From: Flavobacteriales bacterium
GTDB lineage: Bacteria > Bacteroidota > Bacteroidia > Flavobacteriales_D > Sanyastnellaceae
DNA: 44,073 nt
Reading direction: 5' to 3'
Assembly (NCBI GenBank): GCA_015665315.1
Contig: JADFAK010000069.1
Location: 1-44,073, forward strand
Part shown: positions 1 through 44,073 of the stretch, piece after piece
How the letters are laid out: every line of letters starts with the position of its first letter
How positions within the stretch are numbered: position 1 is the first letter of the stretch
Made by a program: the position numbers and the translations under genes
The notes under the pieces: generated by a model
What the model saw: only the letters and a program-made list of their open reading frames with translations
What the model was told of the DNA's origin: nothing
Databases searched by the model: none

Positions 1-54
1 GTCCTCCTTACATGGGACAGCTTCCATCGTCTCCGTTTAGGTGGAAAGATCTAG
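1..54 (+). CDS. C-terminal end of an upstream gene (partial)
   Basis: In frame 1 the first 17 codons are open and stop with TAG at 52-54, three bases before the TTG start of the next gene. That tight spacing is what an operon partner would show. The visible residues end in LRLGGKI. They are too few to assign a family; a polysaccharide-synthesis gene would suit the next gene but this is a guess. Frame 3 is also open here, so even the reading frame is uncertain. Confidence 0.3.
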   Translation, partial: VLLTWDSFHRLRLGGKI

Positions 55-57
55 AAT

Positions 58-1506
58 TTGGAGTTGACTCAAAAAATACGATGGACTTTTGGATTGGGGT
101 GTCTCTTCATCCTTCTGAACGCTATTGCCATATACTTTGAGCAGTATTATGTCATGGCATTGCCCTTGGCTCTTCTGGTTCTTTGGGCAGCGTTTTTCCA
201 ATTGGAGAAACTCATTTTATTCATTGTCTTTTGTACACCCCTTTCGTTGAATCTCGAACAACTGGAGATAGGCGATATTGGATTCTATCTACCCACGGAG
301 CCCCTTCTTTTCGGTGTTTTGTTCCTCTTTTTATTCAAATTGCTATCTGGTGAGAGCATCGATCGGCGTATTTGGGCGCATCCTATTTCCTACATAATTT
401 ACGCTTATATCGGGTGGATGATGATCACTACGATATCGAGTGAACACATTGTTGTCTCCATTAAATTCTTGATTGCCAAACTCTGGTTTATTGTTCCAAT
501 ATTCTTTATCGGCGCGCAAATATTCAAGCGATATAGCCAAATCAAGGTCTTCTATCTCTTGTACATTTTCCCCTTGCTTGGCGTAATTGTGTACACCATT
601 GTGCGGCATTCAACCTATGGCTTTGACAAAGATGCTGGTCATTGGGTCATGGAACCATTTTATAAGGACCACACCTCCTATGGGGCAGTCTTGGCCATGT
701 TCTATCCTGTTCTCGTTGGCTTGGTCATTAAAAAGAACAACAGTCCGCTAATGCGCGCCTTGTTAATATTGGGATTGGTCATACTCACGGCTGGGATAAT
801 TCTCAGTTATACACGAGCGGCATGGGTAAGCCTCTTGGCCGCGATTGTAGTCATGGTTTGCATGTTGCTCAAGATTAAGTTTCGTACGCTTTTCATATCA
901 TTCATTGCCGTCGTGGCCTTCGCGTGGTCGGCGCAAGAGCAGATCGTCATTATGCTGGAGAAGAACACGCAAGACTCAAGCGACAATCTTGCAGAGCACG
1001 TCGAATCAATATCCAATGTAAGTTCTGATGCATCAAACTTGGAGCGCTTGAACCGTTGGAATTGTGCTATGGAGATGTTCTATGAACGTCCGATCGTAGG
1101 CTGGGGACCAGGTTCTTACCAATTCGTCTATGCGCCATTTCAAAGATCACAAGATTTAACCATCATTTCAACCAACAATGCAGATGGAGGAAATGCCCAT
1201 AGCGAGTATTTAGGTCCGCTCGCTGAACAAGGAGTTCCGGGCATGCTCATCGTGGTTGTACTTGTTATGTACGCTTGCTACTTCAGCTTCCAATTATTCC
1301 AGAAAGTAAAAGGCTTGGATACCCGTATCGTGGTGATGTCCACTTTTATGGGTTTATTCACCTATTTCGTACATGGGGTAATGAATAATTACTTAGACAC
1401 CGATAAGGCCTCTATCCCGTTTTGGGGATTTCTCGCTATTCTCGTAGCGATCGATATTTACCATAAGGATGGAAACACCAGTGAACTAGAAGAGCCGGCA
1501 AGTTAA
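58..1506 (+). CDS. O-antigen ligase / Wzy-type polymerase family membrane protein
   Basis: The 482-residue protein is almost entirely hydrophobic, with about ten or more membrane segments and one large soluble loop near residues 330-395. This is the layout of the O-antigen ligase (Wzy_C) family, whose members polymerise or ligate lipid-linked glycans on the outer face of the inner membrane. Family-type motifs are YTRAAWV near residue 255, RLNRWNCAMEMF followed by RPIVGWGPGSY near 335-355, and GNAHSEYLGPLAEQGVPG near 380. The start is TTG at 58, because the in-frame stop at 52-54 excludes any earlier start; a purine-rich AGGTGGAAAG lies just upstream. The 3' end overlaps the convergent phosphatase gene by 21 bases. 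Whether it acts on O-antigen, capsule or exopolysaccharide cannot be told from one gene. Confidence 0.85.
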   Translation: MELTQKIRWTFGLGCLFILLNAIAIYFEQYYVMALPLALLVLWAAFFQLEKLILFIVFCTPLSLNLEQLEIGDIGFYLPTEPLLFGVLFLFLFKLLSGESIDRRIWAHPISYIIYAYIGWMMITTISSEHIVVSIKFLIAKLWFIVPIFFIGAQIFKRYSQIKVFYLLYIFPLLGVIVYTIVRHSTYGFDKDAGHWVMEPFYKDHTSYGAVLAMFYPVLVGLVIKKNNSPLMRALLILGLVILTAGIILSYTRAAWVSLLAAIVVMVCMLLKIKFRTLFISFIAVVAFAWSAQEQIVIMLEKNTQDSSDNLAEHVESISNVSSDASNLERLNRWNCAMEMFYERPIVGWGPGSYQFVYAPFQRSQDLTIISTNNADGGNAHSEYLGPLAEQGVPGMLIVVVLVMYACYFSFQLFQKVKGLDTRIVVMSTFMGLFTYFVHGVMNNYLDTDKASIPFWGFLAILVAIDIYHKDGNTSELEEPAS

Positions 1507-2715
1507 AAGTGCGGTATCATCTATGTAGGGCATACTTCCCCGATAATCTTCCAGCGATTGCATAATTAACCGGTTCAACTGCTCTGGAGTTTTTTCGAGA
1601 TTGGCTAGGATTAATTCTTCCAAAGCTTCCAGGCTATACTCTTCGTGGTCTTCATTCTCCAACTCGACTAGTCCGTCGGTATAACAAACAACCAAGGCAT
1701 TCTTATCCAAAACCAAGGAGCCTTGACTTATCGTTGGAATTTCTTCAAACATCCCTAGGCCGATAGACCCCAAGCTCAGGAGTTCCGCTTTTCCTGCGGC
1801 GTTGACACTTACTGGCGGATTGTGACCACAGTTGATGTAGCGCAATTCGCGTGTTTCATTGTTGAATATTGCGATGAAGAAAGTGATATACTTCTCCCCC
1901 ATCGCACTGGACATCACCCGACTGTTTAGCTCGCGCACCACCTCTTCCAATGACATATTGCAATAGGTGAAAATTGCTCTGAGGTAGGCCTGAAAATTAG
2001 ACATTAAGAAGGCCGCTGAAACCCCCTTTCCAGAAACATCGGCCATGCAAAACATGACTTCTTGCTCATTGAGCTGCATGAAGTCGTAATAATCTCCTCC
2101 AACTTGCTGGTGGGGCTTGTAGACGGCCGCAATTTCATGCAAGTCATTTTTTGGAAGTGTATCAGGCACCAGCAAGGCTTGCATTTCAGCCGCCAATTCT
2201 AACTCCTTCTTCGTTCGCTCCTGTCGCAGAATGTCAACGGCCATTTTTTCATTCTCGATAGCCACCAAAATAATATTGGTGAAAGTCTGAATGAAATTCA
2301 TGTGCTTGATCACAGGGCTCACCTTAATTTCCTGCTCACCGATATCCCCAACCAATAAATAGGCGATGGGCTTGTCGTTGTGAGACACGGGGATGACAAT
2401 ATCAAAAGCTTCATCCGAAACTGAAGAATCGATATTTAACGAAATATTGTTGGACTGCTTGAAGTAAGTTTCGTCTGCGATATCGCCGATTTCCCCCTCA
2501 ACTCCATATTTCAAAATACACTTCCAAGCACCGTCGAAGGCGAAGAGAATCACCTTTTCAATGCTCAAATCGTCGCGCAGCGTGGTCTTGTAAATGGCCA
2601 AAAGCTCCTCTGTACCCACCTTGTTGTTTATGGCTTTGGTGGTTTCCAATAAAGACTGGAGTTTGAAATCCTTGTCTTTAATTCGGTCTAAAAGTCTTTT
2701 TTGTCGAATGGCCAT
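1486..2715 (-). CDS. GAF-like / PP2C (SpoIIE-type) serine phosphatase
   Basis: The 409-residue protein has a GAF-like sensory region (about residues 20-155), a short helical linker and a SpoIIE/RsbU-type phosphatase domain (about 175-409). The phosphatase signatures are all present: GGDYYDF at 206-212, MADVSGKG at 224-231, the GHNPP motif, YTDGLVE, and YIDDTALL near the end. The acidic residues in these motifs bind the metal ions. RsbU-like enzymes dephosphorylate anti-anti-sigma (STAS) proteins in partner-switching pathways. No STAS or anti-sigma kinase partner is visible here, so its target is unknown. No signal peptide or membrane segment is seen, so it is probably cytosolic. It lies 25 bases downstream of the lpxD-like gene on the same strand and may be co-transcribed with it. 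Confidence 0.9.
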   Translation of the reverse strand: MAIRQKRLLDRIKDKDFKLQSLLETTKAINNKVGTEELLAIYKTTLRDDLSIEKVILFAFDGAWKCILKYGVEGEIGDIADETYFKQSNNISLNIDSSVSDEAFDIVIPVSHNDKPIAYLLVGDIGEQEIKVSPVIKHMNFIQTFTNIILVAIENEKMAVDILRQERTKKELELAAEMQALLVPDTLPKNDLHEIAAVYKPHQQVGGDYYDFMQLNEQEVMFCMADVSGKGVSAAFLMSNFQAYLRAIFTYCNMSLEEVVRELNSRVMSSAMGEKYITFFIAIFNNETRELRYINCGHNPPVSVNAAGKAELLSLGSIGLGMFEEIPTISQGSLVLDKNALVVCYTDGLVELENEDHEEYSLEALEELILANLEKTPEQLNRLIMQSLEDYRGSMPYIDDTALLTCRLF

Positions 2716-2740
2716 TTGATTTGTTGGAATGCTATCTAAG

Positions 2741-3670
2741 TTATTTTAATTTTTCGATTATCTCAGGAAGTTTCCGAATCATTCCCAATTCACGCCATTT
2801 GGCGCGGGCCTCTTGCGCTGGACTTCCCAAGTAGGTTTTCCCTGGTTCTAGGTCTTGCATCAATCCGCTTTGCCCCAAAACTACTGCTCCTTTTCCAAGT
2901 CGGATATCACTGATTACTCCTACTTGTCCCCAAAGCACCACATCATCTTCAACCGTCACGCAGCCCGCGATTCCCACTTGGGCAGCAAACAGACAATTGC
3001 GACCAATGACCGTATCATGTCCAATGTGAACGTGGTTGTCCATTTTTGTTCCCGCCCCAATAACGGTGTCGGAGGTAACACCTTTGTCTATCGTACACAA
3101 GGCTCCAATTTCGACATCGTCGTGTACGACTACCCTTCCGCACGTATGCATTTTCGAATACTTACCTTCCTTCTTCTGGTAGTAAAAAGCATCCGCACCT
3201 AGCACTGCATTGGCATGGATTACCACACGATTTCCAATGACTGTATTATCATGAATAACGACCCCAGCATGGATCACGCAATCCTCTCCAATGGTCACAT
3301 TTGAACCCAAACTCACATGTGGAAAAAGCTTGGTGCCCTTTCCTATTTGAAGCTGCTCTCCTCGGTTTGTTTCCCACGGATTAAACGGACTAAAATGCCT
3401 CGTAAGCTTATTGAAATCGTTGAAGGGGGTCTTGGAAACGAGCAGGCCTTTTCCCGGCGGACAATCCACTTCCTTGTCTATAAGGATCGTCGTTGCCGCC
3501 GAATTGAGTGCTTTGTCGTAATACTTCGGATGGTCTACAAAAACCAAATCCCCTGGCCTAACACGGTGAATCTCATTGATGCCCGAAACTAGGTGATTGG
3601 CGTCTCCGACAAATGTACATCCAAGCAACTCTGCAAGTTCGCACAAGCTTTTACCAGGGAGAAAGTCCAT
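2741..3670 (-). CDS. LpxD-like UDP-3-O-acylglucosamine N-acyltransferase (second-paralogue type)
   Basis: The 309-residue protein has an N-terminal uridine-binding-like domain (about 1-105) and then a left-handed beta-helix of hexapeptide repeats (IGKGTK, IGEDCV, IGNRVV and so on). This is the architecture of LpxD, which adds the second hydroxyacyl chain in lipid A synthesis. The catalytic His is retained as H218 in HIGHD. Exactly 37 residues later, where E. coli LpxD has H276, there is D255 (GVISDIRLG). The gene sits directly downstream of efp, an arrangement that in Flavobacteriales typically carries an LpxD paralogue distinct from the main lipid A gene. It may therefore act on a different acceptor or acyl chain. 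The start is ATG at 3670, seven bases after the efp stop codon. Confidence 0.85.
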   Translation of the reverse strand: MDFLPGKSLCELAELLGCTFVGDANHLVSGINEIHRVRPGDLVFVDHPKYYDKALNSAATTILIDKEVDCPPGKGLLVSKTPFNDFNKLTRHFSPFNPWETNRGEQLQIGKGTKLFPHVSLGSNVTIGEDCVIHAGVVIHDNTVIGNRVVIHANAVLGADAFYYQKKEGKYSKMHTCGRVVVHDDVEIGALCTIDKGVTSDTVIGAGTKMDNHVHIGHDTVIGRNCLFAAQVGIAGCVTVEDDVVLWGQVGVISDIRLGKGAVVLGQSGLMQDLEPGKTYLGSPAQEARAKWRELGMIRKLPEIIEKLK

Positions 3671-3677
3671 GGATGAA

Positions 3678-4244
3678 TTATTTTTTCACCCTTTCAGAAT
3701 ACTCTCCCTTGCGCGTATCCACCTTGATCCAATCTCCAGTATTTATGAATAGGGGAACACGAATCTCCGCACCTGTATCGATGGTAGCAGGCTTCAACGT
3801 ATTTGTTGCCGTATCACCTTTGAGTCCAGGTTCGGTATACGTTACTTCGGCTTCAACATGAGGAGGAACTTCTACACCGAGCGCAACTTCTTCATCGGCA
3901 TGAAACATGATCTGACAATCCAACCCGTCCTTTAGAAACTGAGGAGAATCGATAAGTTCTTTGGCGATAGGCACTTGCTCGTACGTTTCCGTATTCATAA
4001 AGTGATAGCCCATATCGTCGTTATATAGGTACTGATAGTTACGTGTTTCGATACGAACCACATCAATTTTCACTCCAGCATTGAAGGTGTTGTCAACCAC
4101 ACGACCCGTGCTCAAATTTTTCAATTTCGTGCGCACAAACGCCGGCCCTTTACCCGGTTTTACGTGCAAAAATTCAACTACTTGCCACAATCCGTCTTTC
4201 AAATTGATGCAAAGACCGTTCTTGATATCTGATGTATTTGCCAT
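3678..4244 (-). CDS. efp: Translation elongation factor P
   Basis: The 188-residue protein matches EF-P over its full length. It has an N-terminal KOW-like domain, a middle OB domain and a C-terminal OB domain, with EF-P signatures such as [16 protein letters not shown] helps ribosomes stalled at polyproline stretches. The tip residue, modified in many bacteria, is K32 in the loop KPGKGPAF. A longer open frame begins at 4331, but the extra 29 residues are unlike EF-P, whereas [10 protein letters not shown] is a normal beginning, so I placed the start at 4244. A -7 element at 4263-4270 lies between the two candidate starts and supports this choice. The lpxD-like gene follows after seven bases. 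Confidence 0.96.
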
Positions 4245-4522
4245 AATATATGTTCTTACCCGCAAAAGTAGACAATCCAATTCAATGGAAACTACTGCAC
4301 TTATGAGGAATCGAAGTTTTAATTTATCCAAGCTGCCCTCATGGAGACACTTATTTTTAGCGACGAGCGCAAATGCTTGTTTCTCCTAAATGAATATATT
4401 GTCGTCAACGTCGTACTTTTGATTCGAAGGGATCGAAATGGTGAATGTTTTAAAGAATTCGGGCTTATGACTATGCTGCTGTGCCAAGGACATTCCTTCT
4501 TCAATTATAATACTTTGCTATT
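4245..4522. other. Divergent intergenic region with candidate promoters
   Basis: This 278-base gap separates divergent efp and the repeat-protein gene. Short open frames occur on both strands, but none has protein-like composition or a plausible start. Besides the efp element it holds a plus-strand TACTTTTG at 4414-4421, an exact -7 consensus about 100 bases before the next gene. A weaker TACTTTG, one base short of consensus spacing, lies at 4511-4517, five bases before the TTG start. Confidence 0.5.
4263..4270 (-). promoter_or_regulatory. -7 promoter element of efp
   Basis: On the minus strand these bases read TACTTTTG, an exact match to the Bacteroidota -7 consensus TAnnTTTG. It ends 18 bases before the efp ATG at 4244. 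No TTG is seen at the usual -33 distance. It would drive efp, the lpxD-like gene and perhaps the phosphatase. Confidence 0.65.
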
Positions 4523-4999
4523 TTGATACGACGACTTCTAATCATACCCCTATTGGTCATTTGCACTTTAGTGCTAAACGGACAAACACATGTGTACAAC
4601 AGCGAGTTTGGCTATCCAAGTGATATGGTGGCCAATATTCAGTCGGGACATGTGAATTTAGGTATGGAGTTGATGTGGTCAAAGGCTCTGTTGAGTGTTC
4701 GGGAAAATTATATCTACGACGGCTTTAGTAGCAGTGGGTTCGATGCACTTTATGTTGTTCGCGACGGACAACTATTCCTGGGTGACAGTCAGTTCTCCAG
4801 CGATATTTTATACACTTACCGCCAGGGAAAGATTTACCGCGGCGACAGTGAATTTATGATGGATCAATTGTACACTTTTGACCGCGGCAAGTTATACCAA
4901 GGCAACAGTACGATGGTTTTTGATTTTCTATTGATGTTTGACAGCGAGCCTACCCTTCCCGAGTTATTCGCCGTTTTGCTTGCACTAGAATTACTCTGA
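4523..4999 (+). CDS. Secreted protein made of six 20-residue repeats
   Basis: The 158-residue protein has a signal peptide (residues 1-20, ending LNGQ). Almost all of the mature chain divides into about six units of 20 residues. The clearest two read GDS.F..D.LYT...GK.Y, as in RGDSEFMMDQLYTFDRGKLY. Short regular repeats with D/N-S and G-K-hydrophobic-Y turns suggest a closed, petal-like all-beta fold; the recently described beta-flower proteins are a possible relative, but I cannot confirm this. The start is TTG at 4523, since no ATG or GTG in frame precedes the signal peptide without a stop. The stop is only three bases before the histidine kinase gene, so the two are surely co-transcribed. 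It could be a ligand-binding or accessory protein for that kinase. Confidence 0.75.
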   Translation: MIRRLLIIPLLVICTLVLNGQTHVYNSEFGYPSDMVANIQSGHVNLGMELMWSKALLSVRENYIYDGFSSSGFDALYVVRDGQLFLGDSQFSSDILYTYRQGKIYRGDSEFMMDQLYTFDRGKLYQGNSTMVFDFLLMFDSEPTLPELFAVLLALELL

Positions 5000-5002
5000 C
5001 CT

Positions 5003-6895
5003 ATGCAACTGAACAAAATCCTTCTCCTGCTTTTCTGTCTCGGTCTCTCCACATTGAGCCTTGCCCAAGATCCGCGAGCAATGAGCGAACAATTGGATTC
5101 AGAGATTGGTCAATTGTTCATTTCGAAAAAATACAATCCTGAAGCGGCGCTTAGACGAGCTTATGAAATCGACGAGATTACAAAAAGCAATCGCTTTCAC
5201 AATGTGCGCATCCGTTGCTTGAATTTAATCTCTATCATTCATATGGACAGGGAGATGTATGGATACGCCGACTCCACATTGAACCTTGCGCACACGATTT
5301 CCCATGATTTCAATGATTCCCTTTTAATGGGATCGACTTTGGTGAATTGGGCCAAGTTGGATATGATTCGGGGCGACTATTTATCGGCCACCGACAAGGT
5401 TCTTAAAGCCAAAACAATATTTGAACTTAAACAGCGCGTGAAGGGTGAAATACATTGCGCCTACTTACTTGCACAGGTTCACTTCCATCGTCAGCTATAC
5501 GCCGAAGCCAACGATGACTTGATTTGGGGGATCGACAAGAGCAAACTGTTGAAAGACACCATTCTCGAAGCAGCCGGATTGGTGAACCTAGGATTGAACC
5601 AAAAAAAGCAAGGCCAACCAAGCGATGCCATTAATTCGTTGAAGCGCGCTTCCAGCTTGTTGAGTCGCTGTCAAGAGCAAGGAGATATCCTCCAGGCTTG
5701 GCTTGCACTATCTTCTCTCTACGCCGATCTTGGCAAGAAAGAAGAAACGCTGGAGTACATCACAAGTGTGCGCAAATCGGAGAAGTTGGACCCACACCTG
5801 CCCACACGTGCCGAAGCTTTGTTGGTACGAAGCAACTTGCACCACAACTTAGGAGAATTCGAGACCAGCATCCTCTTTGCCGACTCGGCATGGGTATTGT
5901 CACAGGGCATTGACCATGGGGATGTTGGAGCGAGGGCGCTGGATCTGAAGCAAAAATCCTTGTACGGAGCAGGAAGGTATCAAGATGCTTACGAAGTGCT
6001 TAACCTAAAAAATGAGGTCGTAGACTCTACAGTCACACGAATCAATCAGCGAGAAATTAACGAATTGGAGAAAATGTACCGCGATGCTACAAAGGATCGT
6101 GAAATCCTGCTTTTGCAGACTAGTCAGCTCTCCAAAGACAAAACGTTCGACAGAATTATATTTGCGCTTGTCGCTGTTTTAATTGTCCTATTATTTTTAG
6201 GAGGGTGGTATATGTTTAGGAATCGGCAGCGGAGATTGCATGACAAGTTTGACAAAATCGACTTGGAGCAAAAGGCTTTGAAGGCGCAGATGAATCCACA
6301 TTTTATTTTCAATGCGCTCAATTCAATTCAAAGTTCGATTTTGAATGAAGATCGGATGCTGGCCTATGAGTTTCACAACAAATTTACCAAGCTGATGCGC
6401 CGAATTCTCACCTTATCTCGCGAAGAATTTGTTTCGATGCGGGACGAGTTGGAGACGCTCAAATTGTACATTGATTTGGAAAGGTATAGGGCCGACAATG
6501 CGTTTGATGTTGAGTACCAGATTGACGAGGCGATCAACCTTGACCGACAAAAGACACCTTCCTTGCTATTTCAGCCCTATGTAGAAAATGCTATTTGGCA
6601 TGGAATGATGCCTAACGAACAGAAAGGTCAGCTCGTCATAAAAATGGAGCAAAAGGGAAATCTAGTCATGTGCTATGTGCGTGACAATGGAATGGGTCGC
6701 ACAAATACAACGCGCACTGCTTCGCGCCGAAAAAGCGAGCATGAGAGTGTGGGCATGGAAGTCACCGAAACACGTATCAAGCTATTTAATCGCAAGCATG
6801 GCAAGAAGATAAGCGTTCACATATCGGATCTCGCCGAGAATGGTAAGCCTGCTGGAACGGAAGTACAGTTTTCACTTCCGCATTTGGACGAGTAG
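5003..6895 (+). CDS. TPR-containing LytS/YehU-type sensor histidine kinase
   Basis: The 630-residue protein begins with a signal peptide (1-21) and a helical TPR-like periplasmic region (about 25-350). A single membrane segment follows at about 385-405 and then a short coiled coil. The C-terminal half is a kinase of the His_kinase (LytS/YehU) family. The phospho-accepting His is H433 in QMNPHFIFNALN. The ATP-binding domain has the N-box YVENAIWHG near 525 and a G-box RDNGMGR. Such kinases usually signal to LytTR-domain response regulators, but none is adjacent, so this is an orphan here. The repeat protein lies three bases upstream. Its stop codon directly abuts the convergent purS stop, leaving no intergenic base. 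Confidence 0.9.
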   Translation: MQLNKILLLLFCLGLSTLSLAQDPRAMSEQLDSEIGQLFISKKYNPEAALRRAYEIDEITKSNRFHNVRIRCLNLISIIHMDREMYGYADSTLNLAHTISHDFNDSLLMGSTLVNWAKLDMIRGDYLSATDKVLKAKTIFELKQRVKGEIHCAYLLAQVHFHRQLYAEANDDLIWGIDKSKLLKDTILEAAGLVNLGLNQKKQGQPSDAINSLKRASSLLSRCQEQGDILQAWLALSSLYADLGKKEETLEYITSVRKSEKLDPHLPTRAEALLVRSNLHHNLGEFETSILFADSAWVLSQGIDHGDVGARALDLKQKSLYGAGRYQDAYEVLNLKNEVVDSTVTRINQREINELEKMYRDATKDREILLLQTSQLSKDKTFDRIIFALVAVLIVLLFLGGWYMFRNRQRRLHDKFDKIDLEQKALKAQMNPHFIFNALNSIQSSILNEDRMLAYEFHNKFTKLMRRILTLSREEFVSMRDELETLKLYIDLERYRADNAFDVEYQIDEAINLDRQKTPSLLFQPYVENAIWHGMMPNEQKGQLVIKMEQKGNLVMCYVRDNGMGRTNTTRTASRRKSEHESVGMEVTETRIKLFNRKHGKKISVHISDLAENGKPAGTEVQFSLPHLDE

Positions 6896-7150
6896 TTACT
6901 TGGCAGCAGAAAGTTTGAAACTATAACCTTCCATAATCTGGTTGCATAAAAGTTTCTTGCAAGCCTCATCAACTTTCGACTTGGCCTCCGACTCATTTGC
7001 AGCCTCCACCATTAAGGAGATATGCTTTCCAATGCGCACACTATCAATTTCTCCCAAACCTAGGCTCTTCATTGAGTTTGTAACTGCTTTTCCTTGAGGA
7101 TCAAGCAAAGCCGCTAGTGGCATAACATCGATTTCCGCCTTGAATTTCAT
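6896..7150 (-). CDS. purS: Phosphoribosylformylglycinamidine synthase subunit PurS
   Basis: The 84-residue protein has the length and signatures of PurS: an N-terminal strand KFKAEIDVMPL, then LLDPQGKAV, VRIGKHI and ACKKLL. PurS is the small subunit that joins PurL and PurQ in the fourth step of purine synthesis, where glutamine donates an amide to FGAR. It indicates the three-subunit form of the enzyme, although purL and purQ are not in this window. It starts 46 bases downstream of pssA on the same strand and is probably co-transcribed with it. This link between purine and phospholipid synthesis has no obvious functional meaning. Confidence 0.93.
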   Translation of the reverse strand: MKFKAEIDVMPLAALLDPQGKAVTNSMKSLGLGEIDSVRIGKHISLMVEAANESEAKSKVDEACKKLLCNQIMEGYSFKLSAAK

Positions 7151-7196
7151 ATGAACTTACTATTTATACTTGTAAAAATTGCTCCAGGTAGCTGAA

Positions 7197-7967
7197 CTAT
7201 TCAGCTATTTTGTCCTTGGCCGTGCCTACGTTTCCTATTACGGAGATAACGAAGTACAAAAGTATAACAATCGGCAGTGGTTGGAAAGGATTACCAAAAA
7301 CAAAATATCCACCAATCATACCAACTAGCACCAAGGCGACAAGCAGGTACCGTAGAAAGTTATCTTTCAAGGTAAACGACTTGAACTTCAATGCAAGCAA
7401 GGGCAATGGCGCGTGCAATGCCAATCCAGTGACTATGCTAAGCCCAACGACCAACCATATTCTCGATCCGCCCGCCAGCCATGCATCCACGCCAAAACTC
7501 ATTGTCTCTAAGGCTGACGACTCCAGGAGAAAAAAGGGCACACCTAACCAAAACAAGGTAATCGCGGGTGTGGGAAAACCGATAAACTGATCGGTTTGTC
7601 GGGTATCGATATTAAACTTGGCCAAACGCAGGCAGCTCATCAGGGTAACGAAGAGACCGACGTATGCCAATTCACTGGGCAAGGAGCTATCGACGAGTCC
7701 CAACTGCAAGAGTTTGAACGCAATAATTCCCGGCACGAGTCCGAAGCTGACCATATCGGCAAGGCTATCGAGTTGCTTTCCCAAATCCCCGCTTACGTGC
7801 AGCAATCGGGCAGCAAATCCATCTAAGAAGTCGAATATGGCTGCCAGAATAACTAACCATGCGGCCGTGATGAAATCGCCTGATTCAATGAGCGTTATAG
7901 CCGCGAGACAACCGCAAAACAGGTTTCCCAGGGTGAGCAAGTTAGGCACATGTCGGAGAATAAACAT
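7197..7967 (-). CDS. pssA: CDP-diacylglycerol-serine O-phosphatidyltransferase
   Basis: The 256-residue integral membrane enzyme makes phosphatidylserine from CDP-diacylglycerol and serine, the first committed step to phosphatidylethanolamine. The CDP-alcohol phosphotransferase signature is complete: D46, D49-G50, A53-R54, G63, D67 and D71. The opening MFILRHVPNLLTLGNLFCG is typical of class II PssA. Eight or so hydrophobic segments fill the rest. The ATG at 7967 lies only four bases after a TACTTTCG promoter element, so the mRNA may have no leader. Confidence 0.94.
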   Translation of the reverse strand: MFILRHVPNLLTLGNLFCGCLAAITLIESGDFITAAWLVILAAIFDFLDGFAARLLHVSGDLGKQLDSLADMVSFGLVPGIIAFKLLQLGLVDSSLPSELAYVGLFVTLMSCLRLAKFNIDTRQTDQFIGFPTPAITLFWLGVPFFLLESSALETMSFGVDAWLAGGSRIWLVVGLSIVTGLALHAPLPLLALKFKSFTLKDNFLRYLLVALVLVGMIGGYFVFGNPFQPLPIVILLYFVISVIGNVGTAKDKIAE

Positions 7968-7971
7968 GCAG

Positions 7972-7979
7972 CGAAAGTA
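7972..7979 (-). promoter_or_regulatory. -7 promoter element of pssA
   Basis: The minus strand reads TACTTTCG, the TTTCG variant of the Bacteroidota -7 element. Four bases separate it from the pssA ATG. If transcription starts at the usual distance, the first base of the mRNA is at or next to the start codon. Confidence 0.55.
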
Positions 7980-8029
7980 CTGAGGTACAAGCTAGAATGA
8001 TAATATATTCAACGAAATTGACTTGAATG

Positions 8030-8060
8030 TTGAAAAATAGGGCATAGTTAATTATCTTTG
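8030..8060 (+). promoter_or_regulatory. Promoter of tRNA-Cys
   Basis: A TTG at 8030-8032 and an exact TATCTTTG at 8053-8060 are separated by 20 bases, the textbook Bacteroidota -33/-7 arrangement. The tRNA begins 16 bases further on. This is the best-formed promoter in the window. Confidence 0.8.
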
Positions 8061-8076
8061 CACTCCTTTGAAAGAA

Positions 8077-8147
8077 GGTCCTGTGGCCGAGCGGCTAGGC
8101 AGAGGTCTGCAAAACCTCGTACAGCGGTTCGAATCCGCTCGGGACCT
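8077..8147 (+). tRNA. tRNA-Cys (anticodon GCA)
   Basis: The 71-base sequence folds into a full cloverleaf. The acceptor stem GGTCCTG pairs with CGGGACC with one G-T pair. The anticodon stem is GAGGT/ACCTC with loop CTGCAAA, giving anticodon GCA at 8109-8111. The T arm has GGTTCGAATCC. The discriminator base is T, as expected for tRNA-Cys. CCA is not encoded. Confidence 0.98.
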
Positions 8148-8152
8148 CCGAG

Positions 8153-8184
8153 AAACCCCTTGTAGTTATCTGCAAGGGGTTTTT
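8153..8184 (+). terminator. Rho-independent terminator after tRNA-Cys
   Basis: A perfect nine-base stem, AACCCCTTG (8154-8162) with CAAGGGGTT (8173-8181), encloses a ten-base loop. It is followed by more T residues to 8184. It starts six bases after the tRNA. Confidence 0.9.
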
Positions 8185-8227
8185 ACTTGTCCATACCTCT
8201 GGTCCTCAGTATTTACCGTGCTATCTA

Positions 8228-8400
8228 GTGAAAAGTAAAAGGCTTGTTTCTCAATCAATTTCCGGGTAAAGGGAATGATGAAAAACAAGCCTAAAGGCAA
8301 ATGATGAAGGTGACTGTTAGAGAGAATCACCTCTCGTGGCACGTTGATTTCTACCCCCAGAAATGATGTCATTGAAGAACAAGCATTTGCCAGCGGCTAA
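8228..8400 (-). ncRNA. Candidate structured RNA
   Basis: Nothing protein-like is visible in 8185-8412, yet it is rich in nested inverted repeats. A ten-base perfect stem pairs 8240-8249 with 8283-8292. Inside it, 8254-8256 plus 8258-8263 pair with 8271-8279 around a seven-base loop. Next to it, 8296-8303 pair perfectly with 8384-8391 and enclose smaller hairpins at 8308-8332 (six base pairs) and 8347-8364 (six base pairs). On the minus strand the first hairpin is followed by TTTTACTTTTC, like an intrinsic terminator. A weak TACTTTG promoter-like box lies at 8403-8409. I therefore suggest a minus-strand RNA of about 170 bases. It matches no RNA family that I recognise, and a 68-codon open frame crosses it. 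Confidence 0.4.
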
Positions 8401-8412
8401 TTCAAAGTAAAT

Positions 8413-8444
8413 TTATCTCAAAATCGTGATGCTTCCCGAAACCT
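8413..8444. repeat. 32-bp direct repeat, copy 1 (copy of a T9SS gene 3' end)
   Basis: These 32 bases are identical to 10128-10159. On the minus strand they encode VSGSITILR plus stop, the last residues of the T9SS protein at 10128-13280. Here an in-frame TAG lies directly upstream, so this copy is not translated as part of any gene. The two copies bracket the gene at 8490-10082. Confidence 0.9.
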
Positions 8445-8489
8445 AAATATCTAAAACCTCACGTCTTCGGACTAGCGGCTCCAAATAAG

Positions 8490-10082
8490 CTACTCACACG
8501 TGCTATCGAAAGCACTTAAAAACGTCAATAAGTCAGTTGTATCTATTTGAGAATCCCCATTGAAATCCGCCGGACAACTTGATGCCAAATCAAATGTACA
8601 AGTACCATCATCCATAGTCTTTGTCGGATCATAGTCTGGTGAAGATGAATAAGTACAACCCACACAAGAAGTATACTCACAACTGTTGTCATTGCACATT
8701 GCTTCTGGATCGTAATTGCATGCCTGTTCCTCAGTGCAACCAGAAAAAAACAGGCAAGAATTATCGTCACAAGTCGCATCGAGACAGAAATTGCAGGCCG
8801 TCGAATCTGTGCAGCCTATCTGTCCATTCTCAAAAATGCTCGTGGTGTCCCCTACGGAAACCCCATTGGAGGTTATTATCACAACTTGAACTACTCCAGT
8901 GCTCGAAGGTACCGGTACTTGACAGAAAATTTCGGTAAGAGAATTAACGATTACGTTTGACGCTTGATTTCCACCGATTAAAACCTGAGTTTCAGGCGTA
9001 AAGTTCTCGCCTAGTATGATGAGTGACTCTCCACCAAAACAAGTGCTATGAATAGAAAGAGAATTGATAACTGGAATTAAGCAAGATCCATCGTCACATA
9101 GTGCCTCTGGATCGTAGTTGAACGATGTAATTTCTGTGCATCCAGGATATGAACAAGAGCCATCATCACATCCTGCGGAAGAAGAATAATTACACGCCAG
9201 CGAATCCACACAACCAGCAAAAACACACGTATCGTCATCGCAACCCGCCTCTGCATTGTAATTGCAAGCATTTAAATCAGTGCACCCAGGATATAAACAC
9301 GAACCATCATCACAATCAGCTAATGAAGAATAATTACATGCAAATGGAAAAGTACACCCCCCAACTTGTCCTTCGCAGCCGCATGCAGTCGGCATACTGC
9401 CAGGTGTCCCATCAACTTCAATCCCTAATATTTGCACGGTAGTCACAGGAATAAAGACCGATCCATCGGGATTGAGCTTTCTAAGCTGCAAATTCAGTAG
9501 TAGGGAAAATATTCCGTCCGTTGTGATCTGTGCCAATAATACTCTCCCATCAGGCCCCGGAATCCCTTCACTATTAGGTAGTAACCATACTCCAAAAACA
9601 CTAGAACCAACTATATCGTTGACCGTAAAACCTGATCCACCTTCAAAAATTGGAAATGGATTCGGGCTTCCTGATATTGTGGTTGTGGAGCTATTGTATT
9701 CATCAAGTCCACCAGGTCCAGAACCAATAGTGAACCATGAATCATATTGAGAGGCAGGCTCCAATGGGAAAAACGCAGGATTCACATTTGCCGCAATCGC
9801 TCCAGAATTGAATTCTGCTTGATAAAAAGTAGTTGTGGTCGAAGTCACCCAATTATTTACATTGTCTCCAAATATGGCTTGAACCTCCCAATTCGCATCG
9901 TCCAGACAAGCATAAACTCGCCAACATCTGGGTGCAGATGGCCCTTCCAACTGCGAATCTATTGTTGAAGCAGACATATCATCAATTTCTATTTCTTGAA
10001 CAGAAATGCCGACGAACGGGTACTGCGCATAACTTAGCAATGATGAGTAAAGAACCATCACGCACACCAACAAACACTTCAT
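8490..10082 (-). CDS. Secreted protein with Cys-rich repeats, IPT/TIG domain and dockerin-like tail
   Basis: The 530-residue protein has a signal peptide (1-19). Residues about 20-230 form a domain shared with the protein at 21690-22538 (matching blocks YDSWFTIG, GRVLLAQITTDG and RKLNPDGS). Seven Cys-rich repeats follow, of the type CTD..ACNY...A.CDDGSC, four at 243-337 with a 24-residue period and three at 424-497. An IPT/TIG-like Ig domain (about 338-418) is inserted between the two groups. The C-terminus, CPADFNGDSQIDTTDLLTF then LSAFDSTCE, resembles a single dockerin-type calcium-binding loop ending in Cys. No T9SS C-terminal domain is present. It lies 45 bases downstream of the T9SS gene on the same strand. 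Function is unknown; surface binding is likely. Confidence 0.85.
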   Translation of the reverse strand: MKCLLVCVMVLYSSLLSYAQYPFVGISVQEIEIDDMSASTIDSQLEGPSAPRCWRVYACLDDANWEVQAIFGDNVNNWVTSTTTTFYQAEFNSGAIAANVNPAFFPLEPASQYDSWFTIGSGPGGLDEYNSSTTTISGSPNPFPIFEGGSGFTVNDIVGSSVFGVWLLPNSEGIPGPDGRVLLAQITTDGIFSLLLNLQLRKLNPDGSVFIPVTTVQILGIEVDGTPGSMPTACGCEGQVGGCTFPFACNYSSLADCDDGSCLYPGCTDLNACNYNAEAGCDDDTCVFAGCVDSLACNYSSSAGCDDGSCSYPGCTEITSFNYDPEALCDDGSCLIPVINSLSIHSTCFGGESLIILGENFTPETQVLIGGNQASNVIVNSLTEIFCQVPVPSSTGVVQVVIITSNGVSVGDTTSIFENGQIGCTDSTACNFCLDATCDDNSCLFFSGCTEEQACNYDPEAMCNDNSCEYTSCVGCTYSSSPDYDPTKTMDDGTCTFDLASSCPADFNGDSQIDTTDLLTFLSAFDSTCE

Positions 10083-10127
10083 ATGAATAGAATATTTGGT
10101 GTAAGTTATTAAATAATAATAAGATAA

Positions 10128-10159
10128 TTATCTCAAAATCGTGATGCTTCCCGAAACCT
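10128..10159. repeat. 32-bp direct repeat, copy 2 (3' end of the T9SS gene)
   Basis: This copy is the authentic 3' end of the 1050-residue T9SS gene, including its TAA stop. It is identical over 32 bases to 8413-8444, 1715 bases away. Confidence 0.9.
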
Positions 10160-13100
10160 TTTGCGAGTCGTAATTCACTCCGCTGTATTTGATGAGGTAG
10201 CTGTATACACCGTTTGGAACATAGTGCGTTTCACCTTGAGTTCCTCCGAGCCAAATGTCGTTGAGATCGGTTGAATGCCACACGGTTTGTCCCCATCGAT
10301 CGAAGATGAAGAGTTCGTACTCCACGATACCGTCGCCAACAACAAACCAGTTATCGTTGATACCATCGCCATCGGGTGTAAATGCGTTCGGCACATACAA
10401 TGTAAGAGGCGCGAGCACTAAATGGTGTACAACATCCGAACATCCCAACTCATTGGTTACGGTGAGCCAAGCCGTGTATTGTCCAAGACCGTCGTAGCCT
10501 TTAATCGGAGAGAACTCAGTACTATTTGTTCCATCGCCAAAGTCCCAGTAATACGAACAACCATCGCATGGGTCGGGATCGGTGATTGCTACAAACTGCA
10601 CTTCGGATTCACTGTAGAAATTCATTTCGAAATCGGCATTTACATCTTGGACATCTACCGTCATCTCGGCATAACCAAGCGTTCCGCAAATGTCGGTTGC
10701 TATGACTTCATAAATAGTGGTCGTATTCGGATCCACTTGAATGTTTACCTCGGTACTTGACGAATGCGGCCAGAAATAGGTAAATCCACCTTCCCCTCCG
10801 AAAGCTTCCGTGTGCAGCACAACGGCATTGCCAAAACAAATGGAGGTATCGGCCGTGAGCTCAACCACAACGGGAATATCTGGAATGTTGTAGATCAACG
10901 AATCAGTATGTTCGTATCCACAGGCATCGGTAACTCTGCAATAAATGACATCCGTCTCGTAGCTCTGGTGTGCGAGGGACGAAGAGGTCGAAACTACTTC
11001 ACCTTCGATGGTCCATTCAAAATCGAAATCTGGAATACCATCGGTAACCGTCGCGTCCATTTGCGTGAGATCCACGCACGACGCATAAATATCTTCGCCC
11101 AAGTCTAAGACAGGCGCGATGCTTTCAATGGTTACGACGATTGAGTCTTGTGCAGACTGCCCACAGTTATCAGAAACGTTGAGATAAACTGTAGTTGACT
11201 GGTTGCTTTGAAAAGTGAGGTTTTCATCGGCACCAAGGTTGTTGCCTTCACTTGACCAGCTGTAGGTATAGCCAGGAATACCGCCCATCACAGAAGGTTC
11301 AAACTGGAATACATCGATGCAAGAACCCGAAGCCTGATCGACCATTGTAACGATCATTTCGGGAGAGACAATAACGATATCAATGTCTTGGGTCACAAAA
11401 TTCCCACAGTTATCGCTCACGTCAACTGTAATGGTAACATCATTTATCCCGTTCACGGTATAAGTAGGCTGCCAGTCTACCCAGGCGCCATTGACATACC
11501 AATTGTACCAAACCTGACCATCGGCCGTAACATCGGGAGCGATCGTGTACTGACTATTGCAGTCTACTTCGATCACTGCTGGGACATCTACGATTAAATC
11601 TGGAAGGTCATAGGTCACTGGTGAATTGGCGGTCGCCACGAATCCGCAGCCATCGGTAACCTCCACGTTAATTTCTTCGGCACCTGTCCAAGTGCTCACC
11701 CAAAGCGAATTCTGCCATCCGAACAGGTTTGCCCCATCTTCATTGGTCCATAGGTAAGTAAAATTACCATCGCCACCATCGGCAGTCGCAATTACGTTAA
11801 TACCATCGCACCCCACGACAATATCTGCTGGGTCGAGGGTTACATTGAGATTTGGTAAATCAAGCACGGTTATAATAAAATCGGCATCGTCCGATGGCAT
11901 ACCGCACGTATCTGAAACGATTACGTTGTACGTCGTCGTAGATCCGGGAGAGACATTGATGATGTCGGTAGTTTCTGTTGTACTCCATTCGTACGAGAAA
12001 TTTCCGTAGCCACCGGTTATAATCGGCTCCAAATCGATGGAAGTATTCAGACAAATCTCCTCATCAAACCCTTCGACCACCATGGGGTCGGGGAAATCGG
12101 AAATATAAAACTCAAATGTGGAAGTAACACCTGCTCCGTTGCAAGCGGCTAGATTGAGGATATTAAAATGAACGAGCTCCTCTCCTTCGGGAATTCCATC
12201 AATAATGGCAGTTACTGGGAATGACACTTCGGCCACTCCAGGTGCAAAAACCACGGTATCGGGTAATTGAGTGTAATCGACACCATTGATAGCCTCTCCT
12301 TCGTAGATTATAATGACCATCTCTTCGATTTCCAGGATAGAAACTTCGGGACGTGTAAATGTTAGTATAGCTTCTCCACAATCTTCATAAATGGTGTTTG
12401 CTTCGGGTCCGCCTACATCGATGCTCAGGTCAATTTGAACAACGGCATTGCTTGAAAAACTTCCTGCTTCTAGGACCACGATAGACTCCAGTCCTGCATC
12501 ACTTCCATCGGCGATAGCCAACTTGATATGATAGGTTTCTCCACACTGCACTGGACTAGAGGCTACAAACGTTGTAGTAAACCCGTTAATCGCAATGTCC
12601 TCATTAATGAAGTTGTCAAAATTATAGATGAAGTACTCTTCGTTGAGGACATTATTCACAGAGCTTATGGTCACGGGAAGTGGAGGAACTGCATCGGGAA
12701 CTCCTGCAATATTGATTGCCCCGTCAGGAAATCCTGCCGGACTGTTGTATGGTCCCGTCAATCCAGGGCCAGAAAGGAAGAAGGCGAAAATATCGTTGTA
12801 TTGTGTGTTGACATAGGTCAAATACTCATCCGATGCGAAACTATAATTGAAGCTCACGGTATCACCAGTAGCGACAAAATCAAATTCGAGAATGCAAACG
12901 TCATTCATACTACCAACGGTGAAGTTTTGTCCGATAAGAGGTGGAACTGAATTGGCAATTGTTAGTAGATCGGGCTCACCAAGTACCTCTTCCCCATTGG
13001 GAATGAACATATCTCCATCATCATTTAGCACAACATTGCTCGCGTCTTCCGTTGATAAAACCAGACCTTGACCTATCGGAAAAATAGTGCCTTCCGCACC

Positions 13101-13280
13101 ACTCAAAAATCCTAATTGAGACATTGAACCCGTGTACGTTACATTGGTTGCTTCAACCCCTGTCCCCAATAATATATCGTTTACATATTCTTCAATGGTG
13201 AAGGTTTGTTCCACGGTAATTTGTCCTGTCGTCAGGTAACTCATCCCAATGATCAAACACAATGCTGCTAATTTCTTCAT
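10128..13280 (-). CDS. Large T9SS-secreted surface protein, choice-of-anchor L type
   Basis: The 1050-residue protein has a signal peptide (1-19). The N-terminal domain (about 20-270) resembles the choice-of-anchor L family, as in GQGLVLSTEDASNV and FNYSFASDEYLTY. A Calx-beta-like stretch follows at about 280-385, then five or six Ig-like repeats with spaced Cys and YEW/YLW strands. A PKD domain near 880-955 carries YYWDFGDGT. The last 90 residues, from PNAFTPDGDGIND, are the gliding-motility-type C-terminal domain that marks type B substrates of the type IX secretion system. The protein should be exported by Sec and then moved to the surface by T9SS. Adhesion is the likely role. A -7-like TATTTTCG lies at 13316-13323. 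Its 3' end is duplicated at 8413. Confidence 0.9.
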   Translation of the reverse strand: MKKLAALCLIIGMSYLTTGQITVEQTFTIEEYVNDILLGTGVEATNVTYTGSMSQLGFLSGAEGTIFPIGQGLVLSTEDASNVVLNDDGDMFIPNGEEVLGEPDLLTIANSVPPLIGQNFTVGSMNDVCILEFDFVATGDTVSFNYSFASDEYLTYVNTQYNDIFAFFLSGPGLTGPYNSPAGFPDGAINIAGVPDAVPPLPVTISSVNNVLNEEYFIYNFDNFINEDIAINGFTTTFVASSPVQCGETYHIKLAIADGSDAGLESIVVLEAGSFSSNAVVQIDLSIDVGGPEANTIYEDCGEAILTFTRPEVSILEIEEMVIIIYEGEAINGVDYTQLPDTVVFAPGVAEVSFPVTAIIDGIPEGEELVHFNILNLAACNGAGVTSTFEFYISDFPDPMVVEGFDEEICLNTSIDLEPIITGGYGNFSYEWSTTETTDIINVSPGSTTTYNVIVSDTCGMPSDDADFIITVLDLPNLNVTLDPADIVVGCDGINVIATADGGDGNFTYLWTNEDGANLFGWQNSLWVSTWTGAEEINVEVTDGCGFVATANSPVTYDLPDLIVDVPAVIEVDCNSQYTIAPDVTADGQVWYNWYVNGAWVDWQPTYTVNGINDVTITVDVSDNCGNFVTQDIDIVIVSPEMIVTMVDQASGSCIDVFQFEPSVMGGIPGYTYSWSSEGNNLGADENLTFQSNQSTTVYLNVSDNCGQSAQDSIVVTIESIAPVLDLGEDIYASCVDLTQMDATVTDGIPDFDFEWTIEGEVVSTSSSLAHQSYETDVIYCRVTDACGYEHTDSLIYNIPDIPVVVELTADTSICFGNAVVLHTEAFGGEGGFTYFWPHSSSTEVNIQVDPNTTTIYEVIATDICGTLGYAEMTVDVQDVNADFEMNFYSESEVQFVAITDPDPCDGCSYYWDFGDGTNSTEFSPIKGYDGLGQYTAWLTVTNELGCSDVVHHLVLAPLTLYVPNAFTPDGDGINDNWFVVGDGIVEYELFIFDRWGQTVWHSTDLNDIWLGGTQGETHYVPNGVYSYLIKYSGVNYDSQKVSGSITILR

Positions 13281-13574
13281 CTATCCTTGTCTTGCAATTA
13301 CTATGACTAAGACCGCGAAAATACGATTCAGGTTGCTTGTGGCCTTATTAAATATGTCTGAGACTTGGATTTTCACTTTGGCTGGTCCAAATCGTAGGAT
13401 AGACATCTCCACGAATACGCGAAAAACTGCTAATTCCTGTCGAATTTTCGAAATTCGACAGAGCCAAGTCGAGTAGGCACAATTTTTCTCCACATTTCCG
13501 TTAGCAATTAATGATTGCTCGCATCAAAAAAATGCAAATGATTTGGTTTAATTTAGCCCCGTAATTCCATCACT
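13281..13574. other. Divergent intergenic region
   Basis: This 294-base gap lies between the T9SS gene and the coiled-coil gene. It holds the minus-strand box at 13316-13323, an 11-base inverted repeat at 13437-13461 and a plus-strand TAATTTAG near 13550 that may serve as the -7 box of the coiled-coil gene. Open frames on both strands have no coding character. Confidence 0.5.
13437..13461. repeat. Perfect 11-base inverted repeat
   Basis: CTGTCGAATTT (13437-13447) and AAATTCGACAG (13451-13461) are perfect complements around TCG. The repeat sits roughly midway between two divergent genes and has no T run on either side, so an operator or cruciform is more likely than a terminator. Confidence 0.7.
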
Positions 13575-14447
13575 ATGAACAACAAGACATATTTAGCCAT
13601 CATTGGCATATTGCTTTTGGTAACTGCCGTTTTAGGGTATAAGCTTTTCACCTCAACCGAGACTGTCGGTCAGCAAGAAATTGTTATTGAAGAGGGCGAG
13701 TTAGATCGTGAGCGCCTTGAGCTAGACTTGGAGCGCATGCTCATTAGCTACGACACGCTCAAAACGACAAATTCGCAGCTCACGGCTGAAATGGCCGCTC
13801 AAAAGGCAGAAATTGAAGGATTGTTGAAGAAGGTAAAAGACAAAGATTGGTCGATCCATAAGCTCAAGAAAGAGGCTTCAACTTTACGAGATATCATGAA
13901 AGGATATGTGGTGACGATTGACTCATTAAACACCTTGAATCAGCAGCTTTTGGCTGAGAACGGAGAGCTTTCGACTCGCATTCAAAGTGTCGAGGCCCAA
14001 AAGGCCGACTTAGAAAATCGCCAAGCGACTATGGAAAATATCATAGAAGAGGGGCAGATTCTCAAAGCTAACTTAATCACGAGCCAAGGTATTCGATTGC
14101 GAAGCAGTGGCAAGCAAGTAGACACGCAACGCGCTTCTAAAACAGAAATGATCAAAACCTGTTTCACCCTGTATGAAAACAGGATTGCGAAGCCCGGTAA
14201 CAAGGAGCTTTATGTGCGAATAATTGGGCCTGACGGACAAGTTCTGGCTGCGGATGATAAGGTGACAATGGAATTCGCTGGTGAGATGACTCACTACAGC
14301 GTGAGTCGTACAATTGACTACAACAATGCGGAAATGGACGTTTGTGTCTTCTACAATGTTTCGAACGAACTCAAAGAAGGAGACTACAAAGTATTTATTT
14401 ACGAGGGAAGTGTTGCGATTGGACAGACCGATCTTAGTTTGAAATAA
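13575..14447 (+). CDS. Membrane-anchored coiled-coil protein of unknown function
   Basis: The 290-residue protein has an uncleaved N-terminal membrane segment (about 7-23). A long heptad-rich coiled coil follows (about 40-165; EGLLKKVKDKDWSIHKLKKE is typical). The C-terminal beta-rich domain (about 190-290) contains blocks such as RIIGPDGQVLAADD and VFIYEGS. Such proteins are often mislabelled as SMC because of the coiled coil, but there is no ATPase. I do not recognise a named family. It probably lies in the cell envelope with the C-terminal domain in the periplasm. Its TAA stop directly abuts the stop of the convergent gene. Confidence 0.8.
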   Translation: MNNKTYLAIIGILLLVTAVLGYKLFTSTETVGQQEIVIEEGELDRERLELDLERMLISYDTLKTTNSQLTAEMAAQKAEIEGLLKKVKDKDWSIHKLKKEASTLRDIMKGYVVTIDSLNTLNQQLLAENGELSTRIQSVEAQKADLENRQATMENIIEEGQILKANLITSQGIRLRSSGKQVDTQRASKTEMIKTCFTLYENRIAKPGNKELYVRIIGPDGQVLAADDKVTMEFAGEMTHYSVSRTIDYNNAEMDVCVFYNVSNELKEGDYKVFIYEGSVAIGQTDLSLK

Positions 14448-15296
14448 CTAAGACTTGTTCTTACCCGTAAAGATGGGAATATAGCCTCCCACTACTACGC
14501 TTCTTTCAAAGAATTGAATGTTTTGGTTGGCTCGACTGGCGGCGCCGTTTTGGATTCGAATGTCAGGCAACCAACTGTATCCGTACTGAGCTTGGTACTG
14601 GATGAACAAGTGCTGAAAAAGCTCTAGTCTCACTCCTAACAGGGCAGAAACACCTCCACCTGCAAGATGCAACCAGTTGGCATAATTTTCGCCTAAAAAA
14701 GTCATATCGGTCCATGGAATGATCACGCCGGCACTAACACCTGCGTTAAGAGCGAAACCTACACGACCTTCCCATGTACTCCATACGGGCACACGCCTCT
14801 CGAGGGCAACTCGTGCAAAGTTGAATCCATTGGTATGTTCAAACATGAGAAATTTCCGGTCAATGGCGATGTTGTCGTTGTCGTAGGTCCCTCCATATTC
14901 AGCTGAAAGGGCTGGGTCAATATATCCGTTGATCTTCACTACCTGGTCTTGATAGATCTTGTACTTCATGTGATCCCATCCCAGTGACAAGGCCCAATTC
15001 TCCTTGAAGTAGTATCCCAGCCTAAAATTGAACTGAGGAATGGATAGTTGCTGTGGGTCGAGGTAAACTTTATTGCTATAGGGAGACGGACCGTCTTCGG
15101 CCGAAACATCTTCAAGCGTGAAGTCAAACCCCTCACCTACAAAATGGATGTCTGATTTATCAAAATATGCGCGATTATATCCCCATGTTAGATAAAACGA
15201 ACCCTTTTTTGGCTTCAAATCTTCAATGCCCATTTGGGCACTGCCTATGGTGGGCAGACAGAATAGAAGTATGGCGGCTGAAATAGTTATTCTCAT
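14448..15296 (-). CDS. Putative outer-membrane beta-barrel protein
   Basis: The 282-residue protein has a signal peptide (1-20, ending GSAQ). Alternating hydrophobic and polar strands rich in aromatic residues follow, for instance FNFRLGYYFKENWALSLGW and LFIQYQAQYGYSWLPD, as in outer-membrane barrels. The C-terminal strand, VVVGGYIPIFTGKNKS, does not end in an aromatic residue. No named family is recognised. It is divergent from the yraN-like gene, with a 50-base shared promoter region that contains a clear -7 box. Confidence 0.75.
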   Translation of the reverse strand: MRITISAAILLFCLPTIGSAQMGIEDLKPKKGSFYLTWGYNRAYFDKSDIHFVGEGFDFTLEDVSAEDGPSPYSNKVYLDPQQLSIPQFNFRLGYYFKENWALSLGWDHMKYKIYQDQVVKINGYIDPALSAEYGGTYDNDNIAIDRKFLMFEHTNGFNFARVALERRVPVWSTWEGRVGFALNAGVSAGVIIPWTDMTFLGENYANWLHLAGGGVSALLGVRLELFQHLFIQYQAQYGYSWLPDIRIQNGAASRANQNIQFFERSVVVGGYIPIFTGKNKS

Positions 15297-15312
15297 TTCT
15301 CAATTATTGAGA

Positions 15313-15320
15313 CAAAGGTA
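15313..15320 (-). promoter_or_regulatory. -7 promoter element of the barrel gene
   Basis: The minus strand reads TACCTTTG, an exact consensus, 16 bases before the ATG at 15296. The divergent yraN-like gene starts at 15347, so any promoter for it must overlap this one. Confidence 0.65.
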
Positions 15321-15346
15321 GCACAACCAACTGATCTATTGGACAT

Positions 15347-15709
15347 ATGAAACAAGAAGAACTGGGTGTTTTGGGCGAAATCATGGCCCAGAAACACCTG
15401 ATAAATAGCAGCTACGAAATTTTGGATATTAACTGGAGATTCCAGAGATATGAACTGGACATCGTAGCCCAAAAAGGAAATTGGATTGTATTTGTGGAAG
15501 TCAAAACCCGTGAAAACAGCTACGCAGGAGAGCCTTGGGAGTCGGTCAACATCCAGAAACAGCGGCGAATCATTCAGGCGGCCAACGAATACTTGGTGCT
15601 CAAAGACATCTCGCTCCAAAGCCGATTTGACATCATTTCAATCGTCCACAATTCCAAATATTCAAAGTTGGAACACCTAGAGGATGCTTTCTATCCATTG
15701 AGCCGTTAG
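15347..15709 (+). CDS. YraN/UPF0102 family nuclease-like protein
   Basis: The 120-residue protein matches the UPF0102 family in length and layout. The opening QEELGVLGEIMAQKHL corresponds to the family's GE..A..L motif. The core YELDIVAQKGN followed by FVEVKTR is the restriction-endonuclease-like E/D...EVK active-site pattern. The family's role is not firmly known, though a nuclease fold linked to DNA processing or recombination is accepted. The ATG at 15347 gives a complete fold. Fifty-seven bases separate it from the pseudouridine synthase gene, which has its own promoter. Confidence 0.88.
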   Translation: MKQEELGVLGEIMAQKHLINSSYEILDINWRFQRYELDIVAQKGNWIVFVEVKTRENSYAGEPWESVNIQKQRRIIQAANEYLVLKDISLQSRFDIISIVHNSKYSKLEHLEDAFYPLSR

Positions 15710-15728
15710 TAAAACTGAATTCTGCATT

Positions 15729-15756
15729 TTGTTCATGCGCAAAGTGCGTACCTTTG
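15729..15756 (+). promoter_or_regulatory. Promoter of the pseudouridine synthase gene
   Basis: A TTG at 15729-15731 and an exact TACCTTTG at 15749-15756 are separated by 17 bases. The ATG follows at 15767, ten bases after the box. Confidence 0.7.
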
Positions 15757-15766
15757 CCCCTGTCTT

Positions 15767-16645
15767 ATGAAACGATCTAATCCATCCGGCAAATCGACCG
15801 GAAAGCCCAAGGGCAAGTCTGCCGGCAAATCTGGCAAAAAGCCGCCTGTTCAGCGCCGAGCAAAGAGCATTACAGAATTAAAGCCGCGCCCAGCTGCCCA
15901 AGCTCCTCGTAAAAAAACCACTGCCGATGACGGCAAAATTCGCTTGAATAAATACTTGTCGAATGCTGGAATTTGTAGCCGACGAGAAGCAGACGTTCTA
16001 ATTGGAACTGGCGTAGTGACCGTGAACGGAGAAATCATCACCGAGCTAGGTTACAAGATTAATCCTGGCGACAACGTAAAATACGATGGAGCCGCGATCC
16101 AAGCAGAGAAGTTTCGCTATGTTCTTTTGAATAAGCCCAAAGATTATTCATCGAGTACAGACATGGGCCCTGGAAAAAAGACGGTCATGATGCTTGTGAA
16201 TGACGCATGCAAAGAGACTGTTATGCCCATTGGCAAACTTGATCGTCAGACCATGGGCTTACTCCTATTCACGAACGATGGTGCTTTAAGCAAGAAGCTC
16301 ACATCATCTTCGGTAGGTGTCGAAATGCTCTACAATGTCGCTCTCGCCGAAACGGTAAAAACAAAGCACATCCACATGATGCGTCATGGGGTTGAACTTG
16401 AAGATGGCCTCTTTACAGTTGAAGAGGTAGACTACGTTGGTGACGGACAAGACCACCGAAAAGTGGGGGTTCGGATTAAAAGCGGTAAGCCAATGGTCGT
16501 TCGCAGATTGTTCGAATACTTCGGCTATACGGTTGTGAAGATGGACCGTGTTGTGTTTGCTGGTCTGACAAAAAAGGACCTCACCCGCGGTCGTTGTCGT
16601 CACCTTACGGAACAAGAAGTAGGTTTTCTAAAAATGCTGAAATAG
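15767..16645 (+). CDS. RluB/RsuA-family pseudouridine synthase with basic N-terminal extension
   Basis: The 292-residue protein has a Lys-rich, low-complexity extension (1-55). An S4 RNA-binding domain follows (about 57-105; RLNKYLSNAGICSRREAD) and then a pseudouridine synthase domain. The catalytic Asp is D159 in PIGKLDRQTMGLLLFTNDG. Most family members have GRLD; here the Arg is Lys (K157). The next segment also differs from the usual, with TSSSVGVEM where most have a T-H-P motif. The enzyme should isomerise a uridine in rRNA, most likely 23S. It is followed by ctaA after eight bases, so they form an operon. Confidence 0.88.
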   Translation: MKRSNPSGKSTGKPKGKSAGKSGKKPPVQRRAKSITELKPRPAAQAPRKKTTADDGKIRLNKYLSNAGICSRREADVLIGTGVVTVNGEIITELGYKINPGDNVKYDGAAIQAEKFRYVLLNKPKDYSSSTDMGPGKKTVMMLVNDACKETVMPIGKLDRQTMGLLLFTNDGALSKKLTSSSVGVEMLYNVALAETVKTKHIHMMRHGVELEDGLFTVEEVDYVGDGQDHRKVGVRIKSGKPMVVRRLFEYFGYTVVKMDRVVFAGLTKKDLTRGRCRHLTEQEVGFLKMLK

Positions 16646-16653
16646 TGTAGGCA

Positions 16654-17682
16654 ATGGTTGGCAGAATTCATCGACTTGCACAAATATCACTTCTATTCGT
16701 ATTCTTAGTGATTATTGCCGGAAGCGTTGTAAGGATGACTGGCAGTGGAATGGGCTGTCCCGATTGGCCGAAGTGCTTTGGATACTACATTCCTCCTACC
16801 GATGCCGACCAAGTGACTTGGACCCCGAATCGCTATTTTGAAGCGGGCCAAATGGTTGTCCACGAGAACGCTCTCTGGAAAGCTAGGTCCAACTTCACTA
16901 CAGGTGCACAAATTGATTTCGGGAACTGGGAACAGTATGACAAACATGACTATGCCTATTTCAATCCAGCTCACACGTGGACCGAGTATATAAATCGCTT
17001 GGTAGGCGCGTCGACAGGGGTGCCTGTATTGCTGCTTTTCTTCGCAACGATTGTATACGGTAGGCGAACTAAGAAGTGGAAGCTTTTCTGGTGGAGTGGA
17101 ATTGTCTTGTTCTTCTTAGGGTTTGAAGCATGGCTCGGCAAAAAAGTGGTCGATGGAAACCTAATTCCTGGGCACATCACTATGCACATGGCTGGCTCAG
17201 TCGTGTTGATTGTGTTCTTAGTAGCCATTTTACGAGAAACAGCTGTCTCCAAGACTCAATTGAACCTAAGTAGATCGTCTCGATGGATTCTCTATTCGCT
17301 TTTGGGACTATCGGCACTTCAGATTTTTTGGGGAACTCAGGTCAGAGAAGAAGTTGATGTGCTGCTCAAACTAGCCACGGAAAGATCGGCCTTGATAGAG
17401 CAGCTACCGGACATCTTCAAATTGCATCGCTCATTCAGCATTTTGGTAGTGCTTCTTCACGGACTGTTCTTTTACCAGCTCTTCAAGTTGAAAATTCGGA
17501 ACAATTGGGTAAATCTCTTGGCCGGACTCTTGGTTGCCGAGATTCTTGCGGGGGTAATTCTAAGCTACTGCAGTATGCCGGCTGGAATGCAGCCTGTACA
17601 CTTGTTGTTTTCACTAATTATGATCACCATTCAATTTTACTTGGTCCTCATTTCAGGGAAAGGGAAAGAGACGTTGGCCTAG
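16654..17682 (+). CDS. ctaA: Heme A synthase (CtaA/COX15 family)
   Basis: The 342-residue membrane protein has eight predicted helices in two halves. The family opening SVVRMTGSGMGCPDWPKCFG is present. Candidate heme ligands are H176 in the first half and H256 and H314 in the second. The first-half motif normally written EXXHR reads EYINR (E111, N114, R115), so one ligand is replaced. Between the first helix and this motif is an inserted loop (about 50-108). Its residues 55-95 have a W...Y..G..V....LW.A......W..Y pattern like chitin-binding (CBM5/12) modules. The enzyme oxidises the C8 methyl of heme O for cytochrome oxidase. Its stop shares the palindrome CTAG with the convergent stop. Confidence 0.92.
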   Translation: MVGRIHRLAQISLLFVFLVIIAGSVVRMTGSGMGCPDWPKCFGYYIPPTDADQVTWTPNRYFEAGQMVVHENALWKARSNFTTGAQIDFGNWEQYDKHDYAYFNPAHTWTEYINRLVGASTGVPVLLLFFATIVYGRRTKKWKLFWWSGIVLFFLGFEAWLGKKVVDGNLIPGHITMHMAGSVVLIVFLVAILRETAVSKTQLNLSRSSRWILYSLLGLSALQIFWGTQVREEVDVLLKLATERSALIEQLPDIFKLHRSFSILVVLLHGLFFYQLFKLKIRNNWVNLLAGLLVAEILAGVILSYCSMPAGMQPVHLLFSLIMITIQFYLVLISGKGKETLA

Positions 17683-18764
17683 TTTTTCTTGGCGGCTTTA
17701 ACGATGTCAAATTTGAGGGAGAATACGTTTGAGTACAGGGCCACACTTTGATCTCCAATATCCGAAAGCGCATAATCCAGAACTATCCTTTGAAATCGAA
17801 TTCCGATACCAAAATTGGGTTGTAGCGAATATGCCTTGCTGCCATCGACCGAAGTTTCCTGCTGGATATTTCCTATTCCTCCTCGAATAAAAATCTTCTG
17901 GTTGTAGCCCAACTCCAAGCCCATATGAGGATCCATGCTGATAGGATCGGCGCTCACTAATACATTCCGCTTTCCATCGGTCGTGAAATCCAGATTGATC
18001 TCTGGCATTACGCTGAACTTCTTGATGTTAAACGTTCTGGCCGCTCCTAGAACTATTCGAGGCAAGGTAATTTCTACGGAGTTTTGTGGGATTTCATTTC
18101 CCGTTAGTTCAAATACTTCCTTGGTACGATCATCGAGTTTGGTAACCCATGAATTAAAAGTCGTTGTGACGTCGCGGGCTAGCAGACCAAATTTCCATCC
18201 TTTGTAGTCGTATTGCAGTCCGCCATCAATACCAAAACCATAGGCATTGGCAAAATCTCCAACATGTCGATAGATCACCTTTGCGTTTACACCCACGGTC
18301 AGGGGTGATTTTAGTTTTTTGGCATAAGACACGATGAAGGCGTAATCAGCAGCAGAGAACGAGGTAATACGATCATAGTCAATGTTTCCTTCAGCGTCGA
18401 TCAATTCGGTTGTGTTTGGAATATCATCGACTCCAAATCGAATAACCGAAAGGGCTACTGCCGAAGTTGAATCAATTCGCTTGCCGATTGCGGCGTAATC
18501 GAATTTGGCGATCCCTGCAAAATATTCGGCGTGCATAGCGGCCACCTGCATATCGGAATCAATGCCAACGAGACCTGCAGGATTCCAATAACCGGCGGTA
18601 ACATCATTCACCGACCCTACGACTGAATTGGACATTCCCAATGCCCGCGCGCTTACACCAATCGCAAGAAACTCATTGGAGTATTTTCTCGTCAACTGAG
18701 CATCAACAGGGCTTGCCAGCGCTGCAATGAGAAAGAGAAGGAAGACGGATTTGAGGTGATTCAT
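17679..18764 (-). CDS. PorV/PorQ-family outer-membrane protein (PorV2-like)
   Basis: The 361-residue protein has a signal peptide (1-22). Its N-terminal signature is that of the PorV/PorQ (FadL-like barrel) family: YSNEFLAIGVSARALGMSN followed by GYWNPAGLVG. The rest alternates beta strands and ends in FDIVKAAKKN. PorV works in T9SS as a shuttle that carries substrates to the attachment complex. The version found in Flavobacteriales beside non-secretion genes is usually called PorV2 and its role is less certain. It follows hemD by 28 bases on the same strand, so it may be expressed with the heme genes. Confidence 0.85.
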   Translation of the reverse strand: MNHLKSVFLLFLIAALASPVDAQLTRKYSNEFLAIGVSARALGMSNSVVGSVNDVTAGYWNPAGLVGIDSDMQVAAMHAEYFAGIAKFDYAAIGKRIDSTSAVALSVIRFGVDDIPNTTELIDAEGNIDYDRITSFSAADYAFIVSYAKKLKSPLTVGVNAKVIYRHVGDFANAYGFGIDGGLQYDYKGWKFGLLARDVTTTFNSWVTKLDDRTKEVFELTGNEIPQNSVEITLPRIVLGAARTFNIKKFSVMPEINLDFTTDGKRNVLVSADPISMDPHMGLELGYNQKIFIRGGIGNIQQETSVDGSKAYSLQPNFGIGIRFQRIVLDYALSDIGDQSVALYSNVFSLKFDIVKAAKKN

Positions 18765-18792
18765 TCAATAAAGTTGTTCGGTACCGACGCAA

Positions 18793-19449
18793 TTAACTCA
18801 ATATATCCGAAAATATTGTCTCTGTTAGGGTAGAATCCGCCAACGATCGGACGTCAATAATATTCCCTCGGTGATATTTCTCGGCAATAGTTTTGGTTTT
18901 TCGCCCTGGCACAAGCACCGTGGCACCTTCGGGAATAGCGTTTTTCAAGGCAAAAGATTCCACATTGGAAGGTGACGAGAACACGTACACATCACAAGCT
19001 GGAATCTTTTGGGGAGATAACTTCGTTTCGTAGGCCGCAACTTCTGTCACTTGTGCTTTAGGTAGCTCCGTTTGAAATGAACGCACCCCTATCGTTGAAC
19101 TTGGAAAAAGTACTTGTTTGTCTGCCAAAAGCTCTCGAAATTTTTTCGCCGAATCGGGAATGTTTTTTTCATCTCCTTGGAACTCTACGTTTGCATATTT
19201 ACGCAATGATTCAGCTGTGCCACTGCCGACTACAGCATAGCGGTAAGACTGTGTATCATGTTGTGCAAAGAAGCTCTCGACGGCATTTCGGGAAGCGAAG
19301 AACACCCAATCGATATTTTTTGGTAGCGAAAAGGTCAGAAAGTTAATTTCAATGAGACTTTGGGCTATTAATTTATGCGAGCCTTCGGCCAAATGCGATT
19401 TCAGCAAAGGGTAAAATTCGTCGCTACGAGAAATGAATACACTAGCCAT
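18793..19449 (-). CDS. hemD: Uroporphyrinogen-III synthase
   Basis: The 218-residue protein has the two-domain alpha/beta layout of HemD. Typical features are WVFFASRNAVESFF (about 49-62) and the second-domain helix VYVFSSPSNVESF. HemD closes hydroxymethylbilane with inversion of ring D. Sequence conservation in this family is low, so the assignment leans on the adjoining hemC, which it overlaps by eight bases. It is somewhat shorter than average but shows no break. Confidence 0.9.
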   Translation of the reverse strand: MASVFISRSDEFYPLLKSHLAEGSHKLIAQSLIEINFLTFSLPKNIDWVFFASRNAVESFFAQHDTQSYRYAVVGSGTAESLRKYANVEFQGDEKNIPDSAKKFRELLADKQVLFPSSTIGVRSFQTELPKAQVTEVAAYETKLSPQKIPACDVYVFSSPSNVESFALKNAIPEGATVLVPGRKTKTIAEKYHRGNIIDVRSLADSTLTETIFSDILS

Positions 19450-20344
19450 GATTGATCTGGGTCAACCAATCCATTCCTTTGGACAGGAGAATCTCTGGAT
19501 TTTCGGCTTTGAAATGCGTATAATTCATCGCTTCTTCCGGTGTTCGAGCGTAGGCAAGATGCAATGAAAGATCACCTAGCTGACCGGTACAATGGGCGCC
19601 AAATGGCAAATGACATCCACCCTGCAATTTATTGAGCAATGTACGTTCGACTTCAACATGGCGCTGTGCCTGGTCATCGTTGGTTTTGGCAAGAATAGCG
19701 GCCAATTCCTTATCCCCTTCCCGAATTTGAATCCCCAGGGCTCCTTGCGCGGGGGCAGGAACGAAAATGGTGGGATCGAGCTGGATGACGCGTAGCCCTG
19801 TGAGATCGACTTTCAATCGAGCTAGGCCTGCTGCGGCCAATACAATTGCATCGTATTTTTTCTCTCGAAGTTTTTGGATTCGAGTGGGCACATTTCCTCT
19901 CAGATCGATCACATTCAAATGCGGAGCGTGATGCAGCAACTGGGTTTTTCTACGAATCGAACTCGTACCGACCACCGCGCCTTTACTCAACTGAAACACG
20001 TCATTTGCGCTAGCTAAATCCTCTCGGATCAATAGGGAATCTCTTGCATCTTCACGACCTGGAATAGAGGCAATTTTCAAGCCCGTAGGTTGATCGGTTT
20101 CTAAATCTTTGTGGGAATGAACCGCGATATCAATGGTTTGATTAAGGAGAGCCTCTTCAATTTCTTTGGTAAAAAAACCCTTTCCTTCAATTTTATCGAA
20201 ACTCAGATCTTGAATACGATCACCTTTGGTGGTAATGATGCTAATTTCGGTTTCACAGCCCAAATCATGGAGCAAATCCTGAATATGGTGTGCTTGCCAG
20301 AGTGCCAAATCGCTTCCTCTAGAGCCAATAATGAACTTCCGCAT
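19442..20344 (-). CDS. hemC: Porphobilinogen deaminase (hydroxymethylbilane synthase)
   Basis: The 300-residue protein matches HemC throughout: IGSRGSDLALWQAHH at the start, VHSHKDLET near 75-83, GTSSIRRKTQL near 126-136, and the cofactor-binding Cys C244 in LQGGCHLPFGAHC. This Cys carries the dipyrromethane primer. The enzyme links four porphobilinogens into hydroxymethylbilane in the cytosol. It lies three bases downstream of hemA and overlaps hemD. Confidence 0.97.
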   Translation of the reverse strand: MRKFIIGSRGSDLALWQAHHIQDLLHDLGCETEISIITTKGDRIQDLSFDKIEGKGFFTKEIEEALLNQTIDIAVHSHKDLETDQPTGLKIASIPGREDARDSLLIREDLASANDVFQLSKGAVVGTSSIRRKTQLLHHAPHLNVIDLRGNVPTRIQKLREKKYDAIVLAAAGLARLKVDLTGLRVIQLDPTIFVPAPAQGALGIQIREGDKELAAILAKTNDDQAQRHVEVERTLLNKLQGGCHLPFGAHCTGQLGDLSLHLAYARTPEEAMNYTHFKAENPEILLSKGMDWLTQINHG

Positions 20345-20347
20345 AAT

Positions 20348-21598
20348 TTAATTGCTTGTTATCGCTTCGGTAATGACTTCTCTAGCCACCTTCATAGGTA
20401 CGCTAATGTACTTCTTCTCCATGTAAGCGATCACATTGGTAAGTGTCTCTCGGGCATGGTCGTCCAATTCGCCAATTTCTTTTGAGAAGACTTGCTCCAA
20501 GGCAGTGGTTTTAATATCGCGAATTTGCTGTGGTATTTGGCTCATGGCCACTTCCATCTTTCGCTGCTCGATAAGAATACGAAACTCTTTCATGGCCTGG
20601 GCAATGATTAATTCGCATGCTCCGATTTCTTGACGTCGTAAACCGAGGTTGTTTTCTACAGTTTCCTGGATAGAATGCATGTTAACATAATCGACATTGC
20701 ATTCCTGTAAAATATCTTGATCTACATCGAAAGGTAGCGCTAGGTCAACAAGTAGTTTATGGCTATCATCCGATCCTACCAGCTTCTTGTACATCTGCAG
20801 ATCGACAACAGCTTCCGCAGCACCTGTGCACGAAACTAGCACATCGAAACCGCCATTGAAATTATGCAATTCATCCAACCCGATTCCCTGTCCGCCAAAC
20901 ATTTTTGCCAAACCTTGGGCTGCCTCTTTGGAACGATTGGCCACCGTAACATTTCTATATCCAGCTTTTACCAAGAATTTAGAGAAGCTAGAAATGATTT
21001 GGCCAGCGCCGACGAGGATAATTCTCGCTTGGGTTGAGATGTTTCTGCTTTGCAGTCTTTGCCATGCTAAAAACGCGACCGAAACCGGTTTCTCAGAGAT
21101 GGCCGTTTCTGTAAAGCACCGTTTGCCCGTTTCAATGACCTTTTTCATGGTCACTCGGATTGTGTCACCTGAAAGACCATTCACCCGACAGAAATCGGCC
21201 GCCTTTCTCAACTGAGTGATAATTTCTTGTTCGCCAATGAGCATCGAATCCAATGACGACGCAATGCGCATGAGTCGGTTCACAGCCTCTTCATCTTGAA
21301 GAAAAACCAAACCCTTGGAATCCATGTTGAATTTTTCGCTTTTGCCCTGCCATAGCTCGGCAAGCATGGCCAATCCATCTTCCTTCACCAGATCCTTTCG
21401 GCATACTACAAGCAACTCCACACGATTACATGTACACAGATAGTACAGCTCTTCCAGTTCGAATTTAGCTTTTAGTTGTGCAAGCAAATCCGTCCTAGAA
21501 TCATCAGGCAACAAGAAATTGCCAATGACAGCCAAATCGGTGCGATGGTGTGTAAGTGAAATTGAATATAGGCCCTTCATGCCTTGTCTGCTCATCAT
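20348..21598 (-). CDS. hemA: Glutamyl-tRNA reductase
   Basis: The 416-residue protein catalyses the first step of C5-pathway heme synthesis, reducing glutamyl-tRNA to glutamate-1-semialdehyde. The catalytic Cys is C57 in LCTCNRVEL. LIGEQEI marks the substrate-binding domain. The NADPH-binding region has VGAGQIISSF and VANRS, and the C-terminal helical dimerisation domain follows. The start at 21598 (ATG-ATG) is preceded by AGAAGAGA; the Met at 21580 is an alternative. The partner enzyme gene hemL is 18 kb away at 39684. A palindrome lies upstream at 21660-21683. Confidence 0.96.
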   Translation of the reverse strand: MMSRQGMKGLYSISLTHHRTDLAVIGNFLLPDDSRTDLLAQLKAKFELEELYYLCTCNRVELLVVCRKDLVKEDGLAMLAELWQGKSEKFNMDSKGLVFLQDEEAVNRLMRIASSLDSMLIGEQEIITQLRKAADFCRVNGLSGDTIRVTMKKVIETGKRCFTETAISEKPVSVAFLAWQRLQSRNISTQARIILVGAGQIISSFSKFLVKAGYRNVTVANRSKEAAQGLAKMFGGQGIGLDELHNFNGGFDVLVSCTGAAEAVVDLQMYKKLVGSDDSHKLLVDLALPFDVDQDILQECNVDYVNMHSIQETVENNLGLRRQEIGACELIIAQAMKEFRILIEQRKMEVAMSQIPQQIRDIKTTALEQVFSKEIGELDDHARETLTNVIAYMEKKYISVPMKVAREVITEAITSN

Positions 21599-21659
21599 TC
21601 TCTTCTAACGAAAATTTCCTGAGCAAAGTTCCGCAAGGGGCTATCTTTTATTGTCACAC

Positions 21660-21683
21660 TTTTGTCACCTAAGCATGACAAAA
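21660..21683. promoter_or_regulatory. Palindrome upstream of hemA
   Basis: TTTTGTCA (21660-21667) and TGACAAAA (21676-21683) are perfect inverted copies, eight bases apart. A further TTGTCAC at 21651-21657 gives a half-site on the hemA side. A -7-like GAACTTTG for hemA is at 21624-21631, so the palindrome lies about 30 bases upstream of it, where an activator or repressor could bind. It is also downstream of the preceding gene, but no T run follows on the minus strand, so a terminator is less likely. Confidence 0.45.
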
Positions 21684-21689
21684 ATCACT

Positions 21690-22538
21690 TTAACATCCGC
21701 TGTCAAAAGCGCTTAAAAAGAAGAGTAGATCATCGGTTCCGGTGCTTCCGTCCTGACTAAAGTCAATAATACAATCCGACGTACATCCAAAATTGGACAA
21801 AAGGAAGAGCAAATCTGGGGTTGCTACATGACCAGAGCCATCAAAATCTGCCGCACAAGGCGAAATAACATCTGGCATGAGCGTTACGCACTGATTGCTA
21901 AACAGTTCAGTCTCTGAAGTTGCTGTTCCGGGGGGATCGTAAATTGTTCCATCTGGATTCAGTCGGCGAATTTGAAAATTGAAACAAGCCTCTATCGTAC
22001 CATCCGACGTGAATTGCGCTACAAGAATTCTACCATCGGCGTCGATCATATTCTGTGGAATTCCGCCCGCCGTGGGCATCAACACTCCGGCTCCTACTAT
22101 ATCAGAAAACAGCAAATCGCCTCCAGACTCCCATGTGGCATAGGGCGTGATGTCTGGAAAGATGGTTAGGATATTCCCGACGACGTTGTCGAGACCAACT
22201 GTGATCCATGAATCATAGGCCAATTCAGGTGTGAGAGCGATTTGTCCCGGGGTGATAAATGAAGCGGTGGGTCCGCCATTGATATCTTGATAGAACTGGG
22301 TAGTTGATGTAAAACTCATCGCAGTGACAAAATCACCGTAGATAATCTGCATTTCATAATTGTCAGGAATCTCGGCATAAACGCGATAGGTGGCTGGCTC
22401 ACCTCCCAAAGCATTGGTTATCGTCGTCAGCGCAGGCTCATCAATTGCAATCTCTTCAGTAACAAGATTTAGAAATGGGGATTGAGCAGAAAACACACTT
22501 GCACATCCCACAAACATAAGGGTGAATAAATTTTTCAT
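21690..22538 (-). CDS. Secreted protein with two dockerin-like repeats
   Basis: The 282-residue protein has a signal peptide (1-19, ending FSAQ). Residues about 20-225 are a beta-rich domain homologous to the N-terminal part of the protein at 8490-10082 (YDSWITVG, GRILVAQFTSDG, RRLNPDGT). Two dockerin-type units follow: CAADFDGSGHVATPDLLFLL at 228 and IDFSQDGSTGTDDLLFFLSA at 258. The chain ends in FDSGC. Asp/Asn/Ser positions suit calcium-binding loops. There is no T9SS C-terminal domain. Dockerin-like tails ending in G-C are known from planctomycete secreted proteins; here they may be a binding or sorting tail. It is separated from its paralogue by 11.6 kb. Confidence 0.85.
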   Translation of the reverse strand: MKNLFTLMFVGCASVFSAQSPFLNLVTEEIAIDEPALTTITNALGGEPATYRVYAEIPDNYEMQIIYGDFVTAMSFTSTTQFYQDINGGPTASFITPGQIALTPELAYDSWITVGLDNVVGNILTIFPDITPYATWESGGDLLFSDIVGAGVLMPTAGGIPQNMIDADGRILVAQFTSDGTIEACFNFQIRRLNPDGTIYDPPGTATSETELFSNQCVTLMPDVISPCAADFDGSGHVATPDLLFLLSNFGCTSDCIIDFSQDGSTGTDDLLFFLSAFDSGC

Positions 22539-22844
22539 GGTTAAATTGTTTTAAGGGTTCCACAAGGTACAAAATCGTGAATACCAATGCGGTAACGAAA
22601 ATCACTTACGGTATAAATTTCTCATTTTATTGTTTCATTCTTCTGCCAGTAGGTTGAGAAAACCACCAACACTTCTGACTAATCGACTGAGAACCCACGT
22701 TTTATAGGACAGAATGTCAGCCAGTACAGAATGGTATCGTTTTAGATAGACGAAGCGCACTTCAGTTAATTGGTTTGACCTATTTTTGCGCGTTGCAACT
22801 ATCGGAGAAATTTGTCTGAGGTTGAACAACAATAGCAAAAGAAC
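22539..22844. other. Intergenic region upstream of secA
   Basis: The 306 bases separate the divergent dockerin-tailed gene and secA. The only signal I can support is the plus-strand -7 element at 22781-22788. An open frame on the minus strand crosses into secA and looks spurious. Confidence 0.5.
22781..22788 (+). promoter_or_regulatory. -7 promoter element of secA
   Basis: The plus strand reads TATTTTTG, an exact TAnnTTTG. It lies 56 bases upstream of the secA ATG, giving a leader of roughly 50 bases. No TTG is found at the ideal -33 distance. Confidence 0.6.
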
Positions 22845-25800
22845 ATGATTGGTACTATTAACAAGATTCTCAAGCGGTTTGTAGGAGATAAGTCGGAAAA
22901 GGATATTCAAGGAATACAACCCTACGTCGATCAAACCAACGAAGTATATAAGACTTTAGGTAATTTATCTCACGACGATATTCGTGGGAGAGTGGCTGGA
23001 TTGAAAGCTCGGATCCAGGAGAAAATTTCGGAGAAAGAGCAAGAAATCTCCCAGCTCAAATTGCAAGCAGAAACCTCGACGGAGCTTGACATGGAAGCGA
23101 AGGAAGCTCTCTATGACAGGGTAGACATCCTTGAAAAAGAGGTAAATGAGCAAATCGAGGAAGTGCTACTCGAGATATTACCAGAAGCTTTTGCCTTGGT
23201 AAAAGACACAGCTCGCAGATTTACGGAAAACGACACGTTGGAAGTGACTGCTTCTGAAAAGGATCGGGAATTTGCGATCAATAAAAACTACGTCAACATC
23301 GATGGCGAGAAAGCTACATGGAATACTTCATGGGATGCAGCGGGAATGGCGATGAATTGGAATATGGTTCATTACGACGTTCAGTTGGTCGGTGGTGTTG
23401 CACTTCACACAGGAAAAGTAGCTGAGATGCAAACGGGTGAGGGAAAGACCTTGGTTGCCACGCTCCCGGTATTTCTAAACGCCTTAACTGGAAAAGGTGT
23501 TCACCTTGTGACAGTGAACGATTACCTGGCTCGACGTGACTCTGAATGGATGGGACCCTTGTTCGAGTTTCACGGACTGGTCATCGATTGTATAGACAAG
23601 CACCAGCCAAACTCAGACGAGCGGAGAAAAGCTTATCAAGCCGACATTACTTACGGAACGAACAACGAATTCGGATTTGATTACTTGAGAGACAACATGG
23701 CGCGTGCCCCTGAACATTTGGTTCAGCGCAAGCACCACTTTGCCATTGTCGATGAGGTCGATTCTGTGTTGATTGACGAGGCGCGTACTCCGTTGATTAT
23801 TTCTGGACCGACTACCAAGGTGCACGATCAAGAATTCGATGAACTGAAGCCAAAAATCGAGGCTTTGCACGCTGTGCAGAAAAAGGCAGTGACTGAATTC
23901 CTGGCGGAAGCGAAGAAGCTTTTGAGCAATGAATCTTCTAAAGACGACGTCAAGAAAGGTGGCGTTTCGTTGTTGCGAGCACATCGTGGTTTGCCCAAAA
24001 ACAAGGCCCTGATTAAATACTTGAGTTCTGAGGGAATGAAGCAGCAGTTGCTCAAGACCGAAGGATTCTACATGCAGGACAGTTCGCGCGAAATGCACAT
24101 CGTTGACGAGGAGCTGTACTTCACCATCGACGAAAAAAACAATCAAGTAGAGCTCACAGAGAAAGGAATTGCCTACATGTCTAAGAACATGGAAGACGAC
24201 GGATTCTTTGTTATGCCCGATCTAGCCACAGAGCTAGTGAACATTGACAATAGCGCACTTGATGAAAAGGAAAGACTAGCCGCCAAAGAAGAGCTTCAGC
24301 GAGATTACCACGTAAAATCGGCACGTATTCACACCATCAACCAATTGCTAAAAGCCTACGCCTTGTTTGAAAGGGATGTAGACTATGTTTTGATGGACAA
24401 CAAGGTGAAGATTGTTGATGAGCAGACAGGTCGTATCATGGACGGCAGGCGTTATTCAGACGGACTTCACCAAGCGATTGAAGCCAAGGAGAGCGTAAAA
24501 GTTGAGGCCGCTACGCAGACGCATGCGACCGTCACACTTCAGAATTATTTCAGAATGTACCACAAGCTAGCTGGTATGACTGGAACAGCAGAAACGGAGG
24601 CGGGCGAGCTCTGGGAGATTTACAAGTTGGATGTGATGATCATTCCGACGAACAGGCCTATACAACGAGATGACCGTGAGGACTTAGTTTATAAGACAAA
24701 GCGTGAGAAATACAATGCAATTATTGAGGAGATTGGTAAGTTGACCGCTGAGAACCGACCGGTATTGGTGGGTACAACCACGGTTGAGGTTTCTGAGTTG
24801 TTGAGCAAGATGCTTACGATGAAGAACATCGATCACCAAGTCTTGAACGCCAAGCTCCACCAAAAAGAGGCCGACATTGTAGCCTTTGCAGGTAAAGCGA
24901 AATCGGTAACCATCGCCACCAACATGGCCGGTCGTGGAACCGACATTAAGCTTGGGGAAGGTGTTAAAGAAGCCGGTGGTTTGGCCATCGTAGGTACCGA
25001 AAGACATGACAGTCGGCGAGTTGACAGACAGCTTCGTGGACGTGCAGGACGACAGGGTGATCCGGGTTCAACGCAGTTCTTTGTTTCGCTGGAAGACGAC
25101 TTGATGCGACTCTTTGGTTCAGATAGAATTTCGAAGATGATGGACCGACTTGGTCTGCAAGAAGGCGAAGTGATCCAGCACAGTATGATCACCAAGTCTA
25201 TCGAACGAGCTCAACGCAAAGTGGAGGAGAACAACTTCGGTATTCGTAAGCGACTGTTGGAGTACGACGACGTTATGAACGCTCAACGTGAGGTGATTTA
25301 CAAGCGTCGACGACATGCCTTGTTTGGAGAGCGATTGAAATTGGACATAGCGACTATGTTCTATGATTTGAGTGAGCAGACCATCAAGGACCACGCATCG
25401 AACAAAGATTTCGACAGCTTCAAGATCGACTTGATGCAAAAGTTTGGAATTGAGTCACCTTTTGATGACAGCGAGTTTTCTTCGTCTGCCGCTGCTTCGA
25501 TGGGCCATGAGCTATATTTGAAGGCCACCGAGCACTACGAGAAGAAATCTAAATTCCTTGCTGAGCAGGCACACAAAGTCATAACACAGATTCACGACGA
25601 TCCTTCAAATACGTTTACCAATATTCAGGTGCCATTTAGCGACGGGCGCAAATCATTGAACGTAGTTGCAGATTTAGAGAAATGTTATAACACGGGAAGT
25701 ACTGAGTTGATCGATGCGCTCGAGAAAGGAGTAGTACTGAGTATCATTGATCAAGAATGGAAAGATCACTTGCGCAATATGGACGAGCTACGCTCAAATG

Positions 25801-26177
25801 TTCAATTTGCCTCGCATGAGCAAAAAGACCCTCTATTGATCTACAAGTTTGAGTCGTATAACTTGTTTGAATTGATGATTGCCAAAGTGAACTCTGAAGT
25901 GGCTTCCTTCCTTGTGAAGTGTACACTGCCTGTGCAGACTAGCGCAGTGAGCCAAGCTCAGACTCCAAAGCGACCTGAAGCAGCGCGTACGCAGACCACG
26001 AAAGAGGGAGTTCAGAATATAAGCGAACGAACGGCAGCGCAACGCGCACAGCAAGGTGTTCCTGCCGGACCGCCTAAGCGAAGTGCTCCCGTTGTAAATG
26101 ACGGGCCGAAAGTGGGCCGAAATGATCCTTGTCCTTGTGGATCAGGAAAGAAGTACAAGCAATGTCACGGAAAGTAA
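22845..26177 (+). CDS. secA: Preprotein translocase ATPase SecA
   Basis: The 1110-residue motor drives proteins through SecYEG. Walker A is MQTGEGKTL (GEGKT at 198-202). Walker B is the DEVD at 303-306 in [18 protein letters not shown]. Other signatures are [25 protein letters not shown] and [10 protein letters not shown]. It is longer than the roughly 900 residues of E. coli SecA because of an insert in the 330-470 region, which is common in Bacteroidota. The C-terminal zinc-binding tail [14 protein letters not shown] is present after a Gln/Ala/Pro-rich linker. The ATG at 22845 gives the normal N-terminus. It ends 15 bases before the stop of the convergent DUF72 gene. Confidence 0.98.
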
Positions 26178-26192
26178 TCTAGACTACACGGT

Positions 26193-27074
26193 CTAATATA
26201 GAACAGGGCTCTTCACAAGGAGCCCTGTTTCGTTTTGTAATTTTTCGTTGAAATAGATGAGTGCCTCGGGAGTGAGGATGCTATTGGGCTGGTGCATCCA
26301 GATATAGACCTCTTTCAATCCTTCTTGGATCCAGCTTTGAATTTGGGCCGACCAATGGTCCATACGTTGGTAATCCGTGGCGTGTAATTCGTTGCCACCA
26401 AATCTCAGAATAAGGACATCGGAGGTCAGTCGCATGTGGACAGCATCTCTTCTACCAGAGGTATCAGTGATGACTGAGCCTATCCCCTTTTCTTCGAGCA
26501 ATTGCCATGTATCTGTAGCTTCTGGGCTGTTTTCAAACCAACTCTCATGTCGGAACTCGATGTGGATTTTAATATCATCGGGAAGTGCGGCGAGGTATGT
26601 TTGAATCTTTGCAGCCTGAGTCGTTGCCATTCTGGGCGGCAATTGGATAAAACACGGCCCTAATTTTTCTTGAAACTCGACAATCGCTGTAAAAAACTCA
26701 TCGGTAATCTCATCGCAGTTGAGGAACTGTCGGTAATGTGTGATGAGGTTGGGGAATTTGGGGCAAAAGCGAAATCCATCGGGAGCCAGGTCGTACCATT
26801 TTTTGATTGTTGAAGGTGGATGGATGCGGTAGTGCGTGGCATTTAACTCAATGGTTCCGAACTGCTGGCAATAGGCTTTGGCAAAATCTTTCTGGGGCGT
26901 TTTTGGTGGATATACTTTTCCCTTCCAGTCCTTCAACGTCCACATAGTGCCTCCTGTGTAGATGGCAGGTTGTTGTGATCCACGACTTTCAGAAAGGACC
27001 TTTGCGGTGTTCGGATGAGTTGCAGGTAAGGAAAAGTCAACCCCGGTTATATCATCAAGTTTGCCAAATTTCAT
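26193..27074 (-). CDS. DUF72 (YecE-like) family protein
   Basis: The 293-residue protein matches the DUF72 family, which has a TIM-barrel-like fold. Family motifs are IYTGGTMWTLKDWKGKVYPP near residue 40, FGTIELNATHYRIHP, FCPKFPNLITHYR and HIEFRHESWF. The biochemical function of DUF72 is unknown. The ATG at 27074 follows a TACTTTTG promoter box by four bases, so the mRNA is probably leaderless. The last codons overlap the terminator hairpin of secA. The open frame has about 35 extra residues before the usual DUF72 beginning. Confidence 0.88.
   Translation of the reverse strand: MKFGKLDDITGVDFSLPATHPNTAKVLSESRGSQQPAIYTGGTMWTLKDWKGKVYPPKTPQKDFAKAYCQQFGTIELNATHYRIHPPSTIKKWYDLAPDGFRFCPKFPNLITHYRQFLNCDEITDEFFTAIVEFQEKLGPCFIQLPPRMATTQAAKIQTYLAALPDDIKIHIEFRHESWFENSPEATDTWQLLEEKGIGSVITDTSGRRDAVHMRLTSDVLILRFGGNELHATDYQRMDHWSAQIQSWIQEGLKEVYIWMHQPNSILTPEALIYFNEKLQNETGLLVKSPVLY
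26202..26236 (+). terminator. secA terminator inside the convergent gene
   Basis: AACAGGGCTC (26202-26211) pairs perfectly with GAGCCCTGTT (26220-26229) and is followed by TTTCGTTTT-like bases. The stem can extend by two pairs into the loop. It starts 25 bases after the secA stop and lies within the last codons of the DUF72 gene. Confidence 0.85.
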
Positions 27075-27078
27075 GGGG

Positions 27079-27086
27079 CAAAAGTA
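27079..27086 (-). promoter_or_regulatory. -7 promoter element of the DUF72 gene
   Basis: The minus strand reads TACTTTTG, exact consensus, with four bases CCCC to the ATG. The tandem 44-bp repeats begin 25 bases further upstream. Confidence 0.65.
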
Positions 27087-27110
27087 TGGTCTTGCGACAA
27101 GTGGAGAAAC

Positions 27111-27242
27111 ATTTGCCCTTGTGGCAGAGAAAAAAACTTACCTCCTACTTGCTCATTTGCCCTTGTGGCTAGATAAAAAAATGCTCAACCGAATCAATAT
27201 TTGCCCTTGTGGCTGATAGAAAAAACATGTTACCTAGGATTT
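27111..27242. repeat. Three tandem repeats with exact 44-bp period
   Basis: Units start at 27111, 27155 and 27199. Each begins with the identical 15 bases ATTTGCCCTTGTGGC, continues with a similar A-rich stretch ending in six or seven A residues, and then differs for about 16 bases. The core contains a GCC/GGC inverted repeat. The array fills the gap between the DUF72 promoter and the stop codon of the next gene. No fourth unit fits on either side. Confidence 0.9.
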
Positions 27243-28559
27243 TTACTGCGCTACGGCCTTTTCAATTTCAATTTTTCCCTCGTAGGTTTCAAAGACAAAT
27301 TTGGCGCTATTGGCATTTCCGTTTTTATGTACTAAGACGGTCGTGATTTTTTCGCCTTGCTTTTCGAACAGACCGTTAAAATCGGCCGACGGATAGTTGA
27401 TGTTGGGATACTGCAATTTGAGATCGAGTGAGTAGGTAAGTTTTGGGCTCACATTCAGTTCGACATCGAGGTATTGTCCGCTGAAAATGAGTGAAGTAAC
27501 CGTGGGAGCAACCCAGTCAATTTCGATCTCATCCTCGAAGCCCTTGTACTTGGCCGTTGCGCTGAGTGATTTGATGTTGAACTTGGAATAATGCCCGGTT
27601 CCTTTGAGGTGTGCGAGCGTGCCCAAGTTGTATTTATCCTCGTAGGTATTCTCGATATCAAGCACCTCGATGCTCCCGATGTTGTAGGTGCTGTAGTGCG
27701 AAACAAGGTCCATTTTTTTGAGTGACCCGATTGACACATCGGATTCATAGGCTTTGGCATCCCAATTTTGGATTTCAGCCGCCGACAAATTGCTGTAAGA
27801 GAGTTGGCCTGTGAGGTCGCCAATATTGGTAAAAATCAGTTTGTCCTCATAGCTATGCAGGATCAAGTTCTCGATAACCGGGATGGTCACACGGGAGTAG
27901 CTGCTTTTCAAATCGACATTTCCCGCCACTTCACCGGCTTCGAATTTCACCTCGTACAGTTTGAGTTTTTCGACCGACTTCAGGGAAGTGAAGAAAGCGT
28001 CGCCATAATTCAAAGCGATATTGGAAGTTCCTTTGACTGTTCCGCCTTTGACGGAGGAATCGTACAACTTCATATTAAGGCTTCCATCGAGATCTCCGAT
28101 GGTTACTTTGTCATTGGAGCCCCCCATGTCTAGTTTCATGGTTTTGGGAATAGAAATAACGAGATCCATGTCGTAATCGATGAATTTAATCCAAGAACCG
28201 CCGTTGAACTTGATCTTTTTACGGTTGTTGTTGATAATTACCTTGCTCACACAGAGCTTCATATAGACATCAATTTCGTTGGGGCCCTTCTCGATTGAGG
28301 GGATTGTATTTTGGATAAACTCATTGGCATCTTCCTCGCTTTCGGCGCGCACTTTCACAGTGAAAGTATAGGACACCTTTGATTCGTTGGTGGTCTTGAT
28401 TGTCACATTGGACTCATTGATATCTAAGTCGAGGGTGATGCGTGGATCGACCTCGAAAGAATCCTGATAGACCTTGGTTTTCTCTACGCCCTTGCCATTT
28501 TTCGCAAAGCATGATCCGGCGATCAATACCATAGCACATAAACATATTGCTCTATACAT
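27243..28559 (-). CDS. Secreted beta-rich protein in an ECF sigma operon
   Basis: From the ATG at 28559 the protein has 438 residues. An earlier Met at 28583 is possible, but the later start has AAGGAAG upstream and begins a proper signal peptide (MYRAICLCAMVLIAGSCFAKN). The mature chain is a long series of short beta strands (DLVISIPKTMKLDMGG, NLILHSYEDKLIF and similar), resembling the beta-helical adhesin-like DUF4097/DUF2807 group. It overlaps the anti-sigma-like gene by eight bases, so it belongs to the sigma operon. The Cys at the end of the signal peptide region could make it a lipoprotein, but the lipobox is weak. Role unknown. Confidence 0.78.
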   Translation of the reverse strand: MYRAICLCAMVLIAGSCFAKNGKGVEKTKVYQDSFEVDPRITLDLDINESNVTIKTTNESKVSYTFTVKVRAESEEDANEFIQNTIPSIEKGPNEIDVYMKLCVSKVIINNNRKKIKFNGGSWIKFIDYDMDLVISIPKTMKLDMGGSNDKVTIGDLDGSLNMKLYDSSVKGGTVKGTSNIALNYGDAFFTSLKSVEKLKLYEVKFEAGEVAGNVDLKSSYSRVTIPVIENLILHSYEDKLIFTNIGDLTGQLSYSNLSAAEIQNWDAKAYESDVSIGSLKKMDLVSHYSTYNIGSIEVLDIENTYEDKYNLGTLAHLKGTGHYSKFNIKSLSATAKYKGFEDEIEIDWVAPTVTSLIFSGQYLDVELNVSPKLTYSLDLKLQYPNINYPSADFNGLFEKQGEKITTVLVHKNGNANSAKFVFETYEGKIEIEKAVAQ

Positions 28560-29103
28560 AACTTCCTTTTTTTCTGTTTTCACGTCGTTCCTTTTTCTCT
28601 ATATCTCTGATCATTTGATCGACGATTCGAATTCTTTTTTTGTAATTATCTAGCAGGGCCTGCAACAGCTTCTTTTGATTTTTGACCTTACCGATATTCA
28701 GCCTGAGTTCATGATCCAGGGAATCGATTTGGGACAATTCGTAGAAGAAAATATTCAGGTCTTCATCGTCTAGTGTGTATTCGGCCAGTTTCATTTGACG
28801 TTCTTGGAATTCTAGCACGAGCATAGTCTCTTCCCGACCGAGTTCAGGATCGACATCGGCAATGTTCATGACTTCTTCCGTTTCGGCTACATCAACGGAA
28901 CCTGACTTTTCGCTCATGAAATAGCCTACGGCAAATATGAAGCAGGCCGCCGCAGCCACAGTGAGCCATCTCTGCCAATTCAATTGGCGTACAGGCTTGG
29001 TCAACTGGGGCTCAATTCCGGCCCACATGCGATCCAAGTTGGGCTCTTGCGTGTCCAATTCGGAGCGTTTTGACTTTATTTCATTTTCCAACCAATTCAT
29101 CAT
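28552..29103 (-). CDS. Putative anti-sigma factor, single-pass membrane protein
   Basis: The 183-residue protein has a cytosolic N-terminus (1-44), one membrane segment (about 46-63; LTVAAAACFIFAVGYFM) and a charged periplasmic region with long helices. No zinc-binding anti-sigma HxxxCxxC motif is seen. The call rests on position: it overlaps the ECF sigma gene by four bases (ATGA) and has the membrane topology expected of an anti-sigma factor. The rich Lys/Arg/Glu C-terminal helix could form a coiled coil. Confidence 0.65.
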   Translation of the reverse strand: MMNWLENEIKSKRSELDTQEPNLDRMWAGIEPQLTKPVRQLNWQRWLTVAAAACFIFAVGYFMSEKSGSVDVAETEEVMNIADVDPELGREETMLVLEFQERQMKLAEYTLDDEDLNIFFYELSQIDSLDHELRLNIGKVKNQKKLLQALLDNYKKRIRIVDQMIRDIEKKERRENRKKGSYV

Positions 29104-29633
29104 GTCCTAGCCATTCTTATTTTTAGTTCCTCGGCAAGCATCTTTCTTCCTCGCATGTACTGCGACCTCGAAGTAGATTCTGATATATCGAGCATTTGGG
29201 CAATTTCGGTGTGTTTGTAATCTTCTAGTAGGTGCAGACCAACGATGACTCTCGATCCGGTAGGCAGATTTTGAATTGCCTGGTTAATTTCATCCACCGT
29301 TATTGGTTGTGCTACTACTTCTTCGTTTTCTTCAGCGGCAATTTCTACCTCATCAACATCTTGGGTGTAGACCTTCTTTTTCCGAATTGCATTGAGTGCT
29401 TGATTGATTACAATTCGTTTAATCCAAGCTCCCAAGGTTGCCTTTCCCTCAAATTGATCCAAGCGCGAAAACACCTTGATGAATGCCTCTTGAACCACTT
29501 CTTCACTTTCCATAGAATCACCAACAATGCGCCACGCAACGTGGTACATAGGCCTCGCATATAGCCGAAAAAGCTCATGTTGTGCTTTTCTACTACCTAG
29601 TCGGCATTGGTTTATTAGTTCTATTTGATCCAA
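29100..29633 (-). CDS. ECF-type RNA polymerase sigma factor
   Basis: The 177-residue protein has sigma region 2 (about 20-90; YHVAWRIVGDSMESEEVVQE is its core) and region 4 (about 115-172; HLLEDYKHTEIAQMLDISES is the helix-turn-helix). Between them lies an acidic linker. There is no sigma region 1 or 3, as in other ECF factors. The start is TTG at 29633. The gene heads a three-gene operon with the putative anti-sigma and the secreted beta-rich protein. The promoter it recognises is not known. Its divergent neighbour starts 70 bases away. Confidence 0.93.
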   Translation of the reverse strand: MDQIELINQCRLGSRKAQHELFRLYARPMYHVAWRIVGDSMESEEVVQEAFIKVFSRLDQFEGKATLGAWIKRIVINQALNAIRKKKVYTQDVDEVEIAAEENEEVVAQPITVDEINQAIQNLPTGSRVIVGLHLLEDYKHTEIAQMLDISESTSRSQYMRGRKMLAEELKIRMART

Positions 29634-29702
29634 AAAATGTAGGTTTCCGATTGAAAGACACAGTATCTTTCGATTCGTTGGAAAATTTAGGAGTAAATTT
29701 TA

Positions 29703-30098
29703 ATGGAACCGGAAAAAGTCGATAGCAATGAGGTTTTGGACCTGCCCGAAAGCGCACCTGTAGAAGGTCCGGAAAATAATATCTGGCTCTCGAGAATTTC
29801 TATTGTCGGTCTGCTCTCAGGCGCCATCATGAAGATCGCCCATCTCCCCTATTATTCAATCGCACTGGGCATTGGATGGCTCGCTTTGCTGTTGCAAACA
29901 AGTATTCGGATCCGAAGGAACTACCGCACGAAACCCTGGCAAGCGGGACAAGACTTTGGTCGGTTTCTCATTCTGAGCAGCTTGTGTTTTATTTTTCTAG
30001 GCATTGGTCGATTCCCCTATTTATTATGGGTTGGAGGCAGCATCTATGCAATAACTTATTTTAGGGCTGTGGTTCTAAGCTTCAAAAAAGACAAATAG
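29703..30098 (+). CDS. Small integral membrane protein of unknown function
   Basis: The 131-residue protein has an acidic N-terminus (1-25) and about four membrane segments, near 30-45, 50-65, 85-100 and 105-120. The charged segment RIRRNYRTKPWQAGQDFGR lies between the second and third. No family is recognised. A TATCTTTC box at 29664-29671 may be its promoter. The TAG stop is also part of the -7 box of the next gene. Confidence 0.7.
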   Translation: MEPEKVDSNEVLDLPESAPVEGPENNIWLSRISIVGLLSGAIMKIAHLPYYSIALGIGWLALLLQTSIRIRRNYRTKPWQAGQDFGRFLILSSLCFIFLGIGRFPYLLWVGGSIYAITYFRAVVLSFKKDK

Positions 30099-30103
30099 TT
30101 TTG
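30096..30103 (+). promoter_or_regulatory. -7 element of the comF-like gene
   Basis: TAGTTTTG matches TAnnTTTG exactly and overlaps the stop codon of the preceding gene. The ATG of the ComF gene follows after 23 bases, so it may be expressed apart from its neighbour. Confidence 0.5.
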
Positions 30104-30126
30104 GGTAAATCGTAGTACCCAATCTC

Positions 30127-30816
30127 ATGAGAAAATTTGTTCGAGGATTCTTTCACCTATTATTTCCTTATTACTGCGTGCATTGTGAGCATCAATTATT
30201 CGAATTCGAGCACGTCATATGTGAGAGCTGCATCTCAAAACTTCCCAAGTCTGATTTTAATTTCAAGTCTGGAAACCCCGTCGAGCGCATTTTCTGGGGA
30301 CGTGTTCCATTGGAGTTGGCGAGTTCATTTTTGACATTTAGCAAGAAAGGAATCGTTCAAAAACTCATGTTTGAGTTCAAGTACAACGGCGAGACTGGGG
30401 TGGGATATAAATTGGGGAAACTCTATGCTTTGGACATTTTAAAAATGAAGGCTGCGCCCAAATGGGACATTATAGTACCCATCCCATTGCATCGTTCGAA
30501 ATTAAGAAAACGGGGATTCAACCAATGTGAACTGATCGCTGAGGGCATGAGTGCCGGCTTACAAATCCCTTACTCTAGCAAGCACCTGATGCGCACGGTC
30601 AACAACCCGTCGCAAACCAAACGCAATCGAAGTGAACGATGGAATAACGTGGATTCTATATTTGAAACGGCCAAGACAGGCGAGCTAGAGGGAAAACATA
30701 TTCTATTGATAGATGACGTTGTAACGACAGGCGCCACCTTGGAATCGGCCTGCCGCGAATTACTTTCAATCCCTTCGGTGAGAATAAGCATCGTTACGCT
30801 TGCGTTTCCCGAATGA
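30127..30816 (+). CDS. ComF family phosphoribosyltransferase-like protein
   Basis: The 229-residue protein has an N-terminal zinc-finger-like motif with C17, C20, C32 and C35. A type I phosphoribosyltransferase domain follows, whose PRPP-binding loop reads LLIDDVVTTGATLESA near residue 200. The family motif FNQCELIAEGM lies near 140. ComF proteins are needed for DNA uptake in naturally competent bacteria, probably at the cytosolic side of the DNA channel, though their exact reaction is not settled. No other competence gene is in the window. Confidence 0.92.
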   Translation: MRKFVRGFFHLLFPYYCVHCEHQLFEFEHVICESCISKLPKSDFNFKSGNPVERIFWGRVPLELASSFLTFSKKGIVQKLMFEFKYNGETGVGYKLGKLYALDILKMKAAPKWDIIVPIPLHRSKLRKRGFNQCELIAEGMSAGLQIPYSSKHLMRTVNNPSQTKRNRSERWNNVDSIFETAKTGELEGKHILLIDDVVTTGATLESACRELLSIPSVRISIVTLAFPE

Positions 30817-30824
30817 GAAAAACT

Positions 30825-30832
30825 TAATTTTG
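30825..30832 (+). promoter_or_regulatory. -7 element of the fRMsr gene
   Basis: TAATTTTG is an exact consensus, and only CCGA separates it from the ATG at 30837. This is the same spacing as at pssA and the DUF72 gene, and predicts a leaderless mRNA. Confidence 0.6.
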
Positions 30833-30836
30833 CCGA

Positions 30837-31322
30837 ATGGCAGAAGAAATCAGAATTGAAGCAAGTGCGACCAAGACAGAAAAGTATAGCGCCTTGTTGC
30901 CACAAATTCAGGCCTTGATCGAACCAGAATTGGATCTTGTTGCCAATTTGGCCAACGTTGCCGCCGCACTTCATCATGGAATGGGCTTCTTTTGGACTGG
31001 TTTCTATTTGGTCCAAGGAGACACCTTGGTTCTTGGGCCTTTTCAAGGGCCGGTGGCCTGTACTAGAATAGGTTTTGACCGCGGAGTGTGTGGAAAATCT
31101 TGGGCGCAACAGAAAACGGTCGTCGTAGAAAATGTCAACGAATTCCCGGGTCATATCGCTTGTAGTTCTTCGTCGCTTTCGGAGATTGTTGTACCCTTGT
31201 TTGACGCAAGCAACAAGATCGTTGGAGTGCTCGATGTCGACAGTGACAAATTGGCGACATTTGACGAAGTGGATCAAGCGTATTTAGAGCAAGTCGCGCA
31301 ACAATTAAAATCGAAATTTTAG
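30837..31322 (+). CDS. msrC: Free methionine-(R)-sulfoxide reductase, GAF type
   Basis: The 161-residue protein is a single GAF domain. It carries three Cys at C75, C85 and C109 (PVACTRIG, GVCGKS, HIACSS), spaced 10 and 24 apart as in the E. coli enzyme. Such enzymes reduce free methionine-R-sulfoxide in the cytosol, using Cys chemistry and thioredoxin. The GAF domain also has the typical GFYLV and GVLDVDS motifs. The next gene starts two bases after the stop, so they are co-transcribed. Confidence 0.93.
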   Translation: MAEEIRIEASATKTEKYSALLPQIQALIEPELDLVANLANVAAALHHGMGFFWTGFYLVQGDTLVLGPFQGPVACTRIGFDRGVCGKSWAQQKTVVVENVNEFPGHIACSSSSLSEIVVPLFDASNKIVGVLDVDSDKLATFDEVDQAYLEQVAQQLKSKF

Positions 31323-31324
31323 CC

Positions 31325-32929
31325 TTGAAAAGAAGCTACACCACCATATATTTCACGTCAATCGCGCTGCTTCTATTGATGTCGTGCGCCGTGGTTAAAC
31401 CGCGTACGGGTGGAGACAAAGACATCACTCCCCCGGTGGATTCCATTTACTCACCAGTCAATTTGACCACACATTTTGACGGGAATAAATTTTCAATTCA
31501 ATTTGACGAATACATCCAAACAAAGGATGTGCAGAACCAGCTTGTAATCTCACCTCCTCTCAATACCAATCCTGTAGTCAAAATCAAGAAGAAGACGCTT
31601 CATGTTTCCTGGGTCGATACTTTGAAGGAGAACACAACCTACTCATTCAATTTTGGCGAGTCAGTTGCCGACTACAACGAAGGCAACATCGCACGTAATC
31701 TAACCTATGTATTCTCTACGGGAAGTGTTGTTGACAGTCTGCAAATAAAAGGCACGGTCCGCGACGCTTACACACAAGAGCCCTTGTCCGACGTGCGAAT
31801 CATGGTCTATCGCAACTTGAGCGATTCGGCTTGTTTGACCGAAAAGCCCTACTACCTTGCTATCAGTGATGAACTGGGGGAATACACGGTTAATTATATG
31901 TCGGCCGGCACGTATAAAATCGTGGCATTGGTCGATGAAAACAGGGACTACTTGGTGACAGAAGGAGAGCCGATGGCTTTTGCGCCGAATGAACTAATCT
32001 TACAGGACTCAACGCTACATCTTGCCGACCTTCAATTGAGCAAACCGAAACCAACAGTTCAATATATCACCGACTATTCGCGGGATTCAACGGGGTTTGT
32101 GAAGTTCAACTTCCTGTCTCCACCCGACTCCATTAGCTTGTCGATTTTAGGACATCCGGAAACGGAGGTGAAGTCGTTTTATAATGCAGAAAAAGACTCT
32201 CTATACGCATGGGTTATGGGCGCTCCATTGGAGGCAGACTTAGAGCTAGTCGTGCGCGCTGCAGGTGAAGTGCGCGATACAATAACCATCCAGCACTACA
32301 CCATTGACCGAGTAGGGAAGTTCTTAAAAATGAATTTGAGTACACCAGGAAAAATCGCTGCTCGCGACTCCCTCTTTTTGTTATCTGGTAGATTTATTGA
32401 TCAGATTGACTCGAATATTCGGGCCACACTTTTGAAAGATAGTGTGTCGTTGCCATTGACAATAAAAGCCACATCGGATCCTGGGAAATACTTTCTAGAT
32501 GCCCCATGGGAAGACAATTCGAAATACCAGCTCTTAATCGATCCCAAAAAATTCAGATCCATTGAAGGATTGTATACCGACAGCCTAAAATTCGAAATAG
32601 GCACGCATGGCGTCGAACATTATGGCCGACTAAACCTGACCATCGAAAACCTCAAGATGGAGCAATTCTCTTACATTCTTCAGATTGAAAACAAGAATGG
32701 GAAAATCATCCGAGACGTGCCGGTAACCAGTTCTTTGCTTCAATTTAAAAGATTATTACCCGGGACGTATAAGATCCGGTTGATAGTTGATCGAAACAAA
32801 AATGGCAAATGGGATTCTGTTGATTACGTCCGCAAAGAGCAGCCGGAGCGCTTGTTCTATTTTCCCAAAGAGTTCAATATGCGTTCCAATTGGGAGAATG
32901 ATTTCAATTGGATTTTGGACGAGCACTAA
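31325..32929 (+). CDS. Lipoprotein with Ig-like domain
   Basis: The 534-residue protein has a lipoprotein signal with lipobox LLMSC (C21). It then shows the TGGDKDITPPV motif common in Bacteroidota Ig-like (Big_5) lipoproteins. The Ig-like domain (about 40-135) is followed by a carboxypeptidase-regulatory-like beta module (about 138-225) and further beta-rich domains. The C-terminal part ends in DRNKNGKWDSVDY and WILDEH. The start is TTG at 31325, two bases after the reductase stop. It is probably anchored in the outer membrane. Its role is unknown. Confidence 0.85.
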   Translation: MKRSYTTIYFTSIALLLLMSCAVVKPRTGGDKDITPPVDSIYSPVNLTTHFDGNKFSIQFDEYIQTKDVQNQLVISPPLNTNPVVKIKKKTLHVSWVDTLKENTTYSFNFGESVADYNEGNIARNLTYVFSTGSVVDSLQIKGTVRDAYTQEPLSDVRIMVYRNLSDSACLTEKPYYLAISDELGEYTVNYMSAGTYKIVALVDENRDYLVTEGEPMAFAPNELILQDSTLHLADLQLSKPKPTVQYITDYSRDSTGFVKFNFLSPPDSISLSILGHPETEVKSFYNAEKDSLYAWVMGAPLEADLELVVRAAGEVRDTITIQHYTIDRVGKFLKMNLSTPGKIAARDSLFLLSGRFIDQIDSNIRATLLKDSVSLPLTIKATSDPGKYFLDAPWEDNSKYQLLIDPKKFRSIEGLYTDSLKFEIGTHGVEHYGRLNLTIENLKMEQFSYILQIENKNGKIIRDVPVTSSLLQFKRLLPGTYKIRLIVDRNKNGKWDSVDYVRKEQPERLFYFPKEFNMRSNWENDFNWILDEH

Positions 32930-33040
32930 TGATTATCAGCTATTTCCTATAGCGATCATGCAACTAAACATGAAGGATTTTCGTCTATAGTAGACAGAAA
33001 TAAGTAACTTCTGCTTTTAAACGAATTAACTATCACTGCT

Positions 33041-36000
33041 TTGAAGTCAATATTACTCATCGCTCTTCTTGCTTTTGCTTCCGTCTCGGCAAATTCTCAA
33101 GGGATCATCCCAACGAAGGGTAAGGAATTCTGGGTCGGCTTTCTCGAGAACTATACTCAAGGAGGTACAGCTGAAGCATTGGATCTATTTATTACCTCAA
33201 CTGTCAATACCAGCGGAACTGTCAGTCTGCCCCAACAAGGCTGGAGTGTCACCTTTGATGTCATAGCCAATCAAACGACAACTGTTAATGTCCCAAACGC
33301 CCTAGGAGAGACTATTGATGCTGATGTGATTTCGAACACAGGAATCTATGTCGCCACGGAAGATACTGTATCGGTGTTTGCCATAAACATGGAGCAATAT
33401 ACAGCCGACGGAACGAAAATATTACCTATTCAATCGATAGGCACAGAATATCGAGTGGCCGCCTATCACGGAATTGGCGGAGTAGGATCGGAATTCCTGA
33501 TCGTCGCCACACAGGACGGAACTGAAATTGAAATTACCCCATCTGCGCTCACTACCGGAGGAAATCCTGCAGGCGTGACATTCACGATAAACCTGGATGC
33601 CGGGGAGACCTACATGGTACAAAGTAATGATGCCACGGACTTAACCGGTTCCCATATAAAGGGAACAGAAGCGAGTGGAGATTGCCGACCATTTTCAGTT
33701 TTTGGCGGGTGTTATTGCGCGAATGTTCCAACAGGTTGTACAGCTTGCGACCACATTTTTGATCAAAATTTTGCGGTCGACACATGGGGTAGTCAGTATG
33801 AGACGGTTCCCTTTGTCAGTTCAACATCCTACACATATAGGGTCTTAGCTCACGAAGATGGAACGGATGTATTTATCAACGGCGTTTTTTCGGTTTCCCT
33901 AGACGCGGGTGAGTTTGAAGAATACAACAGTGTGACCACTGCAGATTGCATCACGGGCACCAAGCCCATGGCTGTAATTCAGTACATGGAAGGAATAACT
34001 TGCTCAGGGGTCGGTGATCCGGCCATGCTCGTTTTGAACGATGTTTCTCAGAAAATAGACAATGTCACCTTCTCCACCGTGAGCTCGACGATTATTGATG
34101 AGCACAACGTCAACGTAATCGCGTCGACGGTTGACGTCGGACAGGTACTGTTCGATGGAGTTGCCATAGACCCTGCACTATTCACCCAGTTCCCTTTTTG
34201 CCCAGAAAGTTCATATGCTTCTTTTGAGGTAACGCAGGGAAGCCATACGTTAGAAGCTGAAAACGGATTCTCGGCCTACATTTATGGAAATGGATTTGCG
34301 GAGAGCTATGCTTACTCGGCAGGATCTTTTAGCACCCCAGACTTGATCTCGGTTGTCGACTCGGTCATTTGCGCGAGCGACACAGTCAATATTTCAACCA
34401 CACTTTCATTGTTCGATATCTATTGGTATGCTCAAGGAAATCCAGATGACACTTTGGCCACAGGCCCAATTCTTACGTTGGTTCCACCTATCATTCCAGA
34501 TGTATATGTGGCTGTAGGAAACTTGCTCATTTCGGGATGTGAAGAGGAACAATGGTTCTTAATTGAAACACCGGAGCCACCAGTCGTTTCAGTCTATGCA
34601 ACTGACCCGGTTATTTGTCAATATGCATCGACACAATTAAATGTTTCTGTTGATCCACCGTCGCCATTGTACACCTACACATGGACGCCAGCGGCTGGTC
34701 TCAACGACCCGAACATCGCCAATCCTATCGCAACGCCATTGGAAACAACTACCTACTCAGTATTGGTAAGTACGCCAACTGGTTGTGGTTTTTCGAGTGA
34801 AGAAGTCACCATTGAGGTATTAGAAGGAACCTTGGCCGGATTATCGGCCTCCACAGATGACGATGCGATTTGCACCGACGAGGTGGCCAATTTATTGGTT
34901 ACGGTCGATGAAGTTGTGTATGAAGATAATTTTGATCCTGGCGTAAGCTGGGGATTGTGGTGCGATGTCCAGAACGGCACGCAGTCAAATGACTGTGGAT
35001 CTGTAAGCGGAAATGCCCTGTACTTCAATGGCGCAGGTGACCGCTGGACTACGACCGAATCTATTGATTGTTCGCTTGGAGGCCTGGTAAGTTTTACCAT
35101 AAAATTTGGCAGTGGAGCCGCACCTTGTGACGACCCTGAACCAGGAGACAATGTCGTTCTTGAATATTCGACCTCCGGATGTGCAGGTCCTTTCACGCAG
35201 ATAGGACTTATCAGTGAATCGGCTTATACAAGTTTCGAGACAGTCACCTTTGCCATACCTGTCGGCGCGCAAACGGCCAACACCCATTTTAGATGGCGTC
35301 AACTGGCCAATTCAGGAAACAACACCGACAACTGGTCATTGGACGATATTTATGTGTCGGCACTCACCAACAATGCCTACGATTACGCTTGGACTCCTGC
35401 TGGCCCATTGGATGATGCGACGATTGTCAACCCTGTGGCTAGTCCGCTTGAAGACACAATGTTCTATGTGGAACTAACAGATAATTTCAACGGTTGTCAG
35501 TATACTGATTCTGTGTTTATTTCGGTTGGCCAGTCCTACACGGTCGAACTTCCGAATGACACCATCTTATGTGATATTGCAGGCATTGAGTTGTATGCGA
35601 ATCCTTCTATTGCAGGAGATTTCGACTTCACATGGTCCCCAGGCGACGGAAGTTTGAGCAGTCTGTTCTCACAAACCCCAACTGCCTCTCCTGTTGCAAC
35701 TACTACGTATTCAGTTGAAGTAACTTCAACGCAGGGTTGTTTGGCAAATGGAGATGTGACCATCACCGTCAACCAGCTTCTGAGCTTAGATGTGACGACC
35801 GACAACACCAATTTCTGTCAAGGCGAGGAAGCCAATTTAGTAGCAGATGTTGGCGGAACTGCTGGTTTAGAATTTACCTGGACTCCAGCTCAATATTTGG
35901 ATGACGCAACAAGCGCTACTCCAGTAGCTTCGCCTGTTCAAGACACTTGGTTCGAAGTATTGGTTACAGACCCAGGTTCTGATTGTTTCTTGATCGACTC

Positions 36001-37627
36001 AGTGGAGGTGATTGTATTCTCTACTTTCAGTTTGCAATCGGTTGCCGACACAACCATGTGTGAGTCATTGGGCTTTGAACTCACGACGACCGTCGACACG
36101 AGTGATCCGTTGACTTATAGCTGGCAGCCCGCCCTTAATTTGGACGATGCTGCAGCATTGTCTCCATCGATTATTCTAGATGAAGCAGCTCAATACATCG
36201 TGGTCGCTGAAGATGCCGGCGGATGTAGTCAAACGGATACAGTAAATGTGTCCTTGGTTTTCCAAGCTTTTGACCTTGGACCAAATATTGAACTTTGTAT
36301 AGGTGAATCTGACTCAGTGTTGACCGGATACAACAATAGCTTTGCATTTAGCTGGAACACATTGGAAACTACTTCTGGAATCGAAGTAGATAGTCCAGGC
36401 TGGTATATTGTGGAAGTCACCGGACCTGAAAATTGTGTGCGCAGCGATAGTTTGGAAGTCATCGTTCATGAGCTACCGGAATTTGAGCTAGGCCCAGATA
36501 TCTCATCTTGCGAAGGGTACAACGAAACTTTATCCGTTGGACTTGCTGGAGTGAGTTACTTGTGGTCCACAAATCAAGTTACACAGTCTATCGACGTCAC
36601 CACGAATGATACCTACGTTGCCACAGCGACTGACGGAAATGGATGTCAATATTCCGACTCCCTGTTTGTGGATTTCCACGAACTCCCAATTGTAGACCTG
36701 CCCGTATTGGTGGATCTTTGCGAGGGCGAGAATGTGACCTTGGATGCTGAAAATCCGGGCGCAGATTTCGTGTGGAGCAACACCGCCGTAACGCAACAAA
36801 TAACAGTAGCGACAAGTGGAATTTATTCCGTTACTGTGACAAATGCATTTGATTGCTTCCAAACTGACGAAACTGAAGTCGTTGTTCACCCTTATCCAGT
36901 CGTATGGTTAGGTGCTGATCACGCAATGTGTCAAAACGATTCCTACGATTTGGACGTTAACAACCCTGGGGCTTCGATTCTATGGAGCACAGGTGACACT
37001 ACACAGGTTATTACCATTTGGAGTTCCGGTACTTACGAAGTGGCTGTTAACAATGGCTACTGTTCAAGTACCGACGAGATCAATGTAGTGGTCAATCCAC
37101 TTCCTGAAGACCCTCTCGGATTTGATACGACAATGTGCTTCACAGAAGTCCCTTCATTAACTTTATTCGCGGGAAATCCGGGTAGTGGTTATATCTGGTC
37201 GGGAAATGATATTACTCCATCAACTGACCCTCTGTTAGTTGTGAATGCTGAAGGTGTATACAACTTGCTGGTTACAACGCCATTTGGATGTGTGGATCAA
37301 TTTGAAATCGCCATTACAGAATTGTGCCCTGGCCAAGTATTTGTTCCGAATTCATTCAGTCCGAATGGAGATGGTATGAATGATTATTTCTTTGCCTACG
37401 GTACCAATATCGTAGAATTCGAAATGGAAATTTGGAATCGATGGGGTGAGAAGATTTTTGTAAGTAGTGACATCAACACGCCTTGGATCGGGGACGCCCA
37501 CAATGGCACCCACTATGCAGATTCTGAAACCTACGTTTACGTAATCACTTATAAATACCTTATGGATATCGACGGTACATTATCTGACGTCGAGCAGATT
37601 ACAGGACATGTAACCCTTATTCGTTAA
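33041..37627 (+). CDS. Very large T9SS-secreted protein with IgGFc-binding-like and reelin-like modules
   Basis: The 1528-residue protein starts with TTG at 33041 and a signal peptide (1-19). The N-terminal 20-430 region resembles the IgGFc-binding-protein domain (GKEFWVGFLENY; YRVAAYHG; ADGTKILPIQ). Ig-like repeats follow. At about 626-776 a module reads like a reelin repeat: ALYFNGAGDRWTTTE, VVLEYSTSGC, THFRWRQLANSG and DNWSLDDIYV. About eight more Ig-like units, each with a TYTWTPA-type or LWSTG-type strand, lead to the T9SS type B C-terminal domain (about 1434-1528, from PNSFSPNGDGMND). It should be displayed on or released from the surface. It overlaps the convergent TrkA-like gene by 11 bases. 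Confidence 0.9.
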   Translation: MKSILLIALLAFASVSANSQGIIPTKGKEFWVGFLENYTQGGTAEALDLFITSTVNTSGTVSLPQQGWSVTFDVIANQTTTVNVPNALGETIDADVISNTGIYVATEDTVSVFAINMEQYTADGTKILPIQSIGTEYRVAAYHGIGGVGSEFLIVATQDGTEIEITPSALTTGGNPAGVTFTINLDAGETYMVQSNDATDLTGSHIKGTEASGDCRPFSVFGGCYCANVPTGCTACDHIFDQNFAVDTWGSQYETVPFVSSTSYTYRVLAHEDGTDVFINGVFSVSLDAGEFEEYNSVTTADCITGTKPMAVIQYMEGITCSGVGDPAMLVLNDVSQKIDNVTFSTVSSTIIDEHNVNVIASTVDVGQVLFDGVAIDPALFTQFPFCPESSYASFEVTQGSHTLEAENGFSAYIYGNGFAESYAYSAGSFSTPDLISVVDSVICASDTVNISTTLSLFDIYWYAQGNPDDTLATGPILTLVPPIIPDVYVAVGNLLISGCEEEQWFLIETPEPPVVSVYATDPVICQYASTQLNVSVDPPSPLYTYTWTPAAGLNDPNIANPIATPLETTTYSVLVSTPTGCGFSSEEVTIEVLEGTLAGLSASTDDDAICTDEVANLLVTVDEVVYEDNFDPGVSWGLWCDVQNGTQSNDCGSVSGNALYFNGAGDRWTTTESIDCSLGGLVSFTIKFGSGAAPCDDPEPGDNVVLEYSTSGCAGPFTQIGLISESAYTSFETVTFAIPVGAQTANTHFRWRQLANSGNNTDNWSLDDIYVSALTNNAYDYAWTPAGPLDDATIVNPVASPLEDTMFYVELTDNFNGCQYTDSVFISVGQSYTVELPNDTILCDIAGIELYANPSIAGDFDFTWSPGDGSLSSLFSQTPTASPVATTTYSVEVTSTQGCLANGDVTITVNQLLSLDVTTDNTNFCQGEEANLVADVGGTAGLEFTWTPAQYLDDATSATPVASPVQDTWFEVLVTDPGSDCFLIDSVEVIVFSTFSLQSVADTTMCESLGFELTTTVDTSDPLTYSWQPALNLDDAAALSPSIILDEAAQYIVVAEDAGGCSQTDTVNVSLVFQAFDLGPNIELCIGESDSVLTGYNNSFAFSWNTLETTSGIEVDSPGWYIVEVTGPENCVRSDSLEVIVHELPEFELGPDISSCEGYNETLSVGLAGVSYLWSTNQVTQSIDVTTNDTYVATATDGNGCQYSDSLFVDFHELPIVDLPVLVDLCEGENVTLDAENPGADFVWSNTAVTQQITVATSGIYSVTVTNAFDCFQTDETEVVVHPYPVVWLGADHAMCQNDSYDLDVNNPGASILWSTGDTTQVITIWSSGTYEVAVNNGYCSSTDEINVVVNPLPEDPLGFDTTMCFTEVPSLTLFAGNPGSGYIWSGNDITPSTDPLLVVNAEGVYNLLVTTPFGCVDQFEIAITELCPGQVFVPNSFSPNGDGMNDYFFAYGTNIVEFEMEIWNRWGEKIFVSSDINTPWIGDAHNGTHYADSETYVYVITYKYLMDIDGTLSDVEQITGHVTLIR

Positions 37628-38315
37628 TCTCAATAAAGCGGTTGATATTCTTTAGTGTTCCGAATACTACTAAAGTATCCGATTCGTAAATCACGGTTTC
37701 TGATTTAGGCACACCAATAATGTGTTCCTCAATCACAATCTCATCTTGTTTATTGCGCATTTGATATTCACGCTTCAAGGTGATCAAGGTTAAGCCATAC
37801 TTATTTCGAATGTCTACGTCGGCCAAAGTTCGATCTGTAACTCCCTTTGGAGCTCTGATTTCGGCGATTTCGTAATTGTCTGGCAATTGCAGAAAGGCCG
37901 TAATATTCGGATGAATAAGCCGCTCTGCTACGTTGACCGCTACTTCAGACTCAGGCGATAAAATTTCGGTTACTCCCAAGTTTTTAAGGATACGAAATTG
38001 ATTGTCACCACTCGCCCGTACAATGACTCGCGGAATGCCCAAGTCCAACAGATTCAAAGCCGTCAAGATCGTGGCTTCAAAATTTTCTCCGATCGCAACT
38101 ACACCTGCATCGATCTTATCGATGTTCTGTCCAATGAGAGCCCTTTTATCCGTAGAATCAATGACGACGGCAAGAGCTACTTCGTCTTTTATCGATTCAA
38201 TTTTCTCCTCATTTGTGTCAAACACCCATACTTCAGCTCCCTTTCCCGCGAGTTCTCGTGCCATTTGAGCGCCGTACTTTCCAACGCCGATTACGGCGAA
38301 TTTCTTCATTTTCAT
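37617..38315 (-). CDS. TrkA-family potassium channel/transport regulatory protein
   Basis: The 232-residue protein has an RCK_N Rossmann domain (about 5-125) with GVGKYG at 10-15 and the acidic end of strand two in VFDTNEE. An RCK_C (TrkA_C) domain follows (about 140-230). Such proteins bind NAD(H) or nucleotides and gate potassium transporters (KtrB/TrkH) from the cytosol. No transporter gene is visible here. It starts four bases after the kynureninase stop, so both are co-transcribed. Confidence 0.93.
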   Translation of the reverse strand: MKMKKFAVIGVGKYGAQMARELAGKGAEVWVFDTNEEKIESIKDEVALAVVIDSTDKRALIGQNIDKIDAGVVAIGENFEATILTALNLLDLGIPRVIVRASGDNQFRILKNLGVTEILSPESEVAVNVAERLIHPNITAFLQLPDNYEIAEIRAPKGVTDRTLADVDIRNKYGLTLITLKREYQMRNKQDEIVIEEHIIGVPKSETVIYESDTLVVFGTLKNINRFIEINE

Positions 38316-38319
38316 GATG

Positions 38320-39594
38320 CTATGTTAAGGAAGCTTTTAATATTTGACCAAAGTTATAAATGTCTTCGAATGAATTGTACATCGGCACAGGTGCCATGCG
38401 TATTACATTGGGTTCTCGCCAATCAGTGATTACCCCGGCTGCCATCAAATTATCGAAAAGATCCCTCCCTTGTCCATGCGCCAAAATTGACAACTGGCAA
38501 CCACGTTCTATACCTTCTTCTGGCGTGATGATTTCGAAATTAGCCTTCTCCGAAGCCTCGCCCACTGCATTTATTACAAACTCTAAATAGGAAGTAAGCA
38601 ACTTCGATTTTTTACAAAGTGCATCCATTCCGACTTCTTCAAACATTTCCAAGGAAGCCTTGTGAATGGCCATAGAAAAAACAGGGGCATTTGAAAGTTG
38701 CCAACCTTCTGCAGTAGCAATAGGTTGAAATCCTGGCTTCATCTGAAAGCGAGTTTCCTTATCGTGACCCCACCAACCACCAAATCGATTCAGTGATGTA
38801 TTTGACGAATGTCGTTCATGAATAAATACGCCCGAAACACTTCCGGGTCCTGAATTCAAGTACTTGTATGAACACCAACATGCAAAGTCAACATCCCAAT
38901 CATGCAGGTCCAATTTTATATTTCCAGCACCATGGGCTAGGTCGAAGCCTGCCAGCGCCCCAGCCGCGTGAGCAGCCTTTGCTATTTCTTTCATTCGAAA
39001 TACCTGACCAGAGTAATAATTCACCCCACCAATCATAACCAACGCCAGTTCATCGCGGTTTTCTTCAATAGCAGTAATAATATCTTCGTGTCGAATGGTA
39101 TGTTCGCCCTCGCGAGGTGCTATTTCGACAATCGTAGAAGCCGGATCCAGGCCGTGATGGCGCACTTGAGTCTCCAAGGCATATTGATCAGATGGAAATG
39201 CTTTCTCTTCGCAAATAATCTTGAATCGCTCCTTCGTGGGTTGATAAAAAGACACCATCAACAAATGCAAGTTGACTGTAAGTCCGTTCATTACCACCAC
39301 TTCATTTTCCTTCGCCCCAACAAGTTTCGCAGTTGGCCCCGTGAGAAACTCATGGTAAGCAAACCATGGATTTCGACCGTGAAAATGTCCTTCGACACCC
39401 CATTTGGCCCAGTCTTCAAGTTCAATTTGAATCGCCTCTTTGGCCGACTTTGGCTGCAGTCCCAAAGAATTTCCTGTGAAGTAGATTACTTGCTTGTCGT
39501 TAATGACAGGTATGTGGAACTGGGATCTATAATGAGCCAAAGGATCTTGCCGATCCAAATCTTTTGCGAATAATTGTGTGTTTTCAAACTGCAT
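38320..39594 (-). CDS. kynU: Kynureninase
   Basis: From the ATG at 39594 the protein has 424 residues. The frame stays open to a GTG at 39624, but homologues begin near [14 protein letters not shown], so I chose the later start. The PLP enzyme cleaves kynurenine to anthranilate, or 3-hydroxykynurenine to 3-hydroxyanthranilate, plus alanine. The lysine binding PLP is in [12 protein letters not shown], and other signatures are [27 protein letters not shown] and [11 protein letters not shown]. The rest of the kynurenine pathway is not in the window. A divergent promoter region separates it from hemL. Confidence 0.93.
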
Positions 39595-39612
39595 TGAAGA
39601 GAATATTACCAT

Positions 39613-39660
39613 TACTTTTGCCACCTCAAACTAGTGCAAGTAGCGCTCGGGGCAAAGGTA
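39613..39660. promoter_or_regulatory. Facing promoters of hemL and kynU
   Basis: A plus-strand TACTTTTG at 39613-39620 faces a minus-strand TACCTTTG at 39653-39660; both are exact TAnnTTTG. The plus-strand box has a TTG at 39594-39596. Transcripts of hemL and kynU would run toward and through each other's start sites, giving leaders of about 55 bases with around 20 bases of overlap. Confidence 0.5.
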
Positions 39661-39683
39661 ATCCCTATCAATAATAATACACC

Positions 39684-40973
39684 ATGGAAACCCAAAATTC
39701 AGCCAGACTATTCGAAACTGCCAAACAACTCTTTCCCGGAGGAGTCAATTCACCGGTACGTGCTTTTCAAGCTGTAGGCGGACACCCAGTCTTCATTGAA
39801 AAGGGCAAGGGGAGCCGCATTTGGGATGCCGATGGCAACGAGTTTATCGACTATTGTGGTTCGTTTGGGCCTTTGATTCTTGGGCATGCGAGAGAAGAAG
39901 TGGTAGAGGCCATTACCAAGGCCGCTCAGAACGGCACATCGTACGGAGCTCCTACACGCTTGGAAAATGAATTGGGTTCTTTGATTTTGAACAACCATCG
40001 TTTTGTAGATCGCATTCGATTTGTGAGCAGTGGAACAGAGGCGACCATGTCGGGAATTCGTCTGGCACGCGGGGCAACGAAGCGCAACAAAATTGTAAAA
40101 TTTGAAGGCTGCTATCACGGACATGCAGATGCTCTCCTGGTAAGCGCTGGATCCGGATTGGTGACACTTGGAACGTCGAGTTCAGCTGGTGTTCCCGAGG
40201 CCTACACGCAAGAAACCATAGTCTTGCCTTTGAATGACAAAGCGGCGCTCGAACTGGCCTTTGAGAAATACGGCGATGACATCGCATGTATAATCGTTGA
40301 GCCTATTCCTGCCAATAACGGACTTTTACTTCAGCATCGAGAATACCTATTATTCTTGCGTGAAATATGCACGAAGTACGGGGCCCTATTGTTCTTCGAT
40401 GAGGTAATATCAGGGTTCAGAGTCGGTTTTGAAGGAGCGGCTGGCCTGTACGATATCGAGCCAGACATTATGGCTTTTGGAAAAATCATCGGGGGAGGAT
40501 TGCCTGTTGGAGCCTATGCGGCCAAGGGAGATTTAATGTCGCACATCGCGCCTGAAGGATCTGTTTATCAAGCGGGAACATTGGCGGGAAACCCAGCGGC
40601 TATGGCAGCAGGAATTGCGCAGTTAAAAGTATGTTTGGAGCCTGGTTTCTATGAGAATTTGCAGCAGATGACCAAGGCTTTTGCCCTTCGCTTGAACAAG
40701 TTTTCCACCGATCGAAACTATCCATTCGAGCTAGTAACTATCGGTTCAATCTTCTGGATTTCATTTGCCAAAGGCGAACATATTCAAAGCGCAAATCAAA
40801 TCAACGGCGACATGTCGGTTTTCGCGAAACTGCACCACGAGTTACTGGAAAGAGGAATTTATATTGGACCCTCAGGATACGAAGTGGGCTTTTTCTCATC
40901 GGCTCATAGCGAGGCAGATATGGAACAAACGATTACGGCCTTCGAGCAAGCCCTGGACGCCATCTTCAGCTAA
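39684..40973 (+). CDS. hemL: Glutamate-1-semialdehyde 2,1-aminomutase
   Basis: The 429-residue PLP enzyme converts glutamate-1-semialdehyde to 5-aminolevulinate, directly after HemA in heme synthesis. The PLP lysine is K267 in FGKIIGGGLPVGAY. Other signatures are LFPGGVNSPVRAF near the start, FVSSGTEATMSGIRLAR, CYHGHADALL and FDEVISGFRVG. It lies apart from hemA, hemC and hemD at 18.8-21.6 kb. The 3' end overlaps the convergent UbiA-like gene by eight bases. Confidence 0.97.
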   Translation: METQNSARLFETAKQLFPGGVNSPVRAFQAVGGHPVFIEKGKGSRIWDADGNEFIDYCGSFGPLILGHAREEVVEAITKAAQNGTSYGAPTRLENELGSLILNNHRFVDRIRFVSSGTEATMSGIRLARGATKRNKIVKFEGCYHGHADALLVSAGSGLVTLGTSSSAGVPEAYTQETIVLPLNDKAALELAFEKYGDDIACIIVEPIPANNGLLLQHREYLLFLREICTKYGALLFFDEVISGFRVGFEGAAGLYDIEPDIMAFGKIIGGGLPVGAYAAKGDLMSHIAPEGSVYQAGTLAGNPAAMAAGIAQLKVCLEPGFYENLQQMTKAFALRLNKFSTDRNYPFELVTIGSIFWISFAKGEHIQSANQINGDMSVFAKLHHELLERGIYIGPSGYEVGFFSSAHSEADMEQTITAFEQALDAIFS

Positions 40974-41859
40974 GGAGAATCACCACGCTGGATTGCAACA
41001 ATATGGTTCCATCCAGCACCCCACCGTACCAAAGTTCAGCGCGTTTTTCGTTGGTCATCCCAATAAGTACAGCTATAATCCCATAGACTACAATTAGGGC
41101 AATTAAGATAGTTAGGGAGTAGAAATTGATTTGGTATAGCGCAAGAGCGCAAATGACGCTTAGTAGTGTCATCAATTGACCCATTCGCAGCGACTTTCTC
41201 TCGCCCATCACCTGCGGTATCGTTTTCATATGTTCGGGGTCATACTTCAAATCTCTCAAGTCAAAGGGAATGGTAATGGCGACAAAAAAGAGCAGTTTTT
41301 CTAAGAACCAAAGCCCCGATTCCCACGAAAGCACATCCCCAATTTCCCCAAAATGACTGACAGGAAGAAATGCTCCCAAAGCGGCCCAAGAAAAAGCAAT
41401 CATCCAAATTTTAGCGTGAGGGAGTTGTCGTCCAGCCACTCTCTGGCCATTGATTCTGAAGATTCTAGCAATATAGAGGAGTGAAAAAGCCGAAGGTAGG
41501 AGTATGATTAATACGTCACTCCATTTTAAAAAGAACGCGGCGAAGAAGGTTCCGACCGACCCAATAATCGTCCATGCCCAAAGAAAAGGTGCATGAATAA
41601 GAATCCACTTGTTCCGTTTCGAAGCAGTGCTTTTTTGTCGGCGCTGCAGTTTTAATATTCGCTGAAAATTGTAGAGAAAAAGTGTGGAAAACCCTGCAAA
41701 AAAAGGCAAGGCCCAACCTGATGATTCGCCCAGAACGACCTCACTTTGCCAAAGCCACATGAAGGCACACATCGATATCCAAACATTGCTATAAACAGTA
41801 TTCCTTACATGTTTGGCTACAAAGATGCGCAAGGTCCCCATAGGCGTTTTACTTCTCAA
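40966..41859 (-). CDS. UbiA-like polytopic membrane protein
   Basis: The 297-residue protein has about eight membrane segments. DLRDLKYDPEHMKTIPQVMG at 200-219 resembles the second Asp-rich motif of the UbiA prenyltransferase family. The first motif (NDxxDxxxD) is not recognisable; the corresponding loop appears to be YNFQRILK at 63-70. It may therefore be an inactive or altered relative, and the prenyl-acceptor is unknown. The start at 41859 overlaps the upstream gene by 11 bases; Met at 41841 is an alternative. Confidence 0.65.
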   Translation of the reverse strand: MRSKTPMGTLRIFVAKHVRNTVYSNVWISMCAFMWLWQSEVVLGESSGWALPFFAGFSTLFLYNFQRILKLQRRQKSTASKRNKWILIHAPFLWAWTIIGSVGTFFAAFFLKWSDVLIILLPSAFSLLYIARIFRINGQRVAGRQLPHAKIWMIAFSWAALGAFLPVSHFGEIGDVLSWESGLWFLEKLLFFVAITIPFDLRDLKYDPEHMKTIPQVMGERKSLRMGQLMTLLSVICALALYQINFYSLTILIALIVVYGIIAVLIGMTNEKRAELWYGGVLDGTILLQSSVVILLS

Positions 41860-42469
41860 AAGGAGCTACAAGGTAGTAGACTATACCACCAATCATGCCC
41901 ATCGCCGATCCAGCTAATGCGCTCACAACTTTTCGCGTTCGCGCCACACGCTCGTAACCCAGAGCGTATACTTCATTATGCTGGTGATCTAGATTTGAAA
42001 TTGTTTCTTGCTTAATGCGGATATACGGCAACAGTTGAAACACCGAATAAACTACTGGAAATGCGACGGATAAAATCAAGCCCCCACTTGCCGCAAAAGC
42101 CAAAAATCTCGCCGCTCCCAATCCTAAGGCAAAGGTAGACTGCGTTTTATATTTCTCACGAGCATCGCATTGTCCTGCGATGTAGACTCGCATTTCTTCT
42201 TCGCTCAACCAGTCGCCAAATTCTGTGTCTTGGGTATAAAAGACAAATTCAGCCTCCCCCTGCTTGGTTATCGAGAAGAGTTCGCTTTTGTGCAAACTGG
42301 CTCTCTTGGTCTTGTCGTGTTTACTGGTAAAATCATAGATCACCTCGAAACCCTCGTCATCAATGATTCTGCATTCAATTTGGCGTCCCGACATCGTTAG
42401 GATTTGGTCTTGGGCAAATCCAGTTAAACACAGGCAAAATAGAATAGAAAGCGCAATATATTTCCTCAT
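41849..42469 (-). CDS. Secreted/membrane hypothetical protein
   Basis: The 206-residue protein has a signal peptide (1-19, ending TGFAQ). A domain at about 20-85 reads ILTMSGRQIECRIIDDEGFE, which resembles a small beta-rich domain seen in many Bacteroidota envelope proteins. Two hydrophobic segments follow at about 115-145 and 180-200. I do not recognise a named family. It is transcribed with the UbiA-like gene, which it overlaps. Confidence 0.65.
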   Translation of the reverse strand: MRKYIALSILFCLCLTGFAQDQILTMSGRQIECRIIDDEGFEVIYDFTSKHDKTKRASLHKSELFSITKQGEAEFVFYTQDTEFGDWLSEEEMRVYIAGQCDAREKYKTQSTFALGLGAARFLAFAASGGLILSVAFPVVYSVFQLLPYIRIKQETISNLDHQHNEVYALGYERVARTRKVVSALAGSAMGMIGGIVYYLVAPFEK

Positions 42470-42599
42470 GATAGACCAAAGATAATTTCAACCGAAGTGA
42501 CTTGGACACAATATTACACAGAATGTTAGCAAGTAGAAGTGTATAAAGGTCAAGTTGATCGCTATATTTGTGCCCACAATTTCGAAAATCAAGGTACCC
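42470..42599. other. Divergent intergenic region upstream of gcvP
   Basis: The 130-base gap carries an exact plus-strand -7 element TATATTTG at 42563-42570, 29 bases before the gcvP ATG. A short inverted pattern ACATTATTACACAG-like is not convincing. No riboswitch of the glycine type can be seen; there is too little room for one between promoter and start. Confidence 0.5.
42563..42570 (+). promoter_or_regulatory. -7 promoter element of gcvP
   Basis: TATATTTG matches TAnnTTTG exactly. It implies a leader of about 25 bases, too short for a glycine riboswitch. Confidence 0.6.
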
Positions 42600-44073
42600 A
42601 TGTCATCAGTTTCATTCGCAGAAAGACACATAGGCCCTCGCAAGGAGGACGTCGATGGAATGCTAAAGCAAATTGGAGTTTCTTCTCTAGATGAGCTTAT
42701 CGATAAGACAATTCCGGCAGGAATCAGATTGAAAAACAATCTTCAGGTCGATTCTGCTTTGGCAGAACACGAGTACCTGGCTATGCTTCAAGAGAAAGCA
42801 GATAAGAATATTGTGGCCAAAAACTACATAGGACTGGGCTACTACCCCACTGTCATTCCATCTGCGATTCGTCGAAATATTCTGGAAAATCCAGGTTGGT
42901 ATACGGCTTACACACCCTACCAAGCGGAAATTGCCCAAGGCCGACTGGAAGCTCTGCTGAATTTCCAAACCGTCGTTGCCGATTTAACGGGACTCGAAAT
43001 TGCAAATGCCTCCTTACTTGACGAAGGAACGGCCATGGCCGAGGCAATGATTATGTTTTATAACTCTAGAAGTCGGTCCAAAGAGAAAGCTGGAGCCAAC
43101 AAAATGTTTCTCGACCAGGACATGTTCCCTCAAACGATTGACGTCGTGTCGGCGAGAGCGATTCCATTGGGCATCGAAATTGTGATTGGCGATGCCGCAA
43201 GTACTACGTTCGGAGAAGAGTATTTTGGAGTTGGCTTGCAATACCCATCTGCTTCGGGTGAAATTAAAGATTATCGCGCCACAGCTCAAAAAGCACATGA
43301 TCACGAAGCACTTGTGGTGGCAGCCTGCGATCTAATGAGTTTGGCACTTATCGAAACTCCTGCAAGTTGGGGTGCCGACGTTGCGGTTGGAAATTCACAA
43401 CGATTTGGAGTTCCCATGGGATTCGGTGGTCCGCACGCTGCTTTTTTCGCTACGTCGGAGAAATTTAAAAGAAACATCCCTGGACGGATCATTGGAGTAT
43501 CAAAAGATCGATTGGGCAAGAGTGGATATAGAATGGCCTTGCAAACGCGCGAACAGCATATTCGTCGTGAAAAAGCAACTTCGAATATATGCACAGCTCA
43601 AGCATTGCTCGCAGTTATGGCTGGAATGTATGCTGTATATCACGGACCAGAGGGAATCAAGGCAATTGCGACAGACATTCACGAGAAGACAAAGACACTC
43701 GCCGCTTCACTAGAACTGTGTGGCGTCAAAGTACTCACGAAGGTCTTTTTCGACACGATCACAGTTGAGGTATCGTCTACAGAAGCTGTGCGCTTGCAGG
43801 CCGAGAAAGCGGGGATTAACCTCTACTATATTGATGACACAAAGCTGCAAGTTTCATTGCACGAAGCGGTGACTGAATTCTCCTTGGTGGAGTTGATCGA
43901 AGTAATAGGCGGCGACGACAAAGTAGCTCAAGGAAAGTCGGCTTCTATTTTGGGTAGCGCTGCGCGCAAATCTTTGTATCTCCAACACGAGGTATTCAAT
44001 ACGTATCGTTCAGAAACAGAGTTGATGCGTTACATGAAGAAATTAGAAAATCGCGATCTCTCTCTCACGCACA
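42600..44073 (+). CDS. gcvP: Glycine dehydrogenase (decarboxylating), P-protein, truncated by window end
   Basis: The ATG at 42600 opens a frame of 491 codons that runs off the window. It encodes about half of a P-protein of some 950 residues. The opening FAERHIGPRKEDVDGML is typical, as are GYYPTVIPSAIRRNILENP, YTPYQAEIAQGRLEALLNFQ, FGVPMGFGGPHAAFF and ALQTREQHIRREKATSNICT. The enzyme is the PLP-dependent decarboxylase of the glycine cleavage system. The PLP lysine lies in the missing C-terminal half. Partners gcvT and gcvH are not in the window. Confidence 0.97.
   Translation, partial: MSSVSFAERHIGPRKEDVDGMLKQIGVSSLDELIDKTIPAGIRLKNNLQVDSALAEHEYLAMLQEKADKNIVAKNYIGLGYYPTVIPSAIRRNILENPGWYTAYTPYQAEIAQGRLEALLNFQTVVADLTGLEIANASLLDEGTAMAEAMIMFYNSRSRSKEKAGANKMFLDQDMFPQTIDVVSARAIPLGIEIVIGDAASTTFGEEYFGVGLQYPSASGEIKDYRATAQKAHDHEALVVAACDLMSLALIETPASWGADVAVGNSQRFGVPMGFGGPHAAFFATSEKFKRNIPGRIIGVSKDRLGKSGYRMALQTREQHIRREKATSNICTAQALLAVMAGMYAVYHGPEGIKAIATDIHEKTKTLAASLELCGVKVLTKVFFDTITVEVSSTEAVRLQAEKAGINLYYIDDTKLQVSLHEAVTEFSLVELIEVIGGDDKVAQGKSASILGSAARKSLYLQHEVFNTYRSETELMRYMKKLENRDLSLTH

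Follow-up and report, generated by a model that had tools for sequence, protein, structure and literature searches.

Integrative elements with att sites at the 3' ends of genes leave the target gene with a restored 3' end, as part of a direct repeat. Minimal mobile elements are exchanged by homologous recombination in the genes that flank them, after DNA uptake. Such elements were described in Neisseria (Saunders and Snyder, 2002, via PMC4269198). The class termed 'insertion with long target duplication' was described in Helicobacter pylori (Nobusato, Uchiyama, Ohashi and Kobayashi, 2000, Gene 259:99; via PMC1643837, PMC3031569 and PMC2869330). The passages on this class in PMC1643837 and PMC3031569 speak of one or more genes inserted relative to another genome with 'long and variable target duplications', of a frequent association with restriction-modification genes, and of a repeat form that is expected to permit tandem amplification. 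For Arabidopsis, a section of PMC2869330 on transposed single genes gives repeats longer than 30 bp for nine of the 25 genes with a known donor; the flanking repeat is of host genic sequence, mostly that of the target, and a circle intermediate was proposed.

The locus described here lies in a window of 44,073 nucleotides, the whole stretch of DNA analysed, from a Flavobacteriales bacterium (assembly GCA_015665315.1, contig JADFAK010000069.1), and is a clean single example of an already described, rare kind of gene movement. We consider it probable that a 1683-bp segment with a single gene, here called X, entered the chromosome immediately after the stop codon of a T9SS gene, and that the event duplicated the final 32 bp of this gene. 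As in the H. pylori class, so far as the passages named above describe it, a gene is inserted relative to another genome and the target is present as a direct repeat; here, however, the gene encodes a surface-type protein rather than restriction-modification functions, the phylum is another one, the duplicated target is precisely the last ten codons of a gene, and the comparison is between species rather than strains. At 32 bp the repeat is longer than the usual transposon duplication; the insert is absent from the same place in G001, one relative that belongs to another species; and, by our own definition of a non-transposon insertion, the insert has no transposase, no integrase and no terminal inverted repeats. 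The Arabidopsis cases, on the account given in that section of PMC2869330, are alike in being single non-transposon genes flanked by a direct repeat of host genic sequence, mostly that of the target, but they are plant genes, and those 25 have a known donor, whereas none was found for X among the loci compared. With minimal mobile elements the locus shares the presence of different genes between conserved neighbours (X and an RDD-family gene, in two genomes), and it differs in its target repeat, of which the description in the relevant passage of PMC4269198 makes no mention. The locus is of interest as a nearly undamaged example of a single bacterial gene added without a visible mobile element and with its target unharmed, in a host genome rich in paralogous surface proteins.

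A repeated gene end on either side of one gene

The target gene (10128..13280, minus strand) encodes a protein of 1050 aa with choice-of-anchor L, Calx-beta, PKD and T9SS type-B sorting domains, the last of which (CHU_C) is matched by Pfam at 60.5 bits and by TIGR04131 at 39.1 bits (cut-off 35). Its last ten codons and its stop codon, TAA, form one copy of the 32-bp repeat (copy 2; 10128..10159, minus strand), and the edge of the repeat coincides exactly with the stop codon. The other copy (copy 1; 8413..8444, minus strand) lies downstream of X, is untranslated and is immediately preceded by an in-frame TAG. The two copies are identical at 32 of 32 positions, in direct orientation and 1715 bp apart. 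The 1683 bp between them consist of 45 bp from the T9SS stop codon to the start of X (10083..10127, minus strand), X itself (530 aa; 8490..10082, minus strand) and 45 bp from the stop codon of X to copy 1 (8445..8489, minus strand). X is the only open reading frame of more than 105 aa between the copies, the others being on the opposite strand. We could confirm each part of the layout given in a first-pass annotation of this DNA: two identical 32-bp copies, the second being the coding 3' end, with stop, of the 1050-residue T9SS gene and the first an untranslated sequence directly behind an in-frame stop, with one complete gene in a unit of about 1.7 kb.

With up to three mismatches allowed, the 32-mer occurs in the window as these two copies only, and the maximum number of matches in 100 shuffled sequences was zero, so a chance repeat was rejected. 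The same search of the 4.6-Mb draft genome likewise returned the two copies only, by which a dispersed repeat family was rejected, and viral contigs gave no exact match to the 32-mer.

The repeat is also specific for its own T9SS gene. The genome holds 53 matches to the T9SS protein, and those stopping short of its C-terminus were left out when gene ends were scored against the 32-mer. Scoring covered 24 other T9SS type-B gene ends, namely those of 23 fetched genes whose match reaches the C-terminus and one further in the window; the best two agree with the 32-mer at 19 of 32 positions, and the other T9SS gene end in the window at 18. Two of the 23 (on contigs C136 and C187) share the same 32-bp end and are near-identical over 680 bases. 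The end of the sister-species orthologue agrees at 23 of 32 positions, and the ends of two tandem T9SS paralogues in the sister genome (about 130 bp apart on G001:C8) at 15 and 20. Since copy 1 matches the end of its own neighbour perfectly and all of these other ends less well, it is most likely a fairly recent copy of that neighbour's end, made after the species split. By contrast, the first-pass annotation had allowed that several unrelated T9SS ends might fit copy 1 equally well, which would have made it a remnant of another T9SS gene; with 19 of 32 as the best of the 24, this was not borne out and such a remnant was judged unlikely. The perfect identity puts an upper bound (95%) of 8.9% per site on divergence if both copies were free to change, although copy 2 is coding and may have been constrained.

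We found no other gene bracketed by copies of a T9SS gene end, as the annotation had proposed looking for, behind any of the 23 other ends: in the 1.05 to 8 kb searched downstream of each, the last 60 bp do not recur over 13 bp or more, the longest match being one of 12 bp. Further likenesses around the insert did not stand out from shuffled sequence. The score of a diverged third repeat copy within the 45 bp behind X was equalled by 26% of 1000 single-base shuffles, that of a tandem-duplication likeness between the DNA before X and the DNA behind copy 1 by 98% of shuffles, and that of an inverted match between the insert ends by a non-significant 53% (0.53).

Across 121 loci (1.77 Mb, with the window included and distant pssA loci from named genomes in the background), a survey that left out low-complexity repeats and those of more than six copies gave 55 exact repeat pairs of at least 20 bp lying 600-8000 bp apart. 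Two of the 55 passed a filter for repeats that touch a gene end and have no wider similarity: the pair described here and one other, in which the repeat begins just past the stop codon.

The same neighbourhood in a sister species

The comparison genome, G001, is one other genome of the genus and belongs to another species, so that the comparison is not at strain level. One of its contigs carries, in this order, a histidine kinase gene, purS, pssA, tRNA-Cys and a T9SS gene represented by its 3' part; the order is the same as in the window, and the families were confirmed. The 3' piece of the T9SS gene is 65% identical to the target gene. The contig starts within this gene, and a 5' piece of 69% identity lies on another contig, which ends without overlap; the two pieces are probably one gene.

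X is absent from between the T9SS gene end and tRNA-Cys in G001. There the gap holds an RDD-family gene (158 aa, opposite strand), to which the window's genome has distant matches only (41% and 37%), on other contigs; the stretch from T9SS gene to tRNA gave no match between the two species. With X in one species and the RDD-family gene in the other, the two differ in what lies between T9SS gene and tRNA-Cys. The suggestion of the first-pass annotation that the T9SS gene gained DNA at its 3' end and stayed intact agrees with this sister genome, in which the same neighbourhood exists without X. The annotation had also pointed to relatives in which the T9SS gene would be followed directly by the DNA beyond copy 1. 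In this one relative X is indeed missing, but the flanks are not directly joined, since the RDD gene stands between them; G001 thus offers one gene end followed by the RDD gene rather than a clean unoccupied site. An insertion that spared its target gene is well supported, with this one relative as its basis, and we would read the difference as a gain of X here rather than a loss in the sister. The pssA loci from named genomes (the best 80, with a best-segment identity of at most 51%) were too distant for a comparison of the site.

The tRNA-Cys (GCA; 8077..8149, plus strand; found by ARAGORN and Rfam) lies outside the insertion, and the repeat has no contact with it. It stands near pssA in six of 29 other loci from the genus and family, the sister species included, and not in the other 23. 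The impression of the annotation that a nearby tRNA-Cys marks a plastic site is not supported, given a repeat that is clear of the tRNA and a tRNA that is found near pssA in six of these loci. In a plasmid search, all seven records match around the tRNA only.

Gene X and its relatives

X has, on our own reading, a signal-peptide-like start and a short dockerin-like stretch at its end, the latter reported by no model. Its N-terminal domain spans about 230 residues; the protein also has Cys-rich repeats and a weak TIG-like match below the cut-off. Searches of X with Pfam and NCBIfam gave no T9SS sorting domain and no match to a mobility family.

The N-terminal domain of X is 68% identical to a protein with a C-terminal type-A T9SS sorting domain that is encoded on G000:C22, another contig of this genome. 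Next to the C22 gene are genes for a radical-SAM/TRAM protein and an SRP54-type GTPase, which we take to be rimO and ftsY; the relative of the C22 gene in G001 is syntenic, with the same two flanking genes, and is 54% identical to X. In a ten-row tree, from which the rows G012, G021 and G031 were left out (wrong strand), X and the C22 gene are grouped apart from the G001 gene with a support of 91/95; this support is moderate and X is on a long branch. Because X groups with C22 (68%) to the exclusion of the orthologue of C22 in G001 (54%), X is probably younger than the split from the sister species. Its N-terminal domain is probably a lineage-specific paralogue, duplicated here and joined to a different C-terminal half. 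At the DNA level, X and the C22 gene are 69% identical over 583 bp, while the 32-bp repeat is still perfect, suggesting that X diverged from C22 before its arrival or evolved fast. A donor of more than 69% DNA identity to X was not found in the loci compared, nor was a closer protein found among the 150 of 211 candidates in the genome that were scored, and no relatives of X were confirmed in viral contigs.

The third-position GC of X, 0.343, is the lowest of the 30 window genes (next, 0.405). However, two of 125 other open reading frames from the fetched loci of the genome and the window are as low, and the Cys-repeat genes, represented by nine open reading frames with values of 0.332-0.518, tend to be low; composition therefore proves no foreign origin of X.

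Several genes resemble parts of X. The protein encoded at 3741-5030 of locus L133 has the same N-terminal domain, followed by a type-A T9SS sorting domain where X has Cys repeats and a dockerin-like end, and C-terminal halves may thus have been exchanged among surface proteins. A shorter protein encoded at 21690-22538 of the window has an X-like N-terminal domain (41%) and a relative at G001:C2, and gave no Pfam or NCBIfam match. At 1584-4088 of locus L151 (G000:C5:33000-42000), a two-gene unit forms a tandem duplication that includes exact repeats at a distance of 1333 bp; as we read it, the unit would consist of genes for a short dockerin-like protein and an X-like protein.

A possible route of insertion

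We propose that an intact T9SS type-B cargo gene received the X segment (X with 45 bp on each side) behind its stop codon. This would most likely have been the work of host repair or replication rather than of a dedicated recombinase. A staggered break may have been filled in around a captured fragment. Alternatively, a replication fork may have switched template at the stop codon, copied a fragment with X and gone back to a point 32 bp upstream. A perfect 12-bp palindrome, AGATAATTATCT (10122..10133, no strand), is centred on the junction of T9SS stop codon and insert, with its centre exactly at 10127|10128; palindromes at least as long have their centres at 10 of the roughly 44,000 positions of the window. 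The AAACCT of the repeat edge (8439) reappears 15 bp on, inside the insert, in the spacer behind X (8454). Both features were spotted post hoc; they are compatible with hairpin- or microhomology-assisted switching and are no proof of it. Since a direct repeat flanks the insert, the insertion should be reversible, recombination between the copies restoring the uninterrupted locus. The boundaries are sharp, such that strains or reads of the species could reveal the original junction and shed light on the origin of long target duplications.

Past copy 1 there is a terminator-like hairpin, AGGCTTGTTT...AAACAAGCCT then TTTTACTTTT (8240..8292, minus strand; fold -24.5 kcal/mol, z -6.9), with T-rich sequence after it; the hairpin is not among the results of a simple consensus terminator scan. 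Its orientation suits transcription arriving from the right, and it probably served the T9SS gene as terminator from the start and is now common to X. Because it lies beyond copy 1, X seems to be located between the T9SS stop codon and the old terminator of that gene. This position, together with the shared orientation, suggests that X is co-transcribed with the T9SS gene, in which case transcription would read through from the T9SS gene into X and end at the old terminator.

Alternative explanations

A length of 32 bp is typical of att sites, and direct repeats at both ends of the segment, at a gene 3' end and with the target gene restored and kept intact, are what att-site elements and this locus have in common. 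X could on these grounds be, or have come in, a minimal integrative element that has the T9SS 3' end as its att site and a recombinase acting from elsewhere; indeed, nine tyrosine recombinase matches above the cut-off lie on other contigs of the genome. None of the nine, however, is on this contig, and no integrase or transposase family was found among the 35 window proteins scanned, in keeping with the remark in the first-pass annotation that no integrase is present. The genome-wide search covered tyrosine recombinases and integron integrases. Unlike att-site elements, the 1.7-kb unit has no integrase in cis, the recombinase being absent from within the element, and it carries one non-mobility gene. 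Its putative site has no other copy in the genome and no exact match in viral contigs, and the 23 other T9SS ends do not recur behind their own genes over at least 13 bp in the fetched DNA. The repeat also has no notable fold (z -0.15) and is not attC-like. Hence the att-site integration named in the annotation is not supported in its integrase-driven form, there being no tyrosine recombinase on the contig and no further copy of the 32-mer in the genome, and an element served by a distant recombinase is unlikely. The other route that the annotation named, recombination between C-terminal-domain sequences of T9SS genes, is not supported either, since X lacks a sorting domain and copy 1 is specific to one gene. 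An integron gene cassette finds no support, as the repeat has no attC-type fold and no integron integrase match is above the cut-off (none of 14 matches in the genome reaches it; 14 of 14 control genomes are likewise sub-threshold).

A repeat of a different sequence was seen on another contig and, for that difference, a link to the 32-bp repeat was dropped. At locus L164 (G000:C31:31000-39000), a Fic gene and a DUF6090 gene lie between the two copies of a 123-bp repeat (3784-3906 and 6485-6607; 90% identical, found only twice in the genome). The repeat has a GTTAGGC core that resembles that of integron attC sites, and the neighbouring genes, which share one strand, could form a cassette array.

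Thirty-two base pairs are short for homologous recombination, which counts against a Campbell-type event in which a circle with X and the 32-bp T9SS gene end recombined homologously into the chromosome. Such an event would also need a prior copy of the gene end beside X, and so merely shifts the question to another strain. Nonetheless, it would yield exactly the layout observed, and a model of this form is given for repeat-flanked genes in a section of PMC2869330. On balance we consider it improbable.

The tandem T9SS paralogues of the sister genome raise the possibility that a tandem T9SS copy between X and tRNA-Cys was deleted here save for its last 32 bp. Given how poorly the ends of those paralogues (15/32 and 20/32) and the 24 other ends of this genome (at most 19/32) match the 32-mer, the lost copy would have to have been a very recent duplicate, and on the sister contig the stretch from the T9SS end to tRNA-Cys contains no additional T9SS gene; we regard this explanation as very unlikely. 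We consider it highly improbable that the T9SS 3' end is a true att site and that a recombinase acting in trans moves type IX cargo genes singly to the ends of resident cargo genes; if true, this would be a gene-cassette-like system that rearranges the cell surface.

Comparison of 15 contig ends gave two overlapping pairs, each of exactly 127 bases; such a length is what assembly at k=127 would leave and is far above 32, making an overlap artefact of 32 bp unlikely. Although this is a draft genome of 219 contigs, some with overlapping ends, and C136 and C187 begin almost identically (at 658 of 680 bases), which implies that variant copies exist in the assembly, we consider it highly improbable that the repeat is a k-mer overlap from joined contigs of two strains, as the overlaps are 127 bases long rather than 32 and the repeat stops precisely at the stop codon. 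Tandem repeats of about 170-176 bp are present at the start of G000:C93 (L162, 1-585) and at the end of G000:C71 (L173, 4983-5441), where they possibly stopped the assembly.
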